Below the pieces are notes generated by a model. The model had not been told where the DNA came from. It was given only the letters and a program-made list of their open reading frames with translations, and searched no databases. Below are positions 1-54,504 of a stretch of 54,504 bases of DNA, piece after piece. The position numbers and the translations under genes are program-made. Source of the DNA: Methylotenera sp. (GTDB taxonomy: Bacteria > Pseudomonadota > Gammaproteobacteria > Burkholderiales > Methylophilaceae); assembly GCA_020622105.1 (NCBI GenBank), contig JAHRYP010000018.1:1-54504 (forward strand), read 5' to 3'. The number at the start of each line of letters is the position of its first letter. Within the stretch, counting starts at the first letter, position 1.

Positions 1-52
1 TTGTTACTTCGAAACCGAAACGCATTTCAGTAGCTGCTGGTTTTGTCCACAT
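1..52 (-). CDS. pqqA: PqqA, PQQ precursor peptide (partial, cut by window edge)
   Basis: The first 17 codons on the minus strand read MWTKPAATEMRFGFEVT, the characteristic N-terminus of PqqA. PqqA is the ribosomal peptide whose Glu and Tyr are cross-linked by PqqE and excised to form pyrroloquinoline quinone. The conserved Glu is residue 15; the partner Tyr lies beyond the window. An AGGAG ribosome binding site at 61-65 sits just upstream of the ATG at 52-50. Known biology: PQQ is the cofactor of methanol dehydrogenases, so the gene fits a methylotroph. The remaining pqq genes presumably lie to the left, out of view. Confidence 0.9.
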   Translation of the reverse strand, partial: MWTKPAATEMRFGFEVT

Positions 53-193
53 AATAAATCTCCTAAAAGTTATTAATTAAGTACTGTATCTATGAATTAA
101 ATAATACATGGCTACAGAAAATAATCGCTATGTAAACCGCTTAAATCACACTCATGATTTTCATTAGAACAAGCTAGCAGTTAATGCCTGCTT

Positions 194-1030
194 CTAGTAG
201 GTAACAAATACACGGTAGCCGCTAACGGCGATGTCACTGGTCGTCACCGCCAGTTTAATTCTGGCTTCTGCGTTGGCCTGTATGCCATCTGCAATGATGG
301 CACCGGCAGGCAAATATTCATTAGGTTTAAAAATTCGGCGTAAAACCGGTTTATCTTCAACGTCGGTCAGTGTCAATTCAAGATTGGGGTAAGCTACAGC
401 ATGGTTGCCGCTGTTGATCAATGTACTCGCAAAACGAACTAAACCAGGATGCTCAGCATCTTCCTGCATATCAGAATCATCAATCACAATAAATTCGATT
501 TTATGAGGCAAATTGATAGTGCATGACAGTTTTTGGCATGCCTGTACTAGATAGGGTTTTGCATTCGGATAATAGATAGCAATTTCGTCACGCAGAAAGT
601 AGATACTTTGAATACCTGCGATTATAAGCAGAATCAGGGTAGCGAAAGCCCACAACCAGATGTGTGATTTATTGGTAATTTGATTAGAGCGGTTTTTGTT
701 CTTTTTAATTGTGTCGCCCAGAAAAGAAGGCTGCTGCTCGGCAATATCTGCTGTACGGTCTGTATCAGCTATTTCAGTAAATACTTGTGGTGATTCTGGT
801 GCAGAGGCAGCCGGTGCTGGAGTGGCATCAAGAGTTGAGGATGCTTGGTCATTTAGGCTGCTGTTATCAGTGGTATTTGCTGAGTCTTCTGCGACGGATA
901 TCTGTTGTGCTCGGGCATCAAATACTTGCATGCATTGCCCGCAGCGCACTTTACCGCCGTGTTGATTTAGCTGTTCTTCGGTCGCGAAAAATTGAGTTTG
1001 GCAGGCTGGGCAATGGGTTATGACGCGCAT
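194..1030 (-). CDS. DUF3426 zinc-ribbon membrane protein
   Basis: This 278-residue protein has an N-terminal MJ0042-type zinc ribbon (CPAC at residues 7-10, CGQC near 30-33). A low-complexity Ser/Ala/Asp-rich linker follows, then one membrane segment near residues 125-147, then a C-terminal DUF3426 domain predicted to be periplasmic. Its function is not established. It overlaps the 3' end of prmA by 13 bases, so the two are very likely cotranslated. Genes of this family commonly follow prmA in betaproteobacteria, which supports the call. The zinc ribbon suggests a regulatory or nucleic-acid or protein binding role, but that is only inference. Confidence 0.85.
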   Translation of the reverse strand: MRVITHCPACQTQFFATEEQLNQHGGKVRCGQCMQVFDARAQQISVAEDSANTTDNSSLNDQASSTLDATPAPAASAPESPQVFTEIADTDRTADIAEQQPSFLGDTIKKNKNRSNQITNKSHIWLWAFATLILLIIAGIQSIYFLRDEIAIYYPNAKPYLVQACQKLSCTINLPHKIEFIVIDDSDMQEDAEHPGLVRFASTLINSGNHAVAYPNLELTLTDVEDKPVLRRIFKPNEYLPAGAIIADGIQANAEARIKLAVTTSDIAVSGYRVFVTY

Positions 1031-1911
1031 TTTCTCGTGCCAGTTAGTAACACCCAGGCGTCCATGTATTGCGGTGTATCCATATCAAACCACTCGGCAT
1101 AGATGGCAGAAACAGCAGACTCCTGTTCACGTAAAATACCGGAGAGCGCAATTTTTCCTCCCGCTTTGCATGAACTAGCTAGCGCAGGCGCTAATACACT
1201 TAAAGCACTGGATAGAATATTGGCGACTACAATATCATACTCTGCAGCTTGATATTGGCTAGCTGGGTAAAAGCCTGCAGTAACGGCGTTTTGTTCTGCA
1301 TTGTATAAGCTGGATTGAATCGCTTGCGGATCAATATCCACACCTACAACTTCACCAGCGCCCAGTTTTTTAGCGGCTATCGCTAAAATACCCGAGCCAC
1401 AACCGTAATCAAGCACAGACTGCTCGGGTTTAACGGTTTGTGTTAACCAAGCCAGGCATAAGTGTGTAGTCGGATGACTGCCAGTGCCGAACGCTAGACC
1501 CGGGTCGAGAATGATGTTGATGGCATCTGGGTTAGGTGAGTCGTGCCAGGTTGGCACAATCCACAATGTATCGGTAATTCTAATCGGGTCGAATTGGGAT
1601 TGTGTTGCGTACCAATCCTGTTCCTGAATAATTTCAGTTGTGTATTTGAGGCCAGATAGTTTGGTCTGTGACTGCAAATCAGCAATCACAGCATTAATAT
1701 CTGTACCCTCATCAAACAAGGCGCTGACAAGATTCTGCTGCCAGATACCAGGTGGCGGATCTCCAGGTTCGCCGAAAATAGGCTGTTCATCGATGGTTTC
1801 AGCATTGGCATCTTCAATAATTGCAGACAATGCGCCAAGCTCCATGAGGGTATCGCTAATGAGATCAGCGGTATTATCCTGTGCTTCAATTTTTAGTGAT
1901 ACCCAAGCCAT
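1018..1911 (-). CDS. prmA: Ribosomal protein L11 methyltransferase
   Basis: PrmA trimethylates ribosomal protein L11 using S-adenosylmethionine in the cytoplasm. The 297-residue length is normal for the family. The N-terminal substrate-recognition domain begins MAWVSLKIEAQ. The SAM-binding motif I, LDYGCGSGILAIAA, lies near residues 167-180, followed by VVGVDIDPQAI. The catalytic-domain motif VVANILSSAL follows near 230. The gene sits 11 bases after accC and overlaps the DUF3426 gene, forming an accB-accC-prmA-DUF3426 operon. Confidence 0.96.
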   Translation of the reverse strand: MAWVSLKIEAQDNTADLISDTLMELGALSAIIEDANAETIDEQPIFGEPGDPPPGIWQQNLVSALFDEGTDINAVIADLQSQTKLSGLKYTTEIIQEQDWYATQSQFDPIRITDTLWIVPTWHDSPNPDAINIILDPGLAFGTGSHPTTHLCLAWLTQTVKPEQSVLDYGCGSGILAIAAKKLGAGEVVGVDIDPQAIQSSLYNAEQNAVTAGFYPASQYQAAEYDIVVANILSSALSVLAPALASSCKAGGKIALSGILREQESAVSAIYAEWFDMDTPQYMDAWVLLTGTRKCAS

Positions 1912-1922
1912 ACTTACCTTGT

Positions 1923-3278
1923 TTATTTATTGTAGATACCGAGTTTTTGCTCAAGGTAGTGAATGCTGGTACCGCCCAAGTGAAAAGCTGCATCTGCCAT
2001 TAATTCAGCATGCAAGGCAATGTTGGTGTTGATACCATCAATCATCATTTCAGAAAGTGCGATACGCATGCGGGCAATCGCCTGATCACGCGTGTCACCG
2101 TAAGTAATCAACTTACCGATCATTGAATCGTAATGCGGTGGTACCGTATAACCAGCATAGGCATGTGTATCGATACGCACACCTGGGCCGCCCGGCATAT
2201 GAAACGTTTTGATTTTGCCCGGAGACGGAACAAAGCTGTATGGATCTTCAGCATTCAAACGGCACTCAATGGCATGACCGCGTAATTGAATATCTTTCTG
2301 GCGGAATTTAAGCTTTTCACCAGCAGCTACAAAAATCTGCTGTTGTACCAAGTCGATACCGGTAATCATTTCGGTAACCGTATGTTCTACCTGCAAACGC
2401 GTATTCATTTCAATGAAATAAAACTCGTTGTTTTCATACAGAAATTCAAAAGTACCAGCGCCGCGATATTTGATCTTGCGGCATGCTTCAGCACAGCGCT
2501 CGCCAATTTTGTCGCGTAAACGGGCGTTTAATAATGGTGCCGGTGCTTCTTCAATTACTTTTTGGTGACGGCGCTGCATAGAACAATCACGCTCGCCTAA
2601 AAATACTGCGTTGCCATGCTGGTCAGCTAGCACTTGAATTTCAATGTGACGCGGCTTTTCCAGATACTTTTCCATGTAAACCACAGGATTGTTGAAAGCA
2701 GCCTGTGCTTCAGCCTTGGTCATATTCACGGAAGTCAGCAACGCTGCCTCTGTGTGTACCACGCGCATACCGCGACCACCGCCACCACCAGCTGCTTTAA
2801 TAATGACTGGGTAGCCGATGTGTTTAGCAATTTTAATAATTTCGGCAGGGTCATCAGGCAGTGCACCTTCAGAGCCCGGTACACAAGGTACACCGGCTTT
2901 ACGCATGGCGTCTTTGGCCGAAACCTTATCGCCCATCAGGCGTATGGTTTCGGCGCGTGGGCCGATAAATACAAAACCGCTTTGTTCTACGCGTTCGGCA
3001 AAGTCTGCATTTTCAGATAAAAAGCCGTAGCCGGGATGAATGGCCTGCGCATCGGTCACTTCAGCTGCGCTGATGACTGCCGGTACATTGAGGTAGCTCT
3101 GGCTGGACGGTGCTGGGCCGATACAAACAGATTCGTCTGCTAATTTTACATATTTCGCTTCACGGTCAGCCTCTGAGTGTACAGCGACCGTTCTAATACC
3201 AAGTTCGCGACATGCGCGCTGAACGCGTAGTGCGATTTCACCGCGATTCGCGATTAAGATTTTGTCAAACATAGCCAT
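1923..3278 (-). CDS. accC: Acetyl-CoA carboxylase, biotin carboxylase subunit
   Basis: AccC carboxylates the biotin carried by AccB using ATP and bicarbonate, the first half-reaction of fatty-acid synthesis. The 451-residue protein has the N-terminal [13 protein letters not shown] motif, the glycine-rich ATP-grasp loop [14 protein letters not shown] near 160-175, and [16 protein letters not shown] near 288-303. Two starts are possible: the ATG used here, or an ATG two codons later that gives the more usual MFDKIL start. It lies 29 bases after accB and is cotranscribed with it. Confidence 0.97.
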
Positions 3279-3307
3279 GAAAGTTGAATTCCATTCTTTT
3301 AAAAATT

Positions 3308-3766
3308 TTAGCCAATAATGAAGAGTGGTTCGCCGAATTCAATGGCTTGACCATTATCGACTAAGATTTTCTTGATAACGCCGGCTTTATCAGCCTCGAT
3401 TTCGTTAAGCAACTTCATCGCTTCAATAATACATAGCGTGTCACCAATAGCTACAGTATCGCCGACCTCAACGAATGATTTAGCATCCGGTGATGGTGAA
3501 CGGTAAAAAGTACCGACCATGGGTGATTTGACTGCGTGACCTTCTTCAACAGCCGGTGCTTCTATAGCCGGGGCTGCTGGTGCGGCAGCAGCTGGGGCTG
3601 CATATTGTGGCGCGCTGTATTGCATAGGCGCGTATTGCTGCACTGATGCATTGGATGTGAAGTTGCGGCTAATGCGTACCTTTTCGCCATCTTCGGTAAG
3701 TTCAAGCTCTGAAATACCTGATTCTTCTACTAAATCGATTAACTTTTTAAGTTTGCGTAAATCCAT
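3308..3766 (-). CDS. accB: Acetyl-CoA carboxylase, biotin carboxyl carrier protein
   Basis: AccB carries the covalently bound biotin of acetyl-CoA carboxylase. The 152-residue length is typical. An N-terminal helical domain ([17 protein letters not shown]) is followed by an Ala/Pro-rich flexible linker around residues 50-72. The biotinyl domain carries the EAMKL motif, whose lysine near residue 118 is the biotinylation site, and the proline-containing [11 protein letters not shown] strand. It lies directly upstream of accC and 33 bases downstream of aroQ, the common aroQ-accB-accC order. Confidence 0.97.
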
Positions 3767-3799
3767 GATAACCCTCTGAAAATTTTAATTTTAATTATA

Positions 3800-4252
3800 T
3801 TAATTAGAACGATCGATGTGTTGAATAGCGTAGTCAAGCGCCAATGCATAACCTTGGGCGCCTAAACCACTAATGATGCCGACGGCAATATCAGTGAAAT
3901 ATGAATGGTGACGGAATGCTTCACGTGCAAAAACGTTGGATAAATGTACTTCAATAAAAGGTACTTTTACTGCACTTAATGCATCACGCATGGCAACTGA
4001 TGTGTGCGTGAATGCTGCTGGGTTGATAATTACAAAATCAACTTTATGCGTTGCCAGAGATTGAATTTTAGTAACAAGATCCCCTTCAGAATTGCTTTGA
4101 AAGGTTTCTAATGCAATATTGGCAGCTCTTGCTTTGCTGGTGAGCGACTGATTAATGCTTTCCAGTGTTGCGCTGCCATAGTGTTCAGGTTCGCGCAGTC
4201 CCAGCATATTAAGGTTAGGGCCATGTAATACTAAAATGGATTTAGATGACAT
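3800..4252 (-). CDS. aroQ: 3-dehydroquinate dehydratase, type II
   Basis: AroQ converts 3-dehydroquinate to 3-dehydroshikimate in aromatic amino-acid biosynthesis. The 150-residue length fits the dodecameric type II family. Visible motifs are [21 protein letters not shown], with the active-site tyrosine near residue 25, [16 protein letters not shown], and [17 protein letters not shown] with the catalytic histidine region. It is the first gene of the aroQ-accB-accC-prmA transcript. A perfect 10-bp inverted repeat lies 27 bases before its start codon. Confidence 0.96.
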
Positions 4253-4278
4253 GGTTGCATGCCTTTATGAACGAATTT

Positions 4279-4309
4279 TTGCGATTATTGCTGTATTTCA
4301 TAATCGCAA
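4279..4309 (-). promoter_or_regulatory. Perfect 10-bp inverted repeat upstream of aroQ
   Basis: TTGCGATTAT at 4279-4288 and ATAATCGCAA at 4300-4309 are exact reverse complements around an 11-base spacer. They sit within the leader or promoter region of the aroQ-accBC operon. On the minus strand the repeat is followed by AAAAATTCG, not a U-tract, so a terminator reading is weak. It could be an operator, for example for a regulator of fatty-acid synthesis, or an RNA hairpin. The regulator is unknown. Confidence 0.45.
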
Positions 4310-4440
4310 GTTTGCCGAAGTTAATAGATTTTGTCCAGCAACATTAATGTAATTAAGCGAATTTACTAGTAGATTATGTAATTAACGTGAAGAATTTTTG
4401 TTATCAGCTTATTTCAGGTAATTTAATTATAAGCCAATAT

Positions 4441-4989
4441 TTACTGCGGTAATAAATTTAGTAGGGATTTTTCAAGTAACGGTTTACTGATTCTGCCATA
4501 AAATGTGTCTATCACGCGGCCATCTGCGCCTATTATTACCGTATAAGGTAGCACGCCTTTGTCATTGCCAAGGTCGGCTCCCAGGTTCATGCCTTCATTT
4601 TCGGCAATGAAAATTGGATAAGTAACCGGGGAGGACTGCAGGTATTCTTTGACCAATGGCAATTCATCTTCTGCGATGCCTAGAACAACAACATTTCTAT
4701 TTTTATACTCCAGTTGCAGCTCAGAAAGCTCAGGCATTTCTTCACGGCAGGGCGGACACCATGTCGCCCAGAAATTAAGCACAATGATTTTGCCTTTGTA
4801 TTGGCTTAGGTTCTGCTGGGCGCCTTGAATGTTTGTCAGCGGCGTAGTAAAAAGTGGAGCGCTGCTAATTTGCGCTTTGCTATTTGCCGGATTGTCATAG
4901 ATGGGGTTGATTGCATAATGCCGTACAGCCAAACCTAAAATGATCAGAATGGTCAGGTAGGCAATGAAAGAAAGAGGTTTTTTTAACAT
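4441..4989 (-). CDS. TlpA/ResA-like membrane-anchored thioredoxin
   Basis: An N-terminal membrane segment (FIAYLTILIILGLAVRHY) anchors a thioredoxin-fold domain in the periplasm. The active site FWATWCPPCREEM has cysteines near residues 78 and 81. A cis-Pro region (GVLPYTVIIGADGRVID) follows, as in TlpA/ResA proteins. The family reduces periplasmic disulfides, for example in cytochrome c maturation, with electrons from DsbD. I chose the ATG at 4989 because it overlaps the dsbD stop as ATGTTAA; a TTG seven codons upstream is possible but has no clear ribosome binding site. Being directly behind dsbD, it is probably a client of DsbD. Confidence 0.88.
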   Translation of the reverse strand: MLKKPLSFIAYLTILIILGLAVRHYAINPIYDNPANSKAQISSAPLFTTPLTNIQGAQQNLSQYKGKIIVLNFWATWCPPCREEMPELSELQLEYKNRNVVVLGIAEDELPLVKEYLQSSPVTYPIFIAENEGMNLGADLGNDKGVLPYTVIIGADGRVIDTFYGRISKPLLEKSLLNLLPQ

Positions 4990-6887
4990 TGAATCGTTTC
5001 TGGCAGGCAACTGCCGCGCTGGTTCAGGATTTGTAAGAAGTCATCTGCATTTTTATAGCCGACGACTTTAAGATGCGTTTCTTCTTGTGCTTTGTTGTTG
5101 AAAAATAAAATTCCTGGCGGGCCGAATAGATTGAAGCGCTGTAATAAAGCTTTATCATCTTCGCTATTCCCGGTGACGTCAGCCTGCAGTAATACCGTGT
5201 CTTTGAGAGCAGTCTGCACACGTGGGTCACTAAATGTGAACTGCTCCAGTTCTTTGCACGATACACACCAGTCAGCGTAAAAATCGAGCATTACTGGTTT
5301 ACCTTGTGCGGCCTTTAATTCTGCATCCAGCTCTGCCAGATTTTTAACGCGTTTAAAATTAAGACTTGAGTGTTGCTGCTCTTGAGAGACGTTGCTTTTT
5401 GCCAACAAGCCGCCGAGAGGCTGCAATGGCGATTTTGCATTGGATAATGCGCCAACCAGCATCGTCAATCCGGTTACTAATAACATGATTGCGATACCTT
5501 TCCAGAACCTGAGTGCAGGTTTAGCATCAACAGGCAGCGGATCTAATGCATGCATGAAGATTGCCGGTATGATTAATAGTGCCGCCCATAATGCAAGCTG
5601 CAAGCTGACGGGAATAATGGGTGTTATCAGCCATACCGCAACGCCTATCATCAATACGCCAAACAGGTTGCGTACCGCATTCATCCAGCTGCCGACTCTA
5701 GGCAGCAGTGTACCTGCAGAGGCGCCGATAAGCAGCAACGGTGCTCCCATGCCAAGAGACAGCGAGAACAGAGCAACGCCACCCAGCAGCACATCACTGG
5801 TTTTACTGATGTAAAGCAATGCCCCCGCGAGCGGTGCAGCAACGCATGGACTGATGATGAGTGCAGAAAGTGCGCCCATCAGGAAATCGCTGAACAGATG
5901 CCCGCCTTTAATGCGGCGGCTTACAGACATGAGGCCATTTTCAAGACTGCTCGGCAGCTTCAGTTCATAAAAGCCGAACATGGAAAGTGCCAACACTAGA
6001 AACACCAATGCGCCGAAACCTAGTGCCCAAGGAGTTTGCAGGGTATTGCTTAATAACGTACCTGATAGCCCTGCACCAATACCTATAAGTGTATATGTCA
6101 GGCACATGCCAAACGTATATGCCAGTGACAAGTTAAAAGCATGTAGACGTGTTAAATGTGCGTTTTTACCGATAATGATGGACGATAAAATGGGGTACAT
6201 CGGGTACACGCAAGGCGTGAAAGACAGCAACAGGCCGGCAGTAAAGAAGCCTAGAATAATTAACCACCATTTGCCGCTTTTGAGCAGATTGGTTGCCTGA
6301 CTGTCATTGTCGGAGATATTGGTACTGTCAGTAGAGCTGCCTGAGTTTGAATTCGCAGGAACTTCTGATGCGCCTGTATTATCTGAATTAGTAACTGCTT
6401 GTGGGGTGATGGTAAAGGTTTTATGTTGCGGTGCGTAACAAAGTCCTTTTTCGCTACAGCCCTGATAGGTAGCTTTAATGTTTATTGGAGTGCTGTCTGC
6501 GCTCTTAATAATGATATTACCAGTAAAATCATGGTGATATACTTCCATCTTGCCAAAGTTAGGGTCATCCTTGATGTCACCGTCCGGTAGTTTGACTTCG
6601 TGATCAAACGCAGGGGTGAGCACAAATTTAATGCGTTCTTTGTACAGATAATACCCAGGCGCGACTTTGAAATCAGCGTTGATTTGAACGTTGGTTTGTC
6701 CATTACTTTGATTTTTGGATTGAACAATATCTAATCCAAAAGCTGCATCCGGAGATAGAAATTCATCTTCAGTGCTATCGGTGCTGAACAGATTTTTAGT
6801 GAAGCTGCTGGAATTGCCGGCATTGCTTAACTGTGTAGTGAATACAGTGAAGAGAATTAATAAAAAATAAGAAAATCTTTTTAACAT
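4983..6887 (-). CDS. dsbD: Thiol:disulfide interchange protein DsbD
   Basis: DsbD moves electrons from cytoplasmic thioredoxin across the inner membrane to periplasmic proteins. The 634-residue protein shows all three modules. After a signal peptide (residues 1-23) comes the periplasmic alpha domain with C144 and C150 (YQGCSEKGLCYAPQ). The membrane domain, about residues 205-490, carries FTPCVYPMYP and ISPCVAAPLAG. The C-terminal thioredoxin-like domain has DWCVSCK (C541, C544). It ends in cysteine because its last codon is shared with the next gene's start in an ATGTTAA overlap. CutA precedes it in the same kind of overlap, as in E. coli, where cutA and dsbD are also adjacent. Confidence 0.97.
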   Translation of the reverse strand: MLKRFSYFLLILFTVFTTQLSNAGNSSSFTKNLFSTDSTEDEFLSPDAAFGLDIVQSKNQSNGQTNVQINADFKVAPGYYLYKERIKFVLTPAFDHEVKLPDGDIKDDPNFGKMEVYHHDFTGNIIIKSADSTPINIKATYQGCSEKGLCYAPQHKTFTITPQAVTNSDNTGASEVPANSNSGSSTDSTNISDNDSQATNLLKSGKWWLIILGFFTAGLLLSFTPCVYPMYPILSSIIIGKNAHLTRLHAFNLSLAYTFGMCLTYTLIGIGAGLSGTLLSNTLQTPWALGFGALVFLVLALSMFGFYELKLPSSLENGLMSVSRRIKGGHLFSDFLMGALSALIISPCVAAPLAGALLYISKTSDVLLGGVALFSLSLGMGAPLLLIGASAGTLLPRVGSWMNAVRNLFGVLMIGVAVWLITPIIPVSLQLALWAALLIIPAIFMHALDPLPVDAKPALRFWKGIAIMLLVTGLTMLVGALSNAKSPLQPLGGLLAKSNVSQEQQHSSLNFKRVKNLAELDAELKAAQGKPVMLDFYADWCVSCKELEQFTFSDPRVQTALKDTVLLQADVTGNSEDDKALLQRFNLFGPPGILFFNNKAQEETHLKVVGYKNADDFLQILNQRGSCLPETIQC

Positions 6888-7237
6888 GTAGTACTTTCAG
6901 CAGATAATTGTGCATTTACCCATTGTAAATATTGGGGTAAGCCACCATCTACGTTGATAGTGATTATTTCAGGAAGTTCATAAGGATGCGCTTTTATAAT
7001 GGCAGCTTCCAGTGCGTTATATTGGGTTAGGCTAGTTTTAATCAGCATAGGTACTTCAACAGAATGTTCCAGCTTGCCCTGCCATGTGTAGATAGACTGA
7101 CAGGGCGCCATAACGTTTACGCATGCAGCCAGTTTTTGCGTTACCAGTGACTCTGCCAGCAGCGCGGCGCTGGTCTGGTCAGGCATATTGGTCAGTACTA
7201 ATAGGATTTCTTTCAGTATGTTTTCTTTTTGCATCAC
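6881..7237 (-). CDS. cutA: Divalent-cation tolerance protein CutA
   Basis: CutA1 is a small trimeric cytoplasmic protein linked to copper and divalent-metal tolerance; its biochemical role is still unclear. The 118-residue length is typical. Family motifs are LLAESLVTQKLAACVNV, SIYTWQGKLEHSVEV and KAHPYELPEIITINVDGG. It is the first gene of the cutA-dsbD-tlpA-like operon and overlaps dsbD by seven bases (ATGTTAA). It is divergent from fxsA, with 33 bases between the two start codons. Confidence 0.95.
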   Translation of the reverse strand: MMQKENILKEILLVLTNMPDQTSAALLAESLVTQKLAACVNVMAPCQSIYTWQGKLEHSVEVPMLIKTSLTQYNALEAAIIKAHPYELPEIITINVDGGLPQYLQWVNAQLSAESTTC

Positions 7238-7270
7238 AGTTTTTGATTCAACATTTTAAGGTAGCACACC

Positions 7271-7690
7271 ATGCGTTTTTTTGTAGCTTTGATTTTACTC
7301 GCTTTTCCAATCGCTGAGATATGGCTATTGATTGAATTGGCAGATCAGTATGGCTGGTTATTGCTGTTGTACTTAGTCGCAATAGGCTGGCTGGGCTTAC
7401 GCCTGATTCGTGAAGAAAAAGCAAAGTTCAGTGTAAGCATGATGCAGAATATCGCTGCAGGTGGTAATCCGGCAAAAGCGGTGTTTGGTACCGCGCGCAA
7501 TATTATTGCAGGTGTATTGTTAATGCTGCCCGGCGTGATCACTGATATTATTGCAGTAACTTTGCTGTTGATTCCGATCAAGAATGCGCAGACATTAGGC
7601 GTGCCGCCTTCAAACGGTTCATCCCGGACATCACCATATCAAGCTGCTAATGATGATGTGATAGAGGGCGAATTTCGTCGCGAAGACTGA
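7271..7690 (+). CDS. fxsA: FxsA family membrane protein
   Basis: The 139-residue protein has hydrophobic segments near residues 3-22, 25-45 and 77-100, with the FxsA-family motifs PIAEIWLLIELADQYGW and LLMLPGVITDIIAVTLLLIP. Known biology: E. coli FxsA overexpression relieves exclusion of phage T7 by the F plasmid. Its normal job is not known. It is divergent from cutA, so the 33-base gap must hold or overlap both promoters. Confidence 0.93.
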   Translation: MRFFVALILLAFPIAEIWLLIELADQYGWLLLLYLVAIGWLGLRLIREEKAKFSVSMMQNIAAGGNPAKAVFGTARNIIAGVLLMLPGVITDIIAVTLLLIPIKNAQTLGVPPSNGSSRTSPYQAANDDVIEGEFRRED

Positions 7691-7742
7691 TTTTATAGAA
7701 GTACCCAAGTAAATTTTAATTAAACCCTTAGAAACACCTGAC

Positions 7743-8777
7743 ATGACATATCAAATTACGATTCAACCGAGTGGCCACACTTGCAGTGCGAAAGTTTATG
7801 AAACGGTTCTGGAATCAGCCTTGGAGGCTGGTTTTAATATCCCCTACGGTTGCCGAAATGGTGCTTGTGGCAGTTGCAAAGGAACCATACTGAGCGGCGA
7901 AGTTGATTATGGGGACTACGCGCGTAGTGCATTATCCGAAGAAGAAAAGGCCGCAGGCAAAGCGTTATTTTGCTGTGCAAGACCTTTATCTGACCTGACC
8001 ATTGAATGTAGGGAAATTATTATCGGCACTATAGCCCCGCGCATATTGCCGGCACGCGTTGAGCGTAAGCAACAGCTGTCACATGATGTGATGGCGTTAT
8101 TTTTGAAACTGCCGAGTAATGAACGTCTGCAGTTCATGGCCGGCCAGTATATTGAATTTTTGCTTAAAGATGGCAAGCGCCGCGCCTTTTCGCTGGCTAA
8201 TGCGCCACATGCGGATAATTTGCTGGAGCTGCATTTGCGTTTGATTCCGGGCGGCGTATTCACCGAGTATGTATTTAATGAAATGCCGGATAAGGCCATT
8301 CTGCGCATTGAAGGGCCATTCGGCAGTTTTTACTACCGTGATAATTCTGAGAAGCCCATCATTATGGTTGCCGGCGGTACCGGATTTGCGCCAATCAAAG
8401 GCATTATTGAACACATGCTTCACAACAACGTTCAGCGTGAAGTAACGTTATATTGGGGCGCTAAAGCGGGTGCCGATCTTTATATGCCTGAACTGCCGCA
8501 ATCCTGGGCTGAGCAGTATCCGCACATCAAGTTCATCCCTGTGTTGTCGGATGCCGTAGCAGAAGACAACTGGCAGGGCAGAACCGGCTTCGTGCACCAG
8601 GCGGTATTGGGTGATATTGCGGATTTAAGTCCTTACGAAGTTTATTGCTGCGGGGCTCCGGCCATGGTGGAGGTGGCACATGTCAGTTTTCAGCAGGCAG
8701 GTTTGCCTGAAAATGCCTTTTACTCGGATGCGTTCAATTATGCGAAGCCAACACCACCTCAGGCGGTAGCGGTTTAA
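7743..8777 (+). CDS. Ferredoxin-fused FAD/NAD(P)H reductase (CDP-6-deoxy-glucoseen reductase-like)
   Basis: An N-terminal plant-type 2Fe-2S ferredoxin domain has ligands C37, C42, C45 and C77 (YGCRNGACGSCKG, FCCARP). An FAD-binding domain (about residues 100-200, RAFSLANAP) and an NAD-binding domain (MVAGGTGFAPIKGIIEH near 222) follow. This arrangement belongs to the phenol-hydroxylase reductase/AscD family, often annotated as CDP-6-deoxy-delta-3,4-glucoseen reductase. No deoxysugar genes are nearby, so it is more likely a general electron-transfer reductase with an unknown partner. A hairpin with a T-rich tail lies just after the stop codon. Confidence 0.85.
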   Translation: MTYQITIQPSGHTCSAKVYETVLESALEAGFNIPYGCRNGACGSCKGTILSGEVDYGDYARSALSEEEKAAGKALFCCARPLSDLTIECREIIIGTIAPRILPARVERKQQLSHDVMALFLKLPSNERLQFMAGQYIEFLLKDGKRRAFSLANAPHADNLLELHLRLIPGGVFTEYVFNEMPDKAILRIEGPFGSFYYRDNSEKPIIMVAGGTGFAPIKGIIEHMLHNNVQREVTLYWGAKAGADLYMPELPQSWAEQYPHIKFIPVLSDAVAEDNWQGRTGFVHQAVLGDIADLSPYEVYCCGAPAMVEVAHVSFQQAGLPENAFYSDAFNYAKPTPPQAVAV

Positions 8778-8796
8778 CTGAGTATTATTCAAACCT

Positions 8797-8838
8797 ACAG
8801 GGCTTGCTTATTTAAATAGCTGGCCCTGTTTGTTTTTG
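8797..8838 (+). terminator. Hairpin terminator between the reductase gene and hemY
   Basis: ACAGGGC at 8797-8803 pairs exactly with GCCCTGT at 8823-8829. The loop holds a second short palindrome (ATTTAAAT), and TTGTTTTT follows on the plus strand. The position 20 bases after the reductase stop fits an intrinsic terminator. The hairpin also covers the last codons and stop of hemY on the other strand, so it may stop transcripts from both sides. Confidence 0.65.
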
Positions 8839-9230
8839 GCAGCAGCCAGCGCTTGAGTCAGTTTTTCCAGATCCGAATTCTGTATCAGTTCCTGTGCCAG
8901 CTGCGCAGAGGCTTCGGCTTTTTCAAAGTCGCCTTCAGCCAGTGCATGCATACCTTCCAGTAATACTGCGTTACCTGCTTTTAATCGTTGGGTTTCTTTT
9001 TTACTGCGTCTTTTCAACGGTAACCAGCGCAAAAAATTCACGAAGCGCAGGCAGTAATGTAACCCTAAAAAGCTCAGCACAAATACAACCAGAAAAAAGT
9101 TAAATGAAATCTGGATGCGGTAAGGGGTACGCACAATCAGCACGTAACCCTCGTTATTGCTGGCAAGCCATACCAGAGCTATCAGCATTAAGGGCATTAG
9201 CAACCACCAAAGAATTCTATGTTTGATCAT
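8808..9230 (-). CDS. hemY: Short HemY-like membrane protein
   Basis: The protein matches the N-terminal half of proteobacterial HemY: two membrane segments (about residues 8-26 and 42-62) around the motif NNEGYVLIVRTPYRIQ, then a basic stretch and one helical-repeat-like unit (ALAEGDFEKAEASAQLA). HemY sits in the hem operon and is implicated in late haem synthesis, but its role is unsettled. It is 140 residues long, against about 400 in E. coli HemY, so almost the whole tetratricopeptide array is missing. The convergent gene begins 30 bases away, leaving no room for a lost 3' part. It is the last gene of hemC-hemD-hemX-hemY. Confidence 0.82.
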   Translation of the reverse strand: MIKHRILWWLLMPLMLIALVWLASNNEGYVLIVRTPYRIQISFNFFLVVFVLSFLGLHYCLRFVNFLRWLPLKRRSKKETQRLKAGNAVLLEGMHALAEGDFEKAEASAQLAQELIQNSDLEKLTQALAAAKNKQGQLFK

Positions 9231-9236
9231 GGTTTA

Positions 9237-10277
9237 TCAGTTATTTTCTTCCAGCGTTAATTTATAGCGATTAACTGCTGCAAAGCTCTCGGAGAGCCGC
9301 GGTAATTCAATGCTGATATTGTTGCTGGTTAACTTATTCAGCAGAATGAAAGCTTTGATCGTGTCTGGATGTTTGGTATCAAAGTATTCACGCAGCCAGT
9401 TTTTAACAGAATCTAAATCGGCTTTGTAAGTCGCTTCATCATGCTGCAGCAAGGCGACACGCGCTGTCAGTAATCTGAGCTTCAGGTTTTCACGTAAATA
9501 AAAAGACTGGTCCACCGCCAATAGTGGCGGCTCCGGTTTATTAATACGCTCTACCGTAACCAGGTTTTTGATGTCATCCCAGATATTGTTAACTAGTTTT
9601 TGCAGGGTGGTCTTGGCTTGGCGCGTCGGATTTTCTGCAGCCGCTTTAGCATTCAGGGTCGGCTGGCTCTCGCTAATTAAAGGTAATTTTGCACATAATT
9701 CTGACAGGTAAGACAGTTGGGAACTCATGCTGACAATGTCTATCTGCGGTATTTCCTGCAGATTTTCAATTTCCAGACTGAGCGTTTCTCGCAGCTGGAT
9801 TGCACGCGGTAATTCCAGGGGTTCAAGACGCTTATGTGCAGCCTGCAATGCGAGCAGTGCAGATTTAACGTTGCCGCTTAATTGCAGTTGCTGGCTGGCA
9901 ATATTAAGTAGTTGTTCTACTTCGGCGACAGCGGTTGATTCTCGGCTTTCGGCAAGCTGAGTGTAAAGTGTTTGCAGCGCTTCTTGCTGATCGCGGGATT
10001 CTGCAAGTTTCTGCTCCAGCACGATGGTGCGCATATTGGCTTGAGTGCTGCGTTCTTCAGCCTGCTTGGCAAGCGCCAGGCTTTGCTTGTTGATAGCCTG
10101 ATACTGTTCCAGTTTCTGGCTCAGTGATAATTCAATTTCGTTAAATTTGTGTCGGGTATTGAGCCATTGCCAGGCCAGTGTAGAAAGCGCAGCAATCACC
10201 AGTACAACCCAGCCTATGCTTACCATAGAAGGTTTATTCTTTAACATAAATGGCACTCTTGTGTCTTGGTCAGTCAT
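9237..10277 (-). CDS. hemX: HemX (uroporphyrinogen-III C-methyltransferase-like membrane protein)
   Basis: HemX is a single-pass inner-membrane protein of the hemCDXY operon with a coiled-coil periplasmic region. Despite its common name, it lacks the methyltransferase fold. The membrane segment is near residues 20-40 (VSIGWVVLVIAALSTLAWQWLN). A long coiled coil rich in Gln, Glu and Leu follows to about residue 130, then a helical domain with the family pattern FYLRENLKLRLLTARVALLQHD. I chose the ATG at 10277, which overlaps the hemD stop as ATGACTGA; the frame is open 30 codons further upstream inside hemD but that part is not family-like. Confidence 0.88.
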   Translation of the reverse strand: MTDQDTRVPFMLKNKPSMVSIGWVVLVIAALSTLAWQWLNTRHKFNEIELSLSQKLEQYQAINKQSLALAKQAEERSTQANMRTIVLEQKLAESRDQQEALQTLYTQLAESRESTAVAEVEQLLNIASQQLQLSGNVKSALLALQAAHKRLEPLELPRAIQLRETLSLEIENLQEIPQIDIVSMSSQLSYLSELCAKLPLISESQPTLNAKAAAENPTRQAKTTLQKLVNNIWDDIKNLVTVERINKPEPPLLAVDQSFYLRENLKLRLLTARVALLQHDEATYKADLDSVKNWLREYFDTKHPDTIKAFILLNKLTSNNISIELPRLSESFAAVNRYKLTLEENN

Positions 10278-11076
10278 GATGGTTAACACGCAGTGATTTA
10301 GTGCGTTTTGATTTAACAAGTTGTGACAAACATTGCAGCATTGCTTCGTCTCCCGGCGCTTCGGCAACCAGCACTTTCAGGCCAAGCTGTGTTGGCTGTT
10401 CGGCTATTCTCTCATGATTGACGCATAAGGTGACATGTTGCAGCCAAGTTTCATTTCCCGCCATCTTTAGTAGATAGCGCATGGCTTCACTGCTGGTCAC
10501 AATGACGGCATCGAGTCTATTCTGTTGCCATTGACTGTTAAGCAATTCGGTAGTTTTTTGCGGATTTGTGCGTTGATAACTTTCTGCAAAATAGACATGG
10601 GCACCGCGTGTTTTAAGTGTTTCTGCCATCAGTTCGCGCCCGCCAACGCCACGAAAGATGGCGATGGTTTTACCGGAAACATTCTGCATTTCAGGCAGTG
10701 CCAGCAGAGTTTCGCTGTCATAGCGGTCTTGTGGAATCAGCACCTTATTTACACCATACGGAATTAAGGCATTCGCTGTTTGGTGACCGATAGCGGCAAA
10801 TCTTAATTGCTCAGGTACATGACCATATTTTTTCAGCACGTGCGGCATGGCAAAGTCCACGGCATTGCTGCTGATGAATATCGCCCAGTCAGTAGTAGGC
10901 AATTGCGTAATCTGTTGGTCAAAAGGTTGATAATCGTCTAAAGCCGAAACAGCGATTAACGGAAACTCAATGGCAACGCCACCATGTTCTTCAATGGCTT
11001 TACATAGGCTACGCGCTTGTTCGGCGGGTCGTGTCACCGCAATATGCAAGCCTTGAAGCAATTGATCAGAGCTCAT
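10270..11076 (-). CDS. hemD: Uroporphyrinogen-III synthase
   Basis: HemD cyclises hydroxymethylbilane to uroporphyrinogen III, the branch point to haem, sirohaem and corrinoids. The 268-residue length is normal. The family is poorly conserved. Recognisable parts are the N-terminal IAVTRPAEQARSLCKAIEEHGG, the central FAAIGHQTANAL and IAIFRGVGGRELMAETL, and VIVTSSEAMRYLL. It lies 33 bases after hemC and overlaps hemX, so the pathway enzymes are made from one transcript. Confidence 0.94.
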   Translation of the reverse strand: MSSDQLLQGLHIAVTRPAEQARSLCKAIEEHGGVAIEFPLIAVSALDDYQPFDQQITQLPTTDWAIFISSNAVDFAMPHVLKKYGHVPEQLRFAAIGHQTANALIPYGVNKVLIPQDRYDSETLLALPEMQNVSGKTIAIFRGVGGRELMAETLKTRGAHVYFAESYQRTNPQKTTELLNSQWQQNRLDAVIVTSSEAMRYLLKMAGNETWLQHVTLCVNHERIAEQPTQLGLKVLVAEAPGDEAMLQCLSQLVKSKRTKSLRVNHHD

Positions 11077-11109
11077 GTGCAGATATTTCAGCGTTGTGTT
11101 GGGGCTTTA

Positions 11110-12063
11110 TTACAGTGCCGCCAGAATTTGATCTGCGCCGTGGGCAATGAGCTGACTTGCTAATTTTTTGCCCAACGCTTCAGCATCATTTCTGCTGCCA
11201 TTTGCTGTTTCAACCAGCATTTGCTTGCCGTCCACGCTGGCAACAAAACCGGTAATACTGATGTTTTCACCCTCACATACAGCATAGGCACCAAGTGGTA
11301 CGGTACAGCTGCCTGCCAGGGTGCGGCTCATGCCGCGCTCGGCTTCTACACAAACTTGGGTGTCGGCGTGGTTGAGTGGTGCAAGTACTGCAATCATATC
11401 CGTGCGGCTACTGCTGATTTCGATACCGAGTGCGCCTTGGCCAACAGCCGGAATACTTTGCTTCGGGCTGATGAACTGGCGGATTCTATGGCCTAACTCC
11501 AGGCGGATTAAACCGGCGGCTGCCAGAATAATCGCGGCATATTGTCCCTCATCCAGTTTGCGTAAGCGTGTTTGCAGGTTGCCGCGCAGGGATTCGATTT
11601 TCAGGTGTGGAAAACGTGCCTGCAACTGGCTCTGGCGGCGCAGGCTAGAGGTGCCCACGATACTGCCCATAGGCAAGTCTTCAAGTGACGCAAAATCATT
11701 TGAAACAAACGCATCGCGCGCGTCTTCGCGCTCACCGGTGGCAGCCAATATAAAGCCTTCCGGCAGGTTCATCGGTACATCTTTCATGCTATGTACGGCA
11801 AGGTCGGCGCGGCCATCCGCCAGCGCTGTTTCCAGTTCTTTTACAAACAGGCCTTTGCCGCCCACTTTGGCCAGCGGTGTATCCAGAATCTGGTCGCCGG
11901 TAGTGGTCATGCCTAGAATGGTAACTTCTGTTTCCGGGTATAGCGCTTGCAAGCGGCTTTGAATATGGCGTGCCTGCCACATGGCAAGCGCGCTTTCACG
12001 CGAGGCGATTACGAGTTTTTTCGGTACTGGTGTATTTGAGATTGGATTGGCTGAGTTATTCAT
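11110..12063 (-). CDS. hemC: Hydroxymethylbilane synthase (porphobilinogen deaminase)
   Basis: HemC polymerises four porphobilinogen units into hydroxymethylbilane. The 317-residue protein shows [32 protein letters not shown], and [18 protein letters not shown] with its conserved substrate-binding arginines. The dipyrromethane cofactor cysteine is in [13 protein letters not shown] near residue 255. It is the first haem gene after the algR-type regulator, with a 97-base gap that may hold its own promoter. The same algR-hemC-hemD order is known in Pseudomonas. Confidence 0.97.
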
Positions 12064-12160
12064 GCGCTAAGTACCAGCTATACTGATTTTAAATGGGAGT
12101 TTTTATTTTATCACAAGCTGTGCTGCAGCCATGCTAAACACTATTTAGCACAAGCTAAAG

Positions 12161-12898
12161 TTAAGACATGCGGATAAGGTGTTGCTGACGGCGGCTGACA
12201 GTCACAGTTTCAGGTACGTGTTTTAACAGCGCAACCCATTGTTTTTCGCCATGTTCATCAATGCTGCGTTTTTCATAGCCGAGAATATAGGTGTGCGCTA
12301 CCAGACAGTTGCGATGCAGGCGAATAAATATATCACCAAACTCCTGCTCCAGATGTGTCAGCGATTCTTCAAGCAGGTACTCACGCTCAGCCGTGCGCAC
12401 CGTCACATATTTAAGTTCGGCACGCAGATAAATGATATCGGCCACCGGTATCAGCAAAATACGGCCACGCTCGGTAATCGTGAGATGAGTTTTTTTCGGT
12501 GATAGCGGGGCGATTGCTGCCAGTTGCTGTGGTAGCAAAGCGCGTGCTTTTTGCAGTGCTTTTTCTAATCGCTCAAGCCGTATCGGTTTTAATAAATAGT
12601 CTACGGCATTAATATCAAAAGCCTGAATGGCGTAATTATCAAAAGCAGTAGTAAAGATAATTGCGGGTGGTTTGGCGAGCTTTTGCAAATGCTGCGCCGC
12701 CTCAATGCCATCCATATCCGGCATGCGTATATCCAGCAGGATGATCTCCGGCTGCAGTTCATCAGCCAGTTGAAGTGCTTCTCTGCCGTTTTTTGCTTCA
12801 GCAACGATATTACTATTGCCAATATCTGTCAGCAAATCCCGCAAACGGTTGCGGGCAGGGGCTTCATCATCGGCGATCAGTATATTAAGCATAGCCAT
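12161..12898 (-). CDS. algR: LytTR response regulator, AlgR type
   Basis: The N-terminal receiver domain has the acidic pocket near D10-D11, the phosphoacceptor aspartate D56 in LLDIRMPDMDG, the conserved Thr in IIFTTAF and the Lys in LLKPIRLE. The C-terminal LytTR DNA-binding domain spans about residues 140-240 (IIYLRAELKYVTVRT, FIRLHRNCLVAHTYI). This is the AlgR/LytR architecture. The start codon overlaps the stop of the upstream histidine kinase gene (TAATG). Position before hemC and opposite argH matches the algZ-algR neighbourhood of Pseudomonas, where AlgR controls pili and exopolysaccharide. The targets here are unknown. Confidence 0.88.
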   Translation of the reverse strand: MAMLNILIADDEAPARNRLRDLLTDIGNSNIVAEAKNGREALQLADELQPEIILLDIRMPDMDGIEAAQHLQKLAKPPAIIFTTAFDNYAIQAFDINAVDYLLKPIRLERLEKALQKARALLPQQLAAIAPLSPKKTHLTITERGRILLIPVADIIYLRAELKYVTVRTAEREYLLEESLTHLEQEFGDIFIRLHRNCLVAHTYILGYEKRSIDEHGEKQWVALLKHVPETVTVSRRQQHLIRMS

Positions 12899-13896
12899 TA
12901 ATGTTTCTGTTTCTGGTGCGGCAGTACAATATGCACTTCATATTCGCCTTTTTCTTGCTTGCTTTTGAGCGAGGCTTCAAGATCGAAGTGCAGGGTCAAA
13001 CGTTCTTTAATATTGCCAAGCGCCATTTTATTGCCATGTTGATGATGGTTTGGCCTGGTGTAAGGGTTTCTCAGCACCAGATGAATTTCATTGAGTTTTG
13101 TATAGATCTGAATGGTAATAGTGCCACCTTCGGCAAGCGGTTCGATCCCGTGATAAACCGCATTTTCTACCAGCGGCTGCAGTACCAGCGGAGGAATCAG
13201 CGCATCTGGCGGCATGTTGTCAATTTGCCATTGAATATGCAGGCGCTCATTAAGGCGCAATTTTTCCAGCGCCAGATATTGCCGACATAATGCAATCTCC
13301 TGTGCGAGCGGCACCAGTTCGCGATTATCGGCCATTAGTACGCGGAACAGGTCAGCCATATCTTCTAAAGCGGTTTCGGCTTGTTTTGGCTGGCTGCGTA
13401 TCAGCGACAACACGGCGTTGATACTGTTGAATAAAAAATGCGGGCGAATACGCGCCTGCAGTGCCTGCAATCTGGCTTCGGTGACTGCTGGCGAATGGGC
13501 GCGATAACGTAGATTGAAATAATATAAAGTAAACGCGCTGATAGAAAGAGCAGTCAATAGTATCCGCGATAGCTCCGGTAAGTCTTCGAAAATCCATAAT
13601 TTAGCAAACAGGCTGTAGATGATAAAAGTGCAAAGCATGACCAAGGCTAATATTGTGATCAATCCCTGTATGTAATTCAATTTTCTGATCTGTGGATAGC
13701 AGGCGTAAAGTAACAGCAGGCTGCTTAACAGCATGGGCTGCGCCAGTGCTGATATTGTTGCGATGCGCTGGAAGAAATCTGAGAGCTCTGTACTTAAGGT
13801 ATAGGCTATTAAAGCCAGCGCAGTGTTAGCAATGATGAGTATGCGTAACAGGATGCCCAGGTTACGTATATTGGGTAAACGGCCGGTATTTTTCAT
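12898..13896 (-). CDS. algZ: Membrane histidine kinase, AlgZ/FimS (LytS-like) type
   Basis: Four hydrophobic segments lie in residues about 15-130, with no large periplasmic sensor. A His_kinase domain of the LytS/AlgZ class follows, with the phosphoacceptor H153 in RIRPHFLFNSINAV. A C-terminal ATPase part has N- and G-box motifs (LVENAVYHGIEPLAEGG, MALGNIKERL). It is translationally coupled to the response regulator by a TAATG overlap. The input signal cannot be read from sequence; a short membrane sensor suggests detection within the membrane. It is divergent from argH across 133 bases. Confidence 0.87.
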   Translation of the reverse strand: MKNTGRLPNIRNLGILLRILIIANTALALIAYTLSTELSDFFQRIATISALAQPMLLSSLLLLYACYPQIRKLNYIQGLITILALVMLCTFIIYSLFAKLWIFEDLPELSRILLTALSISAFTLYYFNLRYRAHSPAVTEARLQALQARIRPHFLFNSINAVLSLIRSQPKQAETALEDMADLFRVLMADNRELVPLAQEIALCRQYLALEKLRLNERLHIQWQIDNMPPDALIPPLVLQPLVENAVYHGIEPLAEGGTITIQIYTKLNEIHLVLRNPYTRPNHHQHGNKMALGNIKERLTLHFDLEASLKSKQEKGEYEVHIVLPHQKQKH

Positions 13897-13974
13897 GTTT
13901 ATTTTGGCGTATAGCTTGCCTTTTATTGAGTCGCAGTATTGATAGAATTGGCCTTAAAAGTATTTATTTTGCAT

Positions 13975-14003
13975 TATACTTACAGAATATCGTCGTTAAC
14001 GAC
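13975..14003 (+). promoter_or_regulatory. Possible argH promoter element with adjacent palindrome
   Basis: TATACT at 13975-13980 is a good -10 hexamer, although no convincing -35 lies 16-18 bases upstream. Twelve to 23 bases after it is the perfect 12-bp palindrome GTCGTTAACGAC (13992-14003), where an operator would cover the first transcribed bases. The site is in the intergenic region shared with the divergent algZ gene, so it could serve either direction. Confidence 0.35.
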
Positions 14004-14029
14004 ATAGTTAAAACAGATATGCTAAGAAA

Positions 14030-15433
14030 TTGACAGAAAAAGTAAACTCGCTCAATAAAAAAGACACCAGTTGGTCAGGGCGTTTTAATGAACCGGTAGC
14101 AGAGCTGGTGAAAATATACACAGCCTCTATAGGTTTCGACTACCGCTTGGCGGCTTACGACATACAGGGGTCTATTGCACACGCGCACATGTTGAGCGAG
14201 CAGTCGATTATCTCCAAGCAGGATTTCGTCGCAATTGAAAACGGATTGCAGGAAATTGCTCAGGAAATTGAAGCCGGCAATTTTGAATGGCTCCTGGATC
14301 TGGAAGATGTGCACCTCAATATTGAAAAACGTCTGACCGACAAAATTGGTGATGCAGGTAAGCGCTTACATACCGGCAGAAGCCGTAACGATCAGGTAGC
14401 AACTGATGTGCGCTTGTGGTTGCGTGCAACTACAGACCAGGTGATTGCCGGTCTGCAAAAACTGCAAAGCAGTCTGCTTGATCTGGCTGAACAGCATTAC
14501 GACACGGTCATGCCCGGTTTTACGCATCTGCAAGTGGCGCAGCCAGTGACATTCGGCCACCATTTGATGGCTTATTATGAGATGCTGAAACGTGATGCAG
14601 CACGTTTTGTGGATTGCAGAAAACGCATTAACCGCCTGCCGCTGGGCGCTGCTGCGTTGGCTGGCACCAGTTACCCGATTGATCGTGAAATGGTTGCGAA
14701 AACATTGGGTTTTGACGGCGTATGTGAAAACTCGCTGGATGCGGTGTCTGATCGTGACTTTGCAATTGAATTTACCTTTGCCTCTTCACTGGTGATGACG
14801 CATCTGTCGCGTTTGTCTGAAGAGCTTATTTTGTGGAGTTCGCCACGGTTTGCGTTTATTGATATTGCAGACCGTTTCTGTACCGGCTCGTCGATCATGC
14901 CGCAGAAAAAGAACCCGGACGTACCGGAGCTGGTGCGCGGTAAAACCGGCCGTGTTTATGGGCATTTAACCGCATTGCTTACCTTGATGAAGGGTCAGCC
15001 GCTCGCTTATAACAAAGATAACCAGGAGGACAAGGAACCACTGTTCGATACGGCAGATACCTTGCTGGTGACGCTGGAAATTTATGCCGACATGATGCGC
15101 GGCATTACCGTAAATAAAGAAAATATGCGTCAGGCCGCGAGCGAAGGTTTTGCTACCGCGACAGACCTCGCTGATTATCTGGTGAAAAAAGGCATGCCGT
15201 TCCGCGATGCGCACGAAGTAGTAGCATTAGCTGTACGTCATGCTGTAGATCAGAAGGTGGATCTAAGTGAGTTACCATTAGCTACTTTGCAGAAATTCGC
15301 AGCGGATATCACGGATGATGTGTATGCAGTGCTGACGCTGGAGGGTTCGTTGCAAAGCCGCAACCATATTGGCGGTACAGCACCTGTACAGGTGAAAGCC
15401 GCGATTGCAAGAGCTAAAAAAGAAATGAGCTGA
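14030..15433 (+). CDS. argH: Argininosuccinate lyase
   Basis: ArgH splits argininosuccinate into arginine and fumarate, the last step of arginine synthesis. The 467-residue length is normal. Motifs are [27 protein letters not shown] near residues 113-130, and the signature [16 protein letters not shown] near 285-300 with the catalytic serine loop. The start is TTG at 14030; no in-frame ATG is available near the conserved N-terminus. It is divergent from algZ, an arrangement also known in Pseudomonas. The next gene starts two bases after its stop. Confidence 0.96.
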
Positions 15434-15435
15434 TC

Positions 15436-15765
15436 ATGAAAACTTACGCAGCAAGGCAACGATTAACAATGATGGCGTTAGCACTCGTGTTGCATGTGCC
15501 ATCGTTGTCTGCTGCGGCGAGTGCTGAATCGCTATCTGACATGGATTGGACGTTACAGCCCGGTGAAAGCGTTCAGGATTTATCGCGCTTGATTTATCCG
15601 AAAAGTCAGCGTATGCAGCAGTACTTTATTGCTGAGACAATCAGGCTCAATCGTGAAAGGCAGCCTGATCTGCATCCAGCTACTGCTTTTGCGCAGCAGC
15701 AACAGATTATAATTCCAAGTATCAAGCAGCTATCCGGAAAAAGCAGAGCAGGCATTAAGCGCTGA
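15436..15765 (+). CDS. Small secreted protein, LysM-like
   Basis: The 109-residue product starts with a signal peptide (about residues 1-28, ending near SAAASA). The mature part reads like a single LysM or FimV-type tail-length domain: WTLQPGESVQDLSRLIYPKS, then LNRERQPDLHPATAFAQQQQIIIP. LysM domains bind peptidoglycan, so a periplasmic wall-associated role is plausible. The similarity is judged by eye only. The ATG is two bases after argH, so it is cotranscribed with it. It may be a stand-alone LysM partner for the FimV-like protein at 43492-45609, which lacks an obvious LysM, but that is speculation. Confidence 0.6.
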   Translation: MKTYAARQRLTMMALALVLHVPSLSAAASAESLSDMDWTLQPGESVQDLSRLIYPKSQRMQQYFIAETIRLNRERQPDLHPATAFAQQQQIIIPSIKQLSGKSRAGIKR

Positions 15766-15774
15766 ATTTTTTAT

Positions 15775-15866
15775 CCCGTTCATGCTTTGACAAGCTCAGA
15801 CCGTTAAGGTCTTCCCCAATTTTCTTGGCCATTAAAACGGCTAGAAAAGTGTGAAGCACGAACGGG
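15775..15866. repeat. Degenerate long inverted repeat, dispersed-repeat-like
   Basis: CCCGTTCATGCTTTGA at 15775-15790 pairs imperfectly with GTGAAGCACGAACGGG at 15851-15866 (12 of 16 positions). The left arm runs into GACAAGCTCAG, a motif I recall from dispersed intergenic repeats of many bacteria that contain GTTCGACAAGCTCA. A smaller inner repeat, CCGTT (15801-15805) and AACGG (15836-15840), lies inside. It fills the convergent gap after the LysM-like gene and the fatty-acid operon. It may serve as a terminator, or be a decayed mobile repeat. Confidence 0.55.
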
Positions 15867-15900
15867 TGCTTATGCAGAGATTTTTGCTAGAGGTTTGGTC

Positions 15901-17175
15901 CTAAAGGTTCAGTGCCGGTCTTCGATTGTCAGGTTTAGCTAATAACAGATGTACATCCCCCAAGGCGCGCTCTTCAAAGCCGCCTTCGCAATAACATAAG
16001 TAGAACTCCCACATTTTGATGAACTCTTCAGAGTAGCCAAGTTTGCGCACTTCCTGAATGTTGGCAAAGAAGTTTTTGCGCCACATGGCCAGCGTGGTGG
16101 CGTAATGCGGGCCGATATCTTCAAGGTCGGTCAGACGTAGATCTGTCTCTTTGGTGATGCTGTCCAGCATGGCGGTGTTCGATGGAATGCATGATCCGGG
16201 GAAAATGTAACGCTGTATGAAATCTACTGATTTTTTGGCACTTTCATAACGCTGGTCTGCAATCGTGATTGCCTGTATCAGTGCCAGCCCATTCGGTTTT
16301 AGTAGAGAGCTGACTTTTGCGAAATAGGTGTCGTAGAACTGGTAGCCAACCGCCTCAATCATTTCGATGGAAACCAGCTTGTCGTATTGCCCTTGCAGGT
16401 GGCGATAGTCGTCAAGCAGCAGTGTGATCTGGCCGCTTAGTCCTGCCGCATCTATACGTGCTTTGGCAAGTTCGTACTGTTGCTTTGAGATGGTGGTCGT
16501 GGTGACTTTGCAGCCATAATTCTTTGCCGCATAAATCGAGAAGCCTCCCCAGCCGGTACCGATTTCGATCACGTGGTCGCTCGCTGACAGATCGAGTTTG
16601 TCACAGATGGTTTTAAGTTTCAGTTCTGACGCCTGTTGCAGTGTTTTGGTATGTTCATTGAACATGGCGCTCGAGTACATCATGGTCGGGTCGAGAAACA
16701 GCTCGAACATGTCATTACCCAGATCATAATGTGCGGCGATATTCTTGCGGCTGCCTTCGGTGGTGTTACTGTTCAGCCAATGCAGAACACGCATAATGGG
16801 TTTGGTCAGCCACTGATAGCCGCCCTCCAGCGTATCCATCACCGACTGGTTAATGCACATGAGGCGGATCACATTGGTCAAGTTGTCTGCCGTCCAGTAA
16901 CCCAGCATATAGGCTTCACCGGCACCAATGCTGCCGCCAAACGCAATTTCGCCGTAAAAGCGCGCATCATGCACATGAATCACGGCATGCAGCGCATGCT
17001 CTTTGTCGCCAAAACAATAAGTATCGTTGTCTTCAATCAGTATCAGTCTGCCAATTTTGAGATTGTTCAGATGACTTAATATCTGCGATTTAGCAAATCC
17101 TGCAACCCATTTGGAGCGGCTTTTCTGTTTGAGGCTGGCGGTGAGCAACTCTTGCTGCGATATTGAAATTGGCAT
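15901..17175 (-). CDS. Cyclopropane-synthase-like fatty-acid methyltransferase 1
   Basis: The 424-residue protein has the N-terminal lipid-binding part of CFA synthases and a C-terminal SAM methyltransferase domain (AAHYDLGNDMFELFLDP near residue 147, VIEIGTGWGGFSIYAA near 200). CFA synthases add a methylene from SAM to unsaturated phospholipid chains. Compared with E. coli Cfa, the cysteine in YSCAYW is serine here (YSSAMF) and the histidine in LLHTIG is glutamine (LIQAIT). The glutamate in EMIEAVG, the tyrosine in HYATTL and the cysteine in YCEGGF are kept. The changed residues belong to the bicarbonate site of E. coli Cfa, so the product may not be a cyclopropane. It is the last gene of the nine-gene operon. 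Confidence 0.88.
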   Translation of the reverse strand: MPISISQQELLTASLKQKSRSKWVAGFAKSQILSHLNNLKIGRLILIEDNDTYCFGDKEHALHAVIHVHDARFYGEIAFGGSIGAGEAYMLGYWTADNLTNVIRLMCINQSVMDTLEGGYQWLTKPIMRVLHWLNSNTTEGSRKNIAAHYDLGNDMFELFLDPTMMYSSAMFNEHTKTLQQASELKLKTICDKLDLSASDHVIEIGTGWGGFSIYAAKNYGCKVTTTTISKQQYELAKARIDAAGLSGQITLLLDDYRHLQGQYDKLVSIEMIEAVGYQFYDTYFAKVSSLLKPNGLALIQAITIADQRYESAKKSVDFIQRYIFPGSCIPSNTAMLDSITKETDLRLTDLEDIGPHYATTLAMWRKNFFANIQEVRKLGYSEEFIKMWEFYLCYCEGGFEERALGDVHLLLAKPDNRRPALNL

Positions 17176-17177
17176 AA

Positions 17178-17954
17178 CTATTTCTCTGTGAGTTCTGGAT
17201 GTGAGTAAAAAGGAACGCGCTTCAGCTTTAATAGCAGTGCATTCCAGTAAATACCGGCAACTACCTTGAGTGTCATGAACGGATAGCTGATGAGGAGCCG
17301 GTTGAGCCGTGATGGGCTGATTTCCATGCGCTTCAGGTCAAGCGTGGCATTAAACATTTGTGTGTTATTTTGCAGATTTGTCATGTGAATCAGCACGTCG
17401 CCATCTTGCATGGAAAATGACCAGTGATATTGGATGTCCATAGGCATGAATGGTGATACATGAAACGCTTTATCGAACTTGAATGCCAAGGTGCTTTCAT
17501 TATTGCCTGCGCTCGCTTTTTCAAAGTCATGCACGTAGGCATAATCTTCACCCCACGGCGTGTTGGTAATATGGCTGACCATGGCCTGTAATTTATTACT
17601 GTTAGGCTCAAAGCAGTAATAGAACGTGACCGGATTAAAACAGTGGCCGAAATAACGCATATTGGTGAGCATGCAGATATTGCCTTGCGGTCGCTTACCG
17701 GTAGCCTGAAACACCAGGTCCGCGATGGATTCCTTGAGTGGAACATCCGGATTGCCGTAATAGTCAGCGCGCTTAAACCAGGCCAGGTTTTTGCGCTGGT
17801 AAGACCAGAATCTGCAAGCGCTGAACAGTGTCGGCAGCTCGTCCAGATTCAGGTACATCATGAACACCTTGTAGTTGAACGCGTGACGTTTCGGGCGCCA
17901 CCGCTGATGGAACACCTGTCCGGTATAAATCGCGCACTTGCTGTTATTCATCAC
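17178..17954 (-). CDS. DUF1365 protein
   Basis: The 258-residue protein has DUF1365 hallmarks: IYTGQVFHQRWRPKRHAFNY at the N-terminus, RYFGHCFNPVTFYYCF near residue 105, and NTPWGEDYAYVHDF. The biochemical function is unknown. Members nearly always sit between an FAD-dependent oxidoreductase gene and a CFA-synthase-like gene, exactly as here with gaps of two bases on each side. That association suggests a shared role in modifying membrane fatty acids. Confidence 0.9.
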   Translation of the reverse strand: MMNNSKCAIYTGQVFHQRWRPKRHAFNYKVFMMYLNLDELPTLFSACRFWSYQRKNLAWFKRADYYGNPDVPLKESIADLVFQATGKRPQGNICMLTNMRYFGHCFNPVTFYYCFEPNSNKLQAMVSHITNTPWGEDYAYVHDFEKASAGNNESTLAFKFDKAFHVSPFMPMDIQYHWSFSMQDGDVLIHMTNLQNNTQMFNATLDLKRMEISPSRLNRLLISYPFMTLKVVAGIYWNALLLKLKRVPFYSHPELTEK

Positions 17955-17956
17955 TA

Positions 17957-19204
17957 TTATCCACGGCAGTAACGTTCAAAATGTTTAAGCGCTTCGAGCG
18001 CGCTTACTACGCCATCTTCATGAAAGCCATTGCGCCAGTAGGCACCGGCATATCCGGTGCGATTGACGCCGCTGATCTCTGCATGCCGCGCCTGCGCTGC
18101 TGCGCCGGCGACGGTATAGACCGGATGCATGTAATCGATACGTTTGATCACCTTGCGCGGGTCTATGCCTGCGGTGTGGTTCAGCGTCACTAATAGCGGG
18201 TCATGCGATTCGATCCCTTGCAGGATGTTCATGTTATACGTCACGGCAACGCGCTCAGATGTGGGCTTGGTGACATGATAGTTCCATGCGGCCCAGGCGA
18301 TTTTTTTCTTAGGAAGGAGTGACACATCGTGATGCAGGTACACGGTGTTATTCTGATAAGGAATTGCACCGAGCACTTCGGTTTCAGTTGCAGAGCAGTC
18401 ACTCAGCATGCGCAAGGCCTGATCGCTATGGCAGGCAAAGAACACGTAATCGAATGTTTCTTCTGCGCTGAATCTGGGCTTGATGCGCACCGAACCTTTA
18501 AGGCGGCGTACGCTTTCAACCGGCGTATTGAGCCGGATGCGGTCAATGAACGGTGCGGTGAGCGCTGTTACATAACTCGCAGAGCCGCCGACAATGGTGC
18601 GCCATTGCGGACGGTTATTCACGGTGAGCATGCCGTGGTGGTGAAAGAAACGTACAAAGAAACGCGCCGGAAACTCCAGCATCTGTTTTGCATCGGTCGA
18701 CCAGATCGCTGACCCCATCGGAATGATGTAGTAGTCGATAAACTGCTGGCTGTAGCCGCCTTGTTTAAGATAATCACCGAGCCTGATCTCGTTGCCTTCT
18801 GCTAAAAGCTCCAGCGAACTTTTGTTGAAACGCAGAATATCCTGAATCATTTTATGGAACGATGGTCGGAACAGATTCAAACGCTGTGCGAACAGGCTAT
18901 TAATACTAGTACCGTTATATTCGAGGCCACTATCTTCGCAGCGTACACTGAAGCTCATGCTACTGGCGCGCCATGCCACGCCAAGTTCATTCAGCAATGC
19001 AATGAAGTTAGGGTAGGTACGGTCATTGAACACAATAAACCCGGTATCTACCGAAATATCCTGACCTTCATGCCGAATGTTGTGCGTATGCGTATGGCCA
19101 CCGATATATTGCTCGGCTTCAAACACGGTGATTTCATGCTCTTGGTGCAAATGATGGGCAATCGTGTTGCCCGCAATGCCGCTACCGATAATCGCGATTT
19201 TCAA
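17957..19204 (-). CDS. FAD-dependent amine-oxidase/desaturase-like protein
   Basis: The 415-residue protein begins with a dinucleotide-binding fold (IAIIGSGIAGNTIAHHL) and an FAD ribityl-binding motif (FEAEQYIGGHTHTH), as in flavin amine oxidases and phytoene-desaturase-like enzymes. A typical C-terminal FAD motif reads NRTGYAGAYWRNGFHEDGV. In Rhodobacter sphaeroides, I recall genes of this neighbourhood taking part in making furan fatty acids from methylated vaccenoyl chains, so a desaturase or oxidase acting on phospholipid acyl chains is plausible here. Direct evidence in this window is limited to the fold and operon position. Confidence 0.85.
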   Translation of the reverse strand: MKIAIIGSGIAGNTIAHHLHQEHEITVFEAEQYIGGHTHTHNIRHEGQDISVDTGFIVFNDRTYPNFIALLNELGVAWRASSMSFSVRCEDSGLEYNGTSINSLFAQRLNLFRPSFHKMIQDILRFNKSSLELLAEGNEIRLGDYLKQGGYSQQFIDYYIIPMGSAIWSTDAKQMLEFPARFFVRFFHHHGMLTVNNRPQWRTIVGGSASYVTALTAPFIDRIRLNTPVESVRRLKGSVRIKPRFSAEETFDYVFFACHSDQALRMLSDCSATETEVLGAIPYQNNTVYLHHDVSLLPKKKIAWAAWNYHVTKPTSERVAVTYNMNILQGIESHDPLLVTLNHTAGIDPRKVIKRIDYMHPVYTVAGAAAQARHAEISGVNRTGYAGAYWRNGFHEDGVVSALEALKHFERYCRG

Positions 19205-19225
19205 TCCGGGTTACTTTCTAATCAA

Positions 19226-20167
19226 TTAACGAGTATGAATCTTTTTGGATTCACGAATATCATGCGGAACCGTGCGCAGGTCCCATATCAGGCCAAGTGC
19301 TGAAAGCAGCTTGAGACCATAATAGGTCAGGTCGATCTCCCACCAGTAAAAACCCTGACTCGCAGATGCCGGGTAGTGATGGTGGTTATTGTGCCAGCCT
19401 TCGCCCAGCGTCATGATGGCAATTAGCAGGTTATTGCGGCTCTGGTCTTTGGTTGCATAACGGCGTTTACCCCACACATGCGCCAGAGAATTTACCGTGA
19501 AAGTAGCGTGATAGAGCACAACGGTTGAGACCAGAAACCCCCACACAAAAAGCTGCATGCCATTGGTGCCAAGTTCGGGGTGTGCAACTGACAGCCAGTC
19601 GCCCAGCAGGTAAATGCCAGTGCCCAGCAGTATTGGCACCACGATATCAAAGCGGTCCAGCAGGCGCAACTCTACAAATGAAGCCAGCTCTTTTACGCGA
19701 TGGGTTTGTGTGATGAAATTCCTGGTCGCCAGAAACCAGCCGAAATGGCTCCACAGAAAGCCATGCTGCAGCGGCGAATGTGAGTCTTTATGGTCATCAG
19801 CATAAGCATGATGGTGCCTATGGTGAGATGCCCACCACAGCGGGCCGCGCTGCACCGCACTTGCGCCGAACACGGCAAGAATAAACTGCACCGGGCGTGA
19901 GGTACGGAAAGCCTTGTGTGCGAAATAGCGATGATAGAAGCCGGTAACCGCAAACATGCGAATTGCATATAGTGCTAGAGCAAAACTTGCTGCAAACCAG
20001 CTGAAACCTACCCAGAATACAGCGATGCATCCCACATGCAGCAGCACGAATGGGATCACGCGCAGCCAGTCAATATCAGACCAGTTGTCTTTCGGCGTTG
20101 AGGCATCGACCACTATTTCAGTAGCGACCGCTTTGTTGTCAAACCATGAAATTAATTTCTTAAACAT
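19226..20167 (-). CDS. Membrane fatty-acid desaturase (acyl-CoA/delta-9 type)
   Basis: The 313-residue protein has the three histidine boxes of the di-iron membrane desaturases: H79-RYFA-H84, H115-HRHHH-120 and H259-NNHHH-264. Membrane segments are near residues 35-75 and 165-220. These enzymes use O2 and an electron donor to introduce a cis double bond into long acyl chains. In this operon it could supply the unsaturated chain that the two methyltransferases modify. The donor is not identified; no ferredoxin or cytochrome b5 gene is in the operon. Confidence 0.92.
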   Translation of the reverse strand: MFKKLISWFDNKAVATEIVVDASTPKDNWSDIDWLRVIPFVLLHVGCIAVFWVGFSWFAASFALALYAIRMFAVTGFYHRYFAHKAFRTSRPVQFILAVFGASAVQRGPLWWASHHRHHHAYADDHKDSHSPLQHGFLWSHFGWFLATRNFITQTHRVKELASFVELRLLDRFDIVVPILLGTGIYLLGDWLSVAHPELGTNGMQLFVWGFLVSTVVLYHATFTVNSLAHVWGKRRYATKDQSRNNLLIAIMTLGEGWHNNHHHYPASASQGFYWWEIDLTYYGLKLLSALGLIWDLRTVPHDIRESKKIHTR

Positions 20168-20175
20168 AGTATTCT

Positions 20176-20724
20176 CTACGGATTAGCTTTGTTATGCGGT
20201 ACCCGACGCAGTTTTTGCAGGTCATATCCCATATCGCTGACTTTTTTTACCAACGCCTGATAAGCTTCTTCGCTCAGGTGCGGTGATCTGGCCATGATCC
20301 ACACATAATCGCGGGCATTACGGGCAATAATGGTTTCGCTATAGTTTTCATCTACATGCGCGATCAGGTATTCCGCCTTGATCGGCCAGATGAATTGCAT
20401 ACCCCAACGTGCATTGCCGCTATTTTCCACAACAAAGCCGCGCGGGTTGTAGGTTTTAACCTTGCCATCCAAGCTGCCTTTGTTGAATGTAAATGTGGTT
20501 GCGATCGTGCCGTCATCATCCAGCTTATAGCTTTCAATGGCATTGAAAGATTCGGTTTCAATTGCAGTCGGAATCGCTGCAATCACATACCATGGCCCCA
20601 TGAATCTCTTGATATCCACTTGCGGTACGGTGGCGATCTGTGGTTTCTGGTTGGTAGCACAGGCGCAAAACAGGCTTGTTAATATTGTCATGATGAATAG
20701 CTTCTTTAAAGTCATAAAGTTCAT
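20176..20724 (-). CDS. blc: Lipocalin Blc-like lipoprotein
   Basis: The N-terminus has a hydrophobic signal and a lipobox-like LFCAC ending near residue 22, although the residues before the cysteine are not ideal. The lipocalin motif VDIKRFMGPWYVIAAIP follows near residue 37, then GNARWGMQFIWPIKAEYLI, DYVWIMARSPHLSEEAY and a C-terminal helix. E. coli Blc is an outer-membrane lipocalin that binds fatty acids and lysophospholipids. Its place nine bases before the desaturase suggests it carries an acyl chain or lysolipid linked to the pathway. Confidence 0.9.
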   Translation of the reverse strand: MNFMTLKKLFIMTILTSLFCACATNQKPQIATVPQVDIKRFMGPWYVIAAIPTAIETESFNAIESYKLDDDGTIATTFTFNKGSLDGKVKTYNPRGFVVENSGNARWGMQFIWPIKAEYLIAHVDENYSETIIARNARDYVWIMARSPHLSEEAYQALVKKVSDMGYDLQKLRRVPHNKANP

Positions 20725-20731
20725 AGGGACA

Positions 20732-21367
20732 TTACCTTAGTTTGTAATTGATGACGTAGCCTTCGGGCGTAATCGATTTAAGCGCGACCCAGTCAAGGTT
20801 ATCGGCGCGGTACCATAGTTCAATATTGAGTTTGGGTTTGCCGGCCAGACTGGCGTCCAGCTTATAGCGCAGCGCTTCGACTTTTTTGCCTTTCACGTCC
20901 AGCATTTCACTGCCTGTTTTAACAATTTTGGTATCCAGCCACTCTGCGTTTTGTGGATTCAGCAACTTTGTCTGCTGTAGCATCTTTTGCGACCAGTACG
21001 CGAACGTCATCGCACATCCCGGCAGCACCTGCTGTTGCTTACCATCATCGACTACAAAGCGGTCGCTATCTGCTGCGCCTTTGACTTTGGTCGAAACATC
21101 GTTTTCCAGTGTGCTGGCTTCAAGCTGTTTGAGGCAGCCATCCTGCCATTGCTCAACGGCGGTGTGGTTGTATTGGTAGGCATTAATAAACAGCACCTTT
21201 ACATTGAATTTTGCCTGACTCACAAGTTCGTTGGCTGCGCTTAATTTAAATGTGTGCTGGCCGATTCTGGTTTTATCCAGATAAACATCAAAATTCCATT
21301 CCTTGGCGAATGCGGTATTGGAAACTATTAAGCCCAGAACAACTGCTGGCAGTGTTTTTATCATCAT
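20732..21367 (-). CDS. DUF6134-like secreted protein
   Basis: The 211-residue protein has a signal peptide (about residues 1-21, ending TAFA). A beta-rich domain follows, with WNFDVYLDKTRIGQHTF, two cysteines (DGCLKQL and LPGCAMTFAYWSQKML) and a C-terminal GYVINYKL. I recognise it as the DUF6134 type, often found beside CFA-like genes. No function is known. The two cysteines could form a disulfide in the periplasm. Its start overlaps the stop of the DUF1295 gene by four bases. Confidence 0.75.
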   Translation of the reverse strand: MMIKTLPAVVLGLIVSNTAFAKEWNFDVYLDKTRIGQHTFKLSAANELVSQAKFNVKVLFINAYQYNHTAVEQWQDGCLKQLEASTLENDVSTKVKGAADSDRFVVDDGKQQQVLPGCAMTFAYWSQKMLQQTKLLNPQNAEWLDTKIVKTGSEMLDVKGKKVEALRYKLDASLAGKPKLNIELWYRADNLDWVALKSITPEGYVINYKLR

Positions 21368-22140
21368 TTTGTTACCTTTGGGCGTCCCGGGATAAATGCA
21401 TTGGTGGTTCGGATGTAATCAGCATATTGCGGACGGCGCTCCGTGATGGTTTGTTCCAGCAGTGAAACGCCGCTTACTTTAAGCAGCAGCAATGTCATCA
21501 ACAGTGCTGATGGAATCGCCCACCATGCACCGGCGGCAAGCGCAATCAGATAGAAGCCCCACCACACGCAGCACTCGCCGAAATAGTTTGGGTGGCGGCT
21601 GTAGCGCCAGACACCGCTATTGAGCACCTTGGATTTATTCTCTGGTTTGGCCTTAAAGGCACTAAGCTGACTGTCGGCTAGTGTTTCCCATACTAAACCA
21701 AAGCATAACAACGCAATACCAATCATATCCAGAATGTTGATCGGTGCCGTAGAATTTAATGCACCTAAAACAGGCAGCGAGATGATCCACGCAAGCACAG
21801 CCTGCAGGCCAAAAATGATATACAGACTCTTAAAAGCAAAGCCCGGAGAGTTGTTGCTGCGTATTGCTGCATAGCGGTGATCTTCATGCGGCCCCCAGTT
21901 GCGCCATGTCAGATAGACACACAGCCTCACAGCCCACAATGTGAGCAGAGACAGCACGATCAGTGATCTGGCGTTCAAGCTTGCAATCTCACTCGCATAA
22001 GTGAAACCTGCAACTACGAAGAACAGGCTCCACATGCTGTCTACATGGGTGACGTTGTTGCGGTATAAGCTGACTAGCCAGCCCGCGAAGGCAAACGCAA
22101 GCATCGCATACAGTCCGTACAGGTAAATATGCCAGTTCAT
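21364..22140 (-). CDS. DUF1295 membrane protein (steroid 5-alpha-reductase-like)
   Basis: The 258-residue protein has about six to seven membrane segments and the conserved C-terminal motif GVWRYSRHPNYFGECCVWWG near residues 185-204. That motif is shared with the steroid 5-alpha-reductase, sterol C14-reductase and isoprenylcysteine methyltransferase superfamily. It suggests an NAD(P)H-dependent reductase or transferase acting on a lipid inside the membrane. Start and stop overlap both neighbours by four bases, so it is tightly coupled into the operon. Confidence 0.85.
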   Translation of the reverse strand: MNWHIYLYGLYAMLAFAFAGWLVSLYRNNVTHVDSMWSLFFVVAGFTYASEIASLNARSLIVLSLLTLWAVRLCVYLTWRNWGPHEDHRYAAIRSNNSPGFAFKSLYIIFGLQAVLAWIISLPVLGALNSTAPINILDMIGIALLCFGLVWETLADSQLSAFKAKPENKSKVLNSGVWRYSRHPNYFGECCVWWGFYLIALAAGAWWAIPSALLMTLLLLKVSGVSLLEQTITERRPQYADYIRTTNAFIPGRPKVTK

Positions 22141-22658
22141 GCAGTATGCTCCGTTTTAAAACCATTGATATACTTGGCTATATACAAAAGCATAGGCGTG
22201 ATCACAGCCCATCCAACAGATAAAGCGATATAAGAAGCGCTGCTGGGTAAAGTCACAGCGCCGATATTCTGCGCACCGAAATAAGCGAGTGGCCCGCCGG
22301 ATGCGCCGAATAACACCGCAATCAGATAGCGCCCCTGCATCCAGGCCAGACTCAGGTTGAGTGTGGAGGCAAATGCAAGCCATAACGCCAGAATCCAAAC
22401 CGGGACCAGTGAAGTACTCCAGCCGTGCTGCTGGTATGCGACCAGCTGCATGAACAGCATGGCCTGATCAAAACAGGCGCCAACCAGCAGCGCTGCAAAC
22501 ATGAGCAGCATCTCCGGCTTCGCTTGTTTGGATTGATACAGATGCCAGCCTGTGGTCATTAATGTCACAGTCACGCCTAGCCATGGCATGCCATAAGCCG
22601 CACCCACGACACAGGCAAACCAGGCAAGCTGAAACAATAAAAAGTTGGCAAGCAGCAT
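22137..22658 (-). CDS. DUF2878 membrane protein
   Basis: The 173-residue protein is almost entirely hydrophobic, with about five to six membrane segments. Pattern features are QLAWFACVVGAAYGMPWLG and STLNLSLAWMQGRY. It fits DUF2878, a small family that co-occurs with CFA-like methyltransferases and DUF1295 genes. No catalytic residues stand out and the function is unknown. It begins one base after the methyltransferase 2 stop and overlaps the DUF1295 start by four bases. Confidence 0.8.
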   Translation of the reverse strand: MLLANFLLFQLAWFACVVGAAYGMPWLGVTVTLMTTGWHLYQSKQAKPEMLLMFAALLVGACFDQAMLFMQLVAYQQHGWSTSLVPVWILALWLAFASTLNLSLAWMQGRYLIAVLFGASGGPLAYFGAQNIGAVTLPSSASYIALSVGWAVITPMLLYIAKYINGFKTEHTA

Positions 22659-22659
22659 G

Positions 22660-23718
22660 TTATAGCGGTCGTTCGAATTGATAATGAGTTACCCACCATT
22701 CTTGACCATGGCGGTACCCAAACAGTTCTGCACAGGCCATATAAAAAATGCGCCAGCGGTTACGCCATTGCTCGGCATTTTCTGCACCATAGGTGCTTTC
22801 CAGAATCGGTGTAATCTTGTCTTTGTGCAGGTCCATATTATCTAGCCAGGCATTGGCAGTTTTTTCATAATGAGTGCCATCCCAGCGCCAGCGCTGTTTC
22901 AATTTCAAATGTTGCTGAAAGTGCAATGGCAGGTCGTCACTTGGCATCATGCCGCCGGAGAAAAAGAACTGGCTCATCCAGTCGTCTTCACCCTGTACCT
23001 CAAAGGCATAAGGCGTGCTGCGGTGCACGAAGATATGCATGAAGAATTTACCGCCGGGCAGCAGCCAGTCATGTACTTTTTTATATAGAAGCTGGTGATT
23101 GCGCATGTGTTCAAACATCTCTACTGAAACTACGCGGTCAAACCCATGTTGAATGCCATGGTCAGCCGGGTTGAACGTATTCATGTCGCAAGTAATGACC
23201 TGAATATTATTTAAACCACGTGCTTTTGCCGTCGCTTGTATGTATTCGCGCTGCGAGTTCGAGTTTGATACCGCAGTAATGCTGCTTTGCGGATAGTGTT
23301 CCGCCATCCATAATGTTAAAGATCCCCAGCCACAGCCGAGCTCGAGCACTTGCTGGCCATTGTCCAAGTCGGCATGTTCACAGCTGAGCTTTAATGCGTT
23401 GGCTTCGGCCTCGTCCAGTGTTTTGGTATCAGGTAGCCAAAAACAACTACTGTATTTTCTGTGTTTGCCAAGGCAAAGCTGAAAGAACTCTGCAGGTACT
23501 TCGTAGTGCTGAGCATTTGCGAGTTCCGGCACCAGTGCGATGGGCGACTGGTTCATGGATGTGATGAAATCGGTTTCGATTCTATTGCTGTGTTCACAGT
23601 CTGCTGCGCTGATCTGGTCTAGTCTTGTTTGTGATAAGCGGCGGATACCGGAGCGAATAGCGCTATCTGGTAATAGCCCTTTTTCTGCTATGTTGATCGC
23701 TAAACTCGTGAGTTGCAT
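22660..23718 (-). CDS. Cyclopropane-synthase-like methyltransferase 2
   Basis: The 352-residue SAM methyltransferase (VLELGCGWGSLTLWMAEHYP near residue 125) belongs to the CFA-like group that also resembles plant coclaurine N-methyltransferases. It lacks most of the N-terminal lipid-binding region of true CFA synthases. Unlike the other copy at 15901-17175, it keeps counterparts of the E. coli Cfa Cys (YSSCFW), Glu (EMFEHM), His (FMHIF), Tyr (HYEKT) and Cys (FYMACAELFGY). It is the first gene of the operon; the AT-rich 87 bases before it should hold the promoter. Two divergent copies in one operon suggest two methyl transfers or two substrates. Confidence 0.85.
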   Translation of the reverse strand: MQLTSLAINIAEKGLLPDSAIRSGIRRLSQTRLDQISAADCEHSNRIETDFITSMNQSPIALVPELANAQHYEVPAEFFQLCLGKHRKYSSCFWLPDTKTLDEAEANALKLSCEHADLDNGQQVLELGCGWGSLTLWMAEHYPQSSITAVSNSNSQREYIQATAKARGLNNIQVITCDMNTFNPADHGIQHGFDRVVSVEMFEHMRNHQLLYKKVHDWLLPGGKFFMHIFVHRSTPYAFEVQGEDDWMSQFFFSGGMMPSDDLPLHFQQHLKLKQRWRWDGTHYEKTANAWLDNMDLHKDKITPILESTYGAENAEQWRNRWRIFYMACAELFGYRHGQEWWVTHYQFERPL

Positions 23719-23805
23719 GCTTGCCCTTTTAATTTTTTAGTTTGATTTGAATTGATTACTAAGTTTTGTTGTTTTTTTACTTAAAAGTACCTAACGTTCT
23801 GCTAA

Positions 23806-24879
23806 TTAATTTTCTTCTAAAAATTCAATAATTCTGCTGGGTAGCCAGCTGTTTTCATTGTTAACAAATGGCGAGTAAAAACCAACATGGCCGCCTTGTT
23901 CCTGATAATCCAGCGTTACGGCATCTGAGACCTCATCCGCTGTCGGCAGAAACTGCGGCGGCATGAACGGGTCATTTTTGGCATTGATAATCAGCGTGGG
24001 TAGCATGATATTTTTTAGAAAAGGTTTCGATGCATTTTTGTGATAATAATCCGTCGCATTTTTGGCACCATACAAAACCGATGTCACAGCGTTATCAATG
24101 TCGTGGATCGTCTTTGCTTGATTGATGTGTTTGTCATTTAACAAGCCGGGGAAGCGCTTGGACAGCGCCAGTGCTTTAGGGCGCATGGAGTTTACAAACA
24201 TCGGCGTATAGAGAATGCGGTTGAGGCCGCTATCAAGCGACACAGCCGAAGCTTTTAAATCAATAGGCGCAGATACGGCAACCGCTTTGCTGATATTCAG
24301 TTTGCTGTTGCTGCCGAATTCTCCCAGCCATTTAAGCAGAGCATTGCCACCTAATGAGTAACCTATCGCATAAATTGGATTATCTGGATAAAGAGACCTG
24401 ACGCGTGTCAGCATGGTGTCAATCTCCAGGCTATCGCCAGCATAATAGAAACGCGGCAGCCGGTTCGGCTCGCCGGAGCAGCCCCTGAAATGGATGACAG
24501 CACCATGCCAGCCTTTTGCTAAAGCCGCGCCCATGAGAGATTTCGCATATTGGCTTTGCGAGTTGCCTTCCAGCCCATGAAAAATCACGACGACAGGTTT
24601 ATGTCGTTCTAGGCGGCCTGACGCAGTTGGATCAGACGCAGCAAGCGAATTTCCAGGTAACTTTTCTGCCCAGTCAACATCAATAAAATCGCCATCATTA
24701 AGTTCCCATCTTTCCCGACGGTATTTGACTTCGGAGCCTGTGGATAGCAGAGATGCTATGATCGTCTGCAGGTGACCACCTGGCAACCAGAATGGCGCTT
24801 TATAAGGCTCGGCTGCATATGTGTTGGTTTGTAAAAGAAGTGTCGGCATTAAAATTAATAAAGCGAATAACAGTCGCAT
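23806..24879 (-). CDS. YheT-family alpha/beta hydrolase with N-terminal signal-like segment
   Basis: The 357-residue protein matches the YheT/ABHD1-3 group: PFWLPGGHLQTIIASLL, IFHGLEGNSQSQYAKSLMGAA, the nucleophile elbow IGYSLGGNALLKWLGE (serine near 172) and the final histidine in QGGHVGFYS. Animal relatives are phospholipid hydrolases. Unusually, the N-terminus is a clean signal-peptide-like stretch (residues 1-22), while E. coli YheT is cytoplasmic. It lies 87 bases before the fatty-acid operon on the same strand and may act on its lipids. Confidence 0.83.
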   Translation of the reverse strand: MRLLFALLILMPTLLLQTNTYAAEPYKAPFWLPGGHLQTIIASLLSTGSEVKYRRERWELNDGDFIDVDWAEKLPGNSLAASDPTASGRLERHKPVVVIFHGLEGNSQSQYAKSLMGAALAKGWHGAVIHFRGCSGEPNRLPRFYYAGDSLEIDTMLTRVRSLYPDNPIYAIGYSLGGNALLKWLGEFGSNSKLNISKAVAVSAPIDLKASAVSLDSGLNRILYTPMFVNSMRPKALALSKRFPGLLNDKHINQAKTIHDIDNAVTSVLYGAKNATDYYHKNASKPFLKNIMLPTLIINAKNDPFMPPQFLPTADEVSDAVTLDYQEQGGHVGFYSPFVNNENSWLPSRIIEFLEEN

Positions 24880-25071
24880 AAATGGTTATGAGGTTTTTTA
24901 CCGGCGATGTGCAGCTAATATCTGAGCCTGTTAGTTGCTGTATAGTTCCCTCACTCGGATATGGCTTGGTTTTATTTTATGTCAGGCCAATTACTTGAAA
25001 TGGTGATTACGGCTGAAGCGGTGTATTTTGGGGGTAGGTTATTGATGAATGAGAGTTATTTAAATTGTTAC

Positions 25072-25086
25072 TAGACGACTGGTCTA
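25072..25086 (+). promoter_or_regulatory. NemR-type operator 1, before the repressor gene
   Basis: TAGAC-gactg-GTCTA is a perfect 5-bp inverted repeat with a 5-base centre, ending 12 bases before the repressor start codon. The same 15-mer with one change occurs at 25743-25757. Its position at the expected promoter of the TetR-type gene suggests autoregulation. The sequence resembles the TAGACC/GGTCTA boxes described for NemR of E. coli. Confidence 0.75.
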
Positions 25087-25098
25087 ATTTATGGAATA

Positions 25099-25713
25099 AT
25101 GTTCAACATGACGAATGAAATGACAATGAATAAATCTGTTGATACCAAGCAGCACGTGCTGGATGTGGCTAAAGAGATTATTCTCGGTAAAGGCTTTGCT
25201 GCGGTAGGCCTGAATGAGATTCTCACCAGTGCCGGTGTGCCTAAGGGTTCTTTTTATCACTATTTCAAATCCAAAGAGCAATTTGGCGATGAGCTGATAA
25301 AAGACTATTTTGAGCAATATATGCAGCAGCTTGAAAGCACCTTGAATGCAGACAGCTCAAGCAACGCCAGCTGCCTGTTAGCGTATTTTCAGGCTTGGCT
25401 GGATACCCAGTCCAACGACACTACAGCCGATAAATGTCTGGTGGTTAAGCTGAGTGCAGAAGTGACTGACTTGTCCGAGTTAATGCGTATTACTCTAAAA
25501 AATGGTACAGATCGCGTAATAGCGCGGCTTGCTGCATGTGTTGCTGACGGTGTCAGCAAAGGTGAATTTCCGGCGCATGTGGATGCAACTAGCATTACTG
25601 CGGAAATCTATTATATGTGGATAGGCGCCACGCTGCTGACTAAGGTCAGCCATACGCGTGAACCTTTGGAACGCGCAATGGTAGCGACTAAGACGAGACT
25701 GGGTCTAGCCTGA
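25099..25713 (+). CDS. nemR: TetR-family repressor, NemR-like
   Basis: An N-terminal TetR helix-turn-helix (VGLNEILTSAGVPKGSFYHYF, about residues 36-56) is followed by an all-helical ligand domain. The segment DKCLVVKLSAEVTDLSELMR matches the NemR region holding the redox-sensitive cysteine (Cys106 in E. coli, here C113). NemR is inactivated by N-ethylmaleimide, hypochlorite and methylglyoxal, which releases nemA. The downstream genes (YqhD-like, quinone-oxidoreductase-like, NemA-like) are the expected targets. Several ATGs lie within the first ten codons, so the exact start is uncertain. Confidence 0.9.
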   Translation: MFNMTNEMTMNKSVDTKQHVLDVAKEIILGKGFAAVGLNEILTSAGVPKGSFYHYFKSKEQFGDELIKDYFEQYMQQLESTLNADSSSNASCLLAYFQAWLDTQSNDTTADKCLVVKLSAEVTDLSELMRITLKNGTDRVIARLAACVADGVSKGEFPAHVDATSITAEIYYMWIGATLLTKVSHTREPLERAMVATKTRLGLA

Positions 25714-25742
25714 ATACAGGCTGTTTTTATTTAGAAAAATTA

Positions 25743-25757
25743 TAGCCGACTGGTCTA
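25743..25757 (+). promoter_or_regulatory. NemR-type operator 2, before the aldehyde reductase gene
   Basis: TAGCC-gactg-GTCTA differs from operator 1 at only one position, including an identical GACTG centre. It lies 30 bases before the YqhD-like start codon, in the 74-base gap after nemR. GTCTATTTTAAAG at its right side contains a -10-like TATTTT, so bound repressor would block initiation. Two matching sites in front of the regulator and its first target are strong evidence for a local regulon. Confidence 0.75.
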
Positions 25758-25787
25758 TTTTAAAGTTTCCTTAAGGAGTTTTAACCG

Positions 25788-26945
25788 ATGTTAAATTTTG
25801 ATTTTTACAATCCTACGCGTATCTTGTTTGGTAAAGGCAAGGTAGCCGAAATTAATCAGCATGTGCCTGCGGACGCACGCGTACTGGTATTGATGGGCGG
25901 TAATAGCGCAAAAACTAATGGCACGCTGGCAGAGGTGAAAGCCGCACTTGCTAGCCGTTATGTAGAAGAGTTCAGCGGCATTGAGCCTAACCCAAGTTAC
26001 GAAACACTGATGCAGGCTGTGGCGCAGATTAAAGCCAACAAGCTGGATTATCTGCTAGCGGTAGGCGGTGGGTCAGTGATTGATGGCACAAAATTCGTTG
26101 CCGCTGCCGTGTATGCAGAGGGTGATGCCTGGCAGATTTTGACCACGCACGGCGCGAACGTCAAAAAAGCGCTGCCTTATGGCACGGTTTTAACGCTGCC
26201 GGCTACGGGGTCAGAGATGAATGATGGTGCAGTTATCACGCGTGAAGCAGAGAAAGCAAAACTATTTTTCACCAGTGAAAAGGTGTTTCCACAATTTTCA
26301 GTACTAGACCCGACCAAGAGCTACACATTGCCGACACGACAGCTGGCAAACGGCGTGGTTGATGCCTACACACACGTCATGGAGCAATACCTGACGTATC
26401 CGGTAGGCGCTAAAGTGCAGGATAGATTTGCAGAAGGTTTGCTGCAGACTTTGATAGAAACCGGCCCACAGCTGCTTGAAAATCCTAATGATTACGAACT
26501 GCAGGCTAACCTGATGTGGACAGCAACACTGGCATTAAATGGTTTGATTGGTGCAGGTGTGCCGAGTGACTGGGCAACCCACATGATAGGCCATGAAGTA
26601 ACTGCATTGCATGGTTTGGATCATGCGCAAACGCTAGCAATTATATTACCGACAATGCTGAGCTTACGCCGTGAATCAAAACGCGCGAAGCTGCTGCAAT
26701 ATGCAGAGCGCGTGTGGAATATACGTGAAGGCAGTGAAGAGCAGCGCATTGAGGCCGCCATTACCAAAACCCGTGACTTTTTTGAAAGTATGCAGGTAAA
26801 AACGCGTTTATCTGCCTACCAGATCACTAAAGAAGATATTCCTGCATTGCTGGCTCAGCTGGAAAAACACGGGATGGTGAAGCTGGGCGAGCATGGTGAT
26901 GTTACGCTGGATATCAGCCGTACCGTGCTCGAAACTTCAATTTAA
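25788..26945 (+). CDS. yqhD: YqhD-like iron-containing alcohol dehydrogenase / aldehyde reductase
   Basis: The 385-residue protein is a group III metal-dependent alcohol dehydrogenase. Features are the N-terminal FDFYNPTRILFGKGKV, the nucleotide loop GGGSVIDGTKFVAAA near residue 95, and metal ligands in DAYTHVMEQYLTY and GHEVTALHGLDHAQ (Asp, His, His, His). E. coli YqhD is an NADPH-dependent reductase that detoxifies short aldehydes from lipid peroxidation and glyoxals. Its position under a NemR-type operator fits electrophile defence. A clear AAGGAG ribosome binding site is 9 bases before the start codon. Confidence 0.9.
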   Translation: MLNFDFYNPTRILFGKGKVAEINQHVPADARVLVLMGGNSAKTNGTLAEVKAALASRYVEEFSGIEPNPSYETLMQAVAQIKANKLDYLLAVGGGSVIDGTKFVAAAVYAEGDAWQILTTHGANVKKALPYGTVLTLPATGSEMNDGAVITREAEKAKLFFTSEKVFPQFSVLDPTKSYTLPTRQLANGVVDAYTHVMEQYLTYPVGAKVQDRFAEGLLQTLIETGPQLLENPNDYELQANLMWTATLALNGLIGAGVPSDWATHMIGHEVTALHGLDHAQTLAIILPTMLSLRRESKRAKLLQYAERVWNIREGSEEQRIEAAITKTRDFFESMQVKTRLSAYQITKEDIPALLAQLEKHGMVKLGEHGDVTLDISRTVLETSI

Positions 26946-27034
26946 TTGCAAAATTTACTGGCAATATTCAGCCAGCTATTAAATAAACAAGTGCAGTAGC
27001 ACCTAACCATCACTTTAACTATGTGAGGATACCT

Positions 27035-28057
27035 ATGAAAGCAGTTGGACTTACCCGTTATCTCCCGATTACTGATCCAGAATCATTAATGGATATTGAA
27101 CTGGATATCCCGGAAGTGAGTGGGCGGGATTTGCTGGTGCGCGTGCATGCCGTATCAGTCAATCCAGTGGATACCAAGGTACGTAAACCAAAAGACAAAG
27201 TCGAACCTAGCCCAAAAATACTGGGTTGGGATGCGGCGGGTGAAGTAGTCAAAACTGGTCCGGAATGCACTTATTTTCAGGTGGGTGACAAGGTATTTTA
27301 TGCCGGAGACCTCACACGCTCCGGTTCCAATGCCGAGTATCAATTGATTGATGAACGGATTGTAGGCGTTATGCCGCAAAGTCTGAACTTTGCTCAGGCC
27401 GCCGCATTGCCGTTAACTGCTGTAACTGCCTGGGAAGCCCTGTTTGATCGACTGCAGATAGTACAAGAGCCAGCACATAATAAAGGCAAAAGCTTGCTCA
27501 TTATAGGCGGTGCGGGTGGCGTAGGTTCGATTGCAATTCAACTGGCAAGTAAACTGGCAGGAATAACAGTGGTGGCTACCGCATCACGTCCTGAGACAGA
27601 AAAATGGGTGCGTGAGCTAGGTGCGCATCATGTTGTAAATCATCGGCAAGACCTTATGCAGCAGATGGCCGCTATCGGCATAGTACAGCCGGATTATATT
27701 TTCTGCTGCAATGACACGGATACATATTTTCCGGTGATGGCGGCGTTGATCAAACCGCAAGGTCGTATATGCTCAATCGTAGAAACCGTAAGGCCCGTTG
27801 ATATCAATCTGCTCAAAAATAAAAGTGCAGCCTTTGTGTGGGAGCTCATGTATACACGCTCGATGTACCAGACGGACGATATGGTTGAACAGCACAATAT
27901 CCTCAACATAGTCGCCAGACTAGTGGATCAGGGGCTGGTCACAACTACGCTGAAGCAAACATTGTCTCCAATCAATGCCGAGAATCTGCGCAAAGCGCAT
28001 GCACAGTTGGAGGCTGGTACCACCATAGGCAAGATTGTGTTGAGTAGTTGGCATTAA
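27035..28057 (+). CDS. Zinc-type alcohol dehydrogenase-like / quinone oxidoreductase (MDR family)
   Basis: This 340-residue medium-chain dehydrogenase/reductase has an N-terminal GroES-like domain (MKAVGLTRYLPITDPESL, VSVNPVDTKVRKP) and a Rossmann domain with SLLIIGGAGGVGSIAIQLAS near residue 150. Catalytic zinc ligands are absent, as in quinone oxidoreductases and enone reductases. I chose the ATG at 27035, which follows GTGAGGA at a proper distance, over a GTG four codons upstream. It probably reduces alpha,beta-unsaturated carbonyls or quinones, in keeping with the NemR regulon. Confidence 0.88.
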   Translation: MKAVGLTRYLPITDPESLMDIELDIPEVSGRDLLVRVHAVSVNPVDTKVRKPKDKVEPSPKILGWDAAGEVVKTGPECTYFQVGDKVFYAGDLTRSGSNAEYQLIDERIVGVMPQSLNFAQAAALPLTAVTAWEALFDRLQIVQEPAHNKGKSLLIIGGAGGVGSIAIQLASKLAGITVVATASRPETEKWVRELGAHHVVNHRQDLMQQMAAIGIVQPDYIFCCNDTDTYFPVMAALIKPQGRICSIVETVRPVDINLLKNKSAAFVWELMYTRSMYQTDDMVEQHNILNIVARLVDQGLVTTTLKQTLSPINAENLRKAHAQLEAGTTIGKIVLSSWH

Positions 28058-28128
28058 TTTATGGCGGTGAAGTTCTTTTAGCCTGAAAAGTAAGAGAAGC
28101 ATTTAATTTAAGAAAGTATTCATAACAA

Positions 28129-29253
28129 ATGAGTGAAACCCAAACAAATAGAATTTTTCAACCATTGCAGTTTGGTAGATTCAAACTCAATAATCGAATT
28201 GTAATGGCACCGATGACGCGCAATAAATCACCAAAAGGTGTGCCGGGTACAAATGTAGCTGAATATTATCGTAGTCGCGCCGCAGGTGGTGTAGGGCTGA
28301 TCATTACAGAAGGTACGTATATCGGCCACCCTGCCGCTAACGGCTATGCAGATGTACCGGCTTTTCACGGTGAACAGGCCTTGGCCGGCTGGAAAAATGT
28401 GGTTGAAGCAGTGCATGCCGCAGGTGGGCTGATCATACCGCAAATATGGCACGTAGGCGCTGCAAGAAGTCCTGGTGTTGAGCCAGACCCTGCCGTACCA
28501 GGTTATGGACCTATGCAGGTAGAAAATGACGGACAGTTACTTGTTAAGGCCATGACAAAAGCAGATATTGCAGACGCAATTAATGCTTACGCCGAGGCGG
28601 CAGCAAACGCAGAAGAAATCGGCTTTGATGGTGTAGAGATTCACGGCGCGCATGGTTACCTGATTGACCAGTTTTTATGGGAAGGTAGTAACCAGCGGTC
28701 GGATGAATACGGTGGCACGCTGGAAAATCGCAGCAGATTTGCGCTGGAAGTGGTGAAGGCAGTTAGAGCCAGAGTGAGTGCTGATTTTCCCGTCGTATTC
28801 AGGTTCTCGCAGTGGAAGCTTGGCGATTATAATGCCAGAATCGCCAATAGCCCGGAGGAGTTGGCGCAGCTGCTCAAACCACTTGCCGATGCTGGTGTAG
28901 ATTTCTTTCATGCCAGCACCAGAAGGCTGTGGCAGCCTGCATTTGAAGGTTCAAATGATACATTGGCGACCTGGACCAGAAAACTCACCGGAAAACCGGT
29001 GATTGCAGTGGGTAGCGTGGGCTTGGAAAAAGAATTCAGAGTCGGCCATTTTACGCGCGAGGAATCACCTGATACTGCAATTCACATTGATGTTAAGCAG
29101 CTCAGTGACGGCATTGAGCATCAGTTATTTGATATGGTTGCGGTGGGACGCGCGCTACTAGCTGACCCTAATTGGACTAACAAGCTTAAAGAAGGCAGGA
29201 TTACAGACTTAATCGGATTTGATGTGAAGGCACTGGATGAACTGGTGGTGTAA
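28129..29253 (+). CDS. nemA: Old Yellow Enzyme family FMN reductase (NemA-like)
   Basis: The 374-residue TIM-barrel flavoprotein has the OYE pattern: NRIVMAPMTRNKSP, the substrate-binding histidine pair and tyrosine in VEIHGAHGYLIDQFLWEGSNQRSDEYGG (shown here in parts: HGAHGY near residue 173), and FMN-phosphate residues near the C-terminal VAVGRALLADPNW. E. coli NemA reduces N-ethylmaleimide, nitro compounds and enones with NAD(P)H and is controlled by NemR. It closes the regulon and is followed by a stable hairpin. Confidence 0.92.
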   Translation: MSETQTNRIFQPLQFGRFKLNNRIVMAPMTRNKSPKGVPGTNVAEYYRSRAAGGVGLIITEGTYIGHPAANGYADVPAFHGEQALAGWKNVVEAVHAAGGLIIPQIWHVGAARSPGVEPDPAVPGYGPMQVENDGQLLVKAMTKADIADAINAYAEAAANAEEIGFDGVEIHGAHGYLIDQFLWEGSNQRSDEYGGTLENRSRFALEVVKAVRARVSADFPVVFRFSQWKLGDYNARIANSPEELAQLLKPLADAGVDFFHASTRRLWQPAFEGSNDTLATWTRKLTGKPVIAVGSVGLEKEFRVGHFTREESPDTAIHIDVKQLSDGIEHQLFDMVAVGRALLADPNWTNKLKEGRITDLIGFDVKALDELVV

Positions 29254-29297
29254 GTCTGCTGCTAGCAAAGTAAGGTAAATGATTTAACTGCGCAGGC

Positions 29298-29321
29298 GGC
29301 TGGCAAGCAGGTTTGCCAGCC
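29298..29321. terminator. Stable hairpin between convergent nemA and hemW
   Basis: GGCTGGCAA (29298-29306) and TTGCCAGCC (29313-29321) form a perfect 9-bp stem with a 6-base loop. It lies 44 bases after nemA and 22 bases after the hemW stop on the other strand. No proper T-tract follows on either strand, so it would be an imperfect intrinsic terminator, or an RNA 3'-end stabiliser. Confidence 0.5.
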
Positions 29322-29343
29322 CTGGAATCTTTGAGCTACGGGT

Positions 29344-30474
29344 TCAATTCAGAAATAATTCCAGCAACTCATTTAAAAAGCGCTGCCCTAGCGGAGTTGG
29401 CTGTATACGGCCTTGCTCCAGTGCCAGCAGGCCTTTGTTCTGCGCAGCTTTAATCGCACTTTCAAGCGTTTGTAAATTTAACCCTGTGCGCTGCTGAAAC
29501 AGATTTAATGGCACGCCTTCAGTCAGCCTTAATGCATTCATCATGAATTCAAAGCCCAGCTCGTCCTGGCTGATTTCCCATACCTTTTCTACAGCGTTAC
29601 CTTGGCTTGCATGGTCCATATAGGCTTTGGGGTGTTTAGGTCTGGTTTCACGCGTGATTTTATCGTGGTAGCTCAGCTTGCTGTGTGCACCGGCACCGAT
29701 GCCCAGATAATCGCCAAACTGCCAGTAATTCAGATTATGTCTGGCCTGCATGCCTTTTTTGGCGAAAGCAGAAGTCTCGTAATGTTCATAATCATGTGCA
29801 GCCAGCAGATTTTCAATCTCTATCTGCATGTCGCTGCTCGTATCATCATCGGGCAGGCTTGGAGGCGTGCGGTGGAACGGTGTATTAGGTTCCAGCGTCA
29901 AATGGTAGAACGATAAGTGATCCGGGCTAAGAGCAACCGCCTGTTTTGCATCTTGCAGTGCGTGTTCCAGCGTCTGGTTTGGTAGTGCATACATCACATC
30001 CAGATTCACGCGCTCAAAGGTTTTGAGGCCAAGCTCGGCAGCAGCAATTGCCTGCTTGTCATCGTGAATGCGGCCTAATGCCTTCAGGTAATCGGCATTA
30101 AAGCTTTGAATGCCTAACGATAAACGGTTAACCCCCGCGTCTTTGTAGCCAGAAAAATGTGCACTATCAACAGTGCCTGGATTAGCTTCCAGTGTAATCT
30201 CGGCATCGTATTCAAGCGGAGTGAGCGCTCGCACATTGCTTAAAATCCTGTCAATGGCTTGCGGAGAAAACAGGCTAGGCGTGCCACCGCCAAAAAATAT
30301 GCTTTTGATTTTTCTGCCCCATACTTTGGGTGTGGCAACTTCCAGATCGGCGATTAAAGCATCAACATAAGCGGCTTCAGGAATTTCACCATTTTTAAAG
30401 CGGCTTTCATGCGAATTAAAATCACAGTAGGGGCACTTACGCACACACCACGGGATATGGATGTACAGCGACAA
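29344..30474 (-). CDS. hemW: HemW, radical-SAM haem chaperone
   Basis: HemW (formerly called oxygen-independent coproporphyrinogen oxidase-like) binds haem and a 4Fe-4S cluster and helps haem insertion. The radical SAM motif CVRKCPYC is near residues 10-17, followed by IFFGGGTPSLFS, LEANPGTVD and HNLNYWQFGDYLGIGAGAHS. The given start is TTG, the only standard start codon in frame. It is doubtful: the conserved PPLSLYIHIPWC motif begins before it, and the frame stays open to 30594 with a coding-like sequence but no ATG, GTG or TTG. An ATC at 30588 preceded by AAGG is a candidate start. Confidence 0.92.
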   Translation of the reverse strand: MSLYIHIPWCVRKCPYCDFNSHESRFKNGEIPEAAYVDALIADLEVATPKVWGRKIKSIFFGGGTPSLFSPQAIDRILSNVRALTPLEYDAEITLEANPGTVDSAHFSGYKDAGVNRLSLGIQSFNADYLKALGRIHDDKQAIAAAELGLKTFERVNLDVMYALPNQTLEHALQDAKQAVALSPDHLSFYHLTLEPNTPFHRTPPSLPDDDTSSDMQIEIENLLAAHDYEHYETSAFAKKGMQARHNLNYWQFGDYLGIGAGAHSKLSYHDKITRETRPKHPKAYMDHASQGNAVEKVWEISQDELGFEFMMNALRLTEGVPLNLFQQRTGLNLQTLESAIKAAQNKGLLALEQGRIQPTPLGQRFLNELLELFLN

Positions 30475-30589
30475 CGGCGGTGGATTGCTTAAACCTGAAA
30501 CAGTAGCTGCACCCGCAAGCGGCGCAACGGTATTAATCGGTTCCGGATTAAAATTACCGGCAGCTTTGATTTCGATGATTTTTTTGATA

Positions 30590-30808
30590 CTAATTTACCT
30601 TTTTGTAAGGATTGATCAGTGAATCAACCAGCGCATGCAGGGCATCGCGCATTTGCTGCTCAGAGACTTCCATGAGCAGGCCATCCTCAAGCGCATCTTG
30701 TGCAATTTGCTTAATCTCATCAAAATTTTCAGTCATCACTTTGACTTTTTCAGTACATGAAACCACGCTCTGGTCATCACGCACCCACTTAGGCCATTTG
30801 CTACTCAT
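30590..30808 (-). CDS. Small conserved protein between rdgB and hemW
   Basis: The 72-residue acidic helical protein starts [20 protein letters not shown] and continues with a helix-rich part (NFDEIKQIAQDALEDGLLMEV, QMRDALHALVDSL). I recall proteins with the WVRDDG-VSCTEK pattern as conserved hypotheticals of betaproteobacteria in this position. No function is known. There is one cysteine and no membrane segment. It overlaps the rdgB 3' end by eight bases, so it is translated from the same transcript. Confidence 0.75.
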   Translation of the reverse strand: MSSKWPKWVRDDQSVVSCTEKVKVMTENFDEIKQIAQDALEDGLLMEVSEQQMRDALHALVDSLINPYKKVN

Positions 30809-31418
30809 TGCTTAGCCTTTCCAGTTTCTGCAGCAGTTTAGCCATGGCGTGACCGCGGTGGCTGATACGGCTTTTGATCTCTAACGGCAGTTCCGCTACA
30901 GTTTTGCCAGTTTTGTCATCCAAAAAAAGCGGATCGTAACCAAAGCCGTCACTGCCTCGGTACTCGCGCAGAATAATGCCTTGCCAGCTGCCCTCGGCAA
31001 TAATAGGTTCCGGGTCATGCTCATGGCGCACCAGCACCATGACACAATAAAAATGCGCATGGCGATTGGAGATACTGCTCATTTCCTGCAGCAGTTTGTC
31101 ATTATTGCGCTCATCCTGCGTGAGCAGGCTATTCGACTGGTTTTTACCGGCATAGCGCGCAGATAACACGCCAGGTGCACCTTGCAACGCATCCACACAC
31201 AAACCAGAGTCGTCCGCTAGTGCCGGCAAGCCGGTATGTTTGCTGGCATGGCGTGCTTTAGCCAGTGCATTTTCAATAAACGTGCAGTGCGGTTCTTCAC
31301 ACTCCGGTACATTGAATTCTGATTGCGGAATAATCTCGATATTCAACTCACTGAGCACGTGCTGAATCTCGCGCAATTTGCCTTTATTGCCAGTGGCAAT
31401 CACCAGTTTTTTAAACAC
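30801..31418 (-). CDS. rdgB: dITP/XTP pyrophosphatase
   Basis: RdgB (HAM1 family) removes non-canonical purine triphosphates so they are not built into DNA. The 205-residue length is typical. Motifs are [14 protein letters not shown] at the N-terminus, [33 protein letters not shown] with the catalytic acidic residues, and [11 protein letters not shown]. It overlaps the rph 3' end by eight bases, the common rph-rdgB-hemW order. Confidence 0.96.
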
Positions 31419-32151
31419 TCAAAACCTCTTTTTGTTTGTCTGTCAGTTGTTTGATGCCATATGCGGCTAAATCCAGCATCGCATCCATGGCATCACGTGA
31501 GAACGGTTCACCTTCAGCTGTACCCTGAATTTCTACAAAACCGCCGCTGCCGGTCATCACTACGTTCATATCGGTGTCGCAGTCCGAATCTTCAATATAG
31601 TCCAGATCAAGCACCGCTTGGCCTTGATGCATGCCGACAGAAATTGCTGCAACGGAATCTTTGAGCGGTGATTGTGTAATTCTACCGCTTTTGAGCAGGG
31701 TTGAGATAGCGTCATGCAGCGCTACGTAAGCACCGGTGATACTGGCTGTGCGCGTGCCACCATCAGCCTGGATGACATCGCAGTCAATCTGGATGCTGCG
31801 TTCGCCGAGTTTTTGCAGATCAATAATCGCGCGTAACGAGCGGCCGATCAGGCGCTGGATTTCCTGCGTGCGGCCTGATTGTTTGCCTTTGGCAGCTTCC
31901 CGGTCCATGCGGCTGCCAGTTGAGCGCGGCAACATGCCGTATTCGGCAGTCACCCAGCCTTGTCCTTTGCCTTTAAGAAAACCGGGCACTTTTTCATCGA
32001 TACTGGCAGTACACAGTACGTGCGTGTCACCAAATTTCACTAAAACGGAGCCTTCGGCATGTTTTGTGTAATGGCGGATGATTGCTACATCACGCAATTG
32101 GTTGAGTGCACGCTGGCTGGGGCGAATATTGTTTGCGTTACTGGAAGACAT
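31411..32151 (-). CDS. rph: Ribonuclease PH
   Basis: RNase PH trims tRNA 3' ends by phosphorolysis and forms a hexameric ring. The 246-residue protein has [15 protein letters not shown] at the start, [61 protein letters not shown] and [19 protein letters not shown]. The length and motifs look complete, unlike the frameshifted copy of E. coli K-12. It follows the phosphatase gene by 28 bases. Confidence 0.97.
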
Positions 32152-32179
32152 CGGTTAAATCCTGCTATAAAAAAATTGA

Positions 32180-33109
32180 TTAAGTACGTTTGGTCTTTTG
32201 CAGTGCGATCTGTATTTCTGCGATGGTTCTCTCGATGTCTTCATCGCTCAGATCATCTGCTTGGCCGGGGTCTGCAACACCATCAAAGTCGCTGCGGGTA
32301 TGTGGATTCATGATTGTAGTTGAAAAGCCCATAGGCAAGGTGATGGTTGAAACGGCATCATCACTATGCAGCTTATCTCCCCACTGCAGGCCGATTGCGC
32401 TCATATTGTCGCCTTTCTCAGCACTGCCGCTTTCTGCCATGTCAAGCAGTCTGGTTACATTTTCTTCAATCGAAGAGCCGCGCAGAACCTGCTTGATCTG
32501 GTCATCGCCTACCGCTCCCCATAAGCCATCGGTGCAAAGTAAGACGGTATCGCCTTCGAGTAGTTCCTGTCGGTCAGCTAGCTCAATTTTAGGTGGTACA
32601 TCACCGCCCAGGCAGCTGAAAATCTTATGCCGGTATGGGTGGTTTGCCATTTCAGCTCTGGTAATCATGCCCTTGTTGTAGAGCGACTGTACAATCGAAT
32701 GGTCTTCAGTGCGATAAAGTAAATGCCCATCGCGGAAATGATAAAGGCGTGAATCTCCGGCATGTGCACAATACAGCATGCCACGCTGTACTACTGCAGC
32801 GACTATCGTCGTGCGCGGCGCTTCCAGCATGTCCTGATCACGTGCTAATTGGTCAATTAACTCATGAATTTGCTGTATCTGTTCAATCAGAAATTTAGCC
32901 GGGCTCGATAGGGAAGGTACCGCCAAACGTTGAAATGCATCTGTCATCGTCGTCACGGCCAGCTGCGCTGCGACTTCACCATGGCGATGCCCGCCCATGC
33001 CATCTGCAATGACCAGCAGTAGTGCATCTTTGCTGTATGAGTAAGCTAGCCTATCCTGATTATAAGGACGAGGCCCTTGGCGGCTATTTTGAAAGATAGT
33101 GAATTTCAT
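32180..33109 (-). CDS. PP2C-family protein phosphatase
   Basis: The 309-residue protein has the PP2C metal-binding motifs RPYNQDRLAYSYS and VIADGMGGHRHGE (residues 34-46), HAGDSRLYHFRDG, LLCTDGLWG and the final DNMSAIGLQW. It would remove phosphate from Ser/Thr residues with Mn/Mg. The C-terminal tail, after about residue 240, is extra and rich in acidic residues. Its ATG overlaps the stop of the kinase gene in an ATGA, so kinase and phosphatase form an opposing pair made together. Confidence 0.92.
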   Translation of the reverse strand: MKFTIFQNSRQGPRPYNQDRLAYSYSKDALLLVIADGMGGHRHGEVAAQLAVTTMTDAFQRLAVPSLSSPAKFLIEQIQQIHELIDQLARDQDMLEAPRTTIVAAVVQRGMLYCAHAGDSRLYHFRDGHLLYRTEDHSIVQSLYNKGMITRAEMANHPYRHKIFSCLGGDVPPKIELADRQELLEGDTVLLCTDGLWGAVGDDQIKQVLRGSSIEENVTRLLDMAESGSAEKGDNMSAIGLQWGDKLHSDDAVSTITLPMGFSTTIMNPHTRSDFDGVADPGQADDLSDEDIERTIAEIQIALQKTKRT

Positions 33110-34068
33110 GATGATTTTTTGGAGCTGGATGAGCTATTTTTGTTGAGTGCATTAAAAAGTTTATGCATAAGCCCCGTTTTTGGCTTAGGTTTATGTGGCG
33201 CTTCCATTAATGATTTTTGTAGTGAAAACACACTTTGCGGACGTTTTAAATAATCCAAGTCCAGACAATTGTCGATAATTTCTAGCAATTCCTGTGAGTA
33301 GTGTTCTTTACCTATTTTTACTGCGGGTACCAGCGCATCCTTTTTTAAACGCTGGTCTGCTGACATTGGCGAGTTACGCGTCAGGCAAGAATACATAGTG
33401 GCACCTATGCTGTAAATATCACTCCAAGGACCCAGCAGTTTTTTGTCATAATAATGCTCAGGCGAGGCAAAGCCGGGCGTGTAGCTGGGTGAAATTTTTG
33501 TTTGGGTACTACTTAAAGCTTGGCGCGATGAGCCAAAATCCAGTAGTACCGGAGAGCCGTCAAGCCGGATGTATATATTTGCCGGTTTAATATCCAGATG
33601 CAAAAGTTTATGAGTATGCACTTCGCGCAGGCCGTTAGATAATTCACTGAAAACGCGACGTATGAAGTTTTCTGAAACTGGCTCATCGTGCTCCAGAATA
33701 TAAGCTTGCAATGACTTGCCACGTTCATACTGCATGACCATATAAACAGTATCATTGGCACGGAAGAAATTAACGACGCGTACAATGTTTTTATGCTCGA
33801 TTTTGGCGAGCGTCAGGCCCTCATCAAAGAAACTTTTCAAGCCGTGCCGGAACATTGCAACGTCTACGGTATTGGGTTGCACGGTTGCATTTTCGTCACG
33901 CAAAGCAATGGATGACGGCAGATATTCTTTAATCGCAACAAAGTTTTTATCTTTGTCGTGCGCCAGATACACGAAGCTGAATCCGCCATAACTCAAGACT
34001 TTTTTGATTTCATAATCTTGTAATTTGTAGCCGGCAGGTAATGCTAAATTCTTATGAGGAGTAGACAA
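33106..34068 (-). CDS. Serine/threonine protein kinase (Hanks type)
   Basis: The 320-residue kinase domain has a glycine loop variant (LSYGGFSFVYLAHD), the ATP-binding lysine in FVAIKEYLP, catalytic loop HLDIKPANIYIRLDG, metal-binding DFGSSRQ and the APE-like FASPEHYYDK. No membrane segment or sensor domain follows; the C-terminus is a short basic Ser/Lys-rich tail. The TTG start at 34068 is the only standard one near the conserved N-terminus. It is the first gene of the kinase-phosphatase-rph-rdgB-hemW series. The kinase substrates are unknown. Confidence 0.92.
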   Translation of the reverse strand: MSTPHKNLALPAGYKLQDYEIKKVLSYGGFSFVYLAHDKDKNFVAIKEYLPSSIALRDENATVQPNTVDVAMFRHGLKSFFDEGLTLAKIEHKNIVRVVNFFRANDTVYMVMQYERGKSLQAYILEHDEPVSENFIRRVFSELSNGLREVHTHKLLHLDIKPANIYIRLDGSPVLLDFGSSRQALSSTQTKISPSYTPGFASPEHYYDKKLLGPWSDIYSIGATMYSCLTRNSPMSADQRLKKDALVPAVKIGKEHYSQELLEIIDNCLDLDYLKRPQSVFSLQKSLMEAPHKPKPKTGLMHKLFNALNKNSSSSSKKSS

Positions 34069-34343
34069 TTTTGTTAATGATTTCTTTAACTATAATCGAT
34101 TGTTGATATGTGTATTTTTATAATCACCGGTCTGACATTCAAACTTCGATTCAATTAGTCAATATAGCGCGTAATGGACTGTAATTAAAGTTTTTTCTTA
34201 AGCAGCACTGACCAGAACTTCATCGGCACGCTTATTTTATGGCAATCTTTATGCTTTATTTTCGTATTAAATAGCGAGGGTTTGGTAACATTGGAGCCGA
34301 TTAGAAAATAACAGTTTTAATTTGTTAAATTAGGAAAATTAAC
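34069..34343. other. Divergent intergenic region, kinase / yicC
   Basis: This 275-base gap separates the divergent kinase and yicC genes and must hold both promoters. It is AT-rich. I found no promoter pair close enough to consensus to call, no strong hairpin and no small open frame with coding character. Confidence 0.5.
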
Positions 34344-35210
34344 ATGACATATAGTATGACTGGCTTCGCTGCATTAGAGCAGCCCATAGAAGGTGCGACG
34401 CTGTTGTTGGAGCTGCGTGCTGTCAATAGCCGTTATCTGGATTTGCATTTTAAACTGGATGAAACGCTAAAGAGCTTTGAGCCGCAGATCAGGGAACTGA
34501 TCGGTGCACAATTAAGCCGGGGCAAAGTTGAATGCAAAGTCAACCTGATTCAGCGCACGCAGTCGGCGCAGGCGCCACAACTGGATGAGCAGATTATGCA
34601 GCAACTGGCAGATATGCAAATAAAAACCCAGCAATTCTTTCCGCAAAGCCGCGCGCTGAGTGTGGCAGATATCTTACGCTGGCCCGGCGTAGTGCAGCAC
34701 GAAGAATTAAGTCACGAATCACTGGCAGAAGATATCAAAAAGCTTGTATCGCAAGGCTTGCATGACCTGACGGCATCGCGTGCGCGCGAAGGTGAAAAGA
34801 TGAAAGCCTTGATTCTGGATAGGCTGGTGCAGATTGAAGCGCTGGTAGCCAAAGTAAAACCACTTCTGCCACAACTTAATAAAGAGTATCAGGCCAAGCT
34901 GGAACTTAAATTGCAGGAAACGATTAAAACCGTAGATCAGGAGCGAATCGCACAGGAGTTGGTGCTGTTTGCACAGCGCATTGATGTGGATGAGGAGCTC
35001 AGTCGACTGACTGCACACGTTTCAGAAGTAAAGCGTATTTTGAATGCCGATGCGCCTGCCGGAAAACGTCTGGACTTTCTGATGCAAGAACTTAACCGTG
35101 AGGCCAATACGCTAGGATCAAAATCAGTATCGGTGCATACAACGCAGGTATCAATGGAACTGAAAGTGCTTATCGAGCAGATGCGCGAGCAGATTCAGAA
35201 TATTGAATAG
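34344..35210 (+). CDS. yicC: YicC-family endoribonuclease
   Basis: The 288-residue protein begins MTYSMTGFAALEQP and has the central SRAREGEKMKALILDRL and the C-terminal GKRLDFLMQELNREANTLGSKS, all YicC hallmarks. YicC proteins are endoribonucleases; E. coli YicC has been linked to turnover of the RyhB small RNA. In many proteobacteria yicC lies just before gmk. Here a pilin gene on the other strand has come between them. Confidence 0.93.
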   Translation: MTYSMTGFAALEQPIEGATLLLELRAVNSRYLDLHFKLDETLKSFEPQIRELIGAQLSRGKVECKVNLIQRTQSAQAPQLDEQIMQQLADMQIKTQQFFPQSRALSVADILRWPGVVQHEELSHESLAEDIKKLVSQGLHDLTASRAREGEKMKALILDRLVQIEALVAKVKPLLPQLNKEYQAKLELKLQETIKTVDQERIAQELVLFAQRIDVDEELSRLTAHVSEVKRILNADAPAGKRLDFLMQELNREANTLGSKSVSVHTTQVSMELKVLIEQMREQIQNIE

Positions 35211-35305
35211 CAAGCGTATGGCTTATTATGATTGTCCTCTAAGTTAGCTAATATACTTTTTTTAGGCACTTCAACTGGATTGGCGCTGGACTTTTTGATA
35301 AAGCG

Positions 35306-35686
35306 CTAGCACGTTTTGCTAAGGCGCCAGCATTTATTGCTAGGGCCTAAAGGATGGGAGAGCGTTTTACGCTCTCCGTTAGCGTTCAGGCTGTAGCTAT
35401 AGTTAGCTACGTCTCCCAGTCCGTTAGCAGTTATGGTGAAGTTGTTAGTGGTTGCATTACACTCATAGCTGAAATGTTTACTGCTCCAGCTAGGCTTGTC
35501 GCATTCATAAGTGTTTGTGATGCTAAGATTTATCTCCATTGCATTGCCGGTTGATCTCATCGCGGTCATTGCTTCTGTCAGTTTTGCATTTATAGCGTAA
35601 TCAGAATATGCAGGTATAGCGATTGAAGCAATAATGCCTATTATTAATACGACAATCATTAATTCTATTAATGTATATCCCTTCAT
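35306..35686 (-). CDS. Type IV pilin-like protein (orphan)
   Basis: The 126-residue product has a type III prepilin signal: a very short leader MKG, then [27 protein letters not shown] (cleavage after Gly3, Glu at mature position 5). The hydrophobic N-terminal helix drives pilus assembly. The globular part has four cysteines ([21 protein letters not shown]) that could make one or two disulfides, like PilA/PilE-type pilins. Mature position 1 is Tyr instead of the usual Phe. No other pilus gene is nearby, and it interrupts the usual yicC-gmk neighbourhood on the opposite strand, so it may be an insertion. Confidence 0.9.
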
Positions 35687-36020
35687 TTTTCATCCCTTAC
35701 TAAGCTGGCTCATGAGCTTCTATCGTGCCTGCTGAACTAAATTTTTCATCTCGCAAGAGCATTTAATCGCAGCAAGCTAGTTACATATTTTTAATATTAA
35801 AAATGATAAAAATTAATATTAATATCATTTTTATCATATGTATCAATAAAATAAAAGAAGTAAAGTGTATTAATCAATGAATAATTTGCTAACAATGTTT
35901 TCTGGCTGATTATTAAGTAGGCGCTGGTTCATAATGTTATTATTGGCAGATGGCGAATGAACCGCTGATTACAGCCGCGGTAGTTCTGTATTTTTGCAAA
36001 TCTAGATTGGTGTTATTGAC
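35687..36020. other. Divergent 334-base AT-rich region, pilin / gmk
   Basis: The gap holds the pilin promoter candidate near its left end and the gmk promoter near its right end. In the middle are two overlapping palindromes: an 18-bp perfect one (ATTTTTAATATTAAAAAT, 35787-35804) and 11-bp perfect arms ATGATAAAAAT/ATTTTTATCAT at 35803-35813 and 35827-35837. No gene is visible. The palindromes look like DNA-binding sites or a DNA curvature element rather than a terminator. Confidence 0.6.
35716..35730 (-). promoter_or_regulatory. Possible sigma-54 promoter of the pilin gene
   Basis: On the minus strand AGGCACGATAGAAGC has GG and GC spaced by ten bases, and GGCACG matches the -24 half of the sigma-54 consensus. 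The -12 half is AAGC rather than TTGC. It lies 30 bases before the pilin ATG, leaving a leader of about 18 bases that includes an AGGG ribosome binding site. Pseudomonas pilA is sigma-54 dependent, which makes this plausible. Confidence 0.4.
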
Positions 36021-36632
36021 ATGACTGCAGGTAATCTTTTTATTATTTCAGCGCCCTCAGGTGCGGGAAAAACCAGCCTGATCAAGGCTTTACTAGCTGA
36101 TGACAAAAATGTAACGCTTTCCATCTCACACACAACGCGCAACCCCAGGCCGGGTGAAGAAAATGGCGTTGATTACCACTTTGTAGATGAACCTACCTTT
36201 TTGTTGATGCTGGGCGAGGCGCAGTTTCTGGAAAGTGCGCATGTGCATGGTGCCCGCTACGGCACCTCGCAATGTGCGGTAGATGCCCCATTAAAAGCTG
36301 GACAAGACGTTATTCTGGAAATTGACTGGCAAGGTGCGCAGCAGGTACGGCATTTGTATCCGGAGGCAATCAGCATATTTGTGCTGCCGCCCTCCATAGA
36401 AACACTGGAACTGCGCCTGAATAGCAGAGGTCAGGATAGTCAGGAGACAATCGCAAAGCGGGTGGCTGCGGCGCGTGAGGAAATGAGCCACGTAGGGGAG
36501 TTCGATTATGTTACAATTAACCATTATTTTGAAGAAGCACTGCAGGATATCCGCGCGGTCATTCGTTCGCGCCGGCTTGTAGCCGCCAAACAGCTGCAGC
36601 GCTATGCTGCGCTGATCGAAACACTTACTTAG
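36021..36632 (+). CDS. gmk: Guanylate kinase
   Basis: Gmk phosphorylates GMP to GDP with ATP. The 203-residue length is normal. The P-loop FIISAPSGAGKTSLIKALL is at residues 7-25, followed by SISHTTRNPRPGEENGVDYHF with the GMP-binding residues and VILEIDWQGAQQVR. It is followed after 47 bases by rpoZ and then spoT, the same order as in E. coli. Confidence 0.97.
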   Translation: MTAGNLFIISAPSGAGKTSLIKALLADDKNVTLSISHTTRNPRPGEENGVDYHFVDEPTFLLMLGEAQFLESAHVHGARYGTSQCAVDAPLKAGQDVILEIDWQGAQQVRHLYPEAISIFVLPPSIETLELRLNSRGQDSQETIAKRVAAAREEMSHVGEFDYVTINHYFEEALQDIRAVIRSRRLVAAKQLQRYAALIETLT

Positions 36633-36679
36633 TTAGCACTCGTTAAGCGTTTTTAATTAAACAATAGGAATATATCAAT

Positions 36680-36892
36680 ATGGCACGTATTACAGTAGAT
36701 GATTGTTTGGAAAAAATCCCTAACCGTTTTGAATTAACTTTGGTTGCCGCTTACCGCGCACGTCAATTGCATAACGGTGCAGAACCGTTAGTCAATGTGC
36801 AAAACTCACGTGATAAAACAACAGTGATTGCATTGCGTGAAATTGCTGCCGGTAAAATAGGCGTTGAAGTTTTAGCGCGCATCAACCCTTAA
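36680..36892 (+). CDS. rpoZ: RNA polymerase omega subunit
   Basis: The 70-residue protein [20 protein letters not shown] has the omega signature [17 protein letters not shown] and [16 protein letters not shown]. Omega helps RNA polymerase assembly and forms part of a ppGpp binding site. It lies directly before spoT, although a MITE-like repeat has been inserted between the two. An AATAGGAAT ribosome binding site precedes the start. Confidence 0.96.
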
Positions 36893-36911
36893 GTCTCAGG
36901 TGTGCTGCTAA

Positions 36912-37054
36912 GGAAACGCTGATTAAATGGCTACGCGGGCGAATTGCTGCGTTGCGCGGTACTCGCAACCTCGCTGTATATTGCATACTATCTCGGTTGC
37001 TGCGTTCCGTGCGCCTTGTACTTCATCCCGCTCGCTCAATTAATCAGTGTTTCC
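36912..37054. mobile_element. MITE-like repeat with 15-bp terminal inverted repeats
   Basis: GGAAACGCTGATTAA (36912-36926) and TTAATCAGTGTTTCC (37040-37054) are inverted repeats with one mismatch, enclosing 143 bases in total. The arms extend loosely to CGCGGGC/GAGCGGG. Inside are a direct repeat TTGCTGCGTT (36944-36953 and 36997-37006) and a GCAACC/GGTTGC stem (36965-36970, 36995-37000). There is no coding capacity. I see no clear target-site duplication. The shape is that of a non-autonomous miniature element sitting between rpoZ and spoT. Confidence 0.65.
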
Positions 37055-37098
37055 CTCAACATCAGCTAGCAAATTAACAGTTCTGGTAGTGAAGCGCC

Positions 37099-39339
37099 AT
37101 GCCAAAAACCGCACAAAATCTTAAAGCGGAATTATCAAAAATAAGTTCGGCTCCCTTGCTGCCTGCGGACAGCGAGGGTTCAGCCTTAAGTCTTCGACTC
37201 AAGCAATATTTCAAACCACAGGATATAGAACAGGTATTTGAAGGCTATCGTTATGCCGACAAAGCCCATGAGGGTGTCGTGCGTAAAACCGGTGAGCCAT
37301 ATATCACGCATCCGGTTTCGGTCGCTTGCATACTGGCCGATCTGCATATGGACGTACCGACGATTCTGGCGGCGCTGCTGCATGATGTGGTGGAAGATAC
37401 GCATATCACCACAATGGACATCAAGGAAAAATTCGGTCTGCAGGTTGCCGAGCTTGTGGACGGTGTGACCAAGCTTGATAAGATTGAGTTTCAAAGTGCC
37501 AGCGAAGCGCAGGCCGAGAATTTCCGCAAGATGCTGCTCGCAATGTCGCAGGATGTGCGGGTGATTCTGGTGAAACTGGCTGACCGTTTGCATAATATGC
37601 AAACTTTGGAAGCCATGCGGCCGGAAAAGCAGAAGCTGATTGCTAAAGAAACGCTGGATATCTATGCGCCGATTGCGAATCGACTAGGCTTGAACTCAGT
37701 CTATCAGGCGCTGGAAGATCTAAGTTTTCAGTATCTGCACCCGATGCGTTTTAACGCAATTTCAAAAGCGGTCATGGCAGCGCGCGGTAACCGCAAGGAA
37801 GTCATCAGTAAAGTTCTGGAGTCTATTCAGCACCAGCTCAAAGTGTTTCATGTAGAGGCTGAAGTTACCGGACGCGAAAAACATCTCTACAGTATCTATA
37901 AAAAAATGACGCGTCAGGCAACGCCGTTTTCACAGGTTTATGATATCTACGGTTTTCGTATCATTGTCAAAGATCTGCCGAACTGCTATCTGGCATTAGG
38001 CGCGCTCCATGCGCTGTACAAGCCTATCCCTAGCAAGTTTAAAGACTACATCGCAATTCCTAAGGCCAATGGCTATCAGTCATTGCATACCACACTGTTA
38101 GGTCCGTTCGGCACACCGATTGAAGTGCAGATTCGCAGCGCAGAAATGCACAATATTGCAGATGCCGGCGTGGCAGCGCACTGGCTATATAAATCAAGTG
38201 ACGCACAATTGACAGTATTGCAGCAGCAAACGCATCAATGGCTGCAACGCTTGCTTGATATTCAGAGTGAGAGCTCAGATTCTCTAGACTTCCTGGAACA
38301 CTTGAAAGTTGATCTGTTTCCGGATGAAGTGTATGTATTTACGCCTAAAGGCACCATTCTGGCGTTACCTAAGCGCGCGACTGCGGTGGACTTTGCCTAT
38401 GCGGTGCATTCGGATATTGGCAACAGTTGTGTCGCCGTGCGTATTAACCATGAATTGGCGCCATTGCGTACCGAGCTGAAAAACGGTGATCACGTTGAAA
38501 TTATTACCGGGTCACTCGCCAAACCGAATCCTGCCTGGTTGAATTATGTAGTGACTGGGCGCGCCCGCGCGCATATCCGCCATTTCCTGAAATCCCAGCA
38601 ATCCAGTGAAGCGGCGCAGATTGGTGAGCGCATGCTTAATCAGGCTTTGCGTGCTTTGCATGTTGATCCCAAGCAGATTTCTGATGAGAACTGGCAAAAA
38701 CTGATGCGTGATTATGGCGTTATCACAAAATCAGAGATTCTGTCAGAGATTGGCCTCGGCAAGCGTCAGAATGTCATGGTGGCGCATCAGTTACTAGCAA
38801 CCACAGATGGTCATGTGGAGAAACACACCAAGCTACCCGCTAACGCATTGGATACAATCACGGTGCGTGGCACCGAGGGTATGGCAGTGATGTTTGCTCC
38901 TTGCTGCCATCCGATTCCGGGCGATCCGATTTTAGGCTTTATTAATAAAGACAAAGGTCTGGTCATTCATACGCATGATTGTCCTAGTGTGCGCAAATTT
39001 AAACTGGATCCTGATAAATGGCTGGATGTAGAGTGGGAGCCGGAAAGTACGCGCCTGTTCAAAACCAACCTGAATCTCACCGTTGCCAACCAGCCCGGCA
39101 TGCTGGCAAAAATTGCAGCCGGTATTGCCGATGCTAATTCCAATATTGATAATGTCAGTGTAGAAGAGTCCGATGGTAGCGCTTACGCGAACCTGTATTT
39201 CACAGTACAGGTGAAAAACCGTGTGCATCTGGCAGAGTTGATGCGCGGTTTGCGTAAAATACCTGATGTGGTGCGGATTAATCGTACCAAGAGCAGTGTG
39301 AATGGAAAATCTGGAACCACCAAGGTTAACTTGCAGTAA
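37099..39339 (+). CDS. spoT: Bifunctional (p)ppGpp synthetase/hydrolase
   Basis: The 746-residue RSH protein has an intact hydrolase HD domain (HEGVVRKTGEPYITHPVSVA, LLHDVVEDTHIT, residues about 52-105), synthetase domain (YDIYGFRIIV, FKDYIAIPKANGYQSLHTT), TGS domain (VYVFTPKGTILALP near 413) and a C-terminal ACT domain. Both catalytic centres appear intact, so it both makes and degrades ppGpp. The gmk-rpoZ-spoT order is conserved, but the repeat at 36912-37054 lies just upstream and could alter its transcription. Confidence 0.97.
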   Translation: MPKTAQNLKAELSKISSAPLLPADSEGSALSLRLKQYFKPQDIEQVFEGYRYADKAHEGVVRKTGEPYITHPVSVACILADLHMDVPTILAALLHDVVEDTHITTMDIKEKFGLQVAELVDGVTKLDKIEFQSASEAQAENFRKMLLAMSQDVRVILVKLADRLHNMQTLEAMRPEKQKLIAKETLDIYAPIANRLGLNSVYQALEDLSFQYLHPMRFNAISKAVMAARGNRKEVISKVLESIQHQLKVFHVEAEVTGREKHLYSIYKKMTRQATPFSQVYDIYGFRIIVKDLPNCYLALGALHALYKPIPSKFKDYIAIPKANGYQSLHTTLLGPFGTPIEVQIRSAEMHNIADAGVAAHWLYKSSDAQLTVLQQQTHQWLQRLLDIQSESSDSLDFLEHLKVDLFPDEVYVFTPKGTILALPKRATAVDFAYAVHSDIGNSCVAVRINHELAPLRTELKNGDHVEIITGSLAKPNPAWLNYVVTGRARAHIRHFLKSQQSSEAAQIGERMLNQALRALHVDPKQISDENWQKLMRDYGVITKSEILSEIGLGKRQNVMVAHQLLATTDGHVEKHTKLPANALDTITVRGTEGMAVMFAPCCHPIPGDPILGFINKDKGLVIHTHDCPSVRKFKLDPDKWLDVEWEPESTRLFKTNLNLTVANQPGMLAKIAAGIADANSNIDNVSVEESDGSAYANLYFTVQVKNRVHLAELMRGLRKIPDVVRINRTKSSVNGKSGTTKVNLQ

Positions 39340-39384
39340 TCCACTCGCAAAAAATTAATTTTTAACAAAGTAACAATATTCATC

Positions 39385-39777
39385 ATGACAACTCAATCAA
39401 ATTCAAAACAAATTATTCAAACACAAGGCGCACCAGCAGCGATCGGCACCTATTCACAAGCAGTGAAAGTGGGTAATACCGTATATTTGTCAGGCCAGAT
39501 CGGTTTAGATCCGGCAACCATGCAAATGGTAGAGGGTATCGAAGCACAGGTACATCGTGTGTTCACTAACCTTAAAGCGGTTGCTGAAGCAGCTGGCGGT
39601 AGTTTGGGTGATGTAGTTAAGCTGAACATCTTCTTAACAGATTTATCACATTTCACCTTGGTGAATACTATTATGGCTGAGTATTTCAGCCAGCCTTACC
39701 CGGCACGTGCTGCGGTAGGCGTTGCTTCATTGCCGCGCGGTGCGCTGGTTGAAGCAGATGGCGTGATTGTTTTGTAG
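39385..39777 (+). CDS. ridA: Enamine/imine deaminase RidA
   Basis: The 130-residue protein belongs to the YjgF/YER057c/UK114 family. Motifs are [41 protein letters not shown] and [19 protein letters not shown], with the conserved arginine and glutamate of the RidA active site. RidA hydrolyses 2-aminoacrylate and similar reactive enamines made by PLP enzymes. It follows spoT by 45 bases and is probably cotranscribed. Confidence 0.95.
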
Positions 39778-39864
39778 TTTTATGAGAGCATAGGTAGTTA
39801 TTAACAATTTTTAACTTTGCTGCTAACCTCATACATATGTTTGGGCTGAAGGTCTTTATTTAGA

Positions 39865-41904
39865 ATGCGTCAGCTGACTGAAATCAAGGCTTTCAGCAAG
39901 CCCCTCATCACCAATCTGGCCAAGCTGGGTATCTCCAATTTACATGCACTGCTGCTGCATTTACCACTGCGCTATATAGACGAAACCCATATCACCGCTA
40001 TCCGTGACTTGCGGGCTGGAGAAGCCGCACAGGTAGAAGGCGAGATTGTGCATGCGGAGGTGACTTACAAACCGCGTAAAGCGCTGATAGCGAAATTGGA
40101 AGACGCGAGCGGGCAGCTGACGTTGCGCTTTTTAAATTTTTATCCTAGCCAGATAGCAGCGCTTAAAGTGGGCGCCAAGCTGCGCGTTTACGGAGAAGTA
40201 CGCAGTGGATTCTTCGGTTACGAGATGGTGCATCCAACTACTAAAGCTGTCGGCCTGAAAACCGAGGTGGCAGAAACCTTGACGCCGGTATATCCTACGG
40301 TTGCCGGGCTAACGCAGCCCAGCTTGCGCAAAGCGATAGGCATTGCGCTTGCGCAAAACTGCATGGCTGAAACACTACCAGCCAATATATATCAGACCAT
40401 GCATCTGCCGAGCTTTGCTGACAGTTTAAAAGCATTGCACCATCCACCGCCGGAGTCGGATTTACAGGCGTTAGAGAATAAAGAAAGCCTGCACTGGCGC
40501 CGACTGGCTTTTGATGAATTGCTGGCGCAGCAGCTGTCCATGCGTAAGCACTATGCACGGCGACGCAGTATAAGTGCGCCACAGTTCAGTCGATCCAAGC
40601 GTTTGGTCTCGGCATTATTAAAATCGTTACCGTTTGCACTCACCCACGCACAGCAGAAAGTGGCGGTGGAAATTGAGCAGGATTTAACCCTGCCGCACCC
40701 GATGCAAAGGCTGCTGCAGGGAGATGTTGGCAGCGGTAAAACTATCGTTGCCTGCATGGCTGCACTGCAGGCTGTAGAAAACAAGTGGCAAGTGGCGCTC
40801 ATGGCACCCACCGAGATTCTGGCCGAGCAGCATTACCGCAAAATGCTTATCTGGCTTACCCCGTTAAATATCCAGATTACATGGTTAACCGGCAGTCAAA
40901 CCAAAAAAGAACGTGAAGCAGCGCTGGCAAGCATTGCTGATGGCAGTGCGCAGTTCGTGGTTGGTACACATGCCTTATTCCAGGAAGCAGTCAAGTTCAA
41001 GAATCTGGGTTTGGCTATCATTGACGAGCAGCACCGCTTTGGCGTGCATCAGCGTCTGGCACTAAGGCAAAAAGGCCAGCCGGAGCCGCACCAGCTTATG
41101 ATGAGTGCAACACCAATCCCGCGCACGCTATCCATGAGCTATTACGCTGACCTGGATGTTTCCGTGATTGATGAGCTGCCACCTGGGCGCACGCCTATCG
41201 TCACTAAATTAATTTCTGATAGCAGACGTGATGAAATATTGCAGCGCGTGCGAGAGGCCTGTTTGCAGGGCAATCAAGCGTATTGGGTGTGCCCTTTGAT
41301 TGAAGAATCCGAGGCTTTGCAACTGGCAACCGCGAACGATACTTTTGCCTTGATGCAGAATGCCTTCCCGGAACTGAAACTAGGCTTGGTACATGGGCGT
41401 ATGAAGCCAGCCGAAAAGCAGGCAGTCATGGCGGCATTTAGTGCGGGTGAGTTGCAGTTGCTGGTGGCAACTACAGTGATTGAAGTAGGGGTCGATGTGC
41501 CCAATGCCAGTTTAATGGTGATTGAGCACGCCGAGCGCATGGGCTTGTCACAGTTGCATCAGTTGCGCGGGCGTGTCGGCCGAGGTGCGGCAAAAAGTAC
41601 CTGTATTCTGTTGTATCAGAACAAGCTTTCAGAAACTGCGCGCGCAAGGCTTAAAGTCATCTATGAAAGTAATGATGGTTTCGCGATTGCGCAGGCTGAT
41701 CTGCAGATACGCGGCCCCGGAGAGCTGCTGGGTGTACGCCAGAGCGGTGTGCCTATGCTGAGAATTGCAGATCTGGAACGTGATGCCGATCTGCTGCAGG
41801 CAGCTAAGGGTATAGCCGATTATTTATTGCAACATTATCCAGCCGAAGTGGATCATCATCTTGATCGATGGATGAGCAGTGCGGGTGATTTGGTCAAAGT
41901 TTAG
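39865..41904 (+). CDS. recG: ATP-dependent DNA helicase RecG
   Basis: RecG remodels stalled replication forks and branched DNA. The 679-residue protein has the N-terminal OB-fold wedge domain (about residues 1-160), Walker A LLQGDVGSGKTIVACMAALQ (286-305), DEQH box AIIDEQHRFGV, MSATPIPRTLSM and the C-terminal motifs VATTVIEVGVDVPNA and QLRGRVGRG. In E. coli recG is also downstream of spoT. There are 87 bases between ridA and this gene. Confidence 0.97.
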   Translation: MRQLTEIKAFSKPLITNLAKLGISNLHALLLHLPLRYIDETHITAIRDLRAGEAAQVEGEIVHAEVTYKPRKALIAKLEDASGQLTLRFLNFYPSQIAALKVGAKLRVYGEVRSGFFGYEMVHPTTKAVGLKTEVAETLTPVYPTVAGLTQPSLRKAIGIALAQNCMAETLPANIYQTMHLPSFADSLKALHHPPPESDLQALENKESLHWRRLAFDELLAQQLSMRKHYARRRSISAPQFSRSKRLVSALLKSLPFALTHAQQKVAVEIEQDLTLPHPMQRLLQGDVGSGKTIVACMAALQAVENKWQVALMAPTEILAEQHYRKMLIWLTPLNIQITWLTGSQTKKEREAALASIADGSAQFVVGTHALFQEAVKFKNLGLAIIDEQHRFGVHQRLALRQKGQPEPHQLMMSATPIPRTLSMSYYADLDVSVIDELPPGRTPIVTKLISDSRRDEILQRVREACLQGNQAYWVCPLIEESEALQLATANDTFALMQNAFPELKLGLVHGRMKPAEKQAVMAAFSAGELQLLVATTVIEVGVDVPNASLMVIEHAERMGLSQLHQLRGRVGRGAAKSTCILLYQNKLSETARARLKVIYESNDGFAIAQADLQIRGPGELLGVRQSGVPMLRIADLERDADLLQAAKGIADYLLQHYPAEVDHHLDRWMSSAGDLVKV

Positions 41905-42016
41905 CGTTATATCGCAATACTGGATTGATATCAGCGTTAACAAATTGGCTGTCTGTATGCATATAAAGCCGCATGTTTAATATGAAGCTTAATGCCGCTA
42001 TGCGATAATTCCTAAT

Positions 42017-42559
42017 GTGAAAATCAATAAAACAATCTCTCCTATGCGGCATCGCTGGCTTAAGCAGCCATTATCTAGCGGGCAATATCATGGCTGGCTG
42101 ATAGAAAAGGGCTCATTAACAGCCAGACTGCAGCAGAAATACGCTGATTTTTATGTTGAAGCGGTGAGTGTGCGCTATCAAAAACCAGCTTTTGAAGAAG
42201 CCGTTTTGCTGCATATGGCTACCAATGACAGTGCACAGATACGTGAAGTGCTTTTATATGGGAATGGTCGGCCAGTGGTATATGCACACAGTGTTTTGCC
42301 GCGTAAAAGCCTGCATGGTGAATGGCGAGGTCTGGGTCGGCTCGGCAATAAACCTTTGGGAGCCGTTTTATTTGCAAGCCCAGAAGTAAAGCGCACGCCA
42401 TTAAGTTATAAAAAACTGACAGTGAATCATACCCTGTATCAGCAGGCCATGCGCTATGTGGCAGGCCAACCCCAGTATTTATGGGCGCGCCGTTCTATAT
42501 TCAGTTTGAACTGCGCTAATATTATGGTGGTTGAGGTTTTTTTGCCTGATCTTATTTAG
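42017..42559 (+). CDS. ubiC: Chorismate pyruvate-lyase
   Basis: UbiC removes pyruvate from chorismate to give 4-hydroxybenzoate, the first step of ubiquinone synthesis. The family is divergent. The 180-residue protein shows REVLLYGNGRPVVYAHSVLP with the active-site Arg, GLGRLGNKPLGAVLF, and the C-terminal VVEVFLPDL with the conserved Glu. The start is GTG at 42017. It precedes ubiA by 43 bases, the same pair as in E. coli. Confidence 0.92.
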   Translation: MKINKTISPMRHRWLKQPLSSGQYHGWLIEKGSLTARLQQKYADFYVEAVSVRYQKPAFEEAVLLHMATNDSAQIREVLLYGNGRPVVYAHSVLPRKSLHGEWRGLGRLGNKPLGAVLFASPEVKRTPLSYKKLTVNHTLYQQAMRYVAGQPQYLWARRSIFSLNCANIMVVEVFLPDLI

Positions 42560-42602
42560 CCCTGAACAGGCTGATTGCTAATTTTAAATACCGATTAATT
42601 TA

Positions 42603-43472
42603 ATGTTCCTGACTACTGCCAGAAAAAAATTTGATGTCTATATCCGTTTAACACGGCTGGATAAGCCCATCGGCATTTTGCTGCTGCTTTGGCCTACGCT
42701 GTGGGCATTGCTGATTGCGGCAAATGGCAGGCCTGACTGGTTTGTTGTACTAATATTTGTTGTAGGCACTGTGCTGATGCGTAGCGCCGGTTGCGTCATG
42801 AATGATGTCGCTGATCATAAATTTGATGGTTATGTTGAGCGCACACAATACAGGCCGTTGCCCAATAAAGAAGCCTCTAGAAAAGAAGCTTATTTATTAG
42901 CAGCGGCATTAAGTCTGCTGGCCTTTGCTTTAGTTAACTTATTGAATCTGCTTACAGTTCAGTTGTCATTCTTAGCATTGTTTCTTGCAATTACTTATCC
43001 GCTTACCAAGCGTTTTTTCGCAATGCCACAGGCTTATTTGGGTATCGCATTCGGTTTTGGTATTCCCATGGCGTTTGCTGCGATCAATAACGAGGTGCCG
43101 ACCGTTGCCTGGCTGCTGTTATTGGCAAACGTGTTCTGGGCAGTTGCCTACGATACCGAGTATGCAATGGTGGATCGTGACGATGATCTGAAAATCGGCA
43201 TACGGTCTTCAGCCATCACTTTCGGACGTTATGACATTGCTGCAGTGATGATGTGTTATGTGGCGACTTTACTATTACTGGCAATAGCCGGCGCACATAT
43301 GCACATGAACGCCTATTATTATGCGGGTCTGATAGCCGCAGCCTTTACTGCGGTTTATCATTATTCTTTGATCAAAAATCGTGATAGAACAAATTGTTTT
43401 AAAGCTTTTTTAGGCAATAACTGGTTTGGGCTGTTTGTGTTTGGCGGCGTGGCGTTAAATTACCTGACGTAA
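42603..43472 (+). CDS. ubiA: 4-hydroxybenzoate polyprenyltransferase
   Basis: UbiA joins a polyprenyl tail to 4-hydroxybenzoate in the inner membrane. The 289-residue protein has about eight to nine membrane segments. The two Asp-rich motifs are visible: NDVADHKFDGYVERTQYRPL near residue 63 and DTEYAMVDRDDDLKIG near 182. It follows ubiC and converges with the fimV-like gene, leaving 19 bases between stop codons and no recognisable terminator. Confidence 0.97.
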   Translation: MFLTTARKKFDVYIRLTRLDKPIGILLLLWPTLWALLIAANGRPDWFVVLIFVVGTVLMRSAGCVMNDVADHKFDGYVERTQYRPLPNKEASRKEAYLLAAALSLLAFALVNLLNLLTVQLSFLALFLAITYPLTKRFFAMPQAYLGIAFGFGIPMAFAAINNEVPTVAWLLLLANVFWAVAYDTEYAMVDRDDDLKIGIRSSAITFGRYDIAAVMMCYVATLLLLAIAGAHMHMNAYYYAGLIAAAFTAVYHYSLIKNRDRTNCFKAFLGNNWFGLFVFGGVALNYLT

Positions 43473-43491
43473 CAATTCTGATTTTGCTAGC

Positions 43492-45609
43492 TTAGGACTC
43501 ATCAGTTAAAGCCCAATCAATCAAATTGGAGTCTTTCACAATTCTTTTCTGTGGTTTGTCGCCCATTTCAGCTGTCGTGATGTTTTGCGTGTCGGCAACT
43601 TCGTTGATATGCTGAGAAAAATCAATTTCGGGCGCTTCCAATGTCGGCTTGGTTTTCGGCAAGGCGCGATGCTGAGTGGGGCTGGAAACATTAGTATCCG
43701 CTATCGTTTCCACAGAGTTATCCTGAGTGAAGTAATCATCAAAGTTTAATGTCGGAAATGTTTCAGCCGATGTCAGGTTTTCTAGGGCTGCGTCATTAAT
43801 GCTTGCTGCTAAAGCATCAGCTGATGTTTCGTAAACTTTATTAATTGGCTGATCTGTAAAACTGGCAGTTGTTTGCGACATAGCTCTGTCGCTTTCTGCA
43901 TCATCAGGCTCTGCACTGACCTGGCCATTGTTAATCAATGGCTGCGTAGTCATAGCATCTATGTTATCTGGGCTAGCGTTAAGATTTTCAGCAATCTGTT
44001 TTAACATAAATAGCTGTTCAAATATCTCGGGTTCAAAGCCGTCTTCGGGTTGTGATTCACGGTTATAGATCAGATCATTTAATAGTGCTAATGCACCAGC
44101 AGAGCCCCATGCCATTTCCAGGTCTTTGGTTATGTACGGAAAGTCTTCTATCGTCGCAGTGCCAGCTTTTTTTGCTTCAGCAAAGCTTGGCATATGAATA
44201 CGATAGTAATTGTTGCAGTCCACAACGGCTTGCGTATAGTCAGCTTCAGAGCCATGCGTGGCAGTCAGTGATAGCAGTTTCAGCCAGACTTTGGGCGATT
44301 CCGAAGGATGGTCTGCCAGATAATCTTGCAGGAGGTGAATGGCCAGTCCGAAACGACCGTATTCGGTCAATACATCGGCGCTTTCCAGAATATCTTCTTT
44401 AACATTGCTATTAATGCTAGTGGCTAAGCCAGTGTTTGCAGGCTGTGAGCTAAAGCCTGATGATATGTCATAGCTAGTGTTTCCATAAAAAGCATCATTA
44501 AAATTAGAATTTTTTGTGTCGTTACTGTCTTTATTGACGCTGTTTATTGCTAGGGCAGTTAAATCATCAGTATTGTTTGCTAAGTCGCTATCATCTAGCC
44601 TAAAGTCTTCGATTCTCGCTAAACGTTTTTGAATCAGCTTGCGGCGCAGCCATATAGCGAATGCCAGAAATGCCAATAACGCAACTAAACCGGCAGCGAT
44701 TCGCAGCGTTCTTTTAGAATCTTCCAATTGCATTTTGGTACTTTCTGCATCACTTTTTAGTTGTTCATTTGTAGCATGCAGGCTGACGATTTGAGTTTTC
44801 AAAAGTGCTAAGCGATTGTCTATGGCTGTTATTTCGTCCATTACATCTGTGGTGCTCAATGGTATGGTATGCGCTTCACGCGATAAATCCATTTGAGTGT
44901 CGAGCCTTAAGGCTGGTTTTGGAAGCGCTAAGCTTTCTGTTAATCGGGAGTCGCCGCCTGAAATGCTTAGGTAGGCTCTCGATTTCACTGCTGCACCATC
45001 TCGATTCTCGGCAGTATTTGCCGTTTGAGGCTGTCCCGTGTATATCGCTGTTAACTTTTTATCTGTGCTAGTCGCGTTTTCGGCTTTTGGCGGGGTCTTT
45101 TTTTTGCTGGTATTTGCTTTTGCAGGCTGACGTGTAGATGATGTATTTGAATCAGTATCTGCTACTAGACTCGAAACTCTGTTTTGATTGTAGGTAGAGT
45201 CACGAGTCGCAGCCGTGTTAATTGCGCTAGCTTTAACGACGCTTTGTAACGGAGGGTCAAGTAAAACTACATAATCGCGATTGATATTGGGATCGCAATG
45301 ATGAGCAACACGTAGATTAAGTATAGGCTCGGTAATGGTACGCTGACTTTTAATGATGAGCTGATAGCCATCGGCCTGATGTTTAATCGCAAGCGAGGCA
45401 TTGGTGAAAGCGGGAGATGCGCTGCTATCTGATACAGAAAAGCACCGAATATCTGGCGATTTTTCAACATCAGTAATATTTATTTCGGCAATTAAAGGTT
45501 CTCCCAGGCTTGATGTAACTGCAATATCATTGATAGCAAGGGCCATGCTTAGATTGCAATAGGCGGGCAATAGAAATAAAGATAATCGTAAAATGTTTTT
45601 TATTTTCAA
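43492..45609 (-). CDS. fimV: FimV-like inner-membrane protein without an obvious LysM domain
   Basis: The 705-residue protein has a signal peptide (about 1-25), then the FimV N-terminal region (INDIAVTSSLGEPLIAEINI, about 26-120), a low-complexity part, a coiled coil near 255-300 and one membrane segment (GLVALLAFLAFAIWL). A long acidic cytoplasmic part contains a TPR-like unit (YGRFGLAIHLLQDYLADHP). FimV supports type IV pilus assembly and twitching at the pole in Pseudomonas. No LysM peptidoglycan-binding motif is visible where FimV usually has one. The C-terminus ends SNLIDWALTDES. Confidence 0.85.
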   Translation of the reverse strand: MKIKNILRLSLFLLPAYCNLSMALAINDIAVTSSLGEPLIAEINITDVEKSPDIRCFSVSDSSASPAFTNASLAIKHQADGYQLIIKSQRTITEPILNLRVAHHCDPNINRDYVVLLDPPLQSVVKASAINTAATRDSTYNQNRVSSLVADTDSNTSSTRQPAKANTSKKKTPPKAENATSTDKKLTAIYTGQPQTANTAENRDGAAVKSRAYLSISGGDSRLTESLALPKPALRLDTQMDLSREAHTIPLSTTDVMDEITAIDNRLALLKTQIVSLHATNEQLKSDAESTKMQLEDSKRTLRIAAGLVALLAFLAFAIWLRRKLIQKRLARIEDFRLDDSDLANNTDDLTALAINSVNKDSNDTKNSNFNDAFYGNTSYDISSGFSSQPANTGLATSINSNVKEDILESADVLTEYGRFGLAIHLLQDYLADHPSESPKVWLKLLSLTATHGSEADYTQAVVDCNNYYRIHMPSFAEAKKAGTATIEDFPYITKDLEMAWGSAGALALLNDLIYNRESQPEDGFEPEIFEQLFMLKQIAENLNASPDNIDAMTTQPLINNGQVSAEPDDAESDRAMSQTTASFTDQPINKVYETSADALAASINDAALENLTSAETFPTLNFDDYFTQDNSVETIADTNVSSPTQHRALPKTKPTLEAPEIDFSQHINEVADTQNITTAEMGDKPQKRIVKDSNLIDWALTDES

Positions 45610-45942
45610 TTGATAAGGTAATTTCTTGGTAAGATTTTTTAATGTTATTATTGTGGGGCAGTAGAAATAATGGCTTTTGGTTATACCGAGGTGGTAGAAA
45701 TATAAGCATGATTTATACCAGTCCTATTATACGGTGCAGAAACATCTGTTATAGTTGCGCAATACAATGATTTACATTGCATTACAATTTGGACCAAAGT
45801 TTCTTTGATCCACTATTTGTTCAATTAAGAGATGCTTTTTAGAAAAAAACTCATTATTAAACATAATTGTATTTGACAGCGTGTATTGTTTCGGAATAAA
45901 ATCCGCCTCTTAATTTTTTTAGCTCATAGTATTGGTAACACG
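45610..45942. other. Divergent 333-base region, fimV-like / rplM
   Basis: The region holds a strong plus-strand promoter for rplM at its right end (listed separately). For the fimV-like gene there is a perfect TATAAT on the minus strand (45726-45731) but no good -35. Between them is a hairpin with 10-bp arms, TGGACCAAAG (45790-45799) and CTTTGATCCA (45803-45812), one mismatch and a 3-base loop. No gene is visible. Confidence 0.6.
45873..45902 (+). promoter_or_regulatory. Sigma-70 promoter of rplM-rpsI
   Basis: A perfect -35 TTGACA (45873-45878) and a -10 TAAAAT (45897-45902, five of six) are 18 bases apart. Transcription would start near 45909, giving a leader of about 34 bases before the rplM ATG. 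This is the best promoter match in the window, as expected for ribosomal protein genes. Confidence 0.75.
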
Positions 45943-46371
45943 ATGAAAACCTTTTCAGCAAAATCACATGAAGTGAAGCGCGACTGGTTTGTGGTTGATG
46001 CCACAGACCTAGTGCTTGGCCGTTTGGCTAGCGCAGTTGCACACCGTTTACGCGGCAAACATAAAACCATTTATACGCCTCACGTTGATACTGGTGATTA
46101 TATTGTCGTGATTAATGCAGACAAATTAAAAGTAACTGGTAATAAAGCAGAAGGTAAGCTTTACCACAGCCACTCAGGCTATCCAGGTGGTATCAGCACA
46201 ACAACATTCTCTAAAATGCAAGACCGTTTCCCAGGTCGCGCTTTAGAAAAAGCAGTTAAAGGCATGTTGCCTAAAGGTCCTTTAGGTTATGCAATGATCA
46301 AAAAAATGAAGGTTTATGCTGGTAGTGAGCATGACCATGCGGCGCAACAACCGCAACCATTGACCATCTAA
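45943..46371 (+). CDS. rplM: Ribosomal protein L13
   Basis: The 142-residue L13 begins [20 protein letters not shown] and has [22 protein letters not shown], the L13 signature around [15 protein letters not shown], and a C-terminal tail. An in-frame start 19 codons upstream exists (45886) but lies before the predicted transcription start, so the ATG at 45943 is used. It is followed by rpsI after nine bases. Confidence 0.97.
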
Positions 46372-46380
46372 GGATAAAAA

Positions 46381-46773
46381 ATGATCGGTAAATACAATTA
46401 TGGTACAGGTCGCCGCAAAAGTTCAGTGGCACGTGTATTCTTAAAATCAGGTAAAGGCAACATCATTGTTAATGACAAGCCAGTTGACGAGTACTTCTCA
46501 CGCGTAACTTCACGCATGATTCTGCGTCAACCACTTGAGTTAACAAACAACACAGCTAGTTTCGATATCATGGTTAACGTAATCGGTGGCGGCGAGTCTG
46601 GCCAAGCTGGTGCGGTTCGTCACGGTATTACACGTGCTTTGATCGACTACGATGCAGCTTTGAAGAGCGCATTGTCACACGCAGGCTTCGTAACACGTGA
46701 TGCACGTGAAGTTGAGCGTAAAAAAGTTGGTTTACGTAAAGCACGTCGTCGTAAACAATTCTCTAAACGCTAA
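46381..46773 (+). CDS. rpsI: Ribosomal protein S9
   Basis: The 130-residue S9 has [20 protein letters not shown] at the start, [19 protein letters not shown] and the basic C-terminal [18 protein letters not shown], whose last residues reach the tRNA in the ribosomal P site. It forms the standard rplM-rpsI operon and is followed 31 bases later by a clear terminator. Confidence 0.98.
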
Positions 46774-46804
46774 TACGTTAAACGCTATTTGGCGGTTGGA
46801 ATTG

Positions 46805-46834
46805 AAAAAGGTCGCTCAGGCGGCCTTTTTTATT
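46805..46834 (+). terminator. Intrinsic terminator after rpsI
   Basis: AAAAAGGTCGC (46805-46815) pairs with GCGGCCTTTTT (46820-46830), with one G-T wobble and a TCAG loop, followed by TTATTTTA. This is a typical rho-independent terminator ending the rplM-rpsI transcript ahead of argC. Confidence 0.85.
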
Positions 46835-46895
46835 TTATTGGATGAAAAAGATAGTAGGCTTATAATCTTTGCAATGACATTGAAGCATAAACAAT

Positions 46896-47948
46896 ATGGC
46901 AAGTAATAAAATTAAAGTAGGTATTGTCGGTGGTACCGGATACACTGGTGTTGAACTGCTGCGTCTTTTGGCAATACATCCTGACGTAGAATTAACCGCC
47001 ATCACCTCGCGTGGCGAAGCCGGCATGCCGGTGGCAGATATGTTCCCTAGCCTGCGTGGCTATGTTGACTTGGCTTTTTCTGATCCAGCAACTGCAAATC
47101 TTAATGCTTGCGATGTTGTATTTTTTGCTACGCCACATGGTGTTGCCATGAGTCAGGCGCAAGCCTTGCTGGCTGCTAATGTTAAGGTGATTGATCTGGC
47201 TGCGGACTTTCGCTTGCAGGACACAGCGGTATTTGAAAAGTGGTACAAAATGCCACACAGCTGCCCGGATATTTTAACCAACGCAGTGTATGGCATTCCC
47301 GAGCTTAACCGAGAGCAGATTAAATCAGCACAGGTGATCGGTAATCCTGGCTGTTATCCGACAACAGTGTTGCTGGGTTTAGCGCCGCTGCTGGAGCAGG
47401 GCATGATAGACTTTTCTGCACCGATCATCGCAGATTCTAAATCCGGCGTTTCAGGTGCGGGTAGAAAGGCCGAAGTGGCGACATTGTTTGCTGAGTCCAG
47501 CGACAGTATGAAAGCTTACGGCGTTGCAGGTCACCGCCATCACCCGGAAATACATGCACAGCTTACGCAATTGGCAAAAACTGACTTACAATTCATTTTT
47601 GTGCCACATCTGATCCCGATGATTCGTGGCATGCTATCTACGATTTACGTTAAACTTGCAGCGCAAGCGAAAACGATTGATTTGCAGGCCTTGTATGAAC
47701 AGCGTTACCAGCATGAGCGTTTTGTAGATGTGATGCCTGTCGGTAGCCTGCCTGAAACGCGTTCTGTACGCGGCTCTAATCAGATTCGAATTGCATTGCA
47801 TAACCAGGCTGATACAGGTTATTTAACCTTGGTCGTAGTGCAGGATAATCTGGTGAAAGGTGCTGCCGGTCAGGCTATCCAGAATATGAATATTATGTTT
47901 GGTCTGCCTGAGGCGGCTGGTTTGCAAGTAGTACCGCTATTGCCTTAA
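46896..47948 (+). CDS. argC: N-acetyl-gamma-glutamyl-phosphate reductase
   Basis: ArgC reduces N-acetylglutamyl phosphate to the semialdehyde in arginine synthesis. The 350-residue protein has the NADP-binding [28 protein letters not shown], the active-site cysteine in [16 protein letters not shown] near residue 154, and AGHRHHPEI. The following two genes start close behind, so it may head a mixed operon. Confidence 0.97.
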
Positions 47949-47957
47949 GTGCTTTAA

Positions 47958-48326
47958 ATGAAGCCCGTTAGAAGACGTATTAAACGGCATTTTGGCTTAA
48001 CGGCAAAGCAGGTGGCTGTGCGCTCAAAACGTCCATGGTATTTTCAGTCGGGTATTACTGTTTTGTATGTGGTGTTAGGATACGCAATTGGATATTGGCA
48101 ATTTGCAGGTGCTGAAGATACGCATCAAAAATTAATACAGTCAGCACTTGAAAATCAATCCTTGCATACCAAGATTATACAGGTCGAGCGTCAGCTGCAA
48201 ATTGAGCAGGCAGCCCAAACCAATCTTGCGCAAGAGTTAAATAAAGTACAGGATGAAAATATACAAATCAAGCAAGATCTGGTTTTTTATAAAAATATGA
48301 CCAATGGTAAAAGGCTGCCAAAGTAG
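47958..48326 (+). CDS. Membrane-anchored coiled-coil protein (DUF6776-like)
   Basis: The 122-residue protein has a basic N-terminus, one membrane segment (about residues 33-52, GITVLYVVLGYAIGYWQFAG) and a coiled coil from about 60 to 110 rich in Gln, Leu and Glu. It resembles the DUF6776 proteins that lie just before bactofilin genes in betaproteobacteria. No function is known. A membrane coiled coil next to a bactofilin suggests an anchor or partner for the bactofilin filament. Confidence 0.75.
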   Translation: MKPVRRRIKRHFGLTAKQVAVRSKRPWYFQSGITVLYVVLGYAIGYWQFAGAEDTHQKLIQSALENQSLHTKIIQVERQLQIEQAAQTNLAQELNKVQDENIQIKQDLVFYKNMTNGKRLPK

Positions 48327-48340
48327 TTGCTTAATTAAAT

Positions 48341-48361
48341 TTACCGGTAGTAAACCGGTAA
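48341..48361 (+). other. Intercistronic 8-bp perfect hairpin before the bactofilin gene
   Basis: TTACCGGT (48341-48348) and ACCGGTAA (48354-48361) are perfect inverted repeats with a 5-base loop (AGTAA). They are 14 bases after the coiled-coil gene's stop and just before the GAAAGGAA ribosome binding site of the bactofilin gene. There is no T-tract, so it looks like an intercistronic mRNA hairpin or an operator. Confidence 0.5.
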
Positions 48362-48377
48362 GCTGAAAGGAACCAGT

Positions 48378-48755
48378 GTGTTTTTTAAGAAAAGTAATCG
48401 GGTACAGAATACGATCGACACTTTAATTGGTGCAGATACACGAATTGAAGGTAATGTGCATTTTGCAGGTGGATTGCGTATTGATGGGGCAGTGTCAGGT
48501 GCAATTACTGAACCAAATGATAGCCCAAGCACACTAATACTTAGTGAGCATGGCAAAGTTGAAGGTGCAATAACTGCTTCAAAAGTTGTAATTAATGGTA
48601 CTGTGATAGGTCCAGTTAAGGCAACTCAGTTTATAGAGCTGCAAACCAAGGCTCGTATTATCGGCGATGTACATTACAACTCGCTGGAGATGCACACCGG
48701 TGCGGTAATCGAAGGCAAGCTAGTGTATTTGGGCGAGCAAACAGAAAAAGTATGA
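48378..48755 (+). CDS. Bactofilin-family cytoskeletal protein
   Basis: The 125-residue protein has the bactofilin core: NTIDTLIGADTRIEGNVHFAG, then repeated beta-helix turns with G-V-I patterns (GLRIDGAVSGAI, GKVEGAITASKVVINGTVIG, ARIIGDVHYNSLEMHTGAVIEG). Bactofilins polymerise without nucleotides and organise cell-shape, pilus or wall-enzyme positions. The start is GTG at 48378 with a GAAAGGAAC ribosome binding site. It precedes erpA, a common betaproteobacterial order. Confidence 0.92.
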   Translation: MFFKKSNRVQNTIDTLIGADTRIEGNVHFAGGLRIDGAVSGAITEPNDSPSTLILSEHGKVEGAITASKVVINGTVIGPVKATQFIELQTKARIIGDVHYNSLEMHTGAVIEGKLVYLGEQTEKV

Positions 48756-48828
48756 CATGTATAAGGCCTCGAATATTTTCAGGCGAACGTGTGATATCAG
48801 AATTGTTTTTAAAATATAGGAGTACGAT

Positions 48829-49194
48829 ATGAGTACAGTTGCAGAAGTTCAGGAATTAGATATTCCTTCACCTTTAGTTTTTACCGATAATGCGGCCAAA
48901 AAAGTTAAAGAACTGATTGAAGAAGAGGGCTCACCAGACCTTAAGCTGCGTGTGTTTGTCAGTGGCGGCGGCTGCTCTGGCTTCCAGTACGGCTTCACTT
49001 TTGAAGAAGAAGTGAATGAAGACGACACCCAAGTGCAAAAAGACTCAGTGACTTTACTCATTGACCCAATGAGCCTGCAATATCTGATGGGTGCTGAAAT
49101 CGATTACCAAGACAGCTTGCAAGGTTCGCAGTTTGTTATTCGCAATCCTAATGCGCAAACTACCTGCGGTTGCGGTTCGTCTTTCTCTGCATAA
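48829..49194 (+). CDS. erpA: Iron-sulfur cluster insertion protein ErpA
   Basis: The 121-residue A-type carrier delivers Fe-S clusters to target proteins. The three conserved cysteines are present in [12 protein letters not shown] and TTCGCGSSF. The residues [18 protein letters not shown] close the protein as in ErpA rather than IscA. A TAGGAG ribosome binding site precedes the ATG. A strong terminator follows the gene. Confidence 0.95.
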
Positions 49195-49206
49195 AGTTTT
49201 TTATCC

Positions 49207-49241
49207 AGTAAAAGAGCCAAGCATAGCTTGGCTCTTTTACT
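49207..49241. terminator. Bidirectional terminator between erpA and gltA
   Basis: AGTAAAAGAGCCAAGC (49207-49222) and GCTTGGCTCTTTTACT (49226-49241) form a perfect 16-bp stem around a 3-base loop. Either strand ends in a T-rich run after the G-C core, so it can stop transcription from erpA and from gltA, whose stop is 67 bases away. Confidence 0.88.
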
Positions 49242-49308
49242 TTCTAGGGACCTTATTGCTATTTACCCATCAAATCATGGCTGGTCTGATACGGATGAAT
49301 AAAGAAAG

Positions 49309-50607
49309 TTAGCGTTTGCTCATCGGCGTAAAATCGCGACGTGGACTGCCGGTGTAAAGCTGGCGCGGCCGTCCGATCTTGGCTTCTGGGTCGGAGTGCA
49401 TTTCAGACCACTGTGCAATCCAGCCCGCGGTTCTTGCCAGTGCAAAAATGGCAGTGAACATGCTGTTGGGAATGCCCATAGCGCGCATGACGATACCGCT
49501 ATAAAAATCTACATTCGGATAAAGTTTTCTTGATACGAAGTATTCGTCTTCAAGTGCGATTTTCTCAAGTTCCATTGCGAGCTTAAACATAGGGTCATCG
49601 TTAAGCCCCAGCTCATTGAGCACTTCATGGCATGTTTTACGCATGATGGCGGCACGTGGGTCCATGTTGCGATATACGCGGTGACCAAAGCCCATCAAGC
49701 GGAAGCTGTCTGTTTTATCTTTTGCGCGTTTGATAAACTCACCGATACGCGAAATGTCACCGATATCTTCCAGCATTTTCAGTGTAGCTTCATTCGCGCC
49801 GCCATGAGCTGGTCCCCACAGTGATGCGATACCTGCAGAAATACAGGCAAACGGGTTGGCGCCGCTGGAGCCTACCAGACGCACGGTAGAGGTTGAAGCG
49901 TTCTGCTCGTGGTCAGCATGGAGTATTAAAATACGGTCAAATGCTTTAGCCAGAATCGGGTTCGGTTCATATTTCTCGCATGGGGTTGCAAACATCATGT
50001 GCATAAAGTTTTCTGCATAATTGAGATGATTCTGCGGATACATGAATGGCTGGCCAAGATTGTATTTGTAGCTCCAAGCTGCAATGGTTGGCACTTTGGC
50101 CAGTAAACGATGTGCAGATAACTCACGATGTTTGGCATCGCGAATATCCATAGAGTCAAAATAGAATGCTGACAGTGAGCCTACCACGCCTACCATAACT
50201 GCCATCGGGTGCGCGTCGCGGCGAAAACCGCGAAAAATGTTATTAAGCTGATCATGCAGCATGCTGCTGCCGCTGATGGTATCGGTGAACTCTAGCCTTT
50301 GAGTGGCGTTGGGCAGTTCGCCATGCATCAGTAAGTAGGCAACTTCCAGATAATCACAGTGCTCCGCTAGCTCTTCGATAGGATAACCGCGGTAATAAAG
50401 CAGGCCATGTTCACCGTCAATAAAGGTGATGTTAGAGTTACACGCCGCAGTCGACATAAAGCCTGGGTCATAGGTAAAAACATCGTGCTTGCCTAAACTA
50501 CGGATATCAATAACGTCATTACCTAAGCTGCCGGAAAGTACAGGCAGTTCAATAGGTGTTGCGCCGTTATCAAAACTAATCGTTGCTTTGGTGGGTTTGT
50601 GATTCAT
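49309..50607 (-). CDS. gltA: Citrate synthase (type II)
   Basis: GltA condenses acetyl-CoA and oxaloacetate to citrate, entering the TCA cycle. The 432-residue length fits the hexameric type II enzyme of Gram-negative bacteria. Motifs include [32 protein letters not shown] with a catalytic histidine, [12 protein letters not shown] and [14 protein letters not shown] with another. In many obligate methylotrophs the TCA cycle is incomplete and citrate synthase is used mainly for biosynthesis; that is general knowledge, not read here. Confidence 0.97.
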
Positions 50608-50641
50608 AACATTTCTACTGTAATAATTTTTGGTTGTCTCA

Positions 50642-50670
50642 ATTATACTTTATAGATACGCTCTCATGAA
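50642..50670 (-). promoter_or_regulatory. Probable gltA promoter
   Basis: On the minus strand a perfect -10 TATAAT (50642-50647) has a weak -35 TTCATG (50665-50670, three of six) at 17 bases. Transcription would start about 28 bases before the gltA ATG. It sits in the 77 bases between anmK and gltA, so gltA can be transcribed independently of the genes upstream. Confidence 0.5.
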
Positions 50671-50684
50671 CGATGCGCGCCTAT

Positions 50685-51785
50685 TTATGCCTGATAGATT
50701 GCGCCAAGTATGCGCGGGCCCTGGGCTCCGGTTACTTCAGCGAGATTAGCCGTTTTCTGGTGCAAACATTGCTGAGCAAGCCAGGCAAAGGCAATCGCCT
50801 CGGCCCAGTCTGTACCGATGCCTAATTCATCAATATTGCTTAACTTGGTATCGCCTAGTAAAAACTTCAGCTGCTGAATTAAAAAACCGTTCTTTGCGCC
50901 ACCGCCACATATATAGACTTCATCCACACTGCCACAGTGCTCTTTAAGTGCAATGTGAATAGAGTGTGCTGTCAGTGCTACTAGAGTATGTGCCACATCA
51001 TTAGGCTGATAATTGTCATTGCTTAAGTGTTTGTTAAGCCACTTGTCGTTGAATAGATCACGACCCGTACTTTTAGGAGGTATGAGCGAGAAATAATCAT
51101 CTTCAAGCATACTCGCCAATAATGGCGTAATAGTAGAACCGGTACTGGCCCAGTCGCCATTGGCATCAAAGTCCAAATCAAGGTGCTGCTTAATCCACGC
51201 ATCGAGCAGCATATTCCCAGGGCCAGAATCAAAACCGAAGGTTTCGCCAGAATGTGCAATATAGGTGATATTGGCAATACCGCCTATATTGATAATGGCG
51301 CGGTTGATTTTGCTGTCAGCAAAAACAGCTTTATGGAAAGCCGGTACGAGGGGAGCGCCTTGGCCACCGGCCGCAATATCTCGACTTCTGAAATCTGAAA
51401 CCACAGTAATGCCGGTGAGTTCAGCTAATAGTGCGGCGTTACCTATTTGCAGGGTAAACCCAAGTTCGGGACGATGTCTTATGGTCTGGCCATGGCAGCC
51501 AATAGCCGTAATCGTTTCTGCTTTAATATTGGCTTCGTTCAGCAGTCCAATAACGGCATCCGCGTAAAGCCTGGCCAGTGTATTAGCCATGAGTGCTGTA
51601 GCTTCAAGTTCATTATCAGTAGGGTGCTGCAGCGCTAGAATTTCTGCACGCAGAACAGCTGGGTAACGCAGGAAGAATGTATGTAAAACCTGTAGCTGCT
51701 GCTGATCGTTGAACTCAACAAGCGCAGCATCTACACCATCCAGGCTGGTACCAGACATCAGTCCGATGAAAAGCTCGCCAGCCAT
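50685..51785 (-). CDS. anmK: Anhydro-N-acetylmuramic acid kinase
   Basis: AnmK phosphorylates and opens 1,6-anhydro-MurNAc during cell-wall recycling. The 366-residue protein shows FIGLMSGTSLDGVDAALVEF at the N-terminus, AIGCHGQTIRHRPE, INIGGIANITYI, GFDSGPGNMLLDAWI and VYICGGGAKNGFLI. It follows the M23 peptidase gene by 27 bases; a wall hydrolase and a wall-recycling kinase in one transcript make sense together. Confidence 0.96.
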   Translation of the reverse strand: MAGELFIGLMSGTSLDGVDAALVEFNDQQQLQVLHTFFLRYPAVLRAEILALQHPTDNELEATALMANTLARLYADAVIGLLNEANIKAETITAIGCHGQTIRHRPELGFTLQIGNAALLAELTGITVVSDFRSRDIAAGGQGAPLVPAFHKAVFADSKINRAIINIGGIANITYIAHSGETFGFDSGPGNMLLDAWIKQHLDLDFDANGDWASTGSTITPLLASMLEDDYFSLIPPKSTGRDLFNDKWLNKHLSNDNYQPNDVAHTLVALTAHSIHIALKEHCGSVDEVYICGGGAKNGFLIQQLKFLLGDTKLSNIDELGIGTDWAEAIAFAWLAQQCLHQKTANLAEVTGAQGPRILGAIYQA

Positions 51786-51812
51786 AGAGATGTTATCCGT
51801 TGATAAAGAGGG

Positions 51813-53168
51813 TTATTCTAGTGCTGCAATGTTACTTGAACTGAGCAGTCTGAGTTGCGCTGTCAGCTGGTTGCTGATTCTATCAAACTCCGGTTTGTTG
51901 CGAGCCTCTAGTGCATTGGATTTAGGCAAAGCTACCTTCATCGGATCGTAGTGCTTACCATTCAGCAAGAATTCATAATGCAAGTGCGGACCGGTTGCTG
52001 TGCCTGTCATGCCGACAAAACCGATAATTTCACCTTGCGATACTTTTGCACCGCGATGCAAGCCAGCAGCAAAGCGTGAAAGATGCCCGTAAACGGTACT
52101 TACACCATTATTGTGTTTGAGCACAATAACATTACCATAACCGCCTTTTCTGCCCACAAAATCAACCACGGCATCTCCAGATGCCTTAATGCGGGTACCG
52201 GTAGGTGCTGCCATGTCTACACCTTTGTGCGCACGCATTCTTTGCAGTACCGGGTGAAACCGCGCCACACTGAAGCCAGAACTCACGCGAGTAAATTCTA
52301 ATGGTGAACGTAAAAAGGATTTATGCAGGCTTTGACCCTCAGGTGTGTAATATTGCATCTGATTGTCTTGACCACGATAACCTATTGCACGGAAAGTTTT
52401 GCCATTATTGACAAACTCAACTGCCAGTACATCGCCGGTTTTAAGTAACTCACCTTGATGATAGCTGCCTTCATAAATGACGTTAAAGCGGTCGCCGCGA
52501 CGTAAATCGGTATGAAAGTCAATTTCACTTTCAAAAATATCAGCAACCTGAATAGCCACATGGTCAGGGATATTTGCAGCGTCAGTTGCACCAAACAGAG
52601 AACTGGTGATGTTTGCCGATTTCAAGATAGGACGCACTTCAAATTGATGAAGCTGCTTTTCAGCTTTGTATCCGCTGTTGGTTTTTTGAATAGTGATGTA
52701 TTGGTCAGCATTTAATTGATATTCAAAACTGACTAAGTTACCGTCGATATCTGTTTCTGCTTCGATTTGCTTGCCCGGAATCAGTGCTTTTGCAATTTCA
52801 CTGGCGGTTTGATCGCTGCGAATGAAATCATGCGCATCACGGTTGCGTATATTGAGGCGTGACAATATGCTTTGCAATGTATCGTCGCGACGCACGAAAT
52901 CTTTATACCAGAAATTCTGTGCTGTAACTTGCGTGGAATCTGCACCCACCACGGCAGGCAAAGATATCTCTTCCAGAATAGTTTCGGTAGGAATGCTGCC
53001 GGTCAGCGTTTGTGGTGCAATACCAAATGCCGCGTAAATGCCAAACAATGGCAAGCAAGAAATCGCCAAAATCCAGCGTAATTTAAGCTTACGTTCAGCT
53101 TTACGAGTGTTTTGCGCTAAAATAGGCGTTTGAGTTGAATTGTTTTGATTGAGCTCGTTAATATCCAC
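51813..53168 (-). CDS. M23 family murein metallopeptidase
   Basis: The roughly 450-residue protein has one N-terminal membrane segment (WILAISCLPLFGIYAAFGIAP), a central region with an opacity-associated/LysM-like part (LQSILSRLNIRNRDAHDFI) and a C-terminal M23 domain. Zinc ligands are in RAHKGVDMAAPTGTRI and GPHLHYEFLLNG; TVYGHLSRF is also typical. It resembles MepM/YebA endopeptidases that cut peptide cross-links during wall growth. I chose the GTG at 53168, which follows GAAGG at proper spacing, over a TTG 11 codons upstream. Confidence 0.92.
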   Translation of the reverse strand: MDINELNQNNSTQTPILAQNTRKAERKLKLRWILAISCLPLFGIYAAFGIAPQTLTGSIPTETILEEISLPAVVGADSTQVTAQNFWYKDFVRRDDTLQSILSRLNIRNRDAHDFIRSDQTASEIAKALIPGKQIEAETDIDGNLVSFEYQLNADQYITIQKTNSGYKAEKQLHQFEVRPILKSANITSSLFGATDAANIPDHVAIQVADIFESEIDFHTDLRRGDRFNVIYEGSYHQGELLKTGDVLAVEFVNNGKTFRAIGYRGQDNQMQYYTPEGQSLHKSFLRSPLEFTRVSSGFSVARFHPVLQRMRAHKGVDMAAPTGTRIKASGDAVVDFVGRKGGYGNVIVLKHNNGVSTVYGHLSRFAAGLHRGAKVSQGEIIGFVGMTGTATGPHLHYEFLLNGKHYDPMKVALPKSNALEARNKPEFDRISNQLTAQLRLLSSSNIAALE

Positions 53169-53274
53169 GGGCTTACCTTCGAAATTTTGATACGGCCACA
53201 AATACTAACAGAAAACTTAATTAAAACAAGTAAATGAGCTGTAAAAAATATACATAGTTTAAAGGTGCGACGAC

Positions 53275-54474
53275 GTGAATATAGACATTAACCAGCAGTT
53301 GGCGATTATCAAGCGCGGCGCTGATGAGCTTTTGATTGAGGCTGAACTGGTCGAGAAGCTGAAAAAAGGTAAACCGCTTAGAATTAAAGCCGGTTTCGAC
53401 CCCACCGCACCTGACTTGCATTTAGGGCATACAGTATTGATTAATAAGCTGCGCCAATTCCAGGATCTGGGGCATCAGGTTTTGTTTTTGATCGGTGATT
53501 TTACCGGTATGATCGGTGACCCAACCGGAAAAAGCACAACACGCCCACCACTGACCGCAGAGCAGGTGCAGGAAAACGCCAAATCCTATACCGCGCAAGT
53601 ATTCAAAATACTGAAGCCAGAGCAGACTGAGGTGGTGTTTAACTCAACATGGCTTACCGAGCTTGGTGCGGCTGGTATGTTAAAGCTCGCTGCCAGCCAT
53701 ACTGTTGCCAGAATGCTGGAGCGTGATGACTTTACCAAGAGATATAAAGCCAACCAGCCAATTGCTATTCATGAATTTTTATATCCGCTGTTGCAGGGGT
53801 ATGACTCTGTTGCGCTGAAGTCTGACCTTGAATTAGGCGGCACAGACCAGAAGTTTAATTTACTGATGGGTCGTGAACTGCAGAAACAGGCAGGCCAGAG
53901 CCAGCAGTGCGTATTAACCATGCCGTTGCTCGAGGGCTTGGATGGCGTAAATAAGATGTCCAAGTCGCTCGGTAACTATATAGGTATCGCAGAAGCGCCT
54001 GAAGTCATCTTCGCAAAGATTATGTCTGTTTCCGATGAATTGATGTGGCGTTATATAGAGTTGCTGTCATTTGAGTCATTGGAAACGATTGCTAAATGGA
54101 AAGCTAATGTTACGGCAGGAGCTAACCCGCGTGATATTAAAGTACATTTCGCGCAGGAGATTGTTGCGCGCTTCCATAGTCAGGCAGATGCAGAGAAAGC
54201 GCTGGCCGATTTCCAGACGCGCTCAAAAGGCGGCATCCCTGATGAGGTACCTGAAGTATCAGTCACTATAGAAGGCGATACTATAGGTATTGCACAGCTA
54301 CTGAAACTTGCCGGTCTGGTGGCAAGTACGTCAGAAGCATTCAGATCTATAGAGCAGGGCGGCATTAAGCTCGATGGTGAAAAGGTATCAGATAAAGCAT
54401 TAACGCTTAGTAAAGGTGTTAGCGTAGTTGCTCAGGTTGGCAAGCGTAAATTCGCAAATGTAACAATTATGTAA
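53275..54474 (+). CDS. tyrS: Tyrosyl-tRNA synthetase
   Basis: TyrS charges tRNA-Tyr. The 399-residue protein has the class I HIGH-type motif [20 protein letters not shown] near residue 43, the KMSKS motif in [14 protein letters not shown] near 225, and a C-terminal S4 RNA-binding domain ([19 protein letters not shown]). The start is GTG at 53275. It is divergent from the M23 peptidase gene across 106 bases. This length and motif set match the TyrZ/long bacterial form. Confidence 0.96.
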
Positions 54475-54491
54475 CAGATTGCAAAAAGGGG

Positions 54492-54497
54492 TTGACC
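54492..54497 (+). promoter_or_regulatory. Possible -35 element at the window edge
   Basis: TTGACC, preceded by an AAAAAGGGG run, begins 18 bases after the tyrS stop and matches the -35 consensus at five of six positions. The -10 would lie outside the window. Ribosomal RNA operons often follow tyrS in betaproteobacteria as I recall, so this could be an rRNA promoter, but the window ends before that can be seen. Confidence 0.3.
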
Positions 54498-54504
54498 AAA
54501 GCTA

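What the first reader, a model, noticed from the sequence alone, without database searches (positions are those of the whole stretch)
15901..23718. Nine-gene operon for an unknown membrane fatty-acid modification
Seen: all nine genes run on one strand with gaps of 1-21 bases or 4-base overlaps. In transcription order they encode CFA-like methyltransferase 2, DUF2878, DUF1295, a DUF6134-like protein, lipocalin, di-iron desaturase, FAD oxidoreductase, DUF1365 and CFA-like methyltransferase 1. Known: related CFA-like/FAD/DUF1365 groups occur in many proteobacteria, and in Rhodobacter sphaeroides a neighbouring gene set makes furan fatty acids through UfaM, UfaD and UfaO. Inference: this operon makes a methylated, perhaps furan or cyclopropane, acyl chain, with its own desaturase supplying the double bond, a reductase-like DUF1295 and a lipocalin carrier. 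The four DUF proteins have no assigned reaction, and I know of no description of this full nine-gene set.
Basis: partly seen in the sequence, partly recalled or inferred. Interest (0 to 1): 0.85.

Follow-up and report, generated by a model that had tools for sequence, protein, structure and literature searches.

The report
Complete dimethyl furan fatty-acid operon
This nine-gene bacterial operon most likely builds furan fatty acids, unusual membrane lipids thought to soak up reactive oxygen; it brings together counterparts of the four known enzymes, which lie apart in the studied bacteria, with five partners whose jobs can now be tested.

Summary
The 'unknown' modification is most likely the published furan fatty acid pathway (PMC7380195). 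By homology, order, phylogeny and a residue signature, CFA-like 1 is UfaM, DUF1365 is UfaO, the FAD protein UfaD, and CFA-like 2 FufM, which adds a second ring methyl. Mono- and dimethyl-furan chains are predicted, not cyclopropane. All 25 UfaM-type rows have Gln where five other CFA-type proteins, E. coli Cfa included, have His. Of 398 genomes sampled from the phylum, 30 of 33 with the FufM ortholog have UfaD (151 of 398 overall). Exactly this nine-gene order is in 21 of 60 fetched loci, 20 of 24 in the genus. New here: DUF1295 adjoins fufM in 24 of 24, 33 of 38 and 55 of 80 loci in three partly overlapping sets, including all eight named Rhodopseudomonas loci, and resembles steroid 5-alpha-reductase. 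Some relatives have sigma/anti-sigma genes upstream; none was seen upstream here. No lipid was measured; accessory-gene roles are inference.

The parts
22660..23718 (-). fufM-like methyltransferase (CFA-like 2), 352 aa: predicted second ring methylation (mono- to dimethyl-furan)
   Evidence: 49% identity over 344 aa to the Rhodopseudomonas FufM candidate; 18-row clade at 100/100; best PDB hit coclaurine N-methyltransferase, residues 11-349; same best hit for the Rhodopseudomonas protein, residues 52-339
22137..22658 (-). DUF2878 protein, 173 aa; role unknown
   Evidence: PF11086 144 bits; of 20 loci returned by a class-wide search (one is the window), 19 lie beside another gene of this operon
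21364..22140 (-). DUF1295 membrane protein, 258 aa, predicted SRD5A-like, possibly an NADPH ene-reductase; partner of FufM by linkage
20732..21367 (-). DUF6134 protein, 211 aa, apparent signal peptide; possibly periplasmic lipid-handling (inference)
   Evidence: PF19630 143.9 bits; N-terminus read by eye
20176..20724 (-). Lipocalin, 182 aa, N-terminus resembling a lipoprotein signal; possible acyl/lipid carrier (inference)
   Evidence: Lipocalin_2 135 bits; NCBIfam Blc model 75.8 bits, below its cut-off 267
19226..20167 (-). SCD1-like di-iron acyl desaturase, 313 aa; predicted supplier of the cis double bond (inference)
   Evidence: FA_desaturase; best PDB hit Acyl-CoA desaturase 1, 4ymk, E 2.8e-33; histidine boxes HRYFAH, HRHHH, HNNHHH visible
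17957..19204 (-). ufaD: predicted FAD-dependent desaturase of the methylated acyl chain, 415 aa
   Evidence: 42-44% identity to six Rhodopseudomonas ufaD candidates (L135-L140), same ufaD-ufaO-ufaM order
17178..17954 (-). ufaO: DUF1365 protein, predicted oxygen insertion giving the furan ring, 258 aa
   Evidence: PF07103 271 bits; only 26-29% identity to Rhodopseudomonas candidates, in syntenic position
15901..17175 (-). ufaM: predicted SAM-dependent acyl methylase (CFA-like 1), 424 aa
   Evidence: 25-row clade with Rhodopseudomonas UfaM at 99/98, excluding E. coli Cfa; His266-to-Gln signature
23806..24879 (-). alpha/beta-hydrolase with apparent signal peptide (YheT-like by recall); uncertain tenth gene
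   Evidence: 87 bp upstream, same strand; also upstream in L097, L098, L099, L101; Abhydrolase_1; PRK10985 257 bits, under its cut-off 267

Best explanation
The operon encodes a self-contained pathway that converts mono-unsaturated acyl chains of membrane phospholipids into mono- and then dimethyl-furan fatty acids. Inferred steps: the SCD-like desaturase makes a cis double bond on a saturated chain; UfaM (CFA-like 1) methylates it and shifts the double bond; UfaD (FAD) adds the second, conjugated double bond; UfaO (DUF1365) inserts O2-derived oxygen to close the furan; FufM (CFA-like 2) puts on the second ring methyl. The last four reactions are shown experimentally for alphaproteobacterial counterparts (PMC7380195), not here. 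DUF1295 is a FufM-linked membrane protein, probably an NADPH ene-reductase. Lipocalin and DUF6134 may handle the modified lipid in the periplasm or outer membrane; DUF2878 is unassigned. If the substrate is 16:1 delta-9 (recalled as a main Methylotenera fatty acid), the product would be 7-(3,4-dimethyl-5-pentylfuran-2-yl)heptanoate chains. The expected job is scavenging of singlet oxygen and other oxidants.
For: Published reactions: PMC7380195 (sections read). Orthology: CFA1 clade with Rhodopseudomonas UfaM 99/98; CFA2 clade with the Rhodopseudomonas FufM candidate 100/100. Genus g256 is taken as Rhodopseudomonas because contig G535:C1 (4,039,244 bases) has the length of R. palustris JSC-3b KI632513.1. 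Same ufaD-ufaO-ufaM order there. His266 is Gln in 25 of 25 UfaM-type rows and His in 5 of 5 other CFA-type rows. CFA1 scores 287 and Rhodopseudomonas UfaM 291 bits against NCBI's Cfa model, cut-off 400. UfaD is in 30 of 33 FufM-bearing genomes vs 121 of the other 365 (Fisher 5.7e-11, uncorrected for kinship); UfaD and DUF1365 are in the same 33 of 36 FufM-bearing genomes. A Halomonas UfaM gives the predicted methylated intermediate in E. coli (PMC12089945 passages). ChrR-like or RskA-type anti-sigma genes, with ECF sigma genes where read, lie next to the operon in relatives; furan fatty acid genes are in the core sigmaE-ChrR regulon in print (PMC6852236 passages).
Against: No lipid has been measured here, and no held paper has both 'furan fatty acid' and 'Methylotenera'. 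UfaO identity to Rhodopseudomonas is only 26-29%. Three genomes of genus g128 have the FufM ortholog but neither UfaD nor DUF1365, so FufM may have another substrate there. The nearest solved relatives of CFA2 are N-methyltransferases. The Cys at Cfa position 139 is not a clean marker: among 18 operon-type CFA1 rows it is Ser in 12, Cys in 4, Ala in 2. That P0001 is RPA0924 rests on synteny and identity ranking; CGA009 was not in hand. The own genome (96% complete, 53 contigs) has no ChrR Cupin_7 match. In R. sphaeroides, deleting three other genes of the ufaD-ufaO operon (RSP1087-1089) did not change the lipid profile, so accessory genes may not be needed for synthesis.
Confidence: 0.82

Rival explanations
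1. Only the monomethyl furan is made (UfaM, UfaD, UfaO act as published), while CFA-like 2 plus DUF1295 do something else, for example methylate an amine-bearing lipid, as coclaurine N-methyltransferase relatives and ICMT/PEMT-type proteins do.
Against: CFA2 is 49% identical to the Rhodopseudomonas protein that matches RPA0924/FufM, whose furan methylation was shown in vitro in print; a plant member, AT4G33110, was reported 37.87% identical to FufM (PMC10940516 passages). FufM-UfaD co-occurrence is strong. DUF1295's best matches are steroid reductases.
Confidence: 0.12
2. A cyclopropane or plain methyl-branched fatty acid is the end product, with UfaD/UfaO-like genes acting as accessory oxidoreductases.
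For: Both methyltransferases carry the CMAS domain, and the Halomonas paper detected cyclic fatty acids in both the ufaM and the cfa overexpression strains.
Against: The His of the Cfa bicarbonate site is Gln in all 25 UfaM-type rows, window included; the score is under NCBI's Cfa cut-off; the tree separates CFA1 from E. coli Cfa. A separate CFA-type paralog with Cys and His at those sites exists in this genome on contig C34.
Confidence: 0.04
3. The desaturase does not supply the first double bond but acts late, adding a double bond conjugated with the furan (unsaturated furan fatty acids).
For: It is next to ufaD in each fetched locus where it was found; unsaturated furan fatty acids exist (PMC10558370, start of abstract in the listing only).
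Against: The two solved relatives found are acyl-CoA desaturases, recalled as delta-9 enzymes acting on saturated chains. L123 has no desaturase match beside an otherwise complete set, so it is not always part of the set; that bears on both readings.
Confidence: 0.2

Closest known systems
Furan fatty acid pathway of Rhodobacter sphaeroides and Rhodopseudomonas palustris (UfaM, UfaD, UfaO, FufM; PMC7380195)
   Same: Four of the nine proteins are predicted counterparts; same ufaD-ufaO-ufaM order as RPA2571-2569.
   Different: In R. sphaeroides ufaM lies apart from ufaD-ufaO; in R. palustris fufM (RPA0924) lies apart. Here all four are in one operon with DUF1295, DUF2878, DUF6134, lipocalin and an acyl desaturase.
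Shewanella oneidensis RpoE2-dependent operon SO_3386-SO_3374 with phrB and cfa SO_3379 (PMC4336711 passages)
   Same: A CFA-type gene in a singlet-oxygen-type ECF regulon in a non-phototroph; furan fatty acids are reported from Shewanella putrefaciens (reference title seen).
   Different: Contains photolyase genes; full gene content was not compared here.
Aeromonas salmonicida cluster NTF2-SDR-FAD-DUF1365-cfa-DUF2878 (PMC10012899 passages)
   Same: FAD, DUF1365, cfa and DUF2878 adjacent and lowered together with a ChrR-family gene by riboflavin.
   Different: No DUF1295 or second methyltransferase named in the passages; function called unknown there.
Halomonas sp. YLGW01 ufaM-ufaO-ufaD (PMC12089945 passages)
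   Same: Consecutive genes; UfaM activity shown in E. coli.
   Different: No FufM or accessory genes named in the passages seen.
Chlamydomonas SAK1-dependent singlet-oxygen genes CFA1, CFA2/CPLD27, DUF1365, DUF1295 (PMC4067076 passages)
   Same: Members of the same families induced together by singlet oxygen.
   Different: Separate eukaryotic genes; orthology not tested here.

Membership tests
UfaM | Groups with UfaM of a known furan producer, apart from Cfa | tested here: met
   25-row clade 99/98; 41% identity over 368 aa to the Rhodopseudomonas candidate
UfaM | Loss of the Cfa bicarbonate-site His (site recalled; all five recalled residues agreed with the fetched E. coli sequence) | tested here: met
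   Gln in 25 of 25 rows incl. window; His in 5 of 5 other CFA-type rows
UfaM | Makes 11-methyl-12-octadecenoate type product | not testable with these tools
   Needs FAME analysis
UfaD | FAD/NAD-binding dehydrogenase-like protein next to ufaO and ufaM | tested here: met
   NAD_binding_8/Amino_oxidase; adjacency; 42-44% to six Rhodopseudomonas loci
UfaO | DUF1365 domain in the ufaD-ufaO-ufaM order | tested here: met
   271 bits; order; identity only 26-29%
UfaO | O2-dependent furan formation | not testable with these tools
   Needs the published liposome assay
FufM | Ortholog of the Rhodopseudomonas second methylase, outside the ufaMOD cluster there | tested here: met
   49% over 344 aa; clade 100/100; ortholog in 6 of 6 g256 genomes. 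RPA0924 sequence itself not in hand
FufM | Methylates mono- to dimethyl-furan | not testable with these tools
   Needs the published liposome assay
Cyclopropane fatty acid synthase (Cfa) | Curated Cfa score and intact bicarbonate-site His for CFA-like 1 | tested here: not met
   287 vs cut-off 400; Gln at the His position
ECF11 sigmaE-ChrR regulon | ChrR anti-sigma encoded in the genome | tested here: not met
   No PF12973 match in the own genome, 96% complete; 5 of 52 genus genomes have one, in four just upstream of the operon
Steroid 5-alpha-reductase (SRD5A) superfamily, DUF1295 | Sequence and fold resemblance | tested here: met
Steroid 5-alpha-reductase (SRD5A) superfamily, DUF1295 | NADPH-dependent C=C reduction | not testable with these tools
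Acyl delta-9 desaturase | SCD-like sequence with three histidine boxes | tested here: met
   4ymk E 2.8e-33 over residues 32-300; boxes seen
Acyl delta-9 desaturase | Regiospecificity | not testable with these tools
   Needs product analysis

The most novel reading that the evidence does not exclude
The operon is a closed antioxidant cycle, not only a synthesis route: DUF1295 is a membrane ene-reductase that reduces the reactive ene-dione formed when singlet oxygen opens the furan ring, giving a saturated 1,4-diketone that can close again to furan or is at least harmless. FufM plus DUF1295 would then be a make-and-mend module, with lipocalin/DUF6134 moving damaged lipid. (Ring opening to ene-diones and 1,4-diketone cyclisation are general chemistry, recalled; the paper searches gave me no passage on it.)
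Probability: 0.15. Interest if true: 0.8.

Novelty: new variant of a known kind. Interest (0 to 1): 0.5.

Why it matters
It extends a complete predicted furan fatty acid pathway, including the dimethyl step, to Methylotenera and several other families, and gives several DUF families a shared, testable context. The strongest handle is DUF1295: strains lacking RPA0923, the gene numbered next to fufM (RPA0924), alone and together with fufM, are listed in the strain table of PMC7380195, but none of the main-text passages found reports a lipid result for them (supplement not seen). If RPA0923 is the DUF1295 gene, as synteny in the eight named Rhodopseudomonas loci suggests, its role can be examined with existing strains. 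The co-conserved accessory genes point to chemistry or transport beyond the four known enzymes.
Full report
Observation. Pfam supports every label above its gathering score. Among the relatives of CFA-like 2 that carry a source name, the closest with an organism (96% identity) is from Methylotenera sp., so the host is taken as Methylotenera-like, a methylotroph by recall.

Identity of the four core enzymes. In R. sphaeroides and R. palustris, UfaM (CFA-like) methylates cis-vaccenate on phospholipid, UfaD (FAD/NAD-binding) adds a conjugated double bond, UfaO (DUF1365) is needed for O2-derived oxygen insertion, and FufM (a second CFA-like methylase, RPA0924) makes the dimethyl furan (PMC7380195; abstract, section 3 part 1, sections 8, 9, 10 and 18, and passages seen). 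Its identity rests on one contig of 4,039,244 bases (G535:C1) that has the same length as R. palustris JSC-3b KI632513.1. In all six g256 loci read (L135-L140), FAD, DUF1365 and CFA-type genes lie in the order of RPA2571-2570-2569, the same order as in the window. Window FAD is 42-44% and CFA1 40-42% identical to them; DUF1365 is only 26-29% (five of the six).

Tree and residues. In a 48-row tree, the 25 CFA1/UfaM rows form one group (99/98) that leaves out E. coli Cfa, the window genome's own paralog and the Rhodopseudomonas third paralog; the 18 CFA2/FufM rows form another (100/100). The build warned of long branches for the own paralog, so its exact place is unsure. At E. coli Cfa position 266 (bicarbonate site, recalled), all 25 UfaM-type rows have Gln and the five other CFA-type rows have His; Glu239 and Tyr317 are kept in all rows, while position 139 is mixed. 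Against NCBI's Cfa model the window CFA1 scores 287 and the Rhodopseudomonas UfaM 291, both under the cut-off of 400.

FufM. The CFA2 ortholog is present in 6 of 6 g256 genomes at 49-51% identity. Both it and the window protein match coclaurine N-methyltransferase best among solved structures. A plant paper reports AT4G33110 as 37.87% identical to FufM (PMC10940516 passages). That the g256 protein is RPA0924 is inferred: the paper gives 26% identity of RPA0924 to UfaM and 38% for RPA3082. Here the FufM candidate aligns with UfaM at 30% over 223 aa, while a third CFA-type paralog (a partial row) aligns at 34% and is closer to E. coli Cfa at 45%.

Co-occurrence. In 398 genomes sampled from the phylum, the CFA2 ortholog is in 33 (E up to 1e-35) and UfaD in 151 (E up to 1e-60). 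All CFA2-bearing genomes of that sample except three (G095, G419, G438) have UfaD: 30 of 33, against 121 of 365 others (Fisher 5.7e-11; not corrected for kinship). In 36 CFA2-bearing genomes (32 of the 33, plus four), UfaD is in 33 and DUF1365 in the same 33. This agrees with the published statement that FufM is found in a subset of UfaM/D/O organisms. The three exceptions count against a strict dependence.

Conservation of the set. Of 37 same-genus genomes including the window's, 25 have the CFA2 ortholog (several of the 12 without are incomplete). I fetched 60 loci, 53 around CFA2 and seven around ufaD. Of these, 21 have all nine genes in the window's order: 20 of 24 same-genus loci plus L121 of another family. 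Of the other four same-genus loci, L095, L096 and L118 are cut by contig ends and L105 lacks DUF6134. Elsewhere L120 lacks DUF6134, L119 lacks DUF6134 and lipocalin, and L123, of another class, lacks the desaturase. In families f35 and f44 (L127-L130, L147) the order is permuted to desaturase-FAD-DUF1365-CFA1-(DUF2878)-DUF1295-CFA2-lipocalin; in f26 (L124-L126) fewer genes are found; in others CFA2 stands with DUF1295 only, or alone. A class-wide DUF2878 search found it in 46 of 274 genomes; of the 20 loci returned, 19 (one being the window) lie beside another gene of this operon, 13 of them in the window's order CFA2-DUF2878-DUF1295-DUF6134.

Regulation. In four same-genus genomes (L097, L098, L099, L101) a ChrR-cupin gene lies upstream with the hydrolase gene next to it, on the operon's strand. 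In the two that I read, L097 and L098, an ECF sigma gene precedes it (Pfam checked for L098). The hydrolase-to-CFA2 distance is about 0.3 kb in L098 and about 1.9 kb in the other three, with opposite-strand ORFs between in L097. A GCATC-N17-CGTA element occurs upstream of CFA2 in those four loci and before the sigma gene in the two I checked; the pattern set, chosen after the fact, occurs 3-4 times per 38 kb in these loci. L095 and L103 have an ECF sigma with an RskA-type anti-sigma instead. In L124 (family f26) a ChrR above the curated cut-off (191.9 vs 124.5) and an ECF sigma lie inside the cluster. The window's genome has no ChrR match, and no such pair is among the ORFs upstream in the window. 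In print, furan fatty acid genes belong to the core sigmaE-ChrR regulon and are needed for ChrR turnover by singlet oxygen (PMC6852236 passages).

What is shown and what is inferred. Shown here: gene content, order, conservation, phylogeny, residue signature, fold prediction. Shown by others for counterparts: the UfaM, UfaD, UfaO and FufM reactions, and Halomonas UfaM activity. Inferred: that this operon makes mono- and dimethyl-furan chains; that the SCD-like desaturase supplies the double bond; that DUF1295 is a reductase; that lipocalin and DUF6134 carry lipid. Against a synthetic role for accessory genes in general, deletion of each of RSP1087, 1088 and 1089 left the R. sphaeroides profile unchanged; I did not test whether those are counterparts of any gene here.

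Print search. Searches in the held library for FufM (4 papers, two on the subject), furan fatty acid with Methylotenera (0), DUF1295 with reductase and fatty acid (5 listed, none on this by title or passage seen) and at least two of DUF2878/DUF1295/DUF1365/DUF6134/cyclopropane (6 listed, passages read in three and sections of a fourth) showed me no description of the nine-gene set. Dufour 2008, a likely place for an early description of parts of it, was not held.

Noticed in passing
25099-29253: CurR-like TetR repressor (NCBIfam CurR 238 bits, cut-off 300), iron-type alcohol dehydrogenase (by eye), zinc-type dehydrogenase and an old-yellow-enzyme family gene run divergently from the hydrolase gene: an electrophile-detox-like cassette next to the operon.
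   Followed up: partly
L095:1635-2944, L103:14066-15351, L097:937-2017, L098:2517-3565: Two different ECF sigma/anti-sigma types (RskA-like, ChrR-cupin) occupy the upstream spot in different same-genus relatives: apparent regulator exchange at a constant operon.
   Followed up: partly
G095, G419, G438: Three genomes of genus g128 (Bradyrhizobium by one contig-length match, G170:C99 and L217) have the FufM ortholog but no UfaD or DUF1365 match; its substrate there is unclear.
   Followed up: no
L124:6868-7322: A small membrane protein read by eye as DUF2177-like sits between DUF1295 and the ChrR/ECF pair in L124; a DUF2177 gene is also SAK1-dependent in Chlamydomonas.
   Followed up: no
G000 contig C34:17165-17965 (L001): A separate CFA-type paralog with the Cfa-like Cys and His at the bicarbonate site.
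   Followed up: partly
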